This document shows positions 1 to 53,081 of a stretch of DNA of 53,081 nt, piece after piece; the stretch's first letter is position 1; every line of letters begins with the position of its first letter. The stretch is from Allomuricauda sp. (GTDB lineage Bacteria > Bacteroidota > Bacteroidia > Flavobacteriales > Flavobacteriaceae). Location: contig NZ_PABT01000031.1 in NCBI RefSeq assembly GCF_002699205.1, forward strand, positions 1 to 53,081, given 5' to 3'. The position numbers were made by a program, and so were the translations under genes. The notes beneath the pieces were generated by a model. That model saw only the letters and a program-made list of their open reading frames with translations. It was not told the DNA's origin and did no database searches.

Positions 1-1
1 G

Positions 2-172
2 GGCGTGAGCACCGATGAGGAGAATCTCAAAGGATGGTTCGATGCCGGTGTCACCTGTGTGGGAATGGGATCGAAACTGATTTCCAAGGAAATTTTGGCC
101 AATAAGGATTTTAAAGGACTCGAGAATTTGGTTCGGGAAACCTTGGCCAAGATCATCAAGATCAGAAGCTGA
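2..172 (+). CDS. eda: KDPG/KHG aldolase, C-terminal end (partial, runs off the window)
   Basis: The first 171 bases read as an open frame without a start and end at TGA (170-172). The 56 residues include GVSTDEENLKGWFDAG and VTCVGMGSKL, which match the conserved C-terminal strand and phosphate-binding region of 2-dehydro-3-deoxyphosphogluconate aldolase (Entner-Doudoroff pathway and hexuronate breakdown; splits KDPG into pyruvate and glyceraldehyde-3-phosphate). The family is about 210-220 residues, so roughly three quarters lies outside the window. The catalytic lysine is not in the visible part. The neighbour on the right is IS debris, so the operon context cannot be judged. Confidence 0.82.
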   Translation, partial: GVSTDEENLKGWFDAGVTCVGMGSKLISKEILANKDFKGLENLVRETLAKIIKIRS

Positions 173-212
173 TAGCACAGGGATATATGGAAGTATAACC
201 TTACCCCTTTTA

Positions 213-240
213 GTGACCTCCTCCCAAAATTAGGTACCGG
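213..240. repeat. Probable terminal end of the IS3 remnant
   Basis: Just outside the 3' end of the transposase remnant the bases TGACCTCCTCCCAAAATTAG resemble the TGacc...CCCAAAA type of terminal repeat seen in IS3-family elements of the IS407 group. No matching opposite end was found further right, consistent with a truncated element. The exact boundary is an inference. Confidence 0.35.
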
Positions 241-246
241 TCATAA

Positions 247-633
247 CTAGGGAATCGGGCTGTTTTCATTCATTTCCATGTACTCGTTGGGGGACATGTC
301 CCCCAACGAGCTGTGCGGTCCAAATCCATTATCGTCTTCTCTCCAAATATCGAACTTTTCCTGGGCATCTTCCAAGGAAAAGAACCAATCGGCGTTCGGG
401 CATCCGTCCCTGAACGAACCGTTGAAGCTTTCGATAAATGGGTTGTCGGTTGGTTTTCCGGGCCTTGAGAAGTCAAGTTCCACATTGTTTTCAAAGGCCC
501 ATTTGTCCAATACCTTGCTGATGAACTCACTTTTATTCTCCACTTTGACACGCTTTGGCAGCACTTCGTTCCCAAAAGTAATGGTTTCCATCACTTGCAC
601 AACATCGCTTCCCTTGAGCGATTTTGCACCCAA
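247..633 (-). pseudogene. IS3-family (IS407-like group) transposase OrfB, C-terminal remnant
   Basis: The 128-residue frame contains the C-terminal half of the integrase core of IS3-type OrfB: LKGSDVV, SEFISKVLDKWAFEN, DFSRPGKPTDNPFIESFNGSFRD (catalytic Glu in FIESF) and PHSSLGDMSPNEY. The usual DNGSEF, which carries the second catalytic Asp, reads ENKSEF, and the N-terminal half with the first Asp and OrfA are missing; reading upstream gives no transposase-like sequence. The element is therefore dead. The N-terminal end assigned here is only the first possible start (TTG). A 28-bp perfect palindrome lies inside it (283-310). It marks an old insertion between the aldolase gene and the hip operon. 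Confidence 0.8.
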
Positions 634-1010
634 GTCTATGCTCGCGTATTGGAGGATAAGATAAGTGTGGATATGAAGGGACTTAGGTCGGTACTTGGAA
701 AATGAAATATGGATTATCCTCTCAGTGGATTTATAGGTTGGGTTATTCGGCTATTGTCAGCGGTCCGGAAGGAAGGGGCAACAAAGGATTTGTTGCCTAT
801 GAATTCAATGCCATATTTTACCTTATGGCAAGAAACAATATGGTGCTGCTTCCTTAAAGCAAGAAACTTTTGGAAGCCTATGTAGGGAATATCATGGCGT
901 TTCTCAACTTAATCCAATTTAACTTAATTAGGTTTTAGAGTATCTATATATTGGATATACCTCAAATCAATGTAACGATTGATTCCACTCTTACATGAAT
1001 TGATTTGACG
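634..1010. other. Gene-poor stretch with an unrecognised reading-frame remnant
   Basis: No intact gene is seen between the transposase remnant and the hip operators. On the plus strand a frame running to TAA at 855-857 encodes a protein-like tail (IYRLGYSAIVSGPEGRGNKG, then FVAYEFNAIFYLMARNN), without a credible start. I could not assign it to a family. It is probably the 3' end of a gene cut by the insertion that left the IS remnant. Confidence 0.4.
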
Positions 1011-1044
1011 CCCTAAATTCCACACTATAATGTGGAATTTAGGG
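1011..1044. promoter_or_regulatory. Operator-like inverted repeat O1 upstream of hipB
   Basis: Two perfect 14-bp arms, CCCTAAATTCCACA (1011-1024) and TGTGGAATTTAGGG (1031-1044), flank the 6-base spacer CTATAA. The core CACA-N6-TGTG recurs twice more before hipB. HipB-type antitoxins are known to bind such spaced palindromes and repress their own operon; assignment of this site to the local HipB is inference. Confidence 0.7.
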
Positions 1045-1076
1045 GGTATTACCTATAAAAACTAAAAATATATCAA

Positions 1077-1098
1077 TTTTCACATTATATTGTGGAAA
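1077..1098. promoter_or_regulatory. Operator-like inverted repeat O2 upstream of hipB
   Basis: TTTCACA-TTATAT-TGTGGAAA repeats the CACA-N6-TGTG core of O1 with one imperfect arm position. It lies just upstream of the promoter-like TATTTTTG box (1105-1112), so a bound repressor would cover the upstream promoter element. Confidence 0.6.
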
Positions 1099-1104
1099 TT
1101 AATG

Positions 1105-1112
1105 TATTTTTG
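1105..1112 (+). promoter_or_regulatory. Candidate -7 promoter box (TAnnTTTG) of the hip operon
   Basis: TATTTTTG fits the Bacteroidota -7 consensus TAnnTTTG exactly. It lies 60 bases before the hipB ATG, between operator-like sites O2 and O3. No clear -33 element was picked out. Confidence 0.45.
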
Positions 1113-1140
1113 TGCTGAAACATAAGAGGTAACCTTAAAA

Positions 1141-1156
1141 CCACATTATAGTGTGT
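1141..1156. promoter_or_regulatory. Operator-like site O3 in the hip leader
   Basis: CCACATTATAGTGTGT holds a third CACA-N6-TGTG core, 17 bases before the hipB start codon, in the presumed 5' untranslated region. Three sites with the same core at one promoter suggest cooperative autoregulation. Confidence 0.55.
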
Positions 1157-1172
1157 ATATAAGTGTGTCAAT

Positions 1173-1418
1173 ATGAATGCCAAACAGCACATAGGGCATA
1201 TTATTCAAGAGCGACGCACCCAAATGCGGATAACCCAGGCTCAGCTCGCAGAAATGGCGCAAGTGGGCATCAATACCCTGTATAAGATTGAGAGGGGGGA
1301 TGCCAATCCAACCTTGTCCTCCTTGGAAAAAGTTACGGATGTTTTGGGATTGGAAATGACGCTTAGGGTAAAGGAAATTCCGGGAATAGGAAATGAGACA
1401 GGCAAAGATCTACTATAA
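1173..1418 (+). CDS. hipB: HipB-like XRE-family antitoxin and autorepressor
   Basis: Eighty-one residues forming a Cro/C1-type helix-turn-helix: LAEMAQVGINTLYKIERGDANPTLSSLEKV (about residues 25-55) is the typical XRE signature with helix 3 around VGINTLYKIE. As in HipB families it should dimerise, bind the CACA-N6-TGTG palindromes upstream and repress the operon. The ATG at 1173 is the first in-frame start after O3. The gene overlaps the next one by 26 bases, so the two are translationally coupled. The short C-terminal tail lacks the long beta-lid of E. coli HipB. Confidence 0.85.
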   Translation: MNAKQHIGHIIQERRTQMRITQAQLAEMAQVGINTLYKIERGDANPTLSSLEKVTDVLGLEMTLRVKEIPGIGNETGKDLL

Positions 1419-1725
1419 AGGGGAATGGGCAGGGGTTCTTGCCCAAGACGACCATGGTCATTATACGTTTCGTTATACGGAAGACTGGCTCAGGGATGGG
1501 ACCAAACCTCCCATAAGCCTTACGCTTCCCAAATCAGGGGAGGCATATGCTTCGGATCATTTCTTTCCCTTTTTTTACAATATGTTACCGGAGGGGTCCA
1601 ATAAACAACTGGTCTGCAAAAGCATGCGAATAGACCCTGACGATTATTTCGGGCTACTGGTCGCCACGGCCCAATATGACACGGTGGGTGCGATAACGGT
1701 ACAAAAAATGGAATCGAACCCATGA
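1393..1725 (+). CDS. hipS: HipS-like protein (separate HipA N-terminal domain)
   Basis: One hundred and ten residues equal to the N-terminal 'couple_hipA' subdomain of HipA: a beta-rich start (AKIYYKGEWAGVLAQDDHGH), RYTEDWL, PISLTLPKSGEAY and the conserved FFYNMLPEGSNKQLVCKSMRIDPDDYFGLLVA. In classical HipA this segment is fused to the kinase; here it is its own gene. In the E. coli O127 HipBST system the equivalent HipS, rather than HipB, is the antitoxin that neutralises the HipT kinase. It starts inside the end of hipB and overlaps hipT by four bases (ATGA), so all three products should be made in a coupled way. Confidence 0.85.
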   Translation: MRQAKIYYKGEWAGVLAQDDHGHYTFRYTEDWLRDGTKPPISLTLPKSGEAYASDHFFPFFYNMLPEGSNKQLVCKSMRIDPDDYFGLLVATAQYDTVGAITVQKMESNP

Positions 1726-2711
1726 TGCCAGAAATAACACATTGCCCAGGGACCTTGGCCGAAGGATATGACACCTATAGCCGTACATGTCTAAAACGGG
1801 TGTTCAACAATCGGAAAGTCTCCCACATTCTGCCCTATGACTCACCGACATCGAACGAGGAAACGGAAGAGCTTTTTGAAGACAACCGAAAACGGATTTC
1901 GATTTCCGGGGTCCAGGAAAAATATTCTGTCCTGTTGGAAAAGAACCATTTGCGTTTGATCAAGGAAGGGGAGAAGGGCACCCATATCCTTAAACCCATT
2001 CCACTGACAGGGAAACGTCGTGATAAAATGCCCGCAAATGAGCACTTGACCATGCAGATTGCCCGGCAAGTTTATGGAATCGAGACCGCTGAGAATGCCC
2101 TTATTTTTTTTAAGAACGGTGAACCGGCATACATTACCAAACGTTTTGATATTGGAGAGGACGGTCGTAAACTCGCCAAAGAGGATTTTGCGACCTTGGC
2201 GGGAAAAACACCCCAAACGGATGGTGAGGACTATAGGTACCAAGGCAGCTATCTTGATCTTTTCGAGTTGATGCAACGCTTTTTACCGGCCTATAAACTG
2301 GAAATGCCCAAAATGTTCAAACTGTTGGTTTTCAACTATCTGTTTTCCAATGGAGATGCCCATTTAAAGAACTTCTCCATACTGCAAACTCCCTTTGGAG
2401 ACCATCGATTGAGTCCCGCTTATGACCTATTGAATACCGCTATCCACGTCAATGATGACACCTTTGCCCTGGATGAAGGTCTTTTGCCCAAAAATATGGC
2501 ACAAACGAATATACCATCCCAGTTCAAGATACTCTCAGATACCATAGGATTGCATAAAAGGCAATTTGAGACCATTATGGAAGCTATGTTGACCCAATCC
2601 AAAAAAGTCCAATGGTTCACAGATGCTTCTTTTCTGGATGAAAAGACCAAAAGAAGTTTCTTTCAAGGGTATCAGACACGCTTGGCACAGTTCAGGAAGT
2701 TGAAAAGGTGA
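1722..2711 (+). CDS. hipT: HipT-like Ser/Thr kinase toxin (HipA kinase core)
   Basis: Three hundred and twenty-nine residues forming a HipA-type kinase without the N-terminal subdomain. Visible are the Gly-rich loop SISGVQEKYSVL (Ser60 and Ser62, an SIS motif like the autophosphorylated one in HipT of E. coli O127), the catalytic loop SNGDAHLKN (Asp212, Asn217) and the metal-binding SPAYDLLNT (Asp235). All kinase residues look intact, so an active toxin is expected. Related kinases modify aminoacyl-tRNA synthetases (GltX for HipA, TrpS for HipT); the target here is unknown. The N-terminal CPGTL...YSRTC pair of cysteines is common in Bacteroidota relatives. No terminator is visible after it. 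Confidence 0.87.
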   Translation: MMPEITHCPGTLAEGYDTYSRTCLKRVFNNRKVSHILPYDSPTSNEETEELFEDNRKRISISGVQEKYSVLLEKNHLRLIKEGEKGTHILKPIPLTGKRRDKMPANEHLTMQIARQVYGIETAENALIFFKNGEPAYITKRFDIGEDGRKLAKEDFATLAGKTPQTDGEDYRYQGSYLDLFELMQRFLPAYKLEMPKMFKLLVFNYLFSNGDAHLKNFSILQTPFGDHRLSPAYDLLNTAIHVNDDTFALDEGLLPKNMAQTNIPSQFKILSDTIGLHKRQFETIMEAMLTQSKKVQWFTDASFLDEKTKRSFFQGYQTRLAQFRKLKR

Positions 2712-2764
2712 AATGTTGAACTCCATGTTCAATATTTTCCCTGGAACTTTCCACTTGGGTTGTT

Positions 2765-3241
2765 TTAAACACCGTTTTCTGCAAATCTCTGATAGTTTAA
2801 GGTTGCTCCAAATTCAATTTCCATATCGCTGTCGTAATGTGTTGAAAGTCCTAAATGACGAGTTAAGATATACTTAAATCCAGTCATATAGTCCTTGTCG
2901 GTATTTACCATAAAAGCCCATCACAATCTTGGGGAAATAGGAATATCCTCTCGCATTAACTGAAATCGCACATTTCCATCCGTAAAAACTTCGCCTTGCA
3001 ATGTCACGGGCATTGGCAAGGTATATTCCGCTCCCAAACTTAAAACTGCTCTTTGGTTTTTGGTATTGGTCTGTCCGAAAAGATTTGTTTCCACTTCGCC
3101 ATTTTGTTCTCGGTAACGCCAATCAAATCCCACAAATGGCATAAACCATTGGTTTTTACCAATGTATCTTCCAATATGCGTTTCCGTTTCGTAACCATGT
3201 CCATCGAGATAGCCTAAAGCCATTCTGTCCCAAAGCTCCAA
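2765..3241 (-). pseudogene. CopB-like outer-membrane beta-barrel (metal resistance), truncated and broken by a stop codon
   Basis: The frame ELWDRMALGYLDGHGYETE..., IGKNQWFMPFVGFDWRYRE, LFGQTNTKNQRAVLSLGAEY, FQLMREDIPISPRL resembles the C-terminal strands of the outer-membrane proteins found with copper/heavy-metal efflux genes in Bacteroidota. It stops at TGA (2921-2923), but the same frame continues beyond as AFMVNTDKDYMTGFKYILTR and LGLSTHYDSDMEIEFGATLN to TAA at 2765-2767, which is the normal family ending. One nonsense change (probably CGA to TGA) therefore interrupts it. The N-terminal part is missing: upstream the frame fuses at about 3240-3260 to unrelated sequence. The czc locus lies 5 kb away, so this may be a relic of a larger metal island. 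Confidence 0.7.
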
Positions 3242-3257
3242 CGTGTGTTTTGCAAGA

Positions 3258-3479
3258 TTACCATTCCATCATTTCCGTTTGTCGCAAACTCCTCCGCAAC
3301 CATCGTCTTCTTTTTTCCGTTATCGCAACACGATTTTTTTCGGAATTGTTGTCTTGTTTTTCACAAGATGTTTTTGCCGTTTTTTCTTTTTCAGAGGATT
3401 TTCCGCGCGCAAATACTGTACTTGTTGGAATAACCAATAGTATTAAAAGCAGACCTAATATTTGCGTTTTGTTGTTCAT
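3258..3479 (-). CDS. Short signal-peptide protein, probably a truncated gene
   Basis: From the ATG at 3479 a 73-residue frame begins with a good signal peptide (MNNKTQILGLLLILLVIPTS, then TVFA) followed by a Lys/Glu-rich stretch, ending in an Arg-rich tail that does not look like natural protein. In another frame the same DNA would give KKEDDGCGGVCDKRK, so a frameshift is likely. It directly abuts the broken beta-barrel remnant and may be what is left of a fusion made by deletion. Not assigned to a family. Confidence 0.35.
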   Translation of the reverse strand: MNNKTQILGLLLILLVIPTSTVFARGKSSEKEKTAKTSCEKQDNNSEKNRVAITEKRRRWLRRSLRQTEMMEW

Positions 3480-3652
3480 TGAATACCAATACAAAGGCAA
3501 TATAATTTTGACGCTTAATATCAGTGGCAAGAGGGTTGGTTGAAATTTGACTTACTATATTGATTGTACAATTGGACACATGACCATGTTGTGTCAGATA
3601 TATTACTTATCGAAAGGTACATGGTATGCGCGACACATTTTCCATAGATTGG

Positions 3653-4543
3653 TTAGGGTGCCAACACGATCAGACGTTTAACCAGTATTTCCAATTGTAG
3701 GCGCTTTGAATCACAGCTTTTGAATTCACCGTCAATTTGATATGGGGTGTTTTTTGAATTGGAGCCTTTAATTTCTATGACTGCCTTCCCAGTCCTACAA
3801 TAATAGTGTTCCCTGACTTTGTTTTCTGTCCCTATTAGAAACAAAAAGAGTAAATATATCAACTTTAACGGGTTCAATTGGTCAATGATCACGATATCAA
3901 AAAGGCCATCGTCCAAAAGGGCCCTTTTGGTTAAAGAGACATTATAACCCAGTTCATTTGTATTGGAAACCAAAATGAAAAAGGGCTGGAACCATTTTTC
4001 TCTCCCATTGCACCTTACTCGATATTTCAAATTACTTTTATAGGATGGAATGGACAAAAGAAACGCTTTTAAATAATTTGTGAAACGTCGTTTTTCCAGG
4101 CGCTCAAAGTTTGAAATGGTTTTGGCCAAAAATCCCATCCCCATATTGCTGAAAAAATAATCGTCGTTGACCTTGCCCACATCGATTGCAACCGTTTTGT
4201 TGTTTTTTATTATGGCAATGGCCTTGTCAAGGTTCATGGGAATGTTAAGGTTTCTTGCCAGGCCGTTCCCGGAACCGATGGGTATTATTCCCAGAGCGGT
4301 CCTGGTGTGTACCAGACAGGATGCCACCTCATTGATGGTTCCGTCACCTCCACAGGCCACAATAATGGCGGCCTTCTCCCTTAGGGATTGTTCCGCCAGG
4401 AATTTAGCGTGCCCTTTGTACCGGGAATGTTTAACAACAATGGCATACTCTTTTTTTTCGAAGTATTGTGATAGATACTTCGTTGTAATAACGGGTTTCC
4501 CTTTCCCGGCAATGGGGTTTACGATGAAATGGACTACTTTCAT
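3653..4543 (-). CDS. Diacylglycerol kinase family lipid kinase (YegS/DgkB type)
   Basis: Two hundred and ninety-six residues, the usual length of this family. It starts with FIVNPIAGKGK (phosphate loop region), carries GGDGTINEV (residues 65-73, ATP binding) and PIGSGNGLAR (88-97), and FSNMGMGFLAK further on. The reaction is ATP-dependent phosphorylation of diacylglycerol (or a related lipid) to phosphatidic acid at the inner membrane face. Its ATG overlaps the stop of the LtaS-like gene by four bases, so it is the last gene of a coupled operon. Because LtaS/MdoB-type transferases release diacylglycerol from phosphatidylglycerol, a recycling role for this kinase fits well; this is inference from context. 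Confidence 0.85.
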   Translation of the reverse strand: MKVVHFIVNPIAGKGKPVITTKYLSQYFEKKEYAIVVKHSRYKGHAKFLAEQSLREKAAIIVACGGDGTINEVASCLVHTRTALGIIPIGSGNGLARNLNIPMNLDKAIAIIKNNKTVAIDVGKVNDDYFFSNMGMGFLAKTISNFERLEKRRFTNYLKAFLLSIPSYKSNLKYRVRCNGREKWFQPFFILVSNTNELGYNVSLTKRALLDDGLFDIVIIDQLNPLKLIYLLFLFLIGTENKVREHYYCRTGKAVIEIKGSNSKNTPYQIDGEFKSCDSKRLQLEILVKRLIVLAP

Positions 4544-6507
4544 TTTTCAGGCGTTAAGTTCAATCCACCATGGTTGTACAAATGGTCCGCTACTTGAAAA
4601 TAGGAAATGGTTTCCCTCAGGAAGTGTTTGTCCATGGGTAGACTCTTCAAGCTATTGTCATTCTTGTCCCATTGATAGTAATTGGCCTGTTTTTGATCTC
4701 CCAAAACCATAAGCTTGGAACCTTTCAACAACCCTAGTTTCCTATAGTTGCCGATGAAAGCACGTTCATCATCCTTGTGCATTGAAAGGATATCACGTCC
4801 GAACAGATTGCTTTCATAATCCCAATGTAACTGGGCGAACAATGTGGGAAATATGTCGATTTGGGAACAGAGTTTTTCAACATGCTGTTGCTCTGCCCCG
4901 TCAAGGTTTAGAATCATGGCCGGGATATGGTAGTTGGCCACATCCAGTTCCCAGCGACCTGCACTACTGGCACAATGGTCGGCCATGACCACAAAAACAG
5001 TGTCTTTGAACCAGGGCTTTTTCTTGGCACTCTTCAAGAACTCACCAATGGCATAGTCAGTGTACTTGATGGCCCCGTTTCTTCCGGTCCCGGATGGGAT
5101 ATCTATTTTGTTCGAAGGGTAGGTATAGGGTTTGTGATTGGAGGTTGTCATGACAAAGTCAAAAAAGGGCTTCCCTGTCACATATGCCAAATCAGCTTCT
5201 TTTAAGACTTTACGGTATATGTCTTCATCACATACTCCCCAAGCATTTTCCATGGTCACTTCTTTGTCCGCTATATTTTTACGCGAGGTGACAATGTCGC
5301 CGGAAGGCAAGAATCCCCGGCCCCGATCGACAATATCGAAACCGTTGCCACTGAAATATTTATCCATATTGTCAAAATATCCGTCCCCGCCATAAAAAAA
5401 GGTTCGCGTGTACCCTTTTCTCCTGAACACTTCACCAATGGTAAAGAGATCGGTATTTTTTTCCCGTTTGATGATGCTTCTTCCCGGGGTGGGGGGGATG
5501 GAAAGCGTAATGGCCTCCATGCCACGGACCGTCCTTGTCCCTGTTGCGAACAACCTGTCGAACGATATCCCCTCCTGCATTAATGAATCCAAGGTTGGGG
5601 TCAACTTATCCTGATTGCCAAAGGCACCCAAATACTTGGCGCTTAAGCTCTCGATACAAATGAAAATAACGTTGGGTTTCTTTTCCTTTCCTTCATGGGT
5701 CACGTGTCTACGTATCCCAGAGGACGGTGCATGGATACTATCGTTTACATCCTTGATATTTTTATTTACCGTTAAAAGTGCTTCCTCGAGGTCCCGGGTT
5801 CTATAAAAATCCGAATAGCTGAGCTCGTTGTTGCGAAAGGCGGCAAAAAAGGAATAGATCCCTGCTTTTGAAAGCTCATTGTTATAACGGTTTTCTGAGA
5901 ACTCGGCATTTTCATTTTTTACAAATAAGGCAAAGACCAATACGGTTCCCAATACGCCGGTACTGATCAAAAAGCGTACTTTAAAGGAATCCCTTCCTGA
6001 AAATGTCCGTTCGAATACGCCAAGTTTCTTAAAGAGCAGGACGGTCAATAGGACCAAAACCAACATGCTCCCGATTAAAATGGGTAAAGGATATGATTCA
6101 TTGATGTTCTTGACCACTTCATAGGTGTAGATCAAATAATCCACGGCAATGAAATTGAACCTTCTATGGAATTCATCCCAAAAAGTAATTTCCGCAAAAA
6201 ACGAAAAGTATAGGATAAGCATTCCAATCGAAAACCCCGTGTAGCATATGATTCTATCTGCCACTGAACCAATGAATCGTTTGGGCATGGCCAAAAAGTA
6301 TAGCGACCCTGCCAAAACAAAAAAAGAAACAGTACCGATATCGTAAAACGAGCCGATCATTATGGTAGTAAATAGACCGAGGGGACTATGGTCGGTCTCC
6401 GGAAAATTCCAAACCAAGAAAATCAACCTAAGTAAAAAAGAAAGTCCTAAGAACAAAAGGACAAATCCCTTTAACAGGGAATAGCGGGAAGGGAATGTTG
6501 TTTTCAT
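4540..6507 (-). CDS. LTA synthase family membrane phosphotransferase (sulfatase fold)
   Basis: Six hundred and fifty-five residues: about five N-terminal membrane segments (residues 10-215), then a periplasmic alkaline-phosphatase/sulfatase domain from about 275. Metal and catalytic motifs are visible: NVIFICIESLSAKYLG, the probable nucleophile Thr326 in GTRTVRGMEA, TSNHKPYTYP and FVVMADHCASSAGR. The family moves phosphoglycerol or phosphoethanolamine from a phospholipid to an acceptor (LtaS, OpgB/MdoB, PgpB-like cousins). A Gram-negative cannot make true lipoteichoic acid, so the acceptor may be a periplasmic glycan or lipid. The gene overlaps both neighbours by four bases (HD protein upstream, lipid kinase downstream), indicating one transcript. 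Confidence 0.85.
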   Translation of the reverse strand: MKTTFPSRYSLLKGFVLLFLGLSFLLRLIFLVWNFPETDHSPLGLFTTIMIGSFYDIGTVSFFVLAGSLYFLAMPKRFIGSVADRIICYTGFSIGMLILYFSFFAEITFWDEFHRRFNFIAVDYLIYTYEVVKNINESYPLPILIGSMLVLVLLTVLLFKKLGVFERTFSGRDSFKVRFLISTGVLGTVLVFALFVKNENAEFSENRYNNELSKAGIYSFFAAFRNNELSYSDFYRTRDLEEALLTVNKNIKDVNDSIHAPSSGIRRHVTHEGKEKKPNVIFICIESLSAKYLGAFGNQDKLTPTLDSLMQEGISFDRLFATGTRTVRGMEAITLSIPPTPGRSIIKREKNTDLFTIGEVFRRKGYTRTFFYGGDGYFDNMDKYFSGNGFDIVDRGRGFLPSGDIVTSRKNIADKEVTMENAWGVCDEDIYRKVLKEADLAYVTGKPFFDFVMTTSNHKPYTYPSNKIDIPSGTGRNGAIKYTDYAIGEFLKSAKKKPWFKDTVFVVMADHCASSAGRWELDVANYHIPAMILNLDGAEQQHVEKLCSQIDIFPTLFAQLHWDYESNLFGRDILSMHKDDERAFIGNYRKLGLLKGSKLMVLGDQKQANYYQWDKNDNSLKSLPMDKHFLRETISYFQVADHLYNHGGLNLTPEK

Positions 6508-7100
6508 TGTAATCGTATCAATTGTTTGAGTTTATTTATATTTTCCTGTTTTCCTTTTTCAAGGATATCCTTGCCATAAGGGGACTTGAATCGATGTCCT
6601 TCCAAAAATTTAATGTTGGACAATATCCATTCGTTATCGGTCATGACCGTGTTACAGAACAATTCCCACTCCTTTCGTAACAGAAAGTTTTTGTATAGAA
6701 AATCAGTGGTTCCCAAATGGAACAGATCGGCATCGCATAATATTTCCGCATACCTGTCCTTTGGGTTTTGGGGCATTTTTGTGGCCGCGATATAAGAGGA
6801 CACCCTGTCGATTTCATGTTTTTTGCAATTTGTCTTGGCCAAGTAGTTTTGCGCAAGCCGTATACTTACCTCTTCGTGCCCCCCATAGGTTTCCGAGAAG
6901 CCGGTATCGTGGAAACAGGCGGCAATAACAATAAGTTTTGTCTCCTTGGGAGTTACGCCCAAGGCATTGGAAATCAAAAAGACATTGTCAATGACCTCTT
7001 GGGTATGGGTAAAGTTGTGAAAAGGCAAATTTTTGCATTTGTCATTCTGCAATAGGTCTGAACAATATTTGGTAATGTGCTTAATCGTCATTTTGGTCAT
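6504..7100 (-). CDS. HD-domain phosphohydrolase
   Basis: One hundred and ninety-eight residues with the HD-domain metal ligands: HNFTHT (His28-His32), ACFHDTGF (His64-Asp65), HEE (His75) and LCDADL (Asp123/Asp125). HD proteins hydrolyse phosphoesters, often nucleotides or cyclic nucleotides; the substrate here is unknown. The start ATG lies inside the end of the upstream small membrane protein gene (20-base overlap) and the stop overlaps the LtaS-like start by four bases. An alternative ATG nine bases later (7091) is possible. Its place between membrane and lipid genes is conserved-looking operon context rather than proof of function. Confidence 0.8.
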   Translation of the reverse strand: MTKMTIKHITKYCSDLLQNDKCKNLPFHNFTHTQEVIDNVFLISNALGVTPKETKLIVIAACFHDTGFSETYGGHEEVSIRLAQNYLAKTNCKKHEIDRVSSYIAATKMPQNPKDRYAEILCDADLFHLGTTDFLYKNFLLRKEWELFCNTVMTDNEWILSNIKFLEGHRFKSPYGKDILEKGKQENINKLKQLIRLQ

Positions 7101-7569
7101 GGCCCGTATCGATTTTAATCACTTGGTTGTCGCTCCTGATTTCTATATGGGTTATTTCACCACCACTTGTCCCTACGGATTTGGAAAGGGCCAAAGAGGT
7201 CATGGATAAGATCAACACCAGGAGAAAGCCATACTTTGCCAAGGGCAGTTTTTTGAATTGAAAGAACAGGGTGAGGAGGGAAGTGCCGCCCAGTAGTAAT
7301 ATGATGTTTAAAAAAAGTTCCGCTTGTTCCTCATGTTTATGGATGAAGGTCTCACTGACCCCTGGCATATGCTCCACGATGGACTCAGCACCCTCACCAG
7401 TTTTAAAAGCAACTATCGCGGTTAAGGCACTGAAAATGAAAATGACCAGTGCCGTTATTTTTACGTGGTTTTTTTTTAGGATATAACCTCCCAATAAAGT
7501 CAAGAAACCGATCAATACCCCCACTAAGGGAAGATGGTTCACCATTAAATGAAAATGTGCGTCGTTCAT
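7081..7569 (-). CDS. Small four-helix membrane protein (DUF2231-like)
   Basis: One hundred and sixty-two residues with about four membrane segments (roughly 10-27, 36-52, 86-103, 113-128) and a soluble, acidic C-terminal tail. The start MNDAHFHLMVNHLPLVGVLI, with HF-H and NHLP, is typical of DUF2231-like proteins that often accompany metal-efflux or cytochrome-type membrane genes in Bacteroidota. The His pair near the first helix could bind a metal or haem; that is inference. It follows czcB by 150 bases on the same strand and overlaps the HD gene, so it may link the czc operon and the lipid gene block transcriptionally. Confidence 0.65.
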   Translation of the reverse strand: MNDAHFHLMVNHLPLVGVLIGFLTLLGGYILKKNHVKITALVIFIFSALTAIVAFKTGEGAESIVEHMPGVSETFIHKHEEQAELFLNIILLLGGTSLLTLFFQFKKLPLAKYGFLLVLILSMTSLALSKSVGTSGGEITHIEIRSDNQVIKIDTGHDQNDD

Positions 7570-7719
7570 GATTTTAATATTTAAAATGTTTTGTTTTGAT
7601 GATGGATGCTACTTTTGGGGAAGTACGATGGTCTTGATCGCTATAAGTAGCCGTGACCTATGGATGATCTAACATCATAGAGGTATTGTTCATTATCATT
7701 ATTGTAGTTGTTTCGTGGG

Positions 7720-8886
7720 TCATTCTGTCAATAAATTGAACGCCCCTTTTGTCAAAAACTCAGCGTCTTGTCCAAAGTCATTGCTGTTGAGAATCTGGGT
7801 ATACCCGTTATCCATGGAACCTACCTTGATCATAACTTTTGAAAAGGTGGAATCGGTTTCCTTTACCAAGGCAAAAAAATCATTGTCGATATTGACCACT
7901 GCATCTGATGGCAGGGCAGGGTATTGTGAGGTGGTGGTCAAGATTTCCCCTTCGATATACATCCCGGGCGCAAACCGTTTGACGTCCTCCCCATTTAATA
8001 GGTCCCCGTGGATCATAACCGTTCTTTCCCTTTCATCGATTGTCCTATTGACCAAATGAACCTTTCCCTTGTACACATGATCCGTATTGTTTTGTAACCT
8101 AAAGTTGATGGGCTGCCCTATCTTGACGGCCGGGAGGTCTTTTTCAAAAATTTTCAATTCGATGTGGAGGTCATCCGTGTTGGTGACGGTGACCGCTATA
8201 TCTGAAGGATTGAGGAACATTCCTTTGCTTATATTGACTGCTGTGGCATAGCCTGACAAAGGTGAGAGCACACTGATGACCGAACGGATGTTATCACCCG
8301 ACAGTGTATTGGGGTTGATGTTCATTAGGGTCAATTGCTTTTTGAGTGATTGATATTGGGCGAGGGTCACTTTGTACTCTGATTCGGCTTTCAAATAGTT
8401 CTTTTGGGAGGTCACATTATCTGCCATCAGTGATTTTTGTCTTTCGTAATCGGATCTCAGATAATCAAGTCTTCCGATGGCTTCCAGAAAATCCCGTTGC
8501 ACTTGCACATATTCGGGATTCTCTATCGTGAACAGGACCTGGCCTTTTTTGACCGTATCCCCTGGCAATAAATCAATATCCTTGACATAACCAGCGAAGT
8601 AGGCACTCACGTCAGCCTTGTTCTGTGGAGGTACGGCAAACATACCATTGGCTTTTACGACCGTATTGAATTCTTGCAGTGTGATTTTGCCAAGCTCCAT
8701 TTCACCTGATTCGAACTGCTGTTGGGTTATGACAATTTTGTCCGGATCTTTTGCATTGACATTGTTTTCTTTTTTGTCGGTTTCCGATGCCCCTTTTGGG
8801 GTACAGGAAAAAAATGTCAACCCCAGTAGCAGAAAAATGCCTGTAAAACGGAGCAAGTAAATCGAATTGTTATATCTATCTTTCAT
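7720..8886 (-). CDS. czcB: CzcB-type periplasmic adaptor of the RND metal efflux pump
   Basis: Three hundred and eighty-eight residues. The N-terminal hydrophobic stretch ends in a lipobox (GLTFFSC, Cys about 28), so a membrane-anchored lipoprotein. It then shows the lipoyl/barrel-sandwich pattern (YFAGYVKDIDLLPGDTVKKG, VLFTIENPEYVQVQRDFLEA), a helical hairpin (about 140-190) and the second half (SPLSGYATAVNISKGMFLN), followed by a beta-barrel domain. This is the membrane-fusion component that links inner pump and outer channel. It starts three bases after the pump gene ends, so the two are co-translated. No His-rich metal-binding N-terminus of the CzcB kind is seen. Confidence 0.87.
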   Translation of the reverse strand: MKDRYNNSIYLLRFTGIFLLLGLTFFSCTPKGASETDKKENNVNAKDPDKIVITQQQFESGEMELGKITLQEFNTVVKANGMFAVPPQNKADVSAYFAGYVKDIDLLPGDTVKKGQVLFTIENPEYVQVQRDFLEAIGRLDYLRSDYERQKSLMADNVTSQKNYLKAESEYKVTLAQYQSLKKQLTLMNINPNTLSGDNIRSVISVLSPLSGYATAVNISKGMFLNPSDIAVTVTNTDDLHIELKIFEKDLPAVKIGQPINFRLQNNTDHVYKGKVHLVNRTIDERERTVMIHGDLLNGEDVKRFAPGMYIEGEILTTTSQYPALPSDAVVNIDNDFFALVKETDSTFSKVMIKVGSMDNGYTQILNSNDFGQDAEFLTKGAFNLLTE

Positions 8887-8888
8887 TG

Positions 8889-11800
8889 TTAAAGGGTTAA
8901 AAAGTTTATTTCTAAGACTGTGGTGTTATATTGGATAAGGTTTTGTAAGTAGGTGATCTGGATATTTTTGGCACTTTCCAAAAGCTGGACATATTGTAGA
9001 AAATCAATTTCACCGTTTATGAATGCCTTTGAAGCATTTTCGGTCAGTTCCTTGGAGAGCTTTTCACCTGTATCCTCGTAGTAATCAATAGCTTCCTGGA
9101 ATTTTTTCAGATCGGCCAATAACCCTTGGTATTTGGATTCCAGTTGTATCTTGTAGTTTTCAAATTCATCGCTTACGATCATGATCTCTGTTTGGGCCGC
9201 CTTGATTTTTGATTTGTTGGCCCCAAACCACAACGGGATGGACAAACCGGCCTGAAAGCCATTGTATCGTTTTGCGTTGACACCATTGTTGGTGCCTTGG
9301 AATACCGATAGTTGTACATCGGGCAATAGGCGCTGTCTCTCCAAGGACAGGTTGTAACTGCTTAATTTTTTCGCTGAATCATAGTACAGTATGCCGGGAT
9401 TATCCATAATGTCGGGCTCCTGTAGTTCCAAGCGTGGGAGCTCGATGTCCATAACATGGACCACGGAGTCCGATTGTATCCATTGATGGAACATGGTATA
9501 GGCCTTGTTCACATCTTCTCTGGTCTGTGAGAGCAAAATGGAAACTTCCTTTTGTTTGGCCTCCGCGGTAAGCTTTTCCAAGAGATTGGTTTCCCCAACT
9601 TTATATCTTTTGTTCGCAGCGCCGACAAATTGCCCGTACAAACTGTCAAGAAAGGTATATTGGTGGGCCAAGTTCTTATAATAGACGACATTGTAATAGG
9701 CTTTGTATACCTCTTTTGTCAAGATTCTTTTTGTCAATAGGTATTGTTGGGCACTCAAGGTTACTTTTTGCTTCTGCACTTTTCTTTGTGCCCCATATAC
9801 AGTGGGAAATTGCAATGATTGACTTAGCCCCAGCACTTTTATGGGCAGACCATTCTCAGCAATATTGTTTTGGTCATAATTGTAGTAAAATTGTGTCTTG
9901 TCCAGATTGAGGGTGCTCCCCACCAATTCACTGGATTGATCCACTCGTTTTGCGTAGGCCTTGAGGCCTTTATTGTTCTGAACAGCTATTTGTGCAGCTT
10001 GTTCGGGGTCTACAGAAATTTGTTGTGCACTTCCCAACAGCGGAAGCAGCAATATGGCTAAAGTCCCAAGGGGCTTTAGGTTCACCTTTTTCTTTGTTTT
10101 GGGATGATGCCCTTTTCTGTCGAACATGGCATAAAGAACCGGAAGGACCACTAGGGTAAGGGCAGTTGCCGTAATCAACCCCCCGACCACTACCGTGGCC
10201 AATGGTCTTTGTACCTCCGCCCCCGCCGATGTGGAAATGGCCATGGGAAGGAAGCCTAGGGCAGCAGCAGACGCGGTCAATAAAACCGGTCTCAGCCTAT
10301 TTTTTGTACCGATTAAAATTCTCTTATTGATATTGGAAATGCCATGTGCTTTCAGTTCCTTGAATTCCTCGATCAATACGATTCCGTTCAAGACCGCAAT
10401 TCCAAAAAGTGCGATAAAGCCGACACCTGCTGAGATACTGAATGGTAGGCCCCGTGCGTAAAGTAGCAGTACCCCGCCAACGGCGGACAATGGGATGGCA
10501 CTATAGATCATTAGGGCCTCCTTTACCGAATCAAAGGCAAAGTAGAGCAAGACAAAAATCAGGACAAGGGCTATGGGCACAGCGATTTTTAGGCGTGCCG
10601 TGGCGGTACGAAGATTTTCGAATTGTCCACCATAGCCCACGGAGTAGCCTGTTGGAATCTTGATATCCCTATCTATAATGGTCTGGACATCCTTGACCAC
10701 GGACTCCAAGTCCCGGTTGCGGACATTCACCCCGACCACAATTCGTCGTTTTGTGTTGTCCCGGGAAATTTTCGCAGGTCCCTTGGTATAACTTATATCA
10801 GCAAATTCACTAAGGGGCAGCTTCATTCCGTTGGGCAATGATATGGTTGCCATTTGGATGTTCTCTATGTCCTTCCTATGCCCTTCGTCATAGCGTAGGA
10901 CCAAATCGAATTGCTTTTCCCCTTCGAAAACGGTTCCAGCGGGCATCCCGGCAAACCCAATGGTGATCAGCTTGTTCAAATCATTGATGTTGAGACCATA
11001 TTTTGCAATTTTTTTTCGATTGTACTTCACTGACATTTGGGGCAGCCCGGCTGTTTTTTCTACTGAAATATCTGCGGCACCCTCAACATTTTGAATGGCT
11101 TTTTCTATTTCCAATGCTTTTCTATAGAGCACATCCAGGTCCTCACCAAAAATCTTGATGGCCAAATCTGCACGTACCCCGGTGATCAACTCGTTAAACC
11201 GCATCTCTATGGGTTGGGTGAACTCGAAATCTACACCAGCTATCTCGGAAAGGGCCTCTTTGAACTTATCGGCCAGTTCATCCTTGGTTTCCGCAGATAC
11301 CCATTGGTCCTTTGGCTTCAATTTGATGATCACATCACTTTCTTCCATGGACATTGGATCTGTGGGCACTTCGGCGGCACCTATCCTGCTGACCACCTGA
11401 TCGACCTCCGGGAATTTTTTTAGGATCTTTTCCATCCGAGTGGTCGCCTCAATGGTATTGCTCAATGTTGTCCCTGTTTTCAATACAGGTTGAATGACAA
11501 AATCACCTTCGTCCAATGTTGGTACAAATTCACCTCCCATACGTGTGAATAGCAATAGGGTCAAGAGCAATAGTCCCCCAGCCATACCAAGGACCAGTTT
11601 CTTTTTGCGCAATGCCCAAGAAATGGCAGGTTGGTATTTACTTTCAAGAAAAGCGATCAGCCTGGATGAGATTGTTTTATTTGCTGTATTTGATGGTTTG
11701 ATGAACAAGGAAGCCATCACTGGGATATATGTAAAACAGAGAACCATGGCTCCGAGAAGGGCAAAACTGAACACTAAGGCCATGGGACGGAACATTTTGC

Positions 11801-13223
11801 CTTCCACGTTTACCAGGGACAGGATCGGAATGAAGACAATAATAATGATCAATTGCCCAAAAACGGCCGAGTTCATCATTTTGGTGGCACCATGATAGGT
11901 GATATTGTCTATCAATCCCTGTCGTTCACTTTTGGGAAGCGACAAAAGCGCTGTCCGTTGGCTCGTGATCTTGTAGGCAATAAATTCGACAATGATCACG
12001 GCACCATCTATGATGATACCAAAATCGATGGCCCCAAGACTCATCAGGTTGGCATCCACGCCAAAAATGTACATCAGTGACAGGGCAAACAGTAAACATA
12101 GTGGTATCACGGAAGCCACGACCAGGCCTGAGCGAAGGTTTCCCAGAAGCAGTACAACCACGAATATCACGATCAAACACCCCAATATCAAGTTTTCGGC
12201 AATGGTGAAGGTGGTTTTGCCAATGAGTTCGCTTCGTTCCAAAAAAGGGTTGATGGAAACGCCCGGGGGCAATGAAGATTGGATTTCTGCCACCCGTTGT
12301 TTTACAGCTTCGATCACAGCGTTGGAATTGGCATCCTTTAGCATCATGACCTGGCCCAGGACCTTTTCCCCTTCGCCATTTCCAGTGATGGCACCAAAAC
12401 GATTGGCGTGACCAAAGCCTACCTCCGCAATATCTTTTACATAAACGGGCACTTCCCCTTTCTTGGTGACCACAATGTCCTCGATATCCTGCAGGGAACC
12501 TACAAGGCCTTCACCCCTTATGAAATAACTTTCGTTCGTTTTCTCAATATATCCGCCCCCTGCGACACCATTGTTTTGTTCCAGGGCATCAAAAACCTCA
12601 AATATGGAAACATCCATGGCTCGAAGCTGTTCAGGATTAATGGAAACCTCATAGGTCTTCAGATAGCCGCCCCATGTATTTACCTCAACCACTCCCGGAA
12701 TACCGGAGAGTTGACGTTTGACCACCCAATCCTGAATGGTACGGATATCGGATAATGAATATTGTCCTTTGTATGCTGGATCGACATCGATGACATATTG
12801 ATAGATTTCACCCAAACCTGTGGTGACCGGTCCCATAAAGGGTTTGCCGAAGCCTGGCGGGATTTTCTCCTCTGCACTTTTTATTTTTTCCGCAATGAGT
12901 TGACGGGGGAGGTAGGTGCCCATGTCATCATTGAAAACAACAGTGACCACGGACAGGCCAAATTTGGAAACCGACCGGATTTCCTTTACCCCTGGTAGAT
13001 TGGCCATTTCCAGTTCCACCGGATAGGTCAAGAATTTCTCCACATCCTCAGTGGCCAAGTTTCTGGAAGTGGTAATGACCTGTACTTGGTTATTGGTGAC
13101 ATCCGGGACCGCCCCAATGGGAATATTGGAAAGGGAATATAGACCAAACCCGATGATTCCGGCAACAAATAGAAATACGATAAGTTTATGATGGATACTG
13201 TACTGAATGATGCGTTCTAACAT
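8889..13223 (-). CDS. czcA: CzcA-type heavy-metal RND pump fused to a TolC-like outer-membrane channel
   Basis: One thousand four hundred and forty-four residues. Residues 1 to about 1040 are a heavy-metal RND pump with 12 membrane segments: IPIGAVPDVTNNQVQV near the N-terminus and the TM4 signature AIDFGIIIDGAVIIVE, the DFG-x3-DGA form described for Zn/Co/Cd-type (HME1) pumps rather than the Cu/Ag type. After a basic linker (HHPKTKKK) comes an internal signal-peptide-like segment (about 1050-1066, ending LLGSA before QQ), then a complete outer-membrane factor (two TolC-like repeats) to residue 1444. Pump plus channel in one chain, with czcB next, gives a full efflux complex. Four phased repeats and a TACATTTG box precede the start. 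Confidence 0.9.
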   Translation of the reverse strand: MLERIIQYSIHHKLIVFLFVAGIIGFGLYSLSNIPIGAVPDVTNNQVQVITTSRNLATEDVEKFLTYPVELEMANLPGVKEIRSVSKFGLSVVTVVFNDDMGTYLPRQLIAEKIKSAEEKIPPGFGKPFMGPVTTGLGEIYQYVIDVDPAYKGQYSLSDIRTIQDWVVKRQLSGIPGVVEVNTWGGYLKTYEVSINPEQLRAMDVSIFEVFDALEQNNGVAGGGYIEKTNESYFIRGEGLVGSLQDIEDIVVTKKGEVPVYVKDIAEVGFGHANRFGAITGNGEGEKVLGQVMMLKDANSNAVIEAVKQRVAEIQSSLPPGVSINPFLERSELIGKTTFTIAENLILGCLIVIFVVVLLLGNLRSGLVVASVIPLCLLFALSLMYIFGVDANLMSLGAIDFGIIIDGAVIIVEFIAYKITSQRTALLSLPKSERQGLIDNITYHGATKMMNSAVFGQLIIIIVFIPILSLVNVEGKMFRPMALVFSFALLGAMVLCFTYIPVMASLFIKPSNTANKTISSRLIAFLESKYQPAISWALRKKKLVLGMAGGLLLLTLLLFTRMGGEFVPTLDEGDFVIQPVLKTGTTLSNTIEATTRMEKILKKFPEVDQVVSRIGAAEVPTDPMSMEESDVIIKLKPKDQWVSAETKDELADKFKEALSEIAGVDFEFTQPIEMRFNELITGVRADLAIKIFGEDLDVLYRKALEIEKAIQNVEGAADISVEKTAGLPQMSVKYNRKKIAKYGLNINDLNKLITIGFAGMPAGTVFEGEKQFDLVLRYDEGHRKDIENIQMATISLPNGMKLPLSEFADISYTKGPAKISRDNTKRRIVVGVNVRNRDLESVVKDVQTIIDRDIKIPTGYSVGYGGQFENLRTATARLKIAVPIALVLIFVLLYFAFDSVKEALMIYSAIPLSAVGGVLLLYARGLPFSISAGVGFIALFGIAVLNGIVLIEEFKELKAHGISNINKRILIGTKNRLRPVLLTASAAALGFLPMAISTSAGAEVQRPLATVVVGGLITATALTLVVLPVLYAMFDRKGHHPKTKKKVNLKPLGTLAILLLPLLGSAQQISVDPEQAAQIAVQNNKGLKAYAKRVDQSSELVGSTLNLDKTQFYYNYDQNNIAENGLPIKVLGLSQSLQFPTVYGAQRKVQKQKVTLSAQQYLLTKRILTKEVYKAYYNVVYYKNLAHQYTFLDSLYGQFVGAANKRYKVGETNLLEKLTAEAKQKEVSILLSQTREDVNKAYTMFHQWIQSDSVVHVMDIELPRLELQEPDIMDNPGILYYDSAKKLSSYNLSLERQRLLPDVQLSVFQGTNNGVNAKRYNGFQAGLSIPLWFGANKSKIKAAQTEIMIVSDEFENYKIQLESKYQGLLADLKKFQEAIDYYEDTGEKLSKELTENASKAFINGEIDFLQYVQLLESAKNIQITYLQNLIQYNTTVLEINFLTL

Positions 13224-13251
13224 TTCTGAAGCTTTTGAGAATAACTATGGT

Positions 13252-13259
13252 CAAATGTA
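13252..13259 (-). promoter_or_regulatory. Candidate -7 promoter box of czcA
   Basis: On the minus strand TACATTTG matches the Bacteroidota -7 consensus TAnnTTTG exactly, 29 bases before the czcA ATG. The nearest of the four phased repeats begins 10 bases further upstream, a position suited to activation by a bound response regulator. Confidence 0.5.
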
Positions 13260-13269
13260 ACAGTGGCCT

Positions 13270-13308
13270 CTAAGGGTATTCTAAGCGCTTTCTTAAGATT
13301 CACTTAAG
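13270..13308. promoter_or_regulatory. Four phased 11-bp repeats before czcA (response-regulator box)
   Basis: CTAAGG (13270), CTAAGC (13281), CTTAAG (13292) and CTTAAG (13303) start exactly 11 bases apart. OmpR/PhoB-type regulators bind tandem half-sites at about one helical turn. The same motif recurs upstream of the local ompR-type gene and at the end of the kinase gene, which supports a specific role. Confidence 0.65.
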
Positions 13309-13335
13309 AATATTTTTCATGAATGACCTCAACAA

Positions 13336-13366
13336 CAAAGGCCCCGAACATTGTTCGGGGCCTTTG
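13336..13366. terminator. Strong hairpin between the kinase gene and czcA
   Basis: A perfect 14-bp stem, CAAAGGCCCCGAAC (13336-13349) with GTTCGGGGCCTTTG (13353-13366) and loop ATT. It lies downstream of the kinase gene on the minus strand and probably ends that transcript, although the U-tract is weak. czcA would then depend on its own promoter. Confidence 0.55.
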
Positions 13367-13489
13367 CCAATCAACCAACCAATAAACACTTGCCAACATA
13401 AATGGGTAAGCAAGGAAAAATGTATCTTCTTTTCTACAGCAATTAGTATCAACTCTGGTATAAAAGTAGATATGTATACTAAAGGTTGT

Positions 13490-13517
13490 CTAAGAAGATT
13501 CTTAAGATTGGCTTAAA
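13490..13517. promoter_or_regulatory. Third copy of the phased repeat, overlapping the kinase stop codon
   Basis: CTAAGA (13490), CTTAAG (13501) and CTTAAA (13512) are again spaced exactly 11 bases. The site overlaps the 3' end of the kinase gene (stop at 13502-13504) and is about 270 bases upstream of czcA. It may be a second operator or a loop partner. Confidence 0.5.
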
Positions 13518-14887
13518 AAATGAATAGTGAATGTCGTACCTACGCCCAATTCACTTTCAGCATGAATTTCAGCATGAATGGCATCGGCAGCCTTTTTGGC
13601 TATGGAAAGTCCCAGGCCGTTTCCGGGGATATTCTTGTGGTTTAGGGCATCAGATCTAAAAAAATGGTTGAACAGCTTATCCAGATCCTCTTTCTTGATA
13701 CCGATTCCTTCATCTCGAACCTTGCAGACAAGTTTGGTGTCGAGAAGGGTATTGGTTATGGATACTGTGGAACCTGCTTTGGAATATTTTATGGCATTGC
13801 CGATGATGTTGTCCAGTATGAGGAGGGTATGATATTGGGGGACCAGGTCTTCCAGAACATCCCCTTTATCAAAGTTAATGGTAAGTTTTTTGTCTGATAT
13901 CCGATTTTTATGCCTTGAAAGGATTTCATCCACTATGGTGGACAGCGGGGCCAAAGGTTCGTCCGTTTTTTTTGTGCTGGTTTCCAGCCTGGCCAAAAAC
14001 AGGAGTTGCTCAATGGTATTGGTCATTCGGTCTATCTCCTTAAGACTGAACTTGATCTTATCTTCATATTCGGATTTTTGCCGCGGTTTTCGGACCAATA
14101 CCTCTAGAGTGCCTTTTAACGTGGCCAATGGAGTTCGTAGTTCGTGGCTAGCGTCGGAAGTGAATTGACGCTCCCTCTCCATGGCGTTTTCAATACGTTG
14201 CAGTAAATTGTTGATACTGAACGACAAATCGTACAGCTCATCCTTGTTTTGTGGCAACGTAACCCTCTCATTCAAGTTGTTTTGGGTAATTCGTTTGGTA
14301 GTTTCGGTAATTACTTGGATCGGTATGATTCCACGTCCCGCAATATATCTTGAAATAAAATAGAGTCCCGCCAAAAGGACCAAATAGGCCAAAATCAGTA
14401 CGCTCCTTAAATTCAGTAGTACCATTTTAGAGGATTCCAACGACATCGCTGCCAATATAAAACCCTTGATTTTTCCATTTTCCTCGATAGGTAATTGCAC
14501 TTGCCTAATGGCCCTGTTATTTAAGGTTTCATTAAAATGTCCGCCATAGGTTTGCTGGGGGTTAAATCTAAGGGCCTCTTCCTTTAAGTTTGGCGATTTG
14601 TCCATAAATATCCCATCCTTGTTCAATATTTGTATAAAGACCGGATTCACTTGGATTTCCCTATGTTCCCTTTCTTCCCATTCCTTTTTATTCCTGATTT
14701 TAATACTGTCCCCAACTATCTTTATTTCTCCAGTATGTTTTTCGGCCTCAAAAGAAAGGTCCCGGTCCAAATTTTGATACACGGTCCCTTGAACTACAAA
14801 ATAGACAACGGTAAAGGCTACGGCCATGATTATGGCGGTGGCCGTCATATAATGTAATGCAATCCTATTTTTAAAGCTTAAGCTCAT
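13502..14887 (-). CDS. Sensor histidine kinase of the metal-efflux operon (CusS/CzcS type)
   Basis: Four hundred and sixty-one residues: membrane segment 1 (about 12-33), a periplasmic sensor loop of about 130 residues, membrane segment 2 (about 160-180), HAMP (181-235), HisKA with phosphoacceptor His248 in SDASHELRTPL, and HATPase_c with N box (DNIIGNAIKYS), G1 (DEGIGI) and G2 (GNGLGLSIAKK). Its start overlaps the response-regulator stop by four bases, so they form a pair. By position it should sense excess periplasmic metal and activate czcA through the phased repeats; the metal cannot be read from the loop, which lacks an obvious His/Cys cluster. Confidence 0.87.
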   Translation of the reverse strand: MSLSFKNRIALHYMTATAIIMAVAFTVVYFVVQGTVYQNLDRDLSFEAEKHTGEIKIVGDSIKIRNKKEWEEREHREIQVNPVFIQILNKDGIFMDKSPNLKEEALRFNPQQTYGGHFNETLNNRAIRQVQLPIEENGKIKGFILAAMSLESSKMVLLNLRSVLILAYLVLLAGLYFISRYIAGRGIIPIQVITETTKRITQNNLNERVTLPQNKDELYDLSFSINNLLQRIENAMERERQFTSDASHELRTPLATLKGTLEVLVRKPRQKSEYEDKIKFSLKEIDRMTNTIEQLLFLARLETSTKKTDEPLAPLSTIVDEILSRHKNRISDKKLTINFDKGDVLEDLVPQYHTLLILDNIIGNAIKYSKAGSTVSITNTLLDTKLVCKVRDEGIGIKKEDLDKLFNHFFRSDALNHKNIPGNGLGLSIAKKAADAIHAEIHAESELGVGTTFTIHFLSQS

Positions 14888-15552
14888 ATTTCTTTGGCGA
14901 TATAACCAATTCCTCTTACCGTTTGAATATAATTTTCATCCTTTCCCAATTTCAATTTCTTTCGTAGGGCATTGATGTACACATCAATTACCCCTGTATT
15001 ATAATCAAAATGTATGTCCCACACACTCTCAATGATTCTGGTCCTTCTGCAGACCATGCCCTTGTTGCGCATGAGATATTCCAAAAGTGCAAACTCTTTT
15101 TGTGTAAGACTTATTTCTTCTTTTCCCTTATGGACTTGGTGCGTATCGGTATTGAGGGTTATATCCCCCAATGTAAAAATTGCGTGTTCACCGTTTTTTG
15201 GACGGAGTTGGACTTTTATACGTTCCAGAAGTTCTTCAAAATGGAAGGGCTTTTTGATATAATCATTGGCTCCCGATTGAAGCCCAAAAACAGTTTCGTC
15301 CAAAGTATCCTTAGCTGTCAAAAAAATGACAGGGGTGTTTTTAAACTCCTTTCTGAACTGACGTAGAATCTCAATGCCACTTATACCGGGCACCATCCAA
15401 TCCAATAATAACAGGTCATATTCTCCCGAGAGTGCCAATTGCAGCCCTTTCTTGCCTTCTTCAGCGATATCCACAGCATAAGATTCTTCTTCCAAACCCT
15501 GTTTAAGGAAGTTATATATGCCTGGTTCATCTTCTACGATCAGAATTCTCAT
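14884..15552 (-). CDS. OmpR-family response regulator of the metal-efflux operon (CusR/CzcR type)
   Basis: Two hundred and twenty-two residues: receiver domain (1-120) with acidic pocket ED at residues 7-8, phosphoacceptor Asp51 in LLLLDWMVPG, Thr in FLTAKD and Lys in YIKKPF; then a winged-helix DNA-binding domain (about 125-222) with SLTQKEFALLEYL and the recognition region TGVIDVYINALRKKL ending RGIGYIAKEI. It is the first gene of the kinase pair. Phased CTTAAG repeats 45-70 bases before its ATG suggest autoregulation. Confidence 0.88.
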   Translation of the reverse strand: MRILIVEDEPGIYNFLKQGLEEESYAVDIAEEGKKGLQLALSGEYDLLLLDWMVPGISGIEILRQFRKEFKNTPVIFLTAKDTLDETVFGLQSGANDYIKKPFHFEELLERIKVQLRPKNGEHAIFTLGDITLNTDTHQVHKGKEEISLTQKEFALLEYLMRNKGMVCRRTRIIESVWDIHFDYNTGVIDVYINALRKKLKLGKDENYIQTVRGIGYIAKEI

Positions 15553-15596
15553 GGCACAAAAATTACAATATTTAATTAAGCCAATATCAAAGTTTT

Positions 15597-15625
15597 CTTA
15601 AGATTGGCTTAAAATTTGTCTAAGG
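15597..15625. promoter_or_regulatory. Phased repeats before the response-regulator gene
   Basis: CTTAAG (15597) and CTTAAA (15608) are 11 bases apart, followed by CTAAGG (15620) at 12. The stretch TTCTTAAGATTGGCTTAAAA is nearly identical to that at 13499-13517. It lies upstream of the regulator start at 15552 and points to autoregulation. Confidence 0.55.
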
Positions 15626-15895
15626 AGTGATTTTTATAACTGAATTCTGTGGTGTTGTTTTGGAATTCCCCCGTGGGCTTCAGGAAGTAATTGATGTCAG
15701 AAAAACATGGAACACAATTCATTTCTTATAAAAAAAATGTTTATTTTAGTGGTGCAAAATAGCCAATAAATTTTGCCTTTGAATGTACTGATTTGAACAA
15801 GGTTCAGGTTTCGGTTAACGGTTCTCAGTTGACAGTGTAATGTATTGATTAACAATAATTTGGGTTGTAATGGCTAAACCTGCCACCCCGACCAT

Positions 15896-15930
15896 AATAA
15901 CCCACTGAAAATCAGTGGGTTATTTTATTT
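15896..15930 (+). terminator. Hairpin terminator
   Basis: AATAACCCACTGA (15896-15908) pairs with TCAGTGGGTTATT (15912-15924) around loop AAA, followed by TTATTT. It reads as a plus-strand terminator but no intact gene precedes it in this window; it may end a lost gene or a small RNA. Confidence 0.6.
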
Positions 15931-16060
15931 ATAAAACTTTGTAATTTTTGATTTTTATTGAGTTTATATTTTTGGTTTGTTTAGTGATAAAAACAAAATT
16001 TATGAGAGTATAAATTATGGCTAAAGAAGCTGCTTAAATTATTCATGCAATATTATATTC
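15931..16060. other. AT-rich stretch between two terminators, no gene recognised
   Basis: Between the two hairpins lies about 130 bases of very AT-rich DNA. The only frame of note is ATG GCT AAA GAA GCT GCT TAA (a six-residue MAKEAA) near 16018. A short transcript ending at the second hairpin is possible. The rest of 15626-15895 shows no gene. Confidence 0.3.
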
Positions 16061-16098
16061 AACACCTAACAAATAAGTCTTTTTGTTAGGTGTTTTTT
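16061..16098 (+). terminator. Hairpin terminator upstream of the ohr module
   Basis: AACACCTAACAAA (16061-16073) pairs with TTTGTTAGGTGTT (16082-16094), followed by a run of T. A classic intrinsic terminator on the plus strand that insulates the ohrR promoter. Confidence 0.65.
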
Positions 16099-16139
16099 TA
16101 TATCTATTCCCAAACTATAGTTTAAAAAAGTGTTAAAAT

Positions 16140-16156
16140 ACACAATTAAATTGTGT
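16140..16156. promoter_or_regulatory. OhrR-box-like palindrome
   Basis: ACACAAT-TAA-ATTGTGT is a near-perfect palindrome resembling the known OhrR operator (TACAATT-n-AATTGTA). It lies 48 bases before the ohrR ATG. A second perfect palindrome, AATATTGCGCAATATT (16164-16179), follows directly and may be another half of the operator. Confidence 0.6.
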
Positions 16157-16203
16157 GCAATTTAATATTGCGCAATATTTGTGTTGTAATAACAAAACAA
16201 GTG

Positions 16204-16632
16204 ATGTCTGATAAATTAAAACTGAGCAATCAAGTATGTTTTCCCTTATATACTTTGGCTAAGGAGTTGGTCAAACAATACCGACCATTATTAGAGGATT
16301 TAAATTTAACCTACCCTCAATATTTAGTGATGATGGTGCTGTGGGAAGAAGGCGAACAAAGTGTTTCTGAAATTGGCGACAAACTTAATTTAGATAGTGG
16401 TACACTAACACCATTGTTAAAAAGGTTAGAGCAAAAAGGGATAATTGTAAGGAATAGAAAAATTGAAGATGAGCGCGTGGTAACTATTTCATTAACCGAT
16501 AAGGGAAAGCAATTAGAAAAAAAAGCGCAATGTATTCCAGACCAAATGATAGAAACTTTAAATATTTCAGCATCTGATTTAGAGCAACTTAAAGAACTAA
16601 TCAATAAAATAAATTCACAAATAAAAAAATAA
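16204..16632 (+). CDS. ohrR: OhrR-like MarR-family peroxide sensor and repressor
   Basis: One hundred and forty-two residues from the ATG at 16204; a GTG at 16153 is also in frame but would lie inside the operator palindrome, so I prefer the ATG. It shows NQVCFPLYTLAKELVKQYRP with reactive Cys12, YPQYLVMMVLWEEGEQSVSE and winged helix LDSGTLTPLLKRLEQKGII. A second cysteine, Cys110 (KAQCIPDQ), suits the two-cysteine OhrR mechanism known from Xanthomonas, where peroxide oxidation forms a disulfide and releases DNA. It is followed after four bases by the peroxidase gene it should control. Confidence 0.85.
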   Translation: MSDKLKLSNQVCFPLYTLAKELVKQYRPLLEDLNLTYPQYLVMMVLWEEGEQSVSEIGDKLNLDSGTLTPLLKRLEQKGIIVRNRKIEDERVVTISLTDKGKQLEKKAQCIPDQMIETLNISASDLEQLKELINKINSQIKK

Positions 16633-16636
16633 ACAG

Positions 16637-17059
16637 GTGAAAACAATTTATACAATTGGCGCCATGGCCACTGGTGGAAGAAACGGACAAGTAGCAAGTG
16701 AAAACGGTATTTTAGACCTAGAAGTTAGACACCCTAAAGCTTTGGGCGGCGCTAATGATGATTATGCTAACCCAGAAATGCTATTTGCAGCGGGCTATGC
16801 AGCTTGTTTTGACAGTGCTTTGAACTTAGTGATCAATAAAACCAAAGCAAAAACAGGCACTACTTCTGTAAAAGCGAATGTTAGTATTGGTCAAATTGAA
16901 AATGGCGGCTTTGGCCTTGCTGTAAAATTAAACGTCAACATTCCTGAAGTAAGTTTGGAAGAAGCAACAGCTTTAACGGAAAAAGCACACCAGATTTGTC
17001 CTTATTCCAATGCGACTAGAGGTAATATTGAAGTAGAATTAAATGTATCAAACAATTAA
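16637..17059 (+). CDS. ohr: Ohr/OsmC-family organic hydroperoxide reductase
   Basis: One hundred and forty residues from a GTG start (16637), four bases after ohrR. Both catalytic cysteines are present: Cys57 in GYAACFDSAL and Cys121 in ICPYSNATRGN, and the N-terminal TGGRNG motif with GGANDDYANPEMLFAAG is typical of Ohr. It reduces fatty-acid and other organic hydroperoxides using dihydrolipoamide. Operon with ohrR and the nitroreductase-like gene; repression by OhrR is expected. Confidence 0.92.
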   Translation: MKTIYTIGAMATGGRNGQVASENGILDLEVRHPKALGGANDDYANPEMLFAAGYAACFDSALNLVINKTKAKTGTTSVKANVSIGQIENGGFGLAVKLNVNIPEVSLEEATALTEKAHQICPYSNATRGNIEVELNVSNN

Positions 17060-17071
17060 TAAAATAAAGAA

Positions 17072-17707
17072 ATGGCATTAATAGATAACTTGAATTGGAG
17101 ACATGCGGTAAAGGCATTTGATCCGAGCAAAAAAGTAAGTGAAGAAAACGTAGAGAAAATTATTGAAGCTGCTAGGTTGGCTCCCACTTCTTCAGGTCTA
17201 CAACAATTTAGGGTAATAAAGGTAACCAACCAGGAAATTAAAGAAAAATTGGTAAAAGGAGCTTTAAACCCTGATTGTATGAGAGAGTGTTCACATGTTT
17301 TGGTTTTTGCTGCTTGGGATACTTATACCGCAGAAAGAATTGACAAAGTATATGATTTTACAACGGATGAAAGAGGCTTGCCAAGAGGAAGGTTTAGTTC
17401 TTACACAGATAAATTGAAAGAAATTTATTTGAATTTACCCGATGAAGTAAATTTTGCTCATACTGCCAGACAATCATACATTGGCTTAGCTTTGGCTATG
17501 GCACAAGCTGCTGAGTTAAAAGTGGATTCTTGCCCGGCAGAGGGATTTGACAATAAACATTTAGATGAAGTGTTGGAATTAAACAAATACGGATTAAAAA
17601 GTGTTTCTCTTCTTTATGTAGGAGTAGCCGATGATGAAAGAGATTGGATGAAGCCAATGAAAAAAGTAAGAATTCCAAGAGATGAATTTGTTATTGAAGT
17701 AAAATAA
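17072..17707 (+). CDS. Nitroreductase-family NAD(P)H-dependent oxidoreductase
   Basis: Two hundred and eleven residues. RHAVKAFDPSKKV and IIEAARLAPTSSGLQQFRVIKV are the N-terminal FMN-binding signature of the nitroreductase family; IGLALAMAQAAELKVDSCP and the C-terminal VRIPRDEFV complete it. Such flavoenzymes reduce nitro compounds, quinones or similar electrophiles with NAD(P)H. It follows ohr by 12 bases and is probably co-induced with peroxide defence. The true substrate is unknown. Confidence 0.85.
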   Translation: MALIDNLNWRHAVKAFDPSKKVSEENVEKIIEAARLAPTSSGLQQFRVIKVTNQEIKEKLVKGALNPDCMRECSHVLVFAAWDTYTAERIDKVYDFTTDERGLPRGRFSSYTDKLKEIYLNLPDEVNFAHTARQSYIGLALAMAQAAELKVDSCPAEGFDNKHLDEVLELNKYGLKSVSLLYVGVADDERDWMKPMKKVRIPRDEFVIEVK

Positions 17708-17866
17708 CATTCACACTGCAACTGTGGACGCCCCGATTCTTAGGACAGGTTTTCTACAAAACTGATAATTACTTGAAGCCAACGCTTAATCAGTTGAAAA
17801 ACAGAAACACTGACATTTGTTTTTCAGAACGATAAAAAACGTTGGTCGGAATTAAAAAAATAAAAA
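17708..17866. other. Intergenic stretch with a possible IS end
   Basis: The bases TGTGGACGCCCCGATTCTTA (17724-17743) look like the end of an insertion sequence, and GCCAACGC...AACGTTGG pairs occur later (17777, 17838). No transposase is attached. A weak sign that the 16.1-18.8 kb module was acquired. Confidence 0.25.
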
Positions 17867-18730
17867 ATGAAATCATTGGTCAATAACATCACCGTCTTAA
17901 ACCAACAAATCTACTTTGAAAATCTAAAACGATTGGAATCCAAACCATACAAATCATTTTTTAAAAAAGACATGTACTTAAATAATGAAATAATAAAGCA
18001 TGTCCAATCCGGGGAATTACCTTTTGACAAAATAACCCATCCCAATCCAGATGATTTTAACGAAATGCTAAAGGGAAATTTGTGGAAAACAACGGGATAT
18101 AGTGTGTTAGAAAATGGGACATTATATAGTGCAAGCCATACAAAATTCCCCAATTGCACTGCCGAAATGTTTGAATGGTGGTTTTGGTGGCATTCTGTGG
18201 AGTCTGAACGCTATGCCTTATGGTATCCGTACTGTCACGTAAGTATTGAGGCAAAAAACAAAGAAGTGCTTGAAGACTCAAAACTTGATCATAGAGAAAA
18301 GTACATTGGTAATACTCATATTATAACCGAATACTTAAATGACGCTAAAAATGATATTGAAATAAAATTTGTTCCACCCGAAGCATTTGGATTTGAAAAA
18401 GAAGTTCTTGAAAATGCGGGCATAACAGCAAGTGCATGCGGATATGTTTATTCTCAGAAACCCAAAGCAAAAATTTGTGAGATGATCCACTTATTCAAAG
18501 AAACCAAAGAAGGCGGAGAACTGATTAGCAGATATTACGTTGGCGAAAATATGGCTGCATTAGTTGGAAGCAAAGAAATTAAATTACCTGAATTTCTGAA
18601 GAAAAAATTATTAAACAGCAATGCTTCTGGAATACAAATGGCGTACGAACAAGTAATGCATGACCAAATTGAGTTTACACATTTGGCCTCAATGCTTCCT
18701 GAATTATTCAAGGAATTTGGAAAGAAGTAA
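17867..18730 (+). CDS. 2,4-diacetylphloroglucinol hydrolase (PhlG)-like enzyme
   Basis: Two hundred and eighty-seven residues. The segment FEWWFWWHSVESERYALWYP followed by His124 is characteristic of the DAPG hydrolase family, a zinc enzyme that cleaves a carbon-carbon bond of diacetylphloroglucinol. Candidate zinc ligands, by family position, are His124, Glu155 (HIITEYL), His265 and Glu269 (HDQIEF near the C-terminus). No signal peptide, so cytoplasmic. Most family members outside pseudomonads have unknown substrates, so detoxification of an acylphenol is a guess. It follows the ohr operon on the same strand after 159 bases. Confidence 0.72.
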   Translation: MKSLVNNITVLNQQIYFENLKRLESKPYKSFFKKDMYLNNEIIKHVQSGELPFDKITHPNPDDFNEMLKGNLWKTTGYSVLENGTLYSASHTKFPNCTAEMFEWWFWWHSVESERYALWYPYCHVSIEAKNKEVLEDSKLDHREKYIGNTHIITEYLNDAKNDIEIKFVPPEAFGFEKEVLENAGITASACGYVYSQKPKAKICEMIHLFKETKEGGELISRYYVGENMAALVGSKEIKLPEFLKKKLLNSNASGIQMAYEQVMHDQIEFTHLASMLPELFKEFGKK

Positions 18731-18782
18731 AATTACTACTAACAAAGTGTCCTATGGAAAACCTTGGTCCAGTTTTTTAAAG

Positions 18783-19121
18783 TTAGGCAATATTTTCTTT
18801 TTGCCTTAAACCACCTTTTAAAGAACGCATCATACGATTATCAACACCTGAAGGATGTACGGAGTTTACACGGGTCTTTCTCGGGGCCGCTTCCAATGCA
18901 GCAGTACGTGTCAGCCCTATGATAGCGTGTTTACTGGTGACATAAGCCGATACATTGGGTATACCTCTAAGCCCGGCAACTGATGATGTATTGATGATAC
19001 TTCCCCCATCGTTCATCTGTGGGAGAACGTATTTTAACCCTAACCAAGTCCCCTTCACATTTACGGCAATCACCTTGTCAGATTCTTCTTCCGAAAATTC
19101 TTCAATGGAGGAGCGTTCCAA
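18783..19121 (-). pseudogene. Short-chain dehydrogenase/reductase remnant
   Basis: About 112 residues cover the middle of an SDR: VIAVNVKGTWLGLKYVLPQM (central Asn), SIINTSSVAGLRG (catalytic Ser), SAYVTSKHAIIGLTR (Tyr-x3-Lys) and RVNSVHPSGVD. The N-terminal TGxxxGIG nucleotide-binding part is missing and the homology breaks at about 19105-19125, where unrelated sequence begins. The C-terminal helix is also cut. Likely a decayed gene. Confidence 0.7.
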
Positions 19122-19370
19122 ATCAATTATCCACCCATGTCCGTATGAACACTACTCACAACATTATCGTGATTCAAATGGAAAGCTCTCATTAGGGAAC
19201 AATGGTGTTGGCATCTGGAAAGCTATAAGAAGATGCTCAACCTTGCCATAAAATTGGAGAGGAAGGAAAAAGAACTCTGCATGGATAACATCATTAAGGG
19301 AATTGACGGACGACATATCATTTAAAGACTGAATCCCAGCTCATTTGAACAGGGCTTTTTCGTTCTAGGG
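19122..19370. other. Gene debris, no intact gene
   Basis: After the SDR breakpoint a short plus-strand frame (REQWCWHLESYKKMLNLAIK, then LERKEKELC...) looks protein-like but has no start or family I recognise. The region joins truncated pieces and probably reflects past insertion and deletion. Confidence 0.35.
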
Positions 19371-19410
19371 GAAATCATAGATTTTTTATGGCTCTTGGAA
19401 TTGATGGATG
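19371..19410 (+). promoter_or_regulatory. Shared upstream element, copy 1
   Basis: AAATCATAGATTTTTTATGG followed by CTCTTGGAATTGATGGATG resembles the element found upstream of four other genes of this locus (see 25375 and 26379). It lies 60-100 bases before the 19471 gene. Confidence 0.35.
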
Positions 19411-19470
19411 CCCAAGCTTTTAGCTATATCTACTTTTAGATCAATTAATAATCCATAAAAACTATAAAAA

Positions 19471-20016
19471 ATGAAGAGAACAATTATTTTTTGTGCAATC
19501 GCTTTTTTGGCATGCACAATAGACGTAGATGCGCAAAACTGTAATCAAGGTAAAAAATTGGCCGAAAAAACATGGGAAAAGTGGGGTCCATGGAAACCTA
19601 ACATTACTTTGATTCCTTTTAAAAATGAAGTTAAGAAAATAAAAGGATATTGGAATTGGATTGCTAATAATGGAGGAGCGACCATCGGCCCACGATTTTT
19701 GGAAGTTGATGGAGGCAATGAGAACGGAAATATTGCCGGACAGACAAAACGGACTTTTGTAACTCCGCCGTCCTTTAACAATACCATGACCATTACCATA
19801 AACAAATATGGTGGAAGGGCCGAAACTGGTGTCGTAATCTGTTCCCATGGTAGGAATGGGGTAACTAGACAGCTCAAGAGCTACACATTCCCAAACAGTA
19901 GAAATGGGTCGGTCAAAAAGTTTACCCTTTCAGGAGTGAAAGGAAAAATCATAAGTGTTGCCATGAAGAATAGATCTATTGGGAACAAATTCAAGTATAA
20001 GATTAACGCTAAGTAG
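19471..20016 (+). CDS. Secreted protein with one copy of an unrecognised beta-rich domain
   Basis: One hundred and eighty-one residues with an N-terminal signal peptide (MKRTIIFCAIAFLACTIDVD, cleavage probably after DAQ). The C-terminal half, MTITINKYGGRAETG... LKSYTFPNSRNGSVKKFTLS then GVKGKIISVAMKNRSIGNKF, aligns with the first half of the 26628-27401 protein (MTLNVEKTGGRAKTT... GNITGKRIVLRVKNHSATNK). The alternating pattern suggests a beta-sandwich. I know no family for it. The last residues carry no sorting signal I can see. A convergent terminator separates it from the sensor kinase gene. Confidence 0.7.
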   Translation: MKRTIIFCAIAFLACTIDVDAQNCNQGKKLAEKTWEKWGPWKPNITLIPFKNEVKKIKGYWNWIANNGGATIGPRFLEVDGGNENGNIAGQTKRTFVTPPSFNNTMTITINKYGGRAETGVVICSHGRNGVTRQLKSYTFPNSRNGSVKKFTLSGVKGKIISVAMKNRSIGNKFKYKINAK

Positions 20017-20176
20017 TTGGTCCATACAAATGGTGAGGGGCCACTTAAAAAGTTCAATAAGAGACGACAGTACAAGTATTTGGAAAAAGGCGCCCATTCT
20101 TTATGCCCACTCAAAAAGGGCCTACTTACAGGGCAAAATGCCTTATTGACAGATCATTAAAAACCAAAAAGATAAG

Positions 20177-20203
20177 AAGCCTCTAATTTTAGGGGCTTTT
20201 TAT
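20177..20203. terminator. Terminator between converging genes
   Basis: AAGCCTCTAA (20177-20186) pairs with TTAGGGGCTT (20189-20198, one G-T pair), followed by TTTTAT on the plus strand. It lies between the 19471 gene and the end of the minus-strand kinase gene and may serve both. Confidence 0.55.
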
Positions 20204-20237
20204 GTATCAGTTTGTTTATAGCACTACCGGTTTTTGA

Positions 20238-22235
20238 TCAAGAGGTAAAATTAATGTTGATCGTTGTTCCTAACCCTTTTTCAGAATCCCAATCTATTTC
20301 GCCGTTGAGGTAGGCCACCCGGCTCTCAATATTTTTTAGCCCCAGTCCTTTTTTGTCCTTTATTTTTTCTGGGTCAAAACCTTTGCCATCGTCTTCAATG
20401 GTCAAGTGAACTTGGTCGTTATGGGCATACAACTGAATGAAAATGGAGCTTGCCTCGGCATGCTTTTTAATGTTCGATACAATTTCCTGTACCAAGCGAT
20501 AGACCATTACCTGTTTGGTGGAATCCATTTTGGGAAGGTCGTTGATCTCAAGGGATACTTCATAGCCACTTATTGTCAATCTTTCCGCAATGTCCTTTAT
20601 GCCATCTTCCAGGCCTGAAATGGATAGGGCATGGGGCATCATATTGTGCGAGATCCGCCTAACCTCCGTACATGCATGGTCAATTAAGGATTGTGTCTTT
20701 TCCACAATTTCCACATTGGCATTGGTTCCATCTACCATTGCCGTAAAATGGGATTTTACCGAGCTCAACAAACTTCCAAGCCCGTCATGCAGGTCCTTGG
20801 CTATCCGGGTACGCTCTTTCTCCTGTCCCTCTATCATGCTGTTCATGGCGGTAAGTCTGTTTTCTTGTTGCAGTTTTACAATTTCTTGGTCTTTTAAAGC
20901 TTGTTGTTGTTCCGCAATGGTATTTTGGTATTTGAGTCTTTTTCTAAAGAAAATATAAAATAGCATCAAAAACGCGGCTAAGGTGATGGCCCCCGCCGTC
21001 ATCAGGTTTTTCTGCCTATTTTTTTTCTCAATGATAAGTTGTTGCTCAGCATCTTTTTTATCAAATTCGTACTGCATGCCCAACTGGGTCATTTTTCTCA
21101 CATTTTTTTCACTGAAAATAGAATCTTTTAGTTGTGTGAATTTTTCATGGTTCTCCAAAGAAGCTTTGTAATTACCTAAACTGTTTTCAACTTTGTACAG
21201 ACATTCATAGGCCTGTATTTTGGTATCAATGTCATTTATTGATTTTGCCAGTTCCAAGGCGGTGCTGCAATCTTTTAAGGCATCTTCTACCTTGCCTTGT
21301 TCATAATACAATGCCCCCCTTTTGCTCAGTACCATCATTATTCCCCTGTCGTAATGGTTTTCTTCACTGGTCTTAAGGGCTTCGTTATAAAAATCCATGG
21401 CTTGTTGTGTACTGTCCATTTCATAATATGCATTGCCAATGTTGAGGTTTGAAGTGCTGATAAACCTTGGGGGCAGTCCAGCATCGATTTTCATTTGCTT
21501 GGCCTGTTTTGATATTTCCAGCGACTTTTGGTATTGCCTCATTTTTGTGAGCAGTTCACCTTTGTTGCTTAAAATAATGGCAGCGTTTGGCTGATTATTT
21601 ATAGCAATGGCCAGGTCATAGGCCTCTTCATAACTTTTAAGGGCACTGTTGTAATCGTCGGTTTTAAGGTAAAGGTTGGCCAAACTGTTGTCGAGTACCA
21701 TTATTTTGCCTTTTAACTGTATCAATCCTAGGGAATCAAGGTCTTGGGTATCAATCCCCTCCAAGATTCCTTTGGCCCTTAAGTTTGTGGTTATGGCCAG
21801 GATTACGTCTCCCAGTCTACTATATATACCTCCACGGGTACTCAATATGGAAGCTTTGAGCATTTCATCGTCCTGTCCCCTTAAATTTTCATCCGCAAGG
21901 TCAAGTGCCACTAAACTCGAATCCATTTCTGCATGGAAGAAATAATAGTTCCCCAAAGAATAATAGCTGTTGGCCATTAGCAGAGGGTTTCCATCAGATT
22001 TTGAAATTTCCAGTGCTTTGAGGATTATTTTTTTTGAGGGTGAAATGTAGCGTTCCTTGCCAGCCAATTTTACCAGATTTAAGACCTTATTGTAGTTGCT
22101 CTGTTCACTGTTTACAATTGAATCCAATTGATTTTCGATTGGGCTTTGCCCAAAGAGATTGTTTCCCGGTAATGTGCCAAAACAAAGAATGCAAAATAGG
22201 ATCAGGCTTTTAAGCATAGGGTTATAGTGGTACAT
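20238..22235 (-). CDS. TPR-containing sensor histidine kinase (HisKA_3/NarX type)
   Basis: Six hundred and sixty-five residues: signal peptide (about 1-30, FGQ), a periplasmic array of tetratricopeptide repeats (about 40-370; for example SNLNIGNAYYEMDSTQQAMD and YEQGKVEDALKDCSTALELA), a membrane segment near 408-430, a coiled coil (about 430-470), the HisKA_3 box RIAKDLHDGLGSLLSSVKSH with His483, and HATPase_c with DDGKGFDPEK and KKGLGLKNIESRV. This architecture is common in Bacteroidota and pairs with LuxR/NarL regulators; the obvious partner is the regulator at 23759. The TPRs probably bind a periplasmic peptide or protein. It is transcribed away from the secreted-protein genes. Confidence 0.88.
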   Translation of the reverse strand: MYHYNPMLKSLILFCILCFGTLPGNNLFGQSPIENQLDSIVNSEQSNYNKVLNLVKLAGKERYISPSKKIILKALEISKSDGNPLLMANSYYSLGNYYFFHAEMDSSLVALDLADENLRGQDDEMLKASILSTRGGIYSRLGDVILAITTNLRAKGILEGIDTQDLDSLGLIQLKGKIMVLDNSLANLYLKTDDYNSALKSYEEAYDLAIAINNQPNAAIILSNKGELLTKMRQYQKSLEISKQAKQMKIDAGLPPRFISTSNLNIGNAYYEMDSTQQAMDFYNEALKTSEENHYDRGIMMVLSKRGALYYEQGKVEDALKDCSTALELAKSINDIDTKIQAYECLYKVENSLGNYKASLENHEKFTQLKDSIFSEKNVRKMTQLGMQYEFDKKDAEQQLIIEKKNRQKNLMTAGAITLAAFLMLFYIFFRKRLKYQNTIAEQQQALKDQEIVKLQQENRLTAMNSMIEGQEKERTRIAKDLHDGLGSLLSSVKSHFTAMVDGTNANVEIVEKTQSLIDHACTEVRRISHNMMPHALSISGLEDGIKDIAERLTISGYEVSLEINDLPKMDSTKQVMVYRLVQEIVSNIKKHAEASSIFIQLYAHNDQVHLTIEDDGKGFDPEKIKDKKGLGLKNIESRVAYLNGEIDWDSEKGLGTTININFTS

Positions 22236-22329
22236 AATTGAAAGGATGGTATGGTTTTTTGTTGAAATGAAATTTAATTATAAACTACAAACTAGAAGTT
22301 AAGAATTCGATGACTTCTAAAAAATCTAT

Positions 22330-22345
22330 GATTTCATGGATTTTT
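22330..22345 (+). promoter_or_regulatory. Shared upstream element, copy 2 (short form)
   Basis: GATTTCATGGATTTTT is identical to the first 16 bases of the copies at 25375 and 26379. It lies about 100 bases before the 22443 gene and 95 bases from the kinase start on the other strand. Confidence 0.4.
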
Positions 22346-22442
22346 ATAAGCTATAGGAAATGATGGATAGGCAAGATGGGGGAATGGAATAATTTGCGGT
22401 ATGCCACATTCAATATGGGCACTATCTAAAAAATCAACCAAC

Positions 22443-22796
22443 ATGGAGATTACGGTCCAATACCAACAGGAAATAAAACAGGTAATGGCAAACTTGGCCA
22501 TGACATTTCCAAAACATATGGTAAAACACCCCTTATTAAATAAAAAAGTAATCAATGTTATTGATTGTCCGAATATGGTGATCCTGACCCAAAAAGATGA
22601 TAAGATCAAGATCAGTAGTGGGGTCAATATTGTGGTGCCATGGATTTTCATTGTCCTCATGCTGCTCTTTGGGACGGGTATCATAGTCGGTCTTATGTTT
22701 TACGCCATCTTAATCTTTACAAATCGTAAAGAAACAAAAGTGCTCAAATATGGAACAATAATAAGCTGTTCATCAGATACATATAACATAATTTAA
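22443..22796 (+). CDS. Small membrane protein of unknown family
   Basis: One hundred and seventeen residues from the ATG at 22443; an earlier in-frame ATG at 22401 would add 14 residues of less protein-like sequence. After a soluble N-terminal part (MEITVQYQQEIKQVMANLAM, DKIKISSGVNIVV) there is one long or two short membrane segments (about 68-95, WIFIVLMLLFGTGIIVGLMF). No family recognised. It starts the plus-strand group that contains the paralogous lipoproteins. Confidence 0.55.
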   Translation: MEITVQYQQEIKQVMANLAMTFPKHMVKHPLLNKKVINVIDCPNMVILTQKDDKIKISSGVNIVVPWIFIVLMLLFGTGIIVGLMFYAILIFTNRKETKVLKYGTIISCSSDTYNII

Positions 22797-22820
22797 TATA
22801 ACCAATCAACTATTTAAAAA

Positions 22821-23516
22821 ATGAGATATTATTCTGTTTTTCGATTAATGATGCTATCAATGCTGTTTTTTTCATGTGCCTCTGAAAACCAACAAAAAGG
22901 GTTGGGTTTGGTTTCAGACCTCTATGGAGCCAAAACATCGTATACCAAGGGCTTTAAGATAAATAATGGAAAAAAAGCAACCATTTTTACAGTAAAGGTG
23001 GGGCAGAGCAAAGCATTGGACACCTTACCTTGGCCAACAGCTTCGTCAAATATTGCCCTGATGATATATGAGAATTTTTCAGATGAAGAGCGTGAGAACT
23101 TTACCAATATTGCTGTTGAGAAAGATGAGAAAGAAGAAGATAGGAGAGAAACACAATATTTTGAGCTTGGCAGGCTCGCCGATGCCATGGAACAAGCAAA
23201 TGTCTTTAAAAAGTTCTCGGATTATTTGATGAAAGAAAATTATGAGGCCATTGTTGACGACGTGGATTCGAGATATAAAAATGCACAGACACTTCCAAAT
23301 CTTAAGGCATATATGAATGGGCTTATCGCCAAACATGGAAAGATTACCGGCTATAATCGCATGGAGTACGGGATTCTTACCCCCAACAGCGGAGGGGATA
23401 AACTATTCAAATATTTAGGGTATTTAAAGTTTTCTGATCAGTCAATATGGCCTTACAGTGTAACCGCTTCAATGGATTTATCGAACAAAGACATACTCGG
23501 CTATAGGCTCGATTGA
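22821..23516 (+). CDS. Lipoprotein, paralogue family member A
   Basis: Two hundred and thirty-one residues. The signal ends in a lipobox (SMLFFSC, Cys19). Conserved blocks shared with the 24640 protein: DLYGAKTSYTKGFKINNGKK, SSNIALMIYENFSDE, RYKNAQTLPNLKAYMNGLI, MEYGILTPNSGG and YLGYLKFSDQS. The family is unknown to me; the fold appears alpha/beta with a charged middle. Upstream sits ACCAATCAA (22802), also found before the 24640 and 26628 genes. A hairpin with T-run (23572-23605) follows it. Confidence 0.72.
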   Translation: MRYYSVFRLMMLSMLFFSCASENQQKGLGLVSDLYGAKTSYTKGFKINNGKKATIFTVKVGQSKALDTLPWPTASSNIALMIYENFSDEERENFTNIAVEKDEKEEDRRETQYFELGRLADAMEQANVFKKFSDYLMKENYEAIVDDVDSRYKNAQTLPNLKAYMNGLIAKHGKITGYNRMEYGILTPNSGGDKLFKYLGYLKFSDQSIWPYSVTASMDLSNKDILGYRLD

Positions 23517-23571
23517 TCTAGGGGGGCTAAACATCATATTAAGATGGGACTGTTTTTGTGATGGAATTTTA

Positions 23572-23605
23572 TGGGGGTTAACTTATTTGGCCCCCAGATT
23601 TTTTA
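23572..23605 (+). terminator. Probable terminator after lipoprotein A
   Basis: TGGGGG (23572-23577) and CCCCCA (23591-23596) form a short stem, followed by GATTTTTTAATT. It lies between lipoprotein A and the regulator gene. Confidence 0.45.
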
Positions 23606-23732
23606 ATTCACATTCGATAAAACAAGCATTTTAGCCAAAAACATAAGCAGCCTATACATTTTTGGATACCAATCACTGGATTTCAGTTACAGTTAAACTG
23701 TATTTTACCTATTTTTATTTAGTTCAAACTAT

Positions 23733-23754
23733 ATACCAACCAGATACCAACCAG
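23733..23754 (+). repeat. Tandem 11-bp repeat in the regulator leader
   Basis: ATACCAACCAG occurs twice head to tail (23733-23743, 23744-23754), ending four bases before the regulator ATG. One helical turn per copy suits protein binding, and the position would also affect translation. Confidence 0.55.
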
Positions 23755-23758
23755 TGTA

Positions 23759-24412
23759 ATGTCACCAATTAAAGTGTATATTCTCGATGACCACCAAATG
23801 GTCATTGAAGGCTTTAGACTTCTTTTACAGAACGAGAAAAACATACAGGTCGTGGGATGGTCCCTCAATGCCGAAGATGCGCTGAAGGAGTTACCCAACA
23901 TAGATACCGATGTGGTGCTGTTGGATATAAACATGCCCGGAATGAACGGGATAAATGCCTGTAAAAAAATAACCAAACTATTGCCTTGTGTAAGGGTGAT
24001 TGCCATTACCATGCACAAAGAGAGCAGTTTGATCAAAATGATGCTGGGAAATGGGGCCAGTGGTTACGTTTTGAAGAATGCCGGGAAGGACGAGTTGGTA
24101 AAAGCCATTGAAACCGTTTACGAGGGCAAGACGTTTTTAGACGAGACGGCCAATGAAATTGTCATAAGTACCATGGCCAATGGTAAAAAAAGTAAAGGTA
24201 CCAGTGGGCTTTTTCCAAAATTGTCGCGGAGGGAAAAGGATGTCCTAAAACTTATTCTCGAAGAATATACCACCCAAGAAATAGCCGATAAACTGTTTAT
24301 CAGTTTTGGTACCGTGGAAACCCACCGCCGCAATATGCTCATTAAAACCGGAACTAGGAATACTGCTGGCCTGGTCCGTGTGGCTTTGGAGTACGGACTG
24401 TACGACCAATAG
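23759..24412 (+). CDS. LuxR/NarL-family response regulator
   Basis: Two hundred and seventeen residues: receiver domain with acidic DD at residues 10-11, phosphoacceptor Asp56 (VVLLDINMPGMNG), Thr in AITMHKE and Lys in YVLKNAG; then a LuxR-type helix-turn-helix (about 150-212; LSRREKDVLKLILEEYTTQE and ISFGTVETHRRNML). The natural partner is the TPR kinase at 20238-22235, separated by two genes of the opposite direction. It sits between two duplicated lipoprotein genes, so control of this locus is a fair inference. The ATG at 23759 follows the tandem repeat directly. Confidence 0.9.
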   Translation: MSPIKVYILDDHQMVIEGFRLLLQNEKNIQVVGWSLNAEDALKELPNIDTDVVLLDINMPGMNGINACKKITKLLPCVRVIAITMHKESSLIKMMLGNGASGYVLKNAGKDELVKAIETVYEGKTFLDETANEIVISTMANGKKSKGTSGLFPKLSRREKDVLKLILEEYTTQEIADKLFISFGTVETHRRNMLIKTGTRNTAGLVRVALEYGLYDQ

Positions 24413-24430
24413 TATTTTTTCTTTCTATAT

Positions 24431-24450
24431 GAATTCATGTATTTTTTTGG
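24431..24450 (+). promoter_or_regulatory. Shared upstream element, copy 3 (diverged)
   Basis: GAATTCATGTATTTTTTTGG resembles GATTTCATGGATTTTTTTT of the better copies. It lies about 190 bases before the 24640 gene. Match is partial, so confidence is low. Confidence 0.3.
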
Positions 24451-24639
24451 TATAGCTGAAAAAATGGATGTTTTTCGTTCCATTAAAAATTAGTTTAGAA
24501 CACCAAAATGGCTTACTGCCGTTTACTTAGGGGTGTTTTATACCATGGTATCCCTTACCTTATTTTTTGAACGTAATTGGCCTTGATATGGTTTTATGAC
24601 CAATCAATACCAACAAATAATAGTTAATATATCTTTAAA

Positions 24640-25317
24640 ATGAAAAAACAATCCTTTTTGAATAAAATCCTTGCCTCGTCCATAACTGAAAGCCAACAAA
24701 GGGGTTTGGATGCCGTTGCCGAACTTTACGGTACAAAAACATCCTTTACCAAAGGGTTCAAAGTTAGCAATGGAAGAAAAGCGATCATCTTCACTGTTAA
24801 GGTGGGGCCCAGTCAAATGTTGGATTCTTTGGCATGGCCAACGGTTTCATCAAATATCGCCCTAATGGTTTATGAGAATTTTTCCTTTGAGGACAGGAAA
24901 ACCTATACCACCATTGCCGTTGAAAAGCTTGTTGACAACAAAGTTAAAGAGAAACCACTGTATTTTGGTCTCAACAGTCTTGCCAATGCCATGGATCAGG
25001 CAAGGATCTTCACCGATTTTTCAGAACATTTGATCCGTGGGGAATATGTGGCCATTGTTGAAAATGTGAATCCAAAGTATAAAAATGCACAAACGCTTCC
25101 GAACCTTACCGGCTATATGGAAAAGCTGATACGTGAACACGGTAAGATCATGGGGTACAAACGAACAGAATATGGAATACTTACCCTGAAAAATGGGGAC
25201 AAATTGTACAAATATATTGGGTATTTAAAGTTTGCGGACCAGTCTGTACAACGGTACAGTGTCACCACATCCATGGATATTACGAACAATGTTTTCGAAG
25301 GTTTTAAATTGAACTGA
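24640..25317 (+). CDS. Paralogue family member B, without an export signal
   Basis: Two hundred and twenty-five residues, clearly a duplicate of the 22821 lipoprotein: AELYGTKTSFTKGFKVSNGR, VSSNIALMVYENFS, YKNAQTLPNLTGYMEKLIRE, TEYGILTLKNGDKLYKY and YIGYLKFADQS. In contrast to that protein the first 20 residues (MKKQSFLNKILASSITESQQ) lack a hydrophobic core and lipobox, so it should stay in the cytoplasm or the signal has been lost. The leader carries ACCAATCAATACCAAC (24600-24615), similar to the tandem repeat before the regulator. Confidence 0.72.
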   Translation: MKKQSFLNKILASSITESQQRGLDAVAELYGTKTSFTKGFKVSNGRKAIIFTVKVGPSQMLDSLAWPTVSSNIALMVYENFSFEDRKTYTTIAVEKLVDNKVKEKPLYFGLNSLANAMDQARIFTDFSEHLIRGEYVAIVENVNPKYKNAQTLPNLTGYMEKLIREHGKIMGYKRTEYGILTLKNGDKLYKYIGYLKFADQSVQRYSVTTSMDITNNVFEGFKLN

Positions 25318-25374
25318 TCTATCCTACATTTTGGAACACGGGTCGACGCACCGCAGCTATTTTAAAGCCTACAG

Positions 25375-25413
25375 GATTTCATGGATTTTTTTTTGCTCAG
25401 GGAATTCTTTGAT
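25375..25413 (+). promoter_or_regulatory. Shared upstream element, copy 4
   Basis: GATTTCATGGATTTTTTTTT followed by GCTCAGGGAATTCTTTGAT. Apart from one extra T and one substitution it equals the copy at 26379, although the genes downstream are unrelated. It lies 69 bases before the 25482 gene. Confidence 0.55.
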
Positions 25414-25481
25414 GAATTTTTTTAATCAATTGATATTTTGGACAGGCTTATTAAAAACAATACAAATTTAAGTTGTAGGGA

Positions 25482-26222
25482 ATGATGAAAAAATCTGTAA
25501 GGCGCAAAATTGTAAGGATAACATTGGTCTGTTTTGTCACGTTGGTCGTTGTCAGTTTTTTTTCGAAGAAAAAAGACGATAGGGCAGAACAAAGGGTATT
25601 CTCGACATTGGAAAATCATTTTGGAACCAAAGTGGACTTTTCAAAGGGCTCATACCCCGAAATAATGGAAGAGGACAAAAAATTCATTGGCATCGATTTA
25701 AAAGGAGGGGAGATAATCAATACGGTTGCCGAACATAAATTGGCAACTGCAGCGGCAGTATATCTACAAACCCAATTGGCCAGTAGGGAAATTGATGAAT
25801 ATGACAAAATAGGGGTAAAAGTGTATAAAAAAGATTCAGATACTTCTGAATCGTTTCAGGGCACCTATGGGGTTGATCTGCTCAAAGATTTGGCGCATAA
25901 GTCCATCAATTTTCACAAAGCGGTGTCCGCCCTAGAATATAAAGGGGCCACAGGATTGTACGAACTGCTAAAACCGGAATTTCAAAACGAGAAGGAGAAA
26001 AATGTGTTCGTCTCCAAGATTGATAAGGCCATAGCTGACAGAGGCGGTATAGACAGCATAAAACTTGTGGCAATAGACCGTATACAGGTTGAAAAAACAA
26101 AAAAAAGGTACTTGAATTTTGAGGGAATCATTTATTTGAAAGACCAGACCACGGCACAATTGCTTGTGCAAACATATTATGAACCTTTCAAGGAAGGTAT
26201 TGTCTACATAAAAGTAAACTGA
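25482..26222 (+). CDS. Membrane-anchored protein, distant paralogue C
   Basis: Two hundred and forty-six residues with one N-terminal membrane anchor (about 9-27, IVRITLVCFVTLVVVSFFS). The soluble part follows the plan of the 22821/24640 family: LENHFGTKVDFSKG against AELYGTKTSFTKG, then AAAVYLQTQLASREIDEYDK against NIALMVYENFSFEDRKTY, and near the end GIIYLKDQTTAQLLVQTYYE against IGYLKFADQSVQRYSVTTSM. Identity is low, so shared ancestry is inferred from order and spacing. No known family. Confidence 0.65.
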   Translation: MMKKSVRRKIVRITLVCFVTLVVVSFFSKKKDDRAEQRVFSTLENHFGTKVDFSKGSYPEIMEEDKKFIGIDLKGGEIINTVAEHKLATAAAVYLQTQLASREIDEYDKIGVKVYKKDSDTSESFQGTYGVDLLKDLAHKSINFHKAVSALEYKGATGLYELLKPEFQNEKEKNVFVSKIDKAIADRGGIDSIKLVAIDRIQVEKTKKRYLNFEGIIYLKDQTTAQLLVQTYYEPFKEGIVYIKVN

Positions 26223-26627
26223 TGATTCAAGACACCTGAATGTCCTGCCCATAGAGATTGGAACCTTTGGATTTTGACTGGAAAAGGGAGTGGGCAACGT
26301 TGCTTTATCCCTAGTGATACCACATTCTTTTTTGGTGTTGATTATGGCACCAAAACCCTTTTGTTTGAATTCCTCAATGATTTCATGGATTTTTTTTGCT
26401 AAGGGAATTCTTTGATATCATTTTCAGTAAGGTGCAATACTTTGCATTTAGATAAACGGATGGTATAAATAAACTCAAATTTTGGAACATGTACAGCTGC
26501 CCTATGGCCAGATATATGGCATTTGCCGACTTGTAGAGCAAATGATCATAGGTTGGTTCCATTACCAAAAGTTTATAAAAACCAATCAATTGTAAAGACG
26601 AAATAATAACTTAAAAAAAACAAGAAA
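26223..26627. other. Long leader region before the 26628 gene
   Basis: No gene seen in 405 bases. It contains an imperfect hairpin TTTTGGTG...CACCAAAA (26330-26355), copy 5 of the shared element (26379-26416), and ACCAATCAA (26580) close to the next start codon. Probably promoter and leader. Confidence 0.45.
26379..26416 (+). promoter_or_regulatory. Shared upstream element, copy 5
   Basis: GATTTCATGGATTTTTTTT followed by GCTAAGGGAATTCTTTGAT, almost identical to copy 4 one kilobase upstream. It lies about 210 bases before the 26628 gene. Confidence 0.55.
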
Positions 26628-27401
26628 ATGAAAAAAATGAGATTGCTTTTAGTATGTTTAATGGTATTAGGTACAAGTGCTGAACTATTGGCCCAAATAG
26701 GTATTTCCAGTGCTACTATGTCGGGTGCTATTAGGCCCAAAATAGAGTGCGAGCATATATGGGATTGGCATGATAAACGAATTGTTGGCAACAATACAAA
26801 GGATTTTGCTATGTGGAATGGTGGTGAGTCTACTTACTCATCAATGACCCTTAATGTGGAAAAGACAGGTGGGAGAGCGAAAACTACATTTACCCTTTTG
26901 GTCGATGGTCAGGTTGATGAATCTTGGACTTGGGAAAATGGCCCTGGAAGTGGTTACAGTAAAACAATAAACTTGGGCAATATTACTGGTAAGCGAATTG
27001 TTTTAAGAGTGAAAAATCATTCTGCCACCAATAAAATTGAGTTTAGAACTCGAAAAACAGGTATGTCGAACTCTATGTTCTTTAATAAGGGTTCCAACGA
27101 GACGATTACCAGAACAATTGAAAGTCGTGATGGTGAATCAAGGTGGACAATAACGCCCCCTACCTGTACTTCAAAAGGGAGTATTGAAGTACGTAGATTG
27201 AATGGAACATCCAGTGCTGAACTGGTGGTGTACAGGAATGGTAATGTATTTAAAACGGAGTCTTTTCCGTCCAATAAGAGCCATACCATCATAACGTTGG
27301 ACAATATTGGAAGTAGGAGGACCTCTTCTTTGGAATTCGTGATTAGAAATATAGAAACCCAAAAGTTTTTAAAATTTAGGGTAGGTGCGTGGTATAACTA
27401 A
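26628..27401 (+). CDS. Secreted protein with two copies of an unrecognised beta-rich domain
   Basis: Two hundred and fifty-seven residues with a signal peptide (MKKMRLLLVCLMVLGTSAEL, cleavage near LLAQ). The first repeat, MTLNVEKTGGRAKTTFTLLV ... INLGNITGKRIVLRVKNHSA, matches the C-terminal domain of the 19471 protein. A second similar unit follows: GSIEVRRLNGTSSAELVVYR ... ITLDNIGSRRTSSLEFVIRN. Each unit is about 80 residues with alternating hydrophobic positions, suggesting a beta-sandwich. There is no known family I can name. It is followed 42 bases later by the beta-helix gene, likely co-transcribed. Confidence 0.7.
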   Translation: MKKMRLLLVCLMVLGTSAELLAQIGISSATMSGAIRPKIECEHIWDWHDKRIVGNNTKDFAMWNGGESTYSSMTLNVEKTGGRAKTTFTLLVDGQVDESWTWENGPGSGYSKTINLGNITGKRIVLRVKNHSATNKIEFRTRKTGMSNSMFFNKGSNETITRTIESRDGESRWTITPPTCTSKGSIEVRRLNGTSSAELVVYRNGNVFKTESFPSNKSHTIITLDNIGSRRTSSLEFVIRNIETQKFLKFRVGAWYN

Positions 27402-27443
27402 TATTGGTTAAGGCAGAAATTAGACAACAATCAAAACCATAAA

Positions 27444-28775
27444 ATGAAAAATATAGTTCAACTATCAATTTTTGTTTTGATAGCCATTGCAAACGCCCAA
27501 AACACTTCACCCAATTTTGCCAATGAGGGGCGTGATTGGTACATCAGTAAAAACACGGGTTCGGGACAAATGGGCACCAAAGAACGCCCTGCAAAGGATA
27601 TCGGCAATATAATCCATCATCTAAAACCGAACGATAGAATACACATAGCAGAAGGGGTGTATATGAGCAAAGGCTCAAGGGGCGCGGATGAAATCAATGT
27701 TCCCGTAAAGATTTATGGCGGGTACGATACTAGTTTTACCACAAGGGATCCATGGGATGCACACAAAACCATTTTTACCGGCACCAATGAGTACATGAAA
27801 TCAACAGATGCCAGAATCTACATCCGCACGGACCAGCAGCGGGAAAGCAATGGGCAAAAATCCACAGGCTCTGAAATTGTTGTGGATGGGATTATTGTTG
27901 ACAATGGTTCAAGAAACCGCTATCATGAGGACAAGAATTTGGCTATCCGTAGAACGGCGAGCCCAAAATCAAAACAAAACCCGTCACCGGAATCTGGGGG
28001 CATCGTTATTGTAGCCAGCAATTTCACCAATGTAACGGTGCAAAATTGTGTGGTGATGAACACAGCACCCACCGAAGGGGCCATTTCAGTAAGAGTTTTT
28101 CAAGGCGGCAAGGGGCTTATCCAAAACAATTTCTGTATCAATAACACAGGGTATGGCATTCAGGCCCGTACAGGATATGTTGGGAGCGACCCAAGTAAAA
28201 TACCTGTTTTTACCATTCGTAACAATACGGTACTTTTTACCTGGAAGCACGATGCCATTGCCTCTTATGGTGGAGATGCCCTGGCCTTCGACAAAGATTT
28301 GGTGGCCACCGTGGCGAACAATGCCCTTGGATATGGCCATATGGGGGGTATATACAGTAAAGGGGCCAAATTGACATTGACGAACAACCTCTTTACGGGC
28401 AATGGCAAATACGATTACAGGGAGATCAACGATAAAATGGCCGTGGCCGATATTTTGGACGAAGCAATGTATTTAGATCCCAACAGTGATGGTAACCAAG
28501 GTTTTTTGATCAAGATTCCCGTAGCGGAACGTTGGGCAGAAATCTATGCCAATCGTAAAGAAATCAGTAGGGCGGAAGTTGATGCCGCTGTGACGGTACC
28601 CAATACTGGGGCAAACCAGTTGCGAAGTATTTTCGGTCTGAATGTACAAGGGACCGACGTTGCGATGGATGCCGAGATTTTCCTTCCGTTGATTACGGTT
28701 GATGAAGCATTGCCGGCCGGATTGCACCCATGGAACGGTATGGGCTGCAGTATTCCCAAACAGGCAAGCAATTAG
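27444..28775 (+). CDS. Secreted right-handed beta-helix protein
   Basis: Four hundred and forty-three residues with a short signal peptide (MKNIVQLSIFVLIAIANA, then QN). The start of the mature part, RDWYISKNTGSGQMGTKERP and KDIGNIIHHLKPNDRIHIAE, is the usual N-cap of parallel beta-helix (pectate-lyase-like) proteins, followed by coils such as GIVIVASNFTNVTVQNCVVM, LIQNNFCINNTGYGI, FTIRNNTVLFTWKHDA and LTLTNNLFTGNG. Such proteins bind or cleave polysaccharides. I see no lyase catalytic pattern I can trust, so binding or structural use is equally possible. A terminator follows at 28803. Confidence 0.78.
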   Translation: MKNIVQLSIFVLIAIANAQNTSPNFANEGRDWYISKNTGSGQMGTKERPAKDIGNIIHHLKPNDRIHIAEGVYMSKGSRGADEINVPVKIYGGYDTSFTTRDPWDAHKTIFTGTNEYMKSTDARIYIRTDQQRESNGQKSTGSEIVVDGIIVDNGSRNRYHEDKNLAIRRTASPKSKQNPSPESGGIVIVASNFTNVTVQNCVVMNTAPTEGAISVRVFQGGKGLIQNNFCINNTGYGIQARTGYVGSDPSKIPVFTIRNNTVLFTWKHDAIASYGGDALAFDKDLVATVANNALGYGHMGGIYSKGAKLTLTNNLFTGNGKYDYREINDKMAVADILDEAMYLDPNSDGNQGFLIKIPVAERWAEIYANRKEISRAEVDAAVTVPNTGANQLRSIFGLNVQGTDVAMDAEIFLPLITVDEALPAGLHPWNGMGCSIPKQASN

Positions 28776-28802
28776 ACAGATCGGTTAGGTCTAATAATTG
28801 TT

Positions 28803-28837
28803 CAAAACCGTCCGAATGGGCGGTTTTGTTATTTTTA
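28803..28837 (+). terminator. Terminator of the beta-helix gene
   Basis: CAAAACCGTCC (28803-28813) pairs with GGGCGGTTTTG (28818-28828) around GAAT with one G-T pair, followed by TTATTTTT. It closes the plus-strand secreted-protein group. Confidence 0.7.
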
Positions 28838-28882
28838 GGGATATGGGCAAAATATTGTAATTGGGCCGGTCCAACGTGATTG

Positions 28883-29674
28883 TCAGTTGATTTTAATACT
28901 AGAATTCATATTTCTAAGTATACTGACTACACTTTTAACCGCTAAAAAACTTGTTTTAGGGTTATCGGGACTAGGTTTATTCTCGGTGCGTGTATAAATT
29001 TTCCCAAAATCACCTTCACAAGTTATCTCATGCATATTGCTGGTAGCGTTGGGGTCGGCAACTATCTTGATCGTTAAATCTTCACAATTGGATGCAAAAT
29101 AGATACTTGCGGCAACATTTATGTTTTTGGGAAATAAACGTACCGCCTCTTTCACCTCACCTTCCCAAATAGTTTGAGGGGCTTTAATGGATGATAGATC
29201 AATCTTTGCATTGTCAAAAAATGGGGCCCCTTCCAGACTTTTGGGATGCTTGGTAGTCTGTAGTTTGATCGAGGTGATTTCATCATTCACAGCTCTTATT
29301 GCATCCAGCCCTGCAATTGCACCTACTGGTATGATTACCTCACATTTTTTCAGTTTTTGTAAAATCTCTTTATTTTGGTAAAGACCGCCCGTACTAATGA
29401 TAATCATTTTCATGCCGGTACGATCTATTTCTTGGAAGGTCAATAACTGGGATACGACTTCTTTATTTGCACATTCGATAATTATATCAACATCTTCGAT
29501 CAGATCTGAAGTGATTTCTTTTCTAAATTGTACGGGTTGATCTTTAAAATCAATATCCCCTTTATCAATTTCTTTTCTAACTACTACATATCTTAATTCG
29601 AAACGAGGTTCATCAATAATCCATTTCGCAAGATATTTACCAATGTTTCCAAAACCTATTATCGCTACTCTCAC
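28883..29674 (-). CDS. nadX: Aspartate dehydrogenase (NadX-like)
   Basis: Two hundred and sixty-three residues. VAIIGFGNIGKYLAKWI is the NAD-binding turn (GxGxxG, residues 7-12); VIIPVGAIAGLDAIRAV, TKHPKSLEGAPFFD, RLFPKNINVAASIYFAS and SNMHEITCEGDFGKIY are the conserved blocks of the DUF108/aspartate dehydrogenase family, with His in SNMHE as the likely catalytic residue. The enzyme interconverts L-aspartate and oxaloacetate/iminoaspartate with NAD(P) and can feed NAD synthesis. No nad genes are adjacent. A perfect 18-bp palindrome lies 46 bases upstream. Confidence 0.82.
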   Translation of the reverse strand: MRVAIIGFGNIGKYLAKWIIDEPRFELRYVVVRKEIDKGDIDFKDQPVQFRKEITSDLIEDVDIIIECANKEVVSQLLTFQEIDRTGMKMIIISTGGLYQNKEILQKLKKCEVIIPVGAIAGLDAIRAVNDEITSIKLQTTKHPKSLEGAPFFDNAKIDLSSIKAPQTIWEGEVKEAVRLFPKNINVAASIYFASNCEDLTIKIVADPNATSNMHEITCEGDFGKIYTRTENKPSPDNPKTSFLAVKSVVSILRNMNSSIKIN

Positions 29675-30031
29675 AGGGTCAATTTTATTATTTTGGGTAA
29701 AATAATTAATTTATAATTATGACAAAATATTTTGTCAAAGATGGGAATAATTAAGGATGTGTGCAGCATAAAATTTTGGGTTTTGTAGTGTTTTGGCATG
29801 TGCAAAATTTCCAATTTATCACCTAATTGGACAATGGCCAAGACCTTGGTCACTCCGGACGATATAACTTTTGGTGTGGAATGGCCTTAATGTAGAATAA
29901 TACAGGAGGGAAGATAATCCGGTTCACCGAGGTCTTCCACGATTATCGTATGGGCGCCAAAGGGAATGGGACGAGCAGAACATATTTGCATCAGTTGCCT
30001 ATGCTCAGTGGAAACCTTGGCAATGTTTGAT
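29675..30031. other. Promoter region of nadX and unexplained DNA
   Basis: The first part is an AT-rich promoter region with the palindrome at 29720. The remainder (29810-30030) holds frames such as PIRIIVEDLGEPDYLPSCII on the minus strand that look like a broken gene, without a start or a family I recognise. Confidence 0.35.
29720..29737. promoter_or_regulatory. Perfect palindrome upstream of nadX
   Basis: TGACAAAATATTTTGTCA is an uninterrupted 18-bp palindrome whose nearest gene start is nadX (29674, minus strand). It has the form of a Crp/Fnr- or GntR-like operator; the regulator is unknown. Confidence 0.5.
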
Positions 30032-30862
30032 CTATATTTTTTTTCTCCTTATTCCTTTCTCGTAATAAAAGTTGGGGTCCTTGCCATAGCCAATACCATC
30101 TTTTATAACAAAACTGAATTTATTTACATCTTTGGTCTTTATTATTTTATATAGAAAAGGGCTGTTGATGAAATAGGCGTATTTTTTGTCTTTGGCATAA
30201 AAATGAATATCGTCTTGCAAGTATGGGGGCTTGTCATCGGCAACACATTCTTCCATAAACCTGAATGTTTCGGGGTCCGCTCCTTCGATTATCTCATCCT
30301 TATAATAAACATGGTTTTTATCCCGGGCAACCGAACGTACTTTTTCATGAACAATTTCAAAAGTTTCAAGGTCACACGGAAATTCTTCAATGTAACCGTA
30401 ATAAATTTTGTTTCCTACTTTCTGATAAATTTCATTAATGTATTCTATCTCAGAAATTTTATAGGGTAATTCTTCAACGTACCAAAAATCTTTTCCGCAG
30501 GAAGTGGCGTAGCCTTTATTAATATCAATAACTTTAAAATCTTTGGGGTCCGCATTTTCAATGATGGTTTCTCCAGACATGTAACTATCAAGGTATACCG
30601 CGTTTTTGTCTTTGAAGTAGGCGGTGTTTTTGTCATTGCTTTGAATCATTTCAAAGGTAGGAAGATCGATTTGTTTACGGTATTTTCTAAAACAATCATC
30701 ACCATAATGATAAACTCCTTTTTTGTCTTTTGCGTAGCCACAGCCCAATTTTTCCCAGTCTGTGTCGTAATCTTTTCCCCTGAAGATTTCAAATTCCTTT
30801 CCGGAATCATCCCTTACCAGTAATCTGTCCCAAAAAGCATCTAATACAATATAATCTTCCAT
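30032..30862 (-). CDS. DKNYY-family repeat protein
   Basis: Two hundred and seventy-six residues built from repeats of the type YAKDKKGVYHYGDD, YFKDKNAVYLD, VARDKNHVYYKDEIIEGADP and FYAKDKKYAYF, each followed by an ADPxTF(R/K)F-like turn. This is the DKNYY pattern seen in many Bacteroidota and proteobacterial proteins of unknown role, sometimes close to toxin or immunity genes. No signal peptide, so cytoplasmic. It lies 46 bases after the next lipoprotein gene in transcription order, so the two may share a transcript. Confidence 0.75.
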   Translation of the reverse strand: MEDYIVLDAFWDRLLVRDDSGKEFEIFRGKDYDTDWEKLGCGYAKDKKGVYHYGDDCFRKYRKQIDLPTFEMIQSNDKNTAYFKDKNAVYLDSYMSGETIIENADPKDFKVIDINKGYATSCGKDFWYVEELPYKISEIEYINEIYQKVGNKIYYGYIEEFPCDLETFEIVHEKVRSVARDKNHVYYKDEIIEGADPETFRFMEECVADDKPPYLQDDIHFYAKDKKYAYFINSPFLYKIIKTKDVNKFSFVIKDGIGYGKDPNFYYEKGIRRKKI

Positions 30863-30907
30863 TGTTTTAATTTTTGCTGGTTGTCAGTCCAAAGCCTCCA
30901 TGATTTT

Positions 30908-31819
30908 TTAATCGTTGCTGTCTGTTTTTTTCTTTATAAATAATCTTGGGCCAAAGCCATCTGTCCCAATTATAATGGTGTCTCCTTTTATTTTACCTGT
31001 ATAAGCCCTTGTATGGTACCTTACTCCAACGTCCCAAGGTTCATTTTCACTTACTTGATACATTGGGGTGATCGGCTGTTTGTAAAAAATGGAGTCACTT
31101 ACTTTTAGGCCAAATGATATGCTGTCGCCTTCCATTTTCATCGTTTCAATTGGAGCCTTGAAAAACCCCGGGTAATACCCTTGTCTCATATCGTCAAAAT
31201 CATCACTTGTGCCATAATAAAAGGCATTTCCATCCTTAAACGCCAAGTAGTGGTTTTCTATTAAATTTTCAGTGTTGTGTTCATATTCATATTCATAAAC
31301 ACCCGATAATTCAATCTTTGGTTCAACCGGTGCTTGGGTAATTTTTGGATGGCTCTTATCGATCTGTTCGATTAGTCCGTTTTCTTGAATTTGCCATGAT
31401 TTGGAAGCCCCTGTAACCAGCAATTTTAAATGGTCATCTAAAATGACACTTTCTGTGGTTTGACCTTGTTCATCAAACCCCGAGTCTTTCAGGATATCAA
31501 GGGAGTCTAGTTTATTGCCTTGATGGTCGAAGGTCATTAAGAACGGGGCTATTCCCTTATCGGTTACGGTGTATTCAATGATACCCACGGTCTTTTCGTT
31601 TTTATATGCAATGCCGTAGGGGGCATCGCTCTCTACATGCTTGTATGTCTCAAACAGACTAGGGTCAAAATTTTTTGAGGATTCCCTTTTTGAATTGAGA
31701 TCCAACTTTACAGGAAGTTCCAAAGTCTCAAGACTTTTTAAATAGTCGGAAAAGCCTTTTTTCTCCTGGGAACAGGAGAAAAAAGAAAGTGACAGAAGCA
31801 ATATTAGTAAATTTTTCAT
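30908..31819 (-). CDS. Lipoprotein of unknown function
   Basis: Three hundred and three residues with a clear lipobox (LLSLSFFSC, Cys16). The mature protein is acidic with a beta-rich C-terminal half (SGVYEYEYEHNTENLIENHY and the end GDTIIIGTDGFGPRLFIKKK). No catalytic motif and no family that I recognise. It is one of the mixed minus-strand genes between 28.9 and 37.5 kb. Confidence 0.6.
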   Translation of the reverse strand: MKNLLILLLSLSFFSCSQEKKGFSDYLKSLETLELPVKLDLNSKRESSKNFDPSLFETYKHVESDAPYGIAYKNEKTVGIIEYTVTDKGIAPFLMTFDHQGNKLDSLDILKDSGFDEQGQTTESVILDDHLKLLVTGASKSWQIQENGLIEQIDKSHPKITQAPVEPKIELSGVYEYEYEHNTENLIENHYLAFKDGNAFYYGTSDDFDDMRQGYYPGFFKAPIETMKMEGDSISFGLKVSDSIFYKQPITPMYQVSENEPWDVGVRYHTRAYTGKIKGDTIIIGTDGFGPRLFIKKKTDSND

Positions 31820-31894
31820 GTGATGGTTTTTATGAGTAGTACACCATGTGCCCGTTGTAAAGGCTACGTAACCGTAGCATGGTTTTATTTTTAT

Positions 31895-32512
31895 TTACAA
31901 GTCGCCTTCCAATACCAAACATAGGCTTTTGCCTTCCTTATTGGCTTGTAGCAACCAATCCAATATTTGCTCAATATCTTCTAAATCGTTATCGAAATCA
32001 AAGGTCCAATCTTCCTCGTTTTTTATATCCTTTTTCATCTGCCTTGCCTCTTCGGCCATGGTATCATCCACAGTTTCCAAATACGTGATGCAGGGCATGT
32101 CGCCCCATTCCCCGATATCTATCGGCAAGTCGAATGTGGAGTTCATTCCATTCAATGATTCGAATACATCCTTAAGTTTTGGATAAATGTCGTCCCCTTC
32201 CAAAATTTCAACAAAATCATAGAGATCCACAAAAGGATAGCCAATATATGGATGATCAGGTCTTGATTCGGAAAGTAGATCGACCAATGCCCAAGCTGAA
32301 AACGAATAATGAAAAGGGAAGCCTTCTATATTTCCATCGATTAATTCAATAGCGGCGTCTTTCAATGCTTTTCCCGAGAACCTTTCGGAAAATTCTGAAA
32401 TGATTTTAGATTGGACTACTAATTTGTCTTTCAATTCTTGACTCCCGGAGCCTACGGCTTCTTGAATAGTCTTCTTTTCCAGAAAATAGGAATCTACCCT
32501 ATATTCACTCAT
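31895..32512 (-). CDS. Conserved-looking cytoplasmic protein of unknown function
   Basis: Two hundred and five residues, no signal or membrane segment, very acidic (for example NEEDWTFDFDNDLEDIEQIL). Trp/Phe-rich middle (HYSFSAWALVDLLSESRPDH, GYPFVDLYDFVEIL). The size, acidity and neighbourhood resemble immunity or SUKH-like accessory proteins, but I cannot place it in a family. It precedes the lipoprotein gene on the same strand by 75 bases. Confidence 0.6.
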   Translation of the reverse strand: MSEYRVDSYFLEKKTIQEAVGSGSQELKDKLVVQSKIISEFSERFSGKALKDAAIELIDGNIEGFPFHYSFSAWALVDLLSESRPDHPYIGYPFVDLYDFVEILEGDDIYPKLKDVFESLNGMNSTFDLPIDIGEWGDMPCITYLETVDDTMAEEARQMKKDIKNEEDWTFDFDNDLEDIEQILDWLLQANKEGKSLCLVLEGDL

Positions 32513-32623
32513 AATTTATGTTTAGTTTTCTAGTCCTTAAAGATTTAACAGTTTGATCCTGTTTTTTCTACAAAACGAAGCGTTTCCTTTTTGGATTGCG
32601 TGCGAAGTGAATTTTTTTTGTAC

Positions 32624-33276
32624 CTATTTTTTAATTTTATCGAATTCAACCCTGGGTTTTATCCGACCATAGGGGTCATTGATGCTAGTTGCATTTTCTT
32701 CTTTTAGCGGAAGGCATAAGATAAGATTTGATGTTCCGCATCGTTCTGTCGCGGATTTCATGGGCATTGCCCACATCAATTGTTCTGATATTTTTTGGTG
32801 TCCTTTTCCTCTTGCCAAGGCGCTTTTCCAAAACTCCAATAATCATCTGATTTTTGATAAATATCGCTATTCAGAGTGCCCCAAAGATAAATAATGGGGT
32901 ATTTGCGATTGGTGTTTTTCAAGGTAACCTCTCCCAATAAATAACTAAACGTATTACCGCTGTTTCCATTTTTAATTGCAACTGCCTTGTGGAACGAGTA
33001 TACGGAACCTTTCGGTACAGTGATGTAGTCATTTAACGTTTTGTCGTAATTGTCCATGTCCCTAAGTTCCATGGCATATTGGTCCGTGTATTGATAGGTT
33101 TTATTTTTGATTAGGATGGCGTCTTCCACACCAATCAATTCTTTATTGATAATTGTAGCATACGGGATTTCGTCGGTCACCTCTTTTTTCCTGTCATGCA
33201 GTACATAATAAAAGAACAGCACGATGGCGGCAATGAATACGATTATCCCTAAAATAATTTTTGTTTTTACACTCAT
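32624..33276 (-). CDS. Single-pass membrane protein, apparently frameshifted at its C-terminal end
   Basis: The first frame (33276 to 32776, 166 residues) starts with a membrane anchor (about 6-24, IILGIIVFIAAIVLFFYYVL) and a beta-rich soluble part (GVEDAILIKNKTYQYTDQYA, YLLGEVTLKNTNRKYPIIYL). It ends in the less natural KAPWQEEKDTKKYQNN. The overlapping frame to 32624 continues with WAMPMKSATERCGTSNLILC and DPYGRIKPRVEFDKIKK, which looks like genuine protein. A single shift in the overlap (32776-32839) would join them into about 215 residues. No family recognised. Confidence 0.5.
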
Positions 33277-33321
33277 AATCTTTTATCAAAATGGCGAACA
33301 AGGCCTGCAGTGTCTAGTAAA

Positions 33322-33474
33322 TTAAGCTCCAATATTGTTTTGGTAACAAATATCCCAAGGTCCTTTGTGACCTGTGGTTATTGTAACCGCCCATTCAAAT
33401 CCATGTCTGCTCCCTTCTCTGGTAGATGTCCTTAAAGATGAACCTGTTGAGGATACCTTTCCTGAAACTGTCAT
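33322..33474 (-). CDS. Small 50-residue protein of unknown function
   Basis: An ATG at 33474 opens a 50-codon frame to TAA at 33322-33324, 45 bases before the membrane protein gene and on the same strand. The product (MTVSGKVSSTGSSLRTSTRE, then GSRHGFEWAVTITTGHKGPW) has natural composition with a beta-like C-terminal part. Possibly a small partner of the downstream gene. No family recognised. Confidence 0.4.
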   Translation of the reverse strand: MTVSGKVSSTGSSLRTSTREGSRHGFEWAVTITTGHKGPWDICYQNNIGA

Positions 33475-33933
33475 TTAAAAATAGTGAATTTATTTACGTT
33501 TTTTGAGAGATTTTTGAATCTTGTCTTCGGTGTACAGGAAACACATGAGTTCGTTGTGCCAAAAATATGTTTTTCTTTATCGCAATTTATTTGGGAACTG
33601 GTTTTAAAACGTTGAAAATTGCAATGAGCAGGTGGTTGTAAGAATTATTTCATTGTTATTATTTGGTATTGGTTGTTTGTTGCACAACGTTTAGACGGCT
33701 ATGTTTAGTGTGAATACCAACAGCAAAATGGATTGGAATAAAAACATTTTTTGAAGAATATCTTGATAAAATGGGGTGTAGTGGGAATGATTTTGATCGT
33801 AATTATGAAATGAAAAACTTAATTCTGCAATATGCTGATGTATGGACACAAAAAAGCTGTTGTTGATCATTGCCGATCGGGAAAAGGGATGGTGAATTTA
33901 AGAATATGGGGAAAATAGAGGGAAAGCGGGGTA
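33475..33933. other. Long AT-rich stretch without a convincing gene
   Basis: No gene is supported here. It includes a boundary-like sequence GCACAACGTTTAGACGGC (33683-33700) similar in style to the ends of the cassette-like units, and a frame at 33803-33985 that only exists because it reads into the repeat beginning at 33934. Confidence 0.4.
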
Positions 33934-34069
33934 GGGGCAATTTGTCCTTCGAAAAATCAAGTTGCAAAGCCCGGCCTAAAAACAAAAAGCCCTTGAAAAG
34001 GGCTTAAAAGAGGTCGTTTTTTGGCCGTTCAAGGGGCTGTGCAACGGTTACCGGTGTTGGCAAATGTTT
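33934..34069 (-). repeat. Boundary repeat R1 (with terminator)
   Basis: About 135 bases directly after the 34070 gene. The first 60 bases (from GGGGCAATTTGTCCTTCGAA) are identical to R3 at 36882, and the part near the gene (GTGCAACGGTTAccggTGTTGGCAAATGTTT) is also shared. Within it AAGCCCTT (33987) pairs with AAGGGCTT (34005), giving a minus-strand terminator with CTTTTTGTTTTT. It looks like a mobile gene-cassette boundary. Confidence 0.65.
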
Positions 34070-34594
34070 TTATTTCCCGATTTTATATATAAAGTCCTTC
34101 TTCGTAATATTTATAGAAATCCATTCTTGATTGTTTTCATAAAATCCGTGAAAACCGAATTGCACAGTTTTTTCCCAATCAGGGAAATATTTATTAGCTT
34201 TCCGCTTATTTGCAAAGTTAAGAAGTCCGATGGTTATAATTGTGTCATTAGAATTATTCACATAACCAATGTATTGTCTATTATATTTATAAAATTTTTT
34301 GACAACATTTTTGGGCTCTTTTAATTTTGTTTTTACAATTGACTTATCCACATAGAAACTATCCAAAATGTTTGTCCGATATTCATAATACTTTTCTGAT
34401 AATATTTTTTCCGCTCTTTTAATTTCTGAAATTCTTGGTGTAATGGGCTTATAATAATCCAATTCAGTAAATGGATATTTAACTGAGGCGTCAAAAATTA
34501 CACCTTGGCCAACATAGAATTTTTTCAGTTCAATTATCTTAAAGGAAAATAAAACTATCCCTAAAAATGCAATTAAGCTAGATATCAGTTTCAT
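34070..34594 (-). CDS. N-terminally anchored protein of unknown function
   Basis: One hundred and seventy-four residues with a membrane anchor or signal peptide at the N-terminus (MKLISSLIAFLGIVLFSFKI) and a Lys/Tyr-rich soluble part (KLKEPKNVVKKFYKYNRQYI, GFHGFYENNQEWISINITKK). No family recognised. It is followed directly by boundary repeat R1 and preceded by R2, so it forms one self-contained unit of the array. Confidence 0.6.
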   Translation of the reverse strand: MKLISSLIAFLGIVLFSFKIIELKKFYVGQGVIFDASVKYPFTELDYYKPITPRISEIKRAEKILSEKYYEYRTNILDSFYVDKSIVKTKLKEPKNVVKKFYKYNRQYIGYVNNSNDTIITIGLLNFANKRKANKYFPDWEKTVQFGFHGFYENNQEWISINITKKDFIYKIGK

Positions 34595-34720
34595 TCCATT
34601 ATTAAATATTAGCTGACGTGTCTGTATATATTAGTTACGTGGTTTAGCACGTAATTTAGCAAATACAGGCCAAATAGAAAATCCGAGAGGACTTTCGTAT
34701 GCAGACGAACAAGGCGATGC
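34595..34720. other. Structured leader sequence of the unit
   Basis: On either strand this stretch can fold. It contains GTGGTTTAGCACGTAATTTA and GCAAATACAGGCCAAATAGA with AAATCCGAGAGGACTTT; a related pattern (GCGGTTAACTGCAAATATAC, ACCGAGTTGGAAATTCC) occurs at 36754-36788 before the hydrolase gene. Such recurring intergenic sequences are familiar from Bacteroidota genomes but their role is not known to me. Confidence 0.35.
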
Positions 34721-34730
34721 ACTTCTACGC

Positions 34731-34820
34731 CACGGCCTAAAAACAAAAAGCCCTTGAAAAGGGCTTAAAAAAGGTTGTTTTTTCGTAGTTCAAGGGTGTA
34801 AATCGGTTACTGGTGTTAAG
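34731..34820 (-). repeat. Boundary repeat R2 (shorter copy, with terminator)
   Basis: GGCCTAAAAACAAAAAGCCC then TTGAAAAGGGCTTAAAA equals the central part of R1 and R3, followed by GTAGTTCAAGGG...CGGTTACTGGTGTTAAGC leading to the end of the oxidoreductase gene. The outer 40 bases seen in R1 and R3 are absent. Confidence 0.6.
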
Positions 34821-34828
34821 CACTGGTT

Positions 34829-35857
34829 TTATTCTACATCTCCAACTTTCACCATTTTTTTTCCAATCGTTTCTCCAGAGAAAAGTTCAATAAAGGCAGA
34901 AGGAATATTCTCAAATCCTTCCTCCAAAGTTTCTCTGTATATCAATTTTTTGCTATTGTACCATTCAGCTAATTGTTTAAGTCCTTGCTCATATTCTTTT
35001 ATAAAATCAAAAACTACAAAGCCTTCCATTCGTATACTTTTTTCGACCATTCCGAACATGGGTCTGAACCCTTGGGGTTTTCCTGCATCATTATATTCGG
35101 ACATTTGCCCGCAAATAGCAATTCGTCCATACCGGTTCATATTGGGGAAAACAGCATCAAACACGTTTCCGCCAACATTGTCGAAAAATACATCAACACC
35201 TTCAGGGCAAACCTTCTTTATTTCTGCTTCTAAATCTTCAGTTTCTCGGTAATTTATGGCTTTATCTATGCCTAGTTCATTTTCAAGAAAATCGATTTTC
35301 TTTTGAGAACCAGTAATGCCTACCACTTTGCATCCTTTTAATTTTGCAATTTGAACAACGATACTGCCAACACCACCAGCAGCACCAGAAACCAATACGG
35401 TTTCACCTTTTTTAGGCTGACCTATTTTAAGTAAACCAAAATAAGCCGATAAACCTGGGATGCCATACAAACTTATGGAAGCTGAAATGGGTTTTAAATC
35501 TGGATTAACTTTAGTGAGCTCATTGGCATTAACACTTTGGTATTTTTGCCATTTTAATCGGCCACTTACTATGTCTCCTTTTTTAAAATCATTCGATTTA
35601 CTTTCCAAAACCTGGGCAACACCTCTACTTGTAATTGCTTGATTCAGGGTGTATTTTTTTCCAATGGCATCGTCATTACCTTTTTTCATAAACCCGCGCA
35701 TGCCAGGGTCAACAGAAATGTATAAGGTTTTAAGCAAAACTTCTCCATCGTTGATGTTAACTGTTTCTACCGATTTAATTTGAAACGTATGCTCATTCGG
35801 CACACCTTCGGGATATTCAGCAAGTACAATTTCTTTATTCTCCGTTATTTTTGCCAT
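34829..35857 (-). CDS. NADP-dependent MDR oxidoreductase (CurA/leukotriene B4 dehydrogenase-like)
   Basis: Three hundred and forty-two residues, the normal size. LYISVDPGMRGFMKKG is the N-terminal signature of this zinc-free MDR group, VLVSGAAGGVGSIVVQIAKL (about 154-173) the NADP-binding loop, and VDVFFDNVGGNVFDAVFPNM the typical following block. The family reduces activated carbon-carbon double bonds in enones such as curcumin or alkenals. It carries no sign of export. It follows the hydrolase gene by 20 bases on the same strand, so both may be co-transcribed. Confidence 0.88.
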   Translation of the reverse strand: MAKITENKEIVLAEYPEGVPNEHTFQIKSVETVNINDGEVLLKTLYISVDPGMRGFMKKGNDDAIGKKYTLNQAITSRGVAQVLESKSNDFKKGDIVSGRLKWQKYQSVNANELTKVNPDLKPISASISLYGIPGLSAYFGLLKIGQPKKGETVLVSGAAGGVGSIVVQIAKLKGCKVVGITGSQKKIDFLENELGIDKAINYRETEDLEAEIKKVCPEGVDVFFDNVGGNVFDAVFPNMNRYGRIAICGQMSEYNDAGKPQGFRPMFGMVEKSIRMEGFVVFDFIKEYEQGLKQLAEWYNSKKLIYRETLEEGFENIPSAFIELFSGETIGKKMVKVGDVE

Positions 35858-35877
35858 GGCCAGTCAGCTTTCTACGC

Positions 35878-36693
35878 TTAATCTTCAATAAATTTAATGA
35901 TTGTGTCTGCTATTACTGGTGTTCTTAACATTCTAAAATGTCCAGTATTTGAAATTTCTACTAATTGAGCGGCATTCCATTTTTTTGCAACAGCTTTAGC
36001 TTCATAAATGGGTATGATACGGTCATTTGAATCGTGAAGTATTAAAGCTTTATCTACGTTAATCTTTTGCACATATTTAGACACATCAAAGGCATCAATT
36101 TTTTCATTTCTTTCCTTTTCAATTCTTTTTAGAAAAAGATGGATAGCTCTGGGGCTAATTCCCGCTTTTTCAGAGATATTGGAAACGTAGTTACTAAAAG
36201 TATGAGGTGTGGTTAAAAGCACATATCGGTCTATTTTATGATTTGGAATTTGAGACAACGCAAACGTGGTCACAACACTTCCAAAGGAATGGCTTACAAT
36301 ATTTTTAATGGCTAACCTTGTGATTATTTTGTCAACGGTATCGAGATATTCAAACATTATATTTTTTCCTCCCGAACTATTTCCGTGTCCTGGGCCATCA
36401 AAAGCGTATATCGTAAAATCCGCTAACAATAATTCTTCAATAATATCAGAAAAGTTTCCGGCATGACCTTCCCATCCGTGAACCAACAGCACTTTATTTT
36501 TTCCATTTCCCCATTTATAAAGCTGAATAGTATTTTTTAGAATGGATAAAATTTCTTTTTCTGCTTTTTCTAAAGTTTCGATTTCATTTGGTCTTATTTT
36601 TTTTATTTGGGGATGTAATAGTCTATTATAGAATTTTTTAGCAAAAAAGGATGGGAAAATAGACGAAAGTACGTGAATAATTTTTTTGTTCAT
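35878..36693 (-). CDS. Alpha/beta hydrolase
   Basis: Two hundred and seventy-one residues from the ATG at 36693 (MNKKIIHVLSSIFPSFFAKK). The open frame extends upstream to 36933 but that part reads through the boundary repeat R3, so I reject it. Motifs: oxyanion HGWEGHAGN, GPGHGNSSGG, nucleophile elbow VSHSFGSVV, Asp in LHDSNDRIIPI and His in SNTGHFRML, giving a full Ser-Asp-His triad. Substrate unknown. It overlaps no gene but is closely followed by the MDR reductase. Confidence 0.82.
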   Translation of the reverse strand: MNKKIIHVLSSIFPSFFAKKFYNRLLHPQIKKIRPNEIETLEKAEKEILSILKNTIQLYKWGNGKNKVLLVHGWEGHAGNFSDIIEELLLADFTIYAFDGPGHGNSSGGKNIMFEYLDTVDKIITRLAIKNIVSHSFGSVVTTFALSQIPNHKIDRYVLLTTPHTFSNYVSNISEKAGISPRAIHLFLKRIEKERNEKIDAFDVSKYVQKINVDKALILHDSNDRIIPIYEAKAVAKKWNAAQLVEISNTGHFRMLRTPVIADTIIKFIED

Positions 36694-36881
36694 CGGTTCT
36701 CTTAACTTGTGCCTAAAGGCCTCGGCAATGAGCAGTTGCTTAGTGTTGCGGTTAACTGCAAATATACACCGAGTTGGAAATTCCTGCTTAATTTTCAAAG
36801 TAGGCAAGTAGAAATAATTATTTATAACCATTGTGCCTGTTATACAAGCTATAAAAAGGCACAGTGATTTTAAGAATGCAA

Positions 36882-37016
36882 GGGGCAATTTGTCCTTCGA
36901 AAAATCAAGTTGCAAAGCCCGGCCTAAAAACAAAAAGCCCCTAAAAGGGGCTTAAAAAAGGTTTTTTTTCTTAGTTCAAGGGGTTGTGCAACGGTTATAA
37001 TTGTTGGCAAATGTTT
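36882..37016 (-). repeat. Boundary repeat R3 (with terminator)
   Basis: Nearly the same 135 bases as R1: identical over the first 60 bases, then a terminator stem AAGCCCC...GGGGCTT in place of AAGCCCTT...AAGGGCTT (compensatory change keeping the stem), and a shared gene-proximal part GTTGTGCAACGGTTA...TTGTTGGCAAATGTTT. It begins right after the 37015 gene. The compensatory substitutions argue that the hairpin is functional. Confidence 0.65.
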
Positions 37017-37455
37017 ATTGTAAGAAATTGAAAAATAGTTCTACAAAAACGCCAAGGATAACACTGAAGAATGCTGCGAAACGAGATAAGCGTTTTAATT
37101 TATATAGGTTTGTAAATGCCAGCCATAGGCATAACATAGCACAAATCGATAAAAGTATAGTTCCGTATAAAGGTACTATACTGTTGAAAAGTCCCAGTTG
37201 ATTAAAAAGAGGGTCTAACAAAGCAGTAAAACCAAAAAGTGCTAAAGTGAAATTTGTCTTTTTATGTCCAATAAACAGGTAATAACTTGCTATTAATAGT
37301 TCAATACTTATTGCTAAAGGACCAAATTGGTTATAATATTCTCTTTTAAAATATGTCTCGAAACCTTTTGGAAATTCAATCCTCATTAAAAAAGCAGCAC
37401 TCAAGGCAAGTCCGATAATCAAAAGTAATAATGCGATAATCTTTCTTTTTCTCAT
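37015..37455 (-). CDS. Small four-helix membrane protein of unknown function
   Basis: One hundred and forty-six residues, almost entirely hydrophobic: about four membrane segments (7-24, 47-62, 66-84, 95-112, perhaps a fifth at 126-144). The stop codon lies at the edge of boundary repeat R3, and AACGTTGGCATGCA (37464-37477) lies just before the start, so it is a compact unit of the array. No family recognised. Confidence 0.6.
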   Translation of the reverse strand: MRKRKIIALLLLIIGLALSAAFLMRIEFPKGFETYFKREYYNQFGPLAISIELLIASYYLFIGHKKTNFTLALFGFTALLDPLFNQLGLFNSIVPLYGTILLSICAMLCLWLAFTNLYKLKRLSRFAAFFSVILGVFVELFFNFLQ

Positions 37456-37516
37456 GGGGTCTTGCTAAATGCATGCCAACGTTTATAAATCTAAAATAAT
37501 GGTTTTTATAAAATAT

Positions 37517-37552
37517 AAAAGCCGGAAAATCAGATATTTTCCGGCTTTTTTG
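37517..37552. terminator. Bidirectional terminator after the tetR gene
   Basis: GCCGGAAAAT (37521-37530) and ATTTTCCGGC (37536-37545) form a perfect 10-bp stem around CAGAT, with A-runs before and T-runs after, so it works on both strands. It separates the efflux operon from the cassette-like array. Confidence 0.7.
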
Positions 37553-37641
37553 TTTTCCTTGGGCTGCAAAATACGGGGATGTCCTAACTTAATGTCCCAT
37601 CAAATGAAATAAATCCTATACCAATTTTCATTCTTCTGGAT

Positions 37642-38253
37642 TCAAGGTTTTTGTGCTTCAAGGTAATGCAGGCCTTCTACTGTAACCAGGCGGTGCATCA
37701 ATAATTTCCCAAAGAAGTCTAACGTACTATTGATATTTTCGGTATCGGAGATGGCATCACCGGTGAAAATATGCCCCAACATGTTCAGTATGGAAGGAAT
37801 CAATTTTTCTTTGTCCAATTCTTTTTTATAAAGCCCTTCATGCTGACCCCGTTCAATATTTTTAAGCACAAAGGGCAATATAATGTTATGGTTTACCTCA
37901 GATACTTTTGCGAAAAAATCGAGGTTATGACGTTTAAATTCCCAAAGGAACGTTGGGGAATAAGAGGATATTGATTTTTTGTAAACCTTAAAAAAAAGAT
38001 CCAGTTCTATTACCGCATTATCGGAATTCGTTGAAATCTCTTCTAACTTTTCCCTAAACGTATTGATTTTCATCGTAACAACCTGATCGATAAGATCGGA
38101 CTTGTTTTGAAAATATTTATAAATAGTTCGTTTGGAAACTCCACAGGCTTTGGCCACATCATCCATGGAAAGGCTTCGGATACCATAGGTGTTGACCATT
38201 TTGGAAGCCTTTTCCAATATGATGTCCTTTTTGTGAAAGGGTGTCGTTTCCAT
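37642..38253 (-). CDS. TetR-family regulator of the second RND pump
   Basis: Two hundred and three residues. The N-terminal helix-turn-helix is clear: GIRSLSMDDVAKACGVSKRT then IYKYFQNKSDLIDQVV. The remaining part is the all-helical ligand domain. It starts seven bases after the pump gene ends and is the last gene of the efflux operon, as common for TetR repressors of RND pumps. Likely represses the operon and responds to a pump substrate. Confidence 0.85.
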   Translation of the reverse strand: METTPFHKKDIILEKASKMVNTYGIRSLSMDDVAKACGVSKRTIYKYFQNKSDLIDQVVTMKINTFREKLEEISTNSDNAVIELDLFFKVYKKSISSYSPTFLWEFKRHNLDFFAKVSEVNHNIILPFVLKNIERGQHEGLYKKELDKEKLIPSILNMLGHIFTGDAISDTENINSTLDFFGKLLMHRLVTVEGLHYLEAQKP

Positions 38254-38259
38254 GCCTTT

Positions 38260-41200
38260 TTAGATATTCAGTTTGCCAATGCTCTTTAAATAGGTCGCTT
38301 TGCGAATATTGTAATTGGCCTTGGAATCTATTAAATCCGAATAGGCTTTTTGCCATAGAACTTGGGCTTCGAGAACATCACTGCCACTGATCGTGCCCGC
38401 ATCGAAACGATCTTGGTGCAGTTTGAGGTTTTCTTCGGCCTGGGCCATGGATTTTTTGGCGATTTCCACCCTTTTTATGGCTTGGTTCAATTCGAGGTAG
38501 GCATTCTGTATTTCAATGGCTACCATTTCCTTGGTATTCTCCAATTGGGCTTTTTGGGCTTCCACTTTGGAGCGCTGTTCCTTGACCTTTTGTTTTCGGC
38601 CACCCCAATCAAAAAGAGGTATTTTTAGGCTGGCCAATCCGGCAAAACCGGTAAAATGATCTTCTGCCTCCGCCGCATTGATGTTTTCTCCGAGCAAATA
38701 GGATCCCGATAGGCTAATGCCCAAAGTGGGCCTTTGTTCGGCTTTCAGTAGATCGGTCTGTAGATCGCCCATTTCAACGGCATTTTCCAGCATGGCTATC
38801 TCAGGTCGGTTTTCGATGGCAGCGGGGATCATGGTCTCGGCTATCAAGGTGGTTTCCCCGTCCATTGAAGCATCGATCTCAAAATCGGTGTTCTCCAGTC
38901 CCGTTAGTTGGGCCATTTGCAGTTTGAGCATCTGTAGGTTGTCGGTGGCCGTCATCAGGTCGAGTTCGGCCTGGTTCGATTCGACTTGCACTTTGAGCAG
39001 GTCGTTTTTATAGGTCAGGCCTGCATCGTACAGGTTGGTCAGGTCGGTCAAGAGGTTTTTTAATAATTTTTGATACTTCTCGGCCAGTTCCACCTTCCCC
39101 TGTACATTCACCAATTGCCAATAGGTATTTTCTACCTGTAGCAATACATTGCTCTCTGTCAGTTCCTTTTGCGAGGTTTGGAGTTCGACCCCGGTAGTGG
39201 CCAATTTTTTGGCCGTACCGACCTTTCCCCCAGCATAAATGACCTGCGTAAGGTCGAGGGAGGAAAATAGGGTATATTCGGGCAATAGGCCCAATGGCGG
39301 GTCATTGAGGTAAATACCCATGGCATTGGCGTCCAACGAGGGTTTATCCATCGTCTTGGTCGCTTTCTGGGCGGCACTCGCAGCTTCCAAATTGTGCTGC
39401 TCCATAACAATTTCCTTATTGTTCTTTAAGGCCAGGGCCTTGGCATCTTCAAGGGTCAAGGGCTTTTTTTGGCCATAACTTGAATGAAGGCCAACAAACA
39501 ATAGTAGCAGGGGCATAATTCTCGCCAGTTTCATCTTTAACTTGCTAAAATGGTTGGGTTTGTATAAAATTTTATCATCCTTCGGTCTGGCATGGTCCCT
39601 AGGGTACTCTTTCTTGGCGAACTTGAAATATAGGATCGGGATGATGAACAGGGTCAGTACCATGGATACGATCAATCCCACAGCCAACACACTGCCCAAT
39701 GGGGCCCACAATGGCGATTTGCCCAAAATCATGGGAATTACCCCCACGGCCGCTGCTGCAGAGGTCAAGAATATGGGGCGCATCCTCCTCTTACCGGCCG
39801 CTTTGGCCGCTCCTTTTATCGAATAGTTGTGGTCAATGGCCAATTCATCGGCGTAGTCCACTAGGATGATACCGTTTCGAACGACAATCCCGATCAAGCT
39901 GATCACTCCCATAAAGGCCGTAAAACCAAAGGGGTTCCCCGTCAGTTTTAGGCCCAGGAAGGCCCCGAGCAAACTCAAGGGGAAGGTGGACAAAACGATG
40001 AGTACCCTGGTGAAATTTTTAAATTGGAACATCAGCACCAAAAAGATGAGTACCAAACTAACGGCCAGGGAGGTGGCCATTGGAGGCATTGTTTCGGCAC
40101 TACTTTCATATTCACCTCCATAGTTGATGGATATGCCGTTGGGAAGTTCCAGTTCATCAATGAGGGGTTTTACCTCGTTCAAGATGGTACTGGCCTTTAT
40201 GCCCATTTGGGCCTCGCTCCTAACGGTCAAGGTCCTTAATCCATTTCTGTGTGAAATCACTCCCGTATGCCATTCAGGTGAAATGGTTGCGATTTCCTTC
40301 AAGGGTATTTTGGTGCCGTACATGGTCGGAATGCTCACTTCGCCCAAATCGTCTATGTCGTTTCTGTTTTCGGCATCCAATCGCAAAACGATATCAATGG
40401 GTTTATCGCCCTCGTACAGGGTAGAAACGGGGTAACCGCTCAATCCGGCCCCAAGGGTCTGTGCAACCATGGCGTTCGTGACCCCGACCCGGTTGGCCTT
40501 GTGGTCGTCTAGGTTCACCTTAATACCGAAGTAATCATCTTGGTACGTCGTTCTTACCCAGTTGGTCCCCTCCGCATTTTCGAGGATGTCCTGTACTTGT
40601 TCAGCGACCATCTTTTGTTTCTTCATATCCTCGCCAACAATACGCACCTCGATGGGGGCAGGGGTCTCCTTAAGGGCCAACTGCCTTACCCGAACGTATC
40701 CATCGGGAACAAAACCATCGAATTTTTTGAGGTATTCCTTGGCCAATTCGTCGGTCTCGTCATTGCCCGTGGTGGTAATGAATATCTGGGCGAAATTCTC
40801 ACGGGGAACTTCAGGGGCGTAGGTACTGTGAAAACGAGGGGAACTGGTACCGACAAAGCTGGCCACTGTAACAATGCGCTCGTCACCCTTGATTTCCTCC
40901 TCGATTCGATTGACCACTTTTTCGGTTTCCTTTAAGGGATAGCCGTTGGGCAACCAAACCTCAAGGTTGAATTGGTTTCTTTCCGCCGTCGGGAACAATT
41001 CCTGTTCCGTGTTCCCCGCAATGATAAAGGCCAGGATGATCGAAGCGGCACCAATGGACAAAGTCGTTTTCGGGTAGCGGAAACTGTAATCCAACCAATT
41101 GTTGAACTTCATTTGAAGACGATCGAGCAACGACAGCTTAGGAGGACGTTCGCTTACTTTGTGCTTCAAGCCTTTTTTGATGTAGACATAGCACATGTAA

Positions 41201-42675
41201 GGGGTCAGCAATATGGCCACCAAAAAAGAGGTGAACAGGGCGATGGCAACGGCTATGGGCAAGGATTGAATAAATTCCTTGGCCAACCCGTTCAAGAAAA
41301 AGGCCAGGGGAAGGAAGGCACAAATAATGGCCAAGGTTGCTGTAAAGATCGGCACCATCAATTGGGTAGCGGCCTGCCATGCGGCCGTCCAGCGATCGGT
41401 TCCCTCGTCCAGTTTTTCAATATAATTATCAACTACCACAATGGCATTGTCGACAACCATACCCAGTACGATGATCAGGGCGGCAAGGGAAACCTGATGG
41501 ATTTCGATGCCCAACATGTTCAATATCCCAAAGGTGATGACAATGGCGATGGGGCATGCCAAGGCCGATACAATGGCCACCCTAAAGGGCAACAAGAGGA
41601 TCACCACGATGATTACCGCCGAAATGGCGATGACGAATTCGAGCATAAAATGATTGACGCTCTCCTTTACGACCTCGGGTTGGTTGACAATGGTTTTAAT
41701 CTGAACGTCCTGGGGGAGGTCTTTTTTGATTTCCTCAATTTTTTCATCGACTTTTTCCCCGAATTTCACGATGTTGTTACCGGGCTGCATTTCGATGGCC
41801 AACATGGTCACCCGCTGATTGTCGACCTGTATGTAGCTTTTTTCCTCTTCGTACCTGCGTTCGATGGTGGCAAAGTCCTTTAACCGAAGGGTCTTTCCGT
41901 TGGGGTCACTGTAGATGATCTGGTTTTCCAGATCGTAGATGTTTTGGTATTGGTTTTTGGCAAAAACATTGGCGTTGGCGTTCTCTAATTTGATTTCACC
42001 AGCATAGTTGGTGGCGTTCTGGGTCTGGATGACCTGGGCAATATTGGAAATATCGACGCCGTACTGCTTGAGCTTTTCATTGTTCAGGGTCACGTAGAGC
42101 TGCTCTTTTTGCTCCCCGTAGCGGTTGATCTTCGAGGTTTCCTCAATGGTCTTGAGTCCGTCTTCGAGCTTGTCGAGATAGGTCTCGATCTCGGCATAGC
42201 TCCGCCCAGGGGCCGAAACCGTGATCATTTGGGCCACTACATCCCCGAAATTGCTGTTTACGATGGGACCTACCATACCTGGGGGCAGGGTATAGTTCAT
42301 TCGAAACGTGGTGTTCAGGCCATTTTGCAGGGTAGCCCAAAACCGGTCCGTATCTTTTACGTTTTCGTTGAGTTCGACCGTAATTACAACCTGTCCCGCC
42401 TTGGTATCGGAAATGGTCTTTTCTTTTCTTACTTCCTCGAAACTGAATAGGTATTGTTCTATTTTTTCGGTGAGTTGTTGTTCAACTTGTAGCTCGTCGG
42501 CGCCTGGGTAGGCGGCAATGACCAAGCCTTTTCGAACGGTGATCTCGGGGTCCTCGCTCCGGGGCATGGTAAATAGGGCATATAGTCCAAATACCATTAA
42601 AAGCAAAGTAAACACAAGGGTTACCTCCCGGTATTTCATTGCGGCCTCGATAAAATTTATCTTTGATTTCTTCAT
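38260..42675 (-). CDS. RND multidrug-type pump fused to a TolC-like outer-membrane channel
   Basis: One thousand four hundred and seventy-one residues. Residues 1 to about 1020 are an RND permease with 12 membrane segments (MPRSEDPEITVRKGLVIAAY; TM4 GMVVDNAIVVVDNYIEKL, where one of the two usual Asp residues is Asn; GVVISLIGIVVRNGIILVDY-like TM10). After KKEYPRDHARPKDD comes Met1048 with a textbook signal peptide (MKLARIMPLLLLFVGLHSSY, then GQ), followed by a complete outer-membrane factor: LTLEDAKALALKNNKEIVME ... FAGLASLKIPLFDWGGRKQK ... DRFDAGTISGSDVLEAQVLW. The adaptor gene lies 22 bases upstream and tetR seven bases downstream. Confidence 0.9.
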   Translation of the reverse strand: MKKSKINFIEAAMKYREVTLVFTLLLMVFGLYALFTMPRSEDPEITVRKGLVIAAYPGADELQVEQQLTEKIEQYLFSFEEVRKEKTISDTKAGQVVITVELNENVKDTDRFWATLQNGLNTTFRMNYTLPPGMVGPIVNSNFGDVVAQMITVSAPGRSYAEIETYLDKLEDGLKTIEETSKINRYGEQKEQLYVTLNNEKLKQYGVDISNIAQVIQTQNATNYAGEIKLENANANVFAKNQYQNIYDLENQIIYSDPNGKTLRLKDFATIERRYEEEKSYIQVDNQRVTMLAIEMQPGNNIVKFGEKVDEKIEEIKKDLPQDVQIKTIVNQPEVVKESVNHFMLEFVIAISAVIIVVILLLPFRVAIVSALACPIAIVITFGILNMLGIEIHQVSLAALIIVLGMVVDNAIVVVDNYIEKLDEGTDRWTAAWQAATQLMVPIFTATLAIICAFLPLAFFLNGLAKEFIQSLPIAVAIALFTSFLVAILLTPYMCYVYIKKGLKHKVSERPPKLSLLDRLQMKFNNWLDYSFRYPKTTLSIGAASIILAFIIAGNTEQELFPTAERNQFNLEVWLPNGYPLKETEKVVNRIEEEIKGDERIVTVASFVGTSSPRFHSTYAPEVPRENFAQIFITTTGNDETDELAKEYLKKFDGFVPDGYVRVRQLALKETPAPIEVRIVGEDMKKQKMVAEQVQDILENAEGTNWVRTTYQDDYFGIKVNLDDHKANRVGVTNAMVAQTLGAGLSGYPVSTLYEGDKPIDIVLRLDAENRNDIDDLGEVSIPTMYGTKIPLKEIATISPEWHTGVISHRNGLRTLTVRSEAQMGIKASTILNEVKPLIDELELPNGISINYGGEYESSAETMPPMATSLAVSLVLIFLVLMFQFKNFTRVLIVLSTFPLSLLGAFLGLKLTGNPFGFTAFMGVISLIGIVVRNGIILVDYADELAIDHNYSIKGAAKAAGKRRMRPIFLTSAAAAVGVIPMILGKSPLWAPLGSVLAVGLIVSMVLTLFIIPILYFKFAKKEYPRDHARPKDDKILYKPNHFSKLKMKLARIMPLLLLFVGLHSSYGQKKPLTLEDAKALALKNNKEIVMEQHNLEAASAAQKATKTMDKPSLDANAMGIYLNDPPLGLLPEYTLFSSLDLTQVIYAGGKVGTAKKLATTGVELQTSQKELTESNVLLQVENTYWQLVNVQGKVELAEKYQKLLKNLLTDLTNLYDAGLTYKNDLLKVQVESNQAELDLMTATDNLQMLKLQMAQLTGLENTDFEIDASMDGETTLIAETMIPAAIENRPEIAMLENAVEMGDLQTDLLKAEQRPTLGISLSGSYLLGENINAAEAEDHFTGFAGLASLKIPLFDWGGRKQKVKEQRSKVEAQKAQLENTKEMVAIEIQNAYLELNQAIKRVEIAKKSMAQAEENLKLHQDRFDAGTISGSDVLEAQVLWQKAYSDLIDSKANYNIRKATYLKSIGKLNI

Positions 42676-42697
42676 CGTTTCGTTGCTTTTTTTTGAC

Positions 42698-43717
42698 TTA
42701 AAAGATTACTTCTTGACCATCTTTTACTGTGGTATACCCTTTTGAAATCAATAGGTCGCCGGGGGACAAACCTTTGGTTATGACCACTTGGTCCCCTTTA
42801 AAACCACCAATGTCCACCCGCTTTTTAATGGCTTTGTTATTTTCGACCACAAAGGCATAAGTAATGTCGTTGACATCGCGCACAATGGCCTGTACCGGTA
42901 TGCTGACCACTTCATGGGTATTGTCGGTGTTGATCTTGATGTTTGATATCATCCCGGGAAGCAACTGGCCCTCCGAATTGTCCAACCGTACCTTAACATT
43001 AAAAGTTCTGGTGACGGCGTCGGCACTTGGGTTTACGATGGCGACTTCGCCCTTAAAGGTTTTGTTCATTGACCCGATCTCGACAAGGGCCTCCGAACCT
43101 ATTTTTAGTTTCGAGATCTCGGATTCGCTAATGGAGGCCGTAGCGTAGACTTTATCGGTTTTCATGATGGTAAATGCGGGAACGCCGGGTGCAGCCGTGG
43201 CTCCTATTTCGGTCAATTTTGCAGTAATCATACCGGAGAAAGGGGCGTACAATTTAGTGTCCGCCAAGTTCTTCTCGGCCATGTTCTTATTGGCGTTTGC
43301 CTGGGCTACGCTAACCTTTACGGCTATATAATCGCGTTCCGGCAGGCTTCCCTTGCTGTATAGTTCGTTCAAGCGTTTGTAGTTGTCATTGGCCAGTTCG
43401 AGGCCCGCATTGGCGATGTCGTAGGCATTTTTGTAGGATGTGTCGTCGATGGCAGCAAGTAGCTGCCCTTTCCTGACCTTTTGGCCTTCCTGCACATGGA
43501 TTTGGGCGACCCTGCCCGCGACAGAAAAGCCAAGGGAAACCGTGTTGTCGGCTTCAATGGTACCGCTATAGTTCAAGGTTTCGGTGGCTGTATCGGAGAC
43601 AATTTTGGTTACTTCTACTTTATGGGGCTTTTGTTCTTTGGTTTCCTCCTTTTTTTCGGAGCAACTGGATAGTAGCACAAGAACGGTTGCTAGAAGGGAT
43701 AAGCTGTGAATTCTCAT
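42698..43717 (-). CDS. RND efflux periplasmic adaptor (lipoprotein)
   Basis: Three hundred and thirty-nine residues. The signal ends in a lipobox (VLVLLSSC, Cys19). Membrane-fusion blocks follow: VSLGFSVAGRVAQIHVQEGQ and KVRKGQLLAAIDDTSY, a helical hairpin (about 90-140), LYAPFSGMITAKLTEIGATA and a beta-barrel/membrane-proximal end (LLISKGYTTVKDGQEV). First gene of the adaptor-pump/channel-tetR operon. The 172 bases before it hold AATTG...CAATT (43820-43837), a weak operator candidate. Confidence 0.88.
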   Translation of the reverse strand: MRIHSLSLLATVLVLLSSCSEKKEETKEQKPHKVEVTKIVSDTATETLNYSGTIEADNTVSLGFSVAGRVAQIHVQEGQKVRKGQLLAAIDDTSYKNAYDIANAGLELANDNYKRLNELYSKGSLPERDYIAVKVSVAQANANKNMAEKNLADTKLYAPFSGMITAKLTEIGATAAPGVPAFTIMKTDKVYATASISESEISKLKIGSEALVEIGSMNKTFKGEVAIVNPSADAVTRTFNVKVRLDNSEGQLLPGMISNIKINTDNTHEVVSIPVQAIVRDVNDITYAFVVENNKAIKKRVDIGGFKGDQVVITKGLSPGDLLISKGYTTVKDGQEVIF

Positions 43718-43889
43718 TGGGAAATACTTTTTTCGATTTAAACCTCGGTTCGTTATTAAAATTTAACGGGGCAAAATTCAAACTAATCAAAGTATTATAC
43801 TAGGTGCTGGAAAGGTATAAATTGGTCAAAATCAATTATTTTTTAAGTTTAAGTGGCTGATAATTTGATTTTGAACCTCTTTTATTGGT

Positions 43890-44783
43890 CTATTTTCTGT
43901 TTTCTTTTCGATAAGCGGAAGGTGATAGCCCCACGTGTTTCTTAAAGTATTTTCCAAAAAAGGATTGATCGGGAAATCGTAGTATCTCGGCAATTTGGGC
44001 TATGGAAAGCTTGGGGTCTACCAAGAGCAACCGGGCTTCCATGATCACGGCCGCCTCAATCAATTGGGACGCCGTTTTTCCAGTTGTTTCCTTTAGGGTC
44101 TTGGAAAGATGGCCCGTGGTAACGTTAAGGGCATCTGCATAAAACTGGACCCTGCGGTCGGTCTTTACGTTTTCTTGAAGAATGTTCCAAAAACGTAGGA
44201 CCAATTCTTCTTGTCGTGTCAGTTCCGCTTTTAGGTTGGGGTATGTCTTTTTGAAATTTTGGGCATAATTGTAGGCGATAACGCCAAAGGTATTGCGTAT
44301 AAGATCTTCTTTATAAGGGTTGTCTTCCTGCTGGTTGTAAAATCTCAACATACGGATCAACATTTTCAGGATTTTGCCCTCCTGCTTGCTGAATCTCAAC
44401 TTCGGAACGTTGTTGTGCGTAAAATATCCAAAGGCATCGACACTTCCCTTATTGAAAAAATTATCGAAAACGAACTGGGCGGTAAAGCTTATGCTATATA
44501 CTTTTATGTCTTCACTGATTTCATGGATCTGTACTACGGATTTAGGGTTGATTGCTATGGACTCGTTTTTTTTTAGGGTATAGTTGATTAAGTTGATTGA
44601 AAATTTAAGAACTCCTTTTGCGACGTGCAGCAGGGTGTAATCCGAACTTCGAAAGGGAATGGTGATGGGTATTTGCTCCAATCCTTCGGATATGTATACA
44701 TGAAGTTTGTCGGATTGGGGTTCTTCGCCAACCAATTGAATAAATTCATTGGTGGATAATTGTTTGATGGGCTCGTCTTTCAA
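43890..44783 (-). CDS. AraC-family transcriptional regulator
   Basis: Two hundred and ninety-seven residues with an N-terminal cupin-like part and a C-terminal AraC DNA-binding domain (about 195-297; YADALNVTTGHLSKTLKETT and SIAQIAEILRFPDQSFFGKY followed by VGLSPSAYRKE). The only usable start is a TTG at 44783, since a stop codon is in frame 12 bases upstream and no ATG lies nearby. It sits on the same strand as the efflux operon, 172 bases upstream of the adaptor gene, so it may activate it. It is divergent to the large hybrid sensor gene. Confidence 0.85.
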   Translation of the reverse strand: MKDEPIKQLSTNEFIQLVGEEPQSDKLHVYISEGLEQIPITIPFRSSDYTLLHVAKGVLKFSINLINYTLKKNESIAINPKSVVQIHEISEDIKVYSISFTAQFVFDNFFNKGSVDAFGYFTHNNVPKLRFSKQEGKILKMLIRMLRFYNQQEDNPYKEDLIRNTFGVIAYNYAQNFKKTYPNLKAELTRQEELVLRFWNILQENVKTDRRVQFYADALNVTTGHLSKTLKETTGKTASQLIEAAVIMEARLLLVDPKLSIAQIAEILRFPDQSFFGKYFKKHVGLSPSAYRKENRK

Positions 44784-47700
44784 TGTGCAAACTTTTTACA
44801 AAGGTATTCACTATATGGCAAATAGGGCAGAGGGCGGGTCAACTCCTTGTTTGTTTGAATAATTGGAGTCAGGACAAAGAAAATGTTTATCTTGTTAATG
44901 TTAAACCTCATCCATTAACTGTATTGCCACAAAAAAGTAGCCATAACGGGCATGTTTTTTCATTTCTCTACATAATATTGATGCTAATATTTTGTATTGG
45001 AAACTTCTCATTCAGCAACGCCCAAATTGCAAAAGAGACCCACGACCGGTTTTCTTTCAACAATCTTACGGTAAATGATGGCCTTTCCCAAAACAGTGTG
45101 ATGAGCATTGCCCAGGACACAACCGGTTTCCTATGGTTTGCTACCCAAGACGGCTTGGACAAATATGATGGAAAGGAATTCACCATATATAAGGAGCAGT
45201 TCGAAGACGTTACCAGACCCTCATATAGCAAACTTGGCAAAGTATTCATCGATAGCAAAAATACATTATGGGCCATCACCAATCCAGGAATCCTTAAGTA
45301 CTATGATAAGACTAAGGAAAAATTTCAAAGCATACGGTCCATAGATAGTGTCAGCCTTATTCATGAAGATATAAGAAAGAATATTTATATAGGTACGTAT
45401 GGACGGGGTCTGTATAAAATCAACGCTGTAAACAAAGACACGATCCAAGTGTTGGGACAAACATCAAACTCTTTGGACATATATGATTTAATAGAGTATG
45501 GGGACCATATTTGGATTGCCGGCTCTGAGGGAATATACAAACTGGTGGAAGGGGAGCACGCCCTGGATACCATCCATAAAATTCCAAGTACAAACTTTAG
45601 TTCGTTTGCAAAGAACGGTGAGGAACTCTACGCGGGAAGTTATCAAAAGGGGCTTTTTATAAAATCAGGCCGAACGGCAAGTTTCACCCAATTCAAGGGT
45701 TTCAACAAAAAGGAGTTTCCTGCCGATTTGGTTGTTCTAGACCTTTTGGTGGACAAATACGGGCGATTATGGGTGGCAACCTATGGGCACGGGGCGTACA
45801 TTATTGATTTTTCCAATAAAAATATATGGCATTTTGTTGCCAACAAAAACAATCCCAATGCCCTACATTATCAAGATATCCTATGTCTTTTTCAGGATTT
45901 CACGGGAACCGTATGGCTCGGAACAGATGGGGCGGGATTAAGTTATTACGATGAATATTTGTACAAATTCAACAGTCTTACCAATAACAATGTCCCGGAG
46001 GATGTCCACGTAGATGTGATCAGGGCCATTGCCCAGTATAATAATGATCTATGGTTGGGCACATCCGGAAAGGGATTGACAAAGATAAATTTGGATACCA
46101 AGGAAGCTTTTACCATAAAAGTCGGAGAGTCCAATTTAGGGGGTGACAGAATAATGTCGTTGTACCACGATGGTAAAATATTGTGGATCGGCCATCAAGA
46201 AAATGGGCTACAAAAATTAGATCAAAATGGGCAGATCCATACTGTTGAAGAGTTGAAATACCATACCATCTGGAAAATTTATGAGGCTTCAAAGAATCAA
46301 CTTTGGTTATGTACTCGAAACCATGGATTGATTCTCTTTGACAAAAATACAGGAATTGTTGCTGAATACAATAAAGAGAATTCAGTGCTCAATTCCAACA
46401 ATATTAGGACCATAGAACATTTCAAGGACGGTGTTTTTTGGGTCGGCACAGAACGAAATGGCCTTTTTGTGCTTGATCGGAATACCCATGAAATGGAAAA
46501 GATACATGATATCCCCGACAAAATTAAAGCACTGTACCAAGATGATAAAACACTCTGGATCGGAACCAATGGCAATGGGTTGAAATCGTATGACCCAACA
46601 AATGGTAAAATAAATCATTATACCATTGAAGATGGGCTTCCCAATAATGTGATTTATGGTATTCTGCCGGATGAACAGGGGAATCTTTGGTTGAGTTCCA
46701 ACAGGGGAATCACTAAATTTTTCTTGGAAGATGGTCGGCCCATTATTGAAAATTATGAAAACTATGATGGTCTACAATCCTATGAGTTTAATACAGGAGC
46801 ATATTTTAAGTCTGATGACGGCACGCTTTATTTTGGAGGTCTCGAAGGTCTCAACTGGTTTGAACCCGAACAGTTGCAAACCAATCCATTCAAGCCTAAA
46901 ACTGTAATTACCAGTGTAAAAGTGTTCAATGCAACACGTGATTTAGCTGATAAGGTCCCGCTAAAACATACACAAAATACCATAGCCTTTACATTTTCAT
47001 CCCTACAATTTTCGCAACCCAACCTAAATCAATACAAATACAGGTTGATAGGCAATGATGATGATTGGATATATGCAGGCAACCACAATGAGGTACGGTA
47101 TACCAATTTACCGCCCGGCCGGTATACCTTTGAGGTGCTTTCCAGCAATTATGACGGTGTTTGGGGAGATATTCCCGCCACCTATAGTTTTGAGATTGAA
47201 CAACCATGGCACTTTACCAATATGGCCATGGCCGTATTTACCACCTTTATTTTTCAAGGGTGCTTTATTGCCATTGGGGTATTTATGCTCCTACTCTATT
47301 TTAGGCTCAGAAAAAAGGATTATCTATTGTATGGGGTTTACATTTTGATATTCGGCACCTATTTTTTTCTAAGGATCGACCTCGAACTCCAATTGGGATT
47401 GTTTTTTAAGGATTACAATACCACATACTATTTTATGGCTCCATTGGTGTTTTTACTGTCCGGGGTTTTTATCGCATTTGTGAATTCATTTGCCGAAATC
47501 GAAAACCATAATCCCAGATTTTCAAATGAGCTTCTATGGTTTGAAAGATTCACGTATTTAGCGGCCTTTTTAACTTTCCTATATCTCTTGGCCACTAAAA
47601 ACTTCGCTTTGGTAAAAAACCATATGAACCTAATACTATTACCCTTGCATTTGTATGGCATTTATGCGGTCATAAGGGCTTATATCGTTGTAAAATCGAT

Positions 47701-49441
47701 TCTTAAATATTATATATTGCTAGGGAATATTTTTCTGATCGGGTTTTCCATGGTGGGGGTCTGGTATGGTTCCCAAAATGCGTTTTCAGGGGGAGTGGAG
47801 TCCAACAACTTTTTTGGTTTTTACAGTTTTAATATTACCCAATTGGGAGTTTTTCTTGAGCTGCTCGTTTTTTCTATGGGTTTGGGACATAAGTTTTATT
47901 ATGTTGAAATTGAAAAAAACAGATTTCAAAAAATCGACGAGCTCAAAACCAAGCTCTACACCGATATCTCCCACGAAATACGAACCCCACTTACCTTGAT
48001 CAGTGGGCCCATAGAAAATCAATTGCACAAGAAAGGACTTACCGATAAAGATAAAAATGAGTTGACCCTTATAAAGGACAATGCTCAACGACTTATGGGG
48101 CTGGTGAACCAAATGCTGGACCTTTCCATGATAGATTCCGGGCAGTTCAGGCCCAAGGTTGTTCGAGATGACCTAAGGGGGCTTTTAGTTCAGTTGGTTG
48201 AGGCATTCTCATATCTTGCCAGGCAACAAAACATAACTATTGAACATGATTTTAAGGATTTGGGCGATGCTTGGTTTGACAGGGATGTTGTGGGAAAAAT
48301 TGTTTCGAACCTTTTGTCCAATGCAATAAAATATGCCCCAAAGCACAGTGAAATCTTTGTAAATGCCGAAAAAAAACAGGACAGCTTCATATTTTCCATT
48401 GTCAATAGTACGGATAGTATTCAAATTGAAGATTTGAGCAAGCTTTTCAAACGGTTTCACCAAAACAGCCAATACTCTGAAGGAGTTGGGGTAGGGCTGG
48501 CCCTTGTCCGTGAGCTTGTTTCTCTATCAAACGGAAGCATCATTGCAAACAATATAGGTGAAGATAAAATTCAATTTACCCTTACCTTGCCCATATCCCC
48601 GCCCACGCTGGAAACCAATGATTTGAAACAAGCGGCAAAACAGGACATTGATGTTTCCCCTGATGGGCCCGTAAACTTGGGAAAACAAAAAAACACCACC
48701 TTGCTCATAGTGGAGGACGATAGGGATATCCTGAACTATATAACTTCCATATTTAAGGAGGAGTATTATGTCATTTTACGGGCAAAAAATGGAAAAGAAG
48801 GTCTGGACCTGGCCTTGGACAAACTACCGGATTTGGTTATAAGTGACATCATGATGCCCGTACAGACCGGTATTGAACTATGTGCTGGGTTGAAGAACAA
48901 CGAACTTACGAGTCACATTCCCATAATACTATTAACGGCAAAAGCGGGTGAAGAAAGCCAATTAAAGGGTTTGGAAAAGGGGGCCGATGCTTATGTGACC
49001 AAACCCTTTAGTCCTAAAATATTAAAAGTAAGGGTAGAAAAACTTTTGGAAAACAGGACCAAGCTCCGGGAACATTACTCCAAAACCTTTAAGATCGACC
49101 CCGGTCTTGTCCCCACCAAGACGGAGACTGAATTTTTGAAACGGTTACAGCAGGTACTGGACGAACATATCACCTCAACGGAATTCACAAGTGAAAAGTT
49201 TGCCGAACACATGTATATGAGCCGTTCGCAACTACACAAAAAACTCCATGCCATAACCGGCATGTCCACAACCGAGTTCGTACGTACCCAACGTATCAAT
49301 TTGGCCAAGGAACTTCTTGCTGATTCAGATGCCCCAATTTCGGAGATTGCCTACCAAGTTGGGTTCAATACACCTTCTTATTTCAATAAGGTCTTCAAAG
49401 AAATTGTTGGCTGCACACCCAACGAATATCTTTCTAAATAG
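44783..49441 (+). CDS. Hybrid two-component system protein with beta-propeller, Y_Y_Y, 7TM, kinase, receiver and AraC domains
   Basis: Up to 1552 residues. The first ATG (44783) would overlap the start of the divergent araC gene, so the true start may be TTG 44924 or ATG 44981, just before the signal segment (LIFCIGNFSFSNAQ). Then: two seven-bladed-type propellers of reg_prop repeats (about 90-690, for example LWVATYGHGAYI, VWLGTDGAGLSYYDE), Y_Y_Y (about 736-800), seven membrane segments (about 814-1040, 7TMR-DISM-like), HisKA with His1064 (YTDISHEIRTPLTLISGP), HATPase_c, a receiver with Asp1355 (LVISDIMMPVQTG) and an AraC HTH at the end. Such proteins sense glycan fragments and drive nearby genes. 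The targets here are probably the secreted genes downstream. Confidence 0.88.
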   Translation: MCKLFTKVFTIWQIGQRAGQLLVCLNNWSQDKENVYLVNVKPHPLTVLPQKSSHNGHVFSFLYIILMLIFCIGNFSFSNAQIAKETHDRFSFNNLTVNDGLSQNSVMSIAQDTTGFLWFATQDGLDKYDGKEFTIYKEQFEDVTRPSYSKLGKVFIDSKNTLWAITNPGILKYYDKTKEKFQSIRSIDSVSLIHEDIRKNIYIGTYGRGLYKINAVNKDTIQVLGQTSNSLDIYDLIEYGDHIWIAGSEGIYKLVEGEHALDTIHKIPSTNFSSFAKNGEELYAGSYQKGLFIKSGRTASFTQFKGFNKKEFPADLVVLDLLVDKYGRLWVATYGHGAYIIDFSNKNIWHFVANKNNPNALHYQDILCLFQDFTGTVWLGTDGAGLSYYDEYLYKFNSLTNNNVPEDVHVDVIRAIAQYNNDLWLGTSGKGLTKINLDTKEAFTIKVGESNLGGDRIMSLYHDGKILWIGHQENGLQKLDQNGQIHTVEELKYHTIWKIYEASKNQLWLCTRNHGLILFDKNTGIVAEYNKENSVLNSNNIRTIEHFKDGVFWVGTERNGLFVLDRNTHEMEKIHDIPDKIKALYQDDKTLWIGTNGNGLKSYDPTNGKINHYTIEDGLPNNVIYGILPDEQGNLWLSSNRGITKFFLEDGRPIIENYENYDGLQSYEFNTGAYFKSDDGTLYFGGLEGLNWFEPEQLQTNPFKPKTVITSVKVFNATRDLADKVPLKHTQNTIAFTFSSLQFSQPNLNQYKYRLIGNDDDWIYAGNHNEVRYTNLPPGRYTFEVLSSNYDGVWGDIPATYSFEIEQPWHFTNMAMAVFTTFIFQGCFIAIGVFMLLLYFRLRKKDYLLYGVYILIFGTYFFLRIDLELQLGLFFKDYNTTYYFMAPLVFLLSGVFIAFVNSFAEIENHNPRFSNELLWFERFTYLAAFLTFLYLLATKNFALVKNHMNLILLPLHLYGIYAVIRAYIVVKSILKYYILLGNIFLIGFSMVGVWYGSQNAFSGGVESNNFFGFYSFNITQLGVFLELLVFSMGLGHKFYYVEIEKNRFQKIDELKTKLYTDISHEIRTPLTLISGPIENQLHKKGLTDKDKNELTLIKDNAQRLMGLVNQMLDLSMIDSGQFRPKVVRDDLRGLLVQLVEAFSYLARQQNITIEHDFKDLGDAWFDRDVVGKIVSNLLSNAIKYAPKHSEIFVNAEKKQDSFIFSIVNSTDSIQIEDLSKLFKRFHQNSQYSEGVGVGLALVRELVSLSNGSIIANNIGEDKIQFTLTLPISPPTLETNDLKQAAKQDIDVSPDGPVNLGKQKNTTLLIVEDDRDILNYITSIFKEEYYVILRAKNGKEGLDLALDKLPDLVISDIMMPVQTGIELCAGLKNNELTSHIPIILLTAKAGEESQLKGLEKGADAYVTKPFSPKILKVRVEKLLENRTKLREHYSKTFKIDPGLVPTKTETEFLKRLQQVLDEHITSTEFTSEKFAEHMYMSRSQLHKKLHAITGMSTTEFVRTQRINLAKELLADSDAPISEIAYQVGFNTPSYFNKVFKEIVGCTPNEYLSK

Positions 49442-49575
49442 CTGTAATACCGTTCTTTTTGTTGTTTGGAAACATTTGTTTCAATATCGGAAACATATTT
49501 TTCATCCTTTTTTGAAAAGCCAAGATACTTTTACATCAAGCATTAAAGAATAGGCTGAACACCTTGCCCGACACC

Positions 49576-49722
49576 ATGAAAAAACAAACGGGACATGATA
49601 AAATGTATTTAAGTATCGACCACCTAAAAAATGGAAAATACCAATTGAATATTTTACTAAAAAACAAGGTCGTTCAAACGGTGGAAATTATTAAAGATGA
49701 TACCACCGATAGTGAAAACTAA
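49576..49722 (+). CDS. Small 48-residue protein
   Basis: An ATG at 49576 opens a 48-codon frame ending at TAA (49720-49722). The product (KMYLSIDHLKNGKYQLNILL then KNKVVQTVEIIKDDTTD) has clean amphipathic beta pattern and natural composition. Similar tiny proteins with the Y-x-L-x-I-x3-NKV motif occur near sensor kinases in Flavobacteria as far as I recall. It lies 134 bases after the hybrid sensor and 66 bases before the next gene. Confidence 0.5.
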   Translation: MKKQTGHDKMYLSIDHLKNGKYQLNILLKNKVVQTVEIIKDDTTDSEN

Positions 49723-49788
49723 AGAAAAGGACATCTTCCCCCAACCTTTTCATTGCAATGCAGTAACCCGGAAATAAGAAAGACAACA

Positions 49789-50760
49789 ATGAAAAGAAAA
49801 TTTCTAATATTACTCCTTTTTGGCATGACCGTACCATTTACGGTTGAGGCTCAATTTTTCAAAAAATTGGCCAAAAAAGCTGAAAAAGCAGCCGAACGAA
49901 CCGTTTTAAACCGTACCGATCGAGAAGTATCCAAAAATACGGACAAGGCAATTGACGAAATAACCGATGGTAAAAAAGATTCCAGTACCACCCAAGATCC
50001 CGACACAAAAAAAGGTACTACGGCAATACCCACCGGAACCAAGTTTGAAAATCCGTCTCTAGAAAAGAATACCGAAGCCAAATGGGCATGGTACACCTCC
50101 GATGTCAGGGTAACCTCTTACGACAAGGAAAAAGAATCCGATATGGTATGCTATTTTGATGCCGATGCAGTTGCCATGCGCTCGGAATATACCGATCAAG
50201 AAACAGGGGAGCCCCAAACTTCCTATACCGATAGTGAAGGTTTCTTTATAGCCTACAATACAAGTGAGCAACGGTACACCAAAACGGGCATACTTACAAT
50301 GCCCGGCATGAGCATGGTGGCACCGAGTATGATGGCCAGTGCCTATAAACTTCCCGAAGGGGCCATTTTTGAAGGTATGGAGGCCATGGAGAAACGAGGT
50401 CTGGCCGTATACCCTTTTATGCATGTTGATTTTCCTTTTGTAATTCGGCCAGAGCATTTTAGGGACGAATTCACAGCCGGACGATACGAAGAATCCCAAA
50501 TATCATGCAGGGATGGGAAGAAGTGTACCAAGTTTAGGGTATTGGAGAGCGGGCATGAAGGCAGTTACATTTTGTTCGATGACCAAAACAGACTGGTTGA
50601 AATAAACATTGTCGTAAAAGATGATCCTTTTTATGGATCGGGTAAGGGAAAAATCGAATACTTCTACGAAAATGTTGAAGTACAAGTACCGGCAGCTTTT
50701 GAAAAGAAAATGCCCGGTCAGGATTTGTTTAAGATGGGATTGGATCCTAAAAATGATTAA
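49789..50760 (+). CDS. Secreted protein with C-terminal domain shared with the 51296 protein
   Basis: Three hundred and twenty-three residues from the ATG at 49789 (an earlier TTG at 49753 adds an unlikely extension). Signal peptide MKRKFLILLLFGMTVPFTVE with AQ, then a Lys/Ala helical stretch (FFKKLAKKAEKAAERTV) and an acidic linker. The C-terminal two thirds contain VCYFDADAVAMRSEY, ISCRDGKKCTKFRV and GSYILFDDQNRLVEI, which correspond to ISFLDFDSMAMRMEY, VDCRGNGGCTKFTA and GSTVLFDSQDRLAEI of the 51296 protein. A DUF4412-like identity is possible but not certain. Starts the secreted gene run after the hybrid sensor. Confidence 0.7.
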   Translation: MKRKFLILLLFGMTVPFTVEAQFFKKLAKKAEKAAERTVLNRTDREVSKNTDKAIDEITDGKKDSSTTQDPDTKKGTTAIPTGTKFENPSLEKNTEAKWAWYTSDVRVTSYDKEKESDMVCYFDADAVAMRSEYTDQETGEPQTSYTDSEGFFIAYNTSEQRYTKTGILTMPGMSMVAPSMMASAYKLPEGAIFEGMEAMEKRGLAVYPFMHVDFPFVIRPEHFRDEFTAGRYEESQISCRDGKKCTKFRVLESGHEGSYILFDDQNRLVEINIVVKDDPFYGSGKGKIEYFYENVEVQVPAAFEKKMPGQDLFKMGLDPKND

Positions 50761-50775
50761 CCATTGACTAAAAAA

Positions 50776-51291
50776 ATGAAAACTCTGAAGCTACTTCTTT
50801 TAATTCCCATACTTCTTTGTTGCAAGAACACAACCAAAAATTCCAATATGGTCTCGACAGGTCTTACTGTCTCAAAACCGGCTGCCATTGTATTGGAAAT
50901 GGAGGGGAATACACATACCATCAAACAAGATGAGCTAATGCCCATACAATTGAATTTTGAAAGCGATAGCCTGCTCTATTCCCTTTATACCAAGGATCAT
51001 CCTGTGCAGATCAATTTCAACCTGTTCAATACACAAGCATTGCAAAAAGGTACCGTGGACTATACCATTCCAGAGGCAAATGCCGGACAGGTAAAGGTTG
51101 ATCTTAGTTTTTTCAATAATGAACGGGAGGCCAAAAGAATAAACAAACGTATTGTTTTTAGGGATGGCGATATTCATATTGAAGAAATCACCGCACATTC
51201 CCTAAAAATGTCTTTTGAAGGGAAGGCCAGTGGAATGCTGGACAGAGAAAATAGTTTCCCCGTTTCCGGTTCAATAAACATTATCTACTAA
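50776..51291 (+). CDS. Small lipoprotein of unknown function
   Basis: One hundred and seventy-one residues from the ATG at 50776; the in-frame TTG at 50764 would add four residues only. Signal with lipobox LIPILLCC (Cys about 15). The mature part is a predicted beta-sandwich-like protein (PAAIVLEMEGNTHTIKQDEL, GQVKVDLSFFNNEREAKRIN, GSINIIY at the end). It lies 15 bases after the preceding gene and four bases before the next, so it is co-transcribed. No family recognised. Confidence 0.62.
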   Translation: MKTLKLLLLIPILLCCKNTTKNSNMVSTGLTVSKPAAIVLEMEGNTHTIKQDELMPIQLNFESDSLLYSLYTKDHPVQINFNLFNTQALQKGTVDYTIPEANAGQVKVDLSFFNNEREAKRINKRIVFRDGDIHIEEITAHSLKMSFEGKASGMLDRENSFPVSGSINIIY

Positions 51292-51295
51292 TTAT

Positions 51296-52534
51296 ATGAG
51301 AACAAAACACTTTTTACTATCACTCTTATCACTGGGTATGCTTCACATAGCCTGGGCCAAATATTCAAATACAACAGAAAAAAACTATAAAACGAAGGAC
51401 ACACCGGCCCTAAACTATGAAGAGGCAGATATTCAAGTGGAAAATAGCGTACAACCCCAAGTCACACAATTGGGTGGAGCGGTTACATTTGTCATATCGG
51501 TCAACAATAAAGGCCCTGCAACATCCGATGGGATTGTTTCCAAAGTGGTGATCCCCAGCAGCTATAGCATTGCCAATATCGATGTGACACAAGGTGAATA
51601 TGACCAAACCACAAAATTGTGGCAAGTGGGTACACTCGATGCGTGGAAACGTGCAGTGATGACCGTGATGGTGGTCGTATTGGACGATAAAGATCTAATG
51701 ACCACGGTAGAACTGACCAGTTGCGGTACCACAGACCCTGACAGTACTCCAAACAATGGTATTGACACCAATGGCAATGGACTTATTATAGATGACAAAG
51801 GCGATGAAGACGATGGAGACGGACAGGATGTGAAAATAAATGACCTTCAGCGAACTGGTAATAATGAAAATGCCGGTAACAGGAGTAAAAAAATCATTCC
51901 AAATGAGTTGAGCTTTGACACAGATGTAAAAATGGTGATGGAACACAAAAAGGACAAAATCATTTCCTTTTTGGATTTCGATTCCATGGCCATGCGGATG
52001 GAATATCATAGCAAGGGTAAAAATCCAGACCCTGTGTATTGGGACAAGGATGGCTATATCTATTCGGGAGAAAAAGGAAACTATTACAAAATCCCTTTTG
52101 ATCAAGTGAAGAACATGGGGAAGAACATGGTGAAAATGTTTAGCATGGGAAACCAGGGCATGCCCATGCCCAAGGTCGGTGGCAAGGAAGTAAACCTGGA
52201 ATGGCCCAATGAACCCATAATATACAACGGCTATGAACTGCATGTGTACCCCAATCGCTACCCCATGGTAGAGTGGGTATTTATGTATCATCCCAATATT
52301 TTTAGAGGAGCCGAAAATGTTATCGAAGAAAATGTGGATTGCAGGGGCAATGGAGGTTGCACAAAATTTACCGCCACTAAAGGTGAAGGTGCGGGATCTA
52401 CTGTTTTATTTGATTCCCAAGATCGTTTGGCCGAAATCACAAATCCAGATGGGGCCTCAGCTATTTATACCTACGAACCTTGTACGGTGACCTTGCCAGC
52501 GGCCCAATCCTTCAACTTCAATTTTAAAAATTGA
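51296..52534 (+). CDS. Secreted protein with DUF11-like domain and the shared C-terminal domain
   Basis: Four hundred and twelve residues. Signal peptide (about 1-22, LLSLGMLHIAWA), then a DUF11-type domain (about 45-130; VTQLGGAVTFVISVNNKGPA with TSDGIVSKVVIPSSY), which usually mediates surface or cell-wall-like packing. After an Asp-rich, calcium-binding-like linker (DTNGNGLIIDDKGDEDDGDG) follows the domain shared with the 49789 protein (CRGNGGCTKF; LFDSQDRLAEI). The two cysteines around that loop may form a disulfide. Probably surface-exposed or periplasmic. Function unknown. Confidence 0.7.
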   Translation: MRTKHFLLSLLSLGMLHIAWAKYSNTTEKNYKTKDTPALNYEEADIQVENSVQPQVTQLGGAVTFVISVNNKGPATSDGIVSKVVIPSSYSIANIDVTQGEYDQTTKLWQVGTLDAWKRAVMTVMVVVLDDKDLMTTVELTSCGTTDPDSTPNNGIDTNGNGLIIDDKGDEDDGDGQDVKINDLQRTGNNENAGNRSKKIIPNELSFDTDVKMVMEHKKDKIISFLDFDSMAMRMEYHSKGKNPDPVYWDKDGYIYSGEKGNYYKIPFDQVKNMGKNMVKMFSMGNQGMPMPKVGGKEVNLEWPNEPIIYNGYELHVYPNRYPMVEWVFMYHPNIFRGAENVIEENVDCRGNGGCTKFTATKGEGAGSTVLFDSQDRLAEITNPDGASAIYTYEPCTVTLPAAQSFNFNFKN

Positions 52535-52649
52535 CATGAACAAGTAAACGAAAGGTAAGACTAAAAACACCTTTTAAAATCTTGTAATTAAATGATTTAC
52601 GCCTTGAACAGAGGTAGAACAACTTATAAAACAAAACCTTGGATTTAAA

Positions 52650-53081
52650 ATGAAATATCTACTAAAAACCATAACAACAACATTTTGTTTCTTCATTTTC
52701 TCTTGCGGCAATGAGTCAAAAAAAATAGCAAGCGAGATTCAGAATGCTGCCCAAACCGTAAAAAATACCAAAAATGTGGTAAATGAAGCTTCTGAAATGA
52801 AGGACAATATCTTGCTGTTGCGAGAAAAAGCATATCTCACCAAAGATGAATGGGATTCATGGTTGCCAAAAACCTTACTTGATTTGCCCATTAATTCTTC
52901 CCAAATAAACTTTATGCCTGGACTTGGTTCCTGTGGTGCTACCTATAAAATAGGAAACAAAAGTATACGCGTCATGGTCATAGACGGCGCAGGGGAAAAA
53001 GGAGCCAGTGGCGTAGGCCCATATCGTATGTCAAGTACAATGAATTATGACCAAAAGGGCTCATGGGGCACCACCAAGACA
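52650..53081 (+). CDS. Lipoprotein, 5' part (runs off the window)
   Basis: From the ATG at 52650 an open frame of 144 codons runs to the end. The signal ends in a lipobox (CFFIFSC, Cys19), followed by a helical Ala/Asn/Glu stretch (IASEIQNAAQTVKNTKNVVN) and a soluble part with GLGSCGATYKIGNKSIRVMV and IDGAGEKGASGVGPYRMSS. The last block recalls regulators of sigma-type stress lipoproteins but I cannot name a family. It continues the secreted gene run. Confidence 0.65.
   Translation, partial: MKYLLKTITTTFCFFIFSCGNESKKIASEIQNAAQTVKNTKNVVNEASEMKDNILLLREKAYLTKDEWDSWLPKTLLDLPINSSQINFMPGLGSCGATYKIGNKSIRVMVIDGAGEKGASGVGPYRMSSTMNYDQKGSWGTTKT

Follow-up and report, generated by a model that had tools for sequence, protein, structure and literature searches.

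Gene content of the locus

The window, by which we mean the whole stretch of DNA that was analysed, is the entire 53,081-nt contig of a 4.47-Mb genome, and the ORF list contains nine genes from 19471 to 28775, where the original prediction had placed them. Pfam and NCBIfam name three of the nine, namely a TPR sensor kinase, a LuxR-type response regulator and, in Pfam only, a beta-helix protein, while sequence searches of the same collections gave no function for the families here called C2, C3 and C4. No RNA families were found in the window at gathering scores. The genes are as follows.

19471 to 20016, plus strand: C2a, 181 aa, predicted secreted, with N-terminal helices and one beta-sandwich domain in the structure model
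20238 to 22235, minus strand: TPR sensor histidine kinase with HisKA_3, HATPase_c and H483
22401 to 22796, plus strand: C3, small protein with one hydrophobic segment
22821 to 23516, plus strand: C4 lipoprotein with a lipobox-like cysteine
23759 to 24412, plus strand: LuxR-type response regulator with receiver, GerE and D56
24640 to 25317, plus strand: C4 paralog without signal peptide or lipobox, from sequence comparison and its N-terminus
25482 to 26222, plus strand: distant C4 relative (profile E 4.5e-17) with an N-terminal hydrophobic segment
26628 to 27401, plus strand: C2b, predicted secreted, a relative of C2a, probably with two C2-type domains
27444 to 28775, plus strand: beta-helix protein, predicted secreted (PF13229), 70-84% conserved in 27 loci

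Immediately upstream lies a gene for a DAPG hydrolase domain protein (17867-18730, plus strand; PF18089, E 2.9e-65), and the translation of an ORF at 18783-19121 on the minus strand resembles the C-terminal portion of a short-chain dehydrogenase and seems to be truncated.

The kinase has TPR matches in Pfam together with HisKA_3 (36.7 bits) and HATPase_c (52.3 bits), and the regulator combines a receiver (Response_reg, 89.5 bits) with a GerE/LuxR domain (GerE, 57.1 bits); the residues expected to accept the phosphate, H483 and D56, are both present. The TPR domain is flanked by hydrophobic segments at 6-29 (N-terminal) and 410-431 (before the kinase core), so that, as in FimS/FimR, a TPR sensor domain lies between two hydrophobic segments and is accompanied by a partner regulator. 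In the available part of PMC11053733, FimS of Porphyromonas gingivalis is described as having a periplasmic domain with many TPRs, together with a partner regulator and surface-protein targets, and the signal of this best-studied relative is given as unknown. However, the window kinase matches the NCBIfam FimS model at 48.3 bits, far under the equivalog cut-off of 600, and its candidate targets are C2, C3, C4 and beta-helix proteins rather than fimbriae, with an operator defined from sequence. The top NCBIfam match of the kinase core (123.5 bits) and of the regulator (176.3 bits) is MctS/MctR (NF052443, NF052445), with both proteins below the equivalog cut-offs of 700 and 300 bits. The best reading is that the locus holds a FimS/FimR-like two-component system. 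The system of PMC5399024 was also considered for comparison and set aside as not relevant, being OmpR-type in the portion of that paper available.

Three related proteins had been predicted, and sequence comparison bears this out: 22821-23516 and 24640-25317 are 57% identical, and a family profile built without 25482-26222 matches that protein at E 4.5e-17. Their N-termini differ, with a lipobox-like cysteine in the first, neither lipobox nor signal peptide in the second and a hydrophobic segment without a cysteine in the third; one of the three relatives looks cytoplasmic. Against solved structures, sequence searches with C4 gave nothing better than E 0.25. The small membrane protein at 22401-22796 does have its one hydrophobic segment.

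The two secreted proteins at 19471-20016 and 26628-27401 were likewise found by sequence comparison to have a domain in common. The C2a model is a beta-sandwich, a common fold, that resembles GOLD, SID1-family and collagen-binding PPC domains equally, the collagen-binding/PPC and eukaryotic GOLD domains among its structure matches being 7-13% identical to it. The Pfam hits of C2a and C2b at E 1 or better do not include the PPC domain PF04151, and sequence searches of solved structures with C2 returned ubiquitin over 31-35 residues, judged fortuitous, as well as a pullulanase domain (E 0.83). The C2 proteins are predicted from modelling to carry GOLD/PPC-like beta-sandwich domains. That exported C2 proteins, and glycine-rich proteins elsewhere, are antibacterial or anti-eukaryote effectors from which the C4 lipoproteins protect the producer is quite improbable, given so common and unspecific a fold, the good conservation of C2a (53-72% identity in most single-domain relatives) and the failure of Pfam and NCBIfam scans to find a catalytic or toxin family.

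The beta-helix call for 27444-28775 holds in Pfam (PF13229, 26.8 bits against a cut-off of 25.9), and the structure model agrees. The protein had no PDB sequence match and no Foldseek match at E <= 0.001, and the beta-helix glycan enzymes BT_1002, rhamnogalacturonan lyase and Pel9A are 12-14% identical to it; it is predicted from the model to share its fold with glycan-acting enzymes. At 70-84% identity it recurs in 27 loci of the named collection, mostly Flavobacteriaceae and otherwise Crocinitomix, a Saprospiraceae MAG and one genome labelled Chlorobiota. Mean column identity is 73% across 27 aligned sequences and, in an order-wide sample, 3 of 395 genomes encode the protein, the window's being included in both counts. 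Plasmids gave no match.

Co-inheritance of the genes in relatives

Co-inheritance had been set beforehand as a refutation test, and co-inheritance is what we see: five congeners have this set of genes side by side, and the lipoprotein and the beta-helix protein occur in an identical set of 6 of 99 relatives. Further afield, the C2 profile was matched in 19 of 397 family genomes and 14 of 237 genera. Of these 19 positive genomes, 16 provided regions that were analysed alongside the window and G020, and G517 contributed short match loci only. All 14 non-duplicate loci anchored on C2, which contain C2 by selection, hold orthologs of the kinase and of the regulator as well as X, another protein predicted to be secreted, with C4 in 11 of them and the beta-helix protein in none. 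Of the loci found through the beta-helix protein, 11 have the regulator, and C2, C3 and C4 are each present in 9 of these. Of the 29 beta-helix loci overall, 21 have loosely linked kinase- or regulator-like proteins, 16 have C2, 12 have C3 and 12 have C4, and the companions change, including LRR proteins with T9SS tails, S74/YadA-head proteins and NHL proteins. Duplicates were not counted twice (L041=L054, L043=L057, L044=L053, L045=L052), and L162 (a duplicate of L056) and L171 (of L074) were excluded from element and locus-content counts.

These distributions bear on the possibility that the genes form a glycan-utilisation locus, with the beta-helix protein as lyase or hydrolase and the C2 proteins as binding modules. 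We regard this as unlikely, as the beta-helix protein is missing from every C2-anchored locus, its fold also serves phage tailspikes, and the nine genes include no SusCD pair or recognised CAZyme.

Neighbours of the C2-anchored loci include FecR-like proteins (12/14), TonB-type proteins (12/14) and argS (10/14). In L163-L177 the TonB-type proteins carry FecR_C and Plug domains, and this FecR/TonB-type group may be an additional signalling module next to the two-component system. In four loci, three genes absent from the window lie between C2 and the kinase (L052:3207-5261, L053:3247-5257, L055:3790-5790, L056:3836-5824). The last of the three is HTTM-like, with PF05090 in the one copy scanned with Pfam (L053 locus, L044:5943-6884) and no NCBIfam family in two copies; an Sdp-like reading of these HTTM genes was considered but not adopted. 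Related exported proteins are encoded at L057:4349-4915, which has the DNA element described below upstream, and at L060:7452-8183 and L067:11626-12390, both with glycine-rich hydrophobic stretches and the L067 protein with a weak glycine-zipper match below cut-off.

Pairwise distances correlate with those of the regulator at 0.86 for C4, 0.79 for the beta-helix protein and 0.57 for the kinase, values that fit co-inheritance, but at 0.19 for C2 and 0.76 for argS. As C2 tracks the regulator poorly and argS tracks it well, shared descent explains much of the co-divergence. The sensor domains diverge most, with a mean distance of 0.75 against 0.40 for kinase cores and 0.29 for regulators, as if the signal differed between lineages. 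Partial correlations given the regulator were 0.24 for sensor and C4, 0.19 for sensor and C2 and 0.06 for sensor and X; the kinase core and C4, at 0.28, exceed the sensor and C4, and we therefore claim no sensor-specific pairing with C4, C2 or X.

A composite DNA element and its distribution

The five forward copies of a common DNA element on which the original prediction relied are real, and there is a sixth on the minus strand.

19371 to 19438, plus strand: element with two half-sites and a TAnnTT box, before C2a
22268 to 22335, minus strand: element facing the kinase gene, its palindrome in common with the copy at 22330
22330 to 22397, plus strand: element before C3 and the lipoprotein, second half-site degenerate
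24431 to 24498, plus strand: element before the second C4 paralog, one core mismatch, second half-site degenerate
25375 to 25442, plus strand: element before the third C4 relative
26379 to 26446, plus strand: element before C2b and the beta-helix gene

In the forward copies at 22330 and 24431, two of the five, the second half-site is thus not clean, and the regulator gene itself is without a copy. The clustering exceeds chance: in the 4.47-Mb genome GATTTCATGGATTTTT has exactly three occurrences and GAWWTCATRGATTTTT five exact copies, every one of them in the locus. Across 59 genomes, 12 of 12 exact copies of GAWWTCATRGATTTTT in the four locus-positive genomes fall in the locus, and the 55 genomes without lipoprotein or beta-helix protein hold 13 copies in total. 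The second half-site accompanies 10 of the 12 locus copies and the TAnnTT box all 12; among the 13 non-locus copies the figures are two and one.

The element is made up of a pair of dyads, spaced by 27 bp, and of a -7-like box that lies 32-33 bp beyond the start of the second half-site. A composite copy was defined as a core with at most three mismatches, a second half and a box, and the half-site and box of 46 such copies lie at (27, 60) in 35, (26, 59) in 6 and (27, 59) in 5, offsets partly set by this selection filter. The most self-complementary of 75 centres scanned were +2.5 and +29.5 (40 of the 46 composite copies). One tally of the element allowed up to one mismatch and was limited to hits lying between genes or at the shared palindrome. 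Composite copies are present in 25 of 25 loci with a regulator ortholog (at least 58% identity) and in 0 of 18 others (Fisher p 1.6e-12, ignoring common descent), with 0.05 expected per 695 kb in shuffles. Eleven of the 25 loci had helped to define the pattern. The 14 new loci, which had no part in its definition, gave 13 copies at no more than one mismatch, in 11 loci, where shuffles gave 0.2 copies and the reversed pattern gave 0; the offsets of the 13 copies, free of the filter, were +27 in 12 and +26 in 1 for the second half-site and +60 in 11 and +59 in 2 for TAnnTT.

Ten of the 18 loci lacking the element have no regulator on the sequenced piece, several of the pieces being short and one of the 10 having its kinase cut by the contig end; the other eight show a different kinase or regulator beside the beta-helix protein. 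At the Crocinitomix loci (L070-L073), the beta-helix gene is preceded by one for a protein of 512-531 residues that has weak similarity to the kinase as well as to the regulator, and the regulator appears to have been replaced there. The element therefore tracks the regulator and not the beta-helix protein, and its co-segregation makes it likely that the regulator binds it. The proposal of one regulated surface or extracellular system is supported by the co-inheritance and by the link between element and regulator, with a correction to the gene set: the wider core is C2, kinase, regulator and lipoprotein, and the beta-helix and small membrane proteins belong to a subset.

In its anatomy the element resembles a promoter. 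A mobile-element repeat (a MITE or IS remnant) without regulatory role could also account for several similar copies in 7 kb, but the chance of this is close to negligible, considering that the offset to the box is fixed, that copies are oriented towards genes, that 25 loci combine the element with one regulator type and that the four locus-positive genomes hold no further exact copies.

A further question concerns the box, which mostly differs from the sigma-A consensus. Beta-helix-anchored loci have TAnnTTG(C/T) in 14 of their 25 copies, and the remaining loci have TAnnTTAG in 15 of 21. In Flavobacterium psychrophilum, according to the portion of PMC9723704 available, the box spans -12 to -5, and the motif SM5, TAnnTTGY, is assigned to a probable alternative sigma factor. 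The 14 beta-helix-anchored copies fit this motif, whereas the C2-anchored loci carry TAnnTTAG, and the tandem-dyad element is absent from the SM5 description in that portion (PMC9723704). The element could accordingly mark the genes controlled by an alternative sigma factor or by some other activator, the kinase and regulator being just one more member of its regulon, and the ECF-like/FecR/TonB-type group near 12 of the 14 C2-anchored loci would suit this idea. We nevertheless judge it improbable, since the element follows the regulator ortholog, is missing from the beta-helix loci with another regulator (8 of 18) and has two dyads at a fixed distance upstream of the box, as suits a dimeric activator. 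Given the two box types, a special sigma factor may also take part.

A candidate regulon of exported proteins

Our preferred reading, to which we assign a probability of about 0.65, is that a two-component system adjoins genes for predicted secreted or membrane-linked proteins and that its regulator probably binds the element and activates them. In all of the 25 regulator loci examined the element stands before such genes, and the regulator therefore likely switches these proteins on together. The TPR domain of the kinase would face the periplasm and sense a signal there. Regulator dimers would sit on both dyads, whose centres, with the box at -12 to -5, would fall near -42 and -69. Dyads near -42 and -69 occupy the position of a class II activator. 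Bound at these tandem dyads, the regulator would activate the genes for exported proteins, and the divergent copy of the element would place the kinase in its own regulon.

As to the products, the folds predicted for C2 and the beta-helix protein suggest that they would bind or process a glycan or matrix outside the cell, on its surface or close by, an extracellular role predicted from fold alone, and the C4 lipoprotein may be the envelope partner of the secreted products. Here we also speculate, with little confidence, on an autoinduction circuit in which secreted C2 is the ligand of the periplasmic TPR sensor and the C4 lipoprotein its co-receptor. With the C2 genes under the regulator's element and near the kinase, such a circuit might form a self-reinforcing social switch in Flavobacteriaceae and, if it exists, this switch would control surface and extracellular proteins.

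Returning to the two-component regulon as such, a search of the literature for such a system found no description. Its kind is ordinary, its components are new and the sequence defines it unusually well. Since operator, regulator and gene set accompany one another in 25 loci, the DNA itself shows which genes are the likely targets. Several exported families without a Pfam name thereby gain a regulatory context, and the defined promoter could be used on a reporter to seek the signal of a FimS-like kinase.
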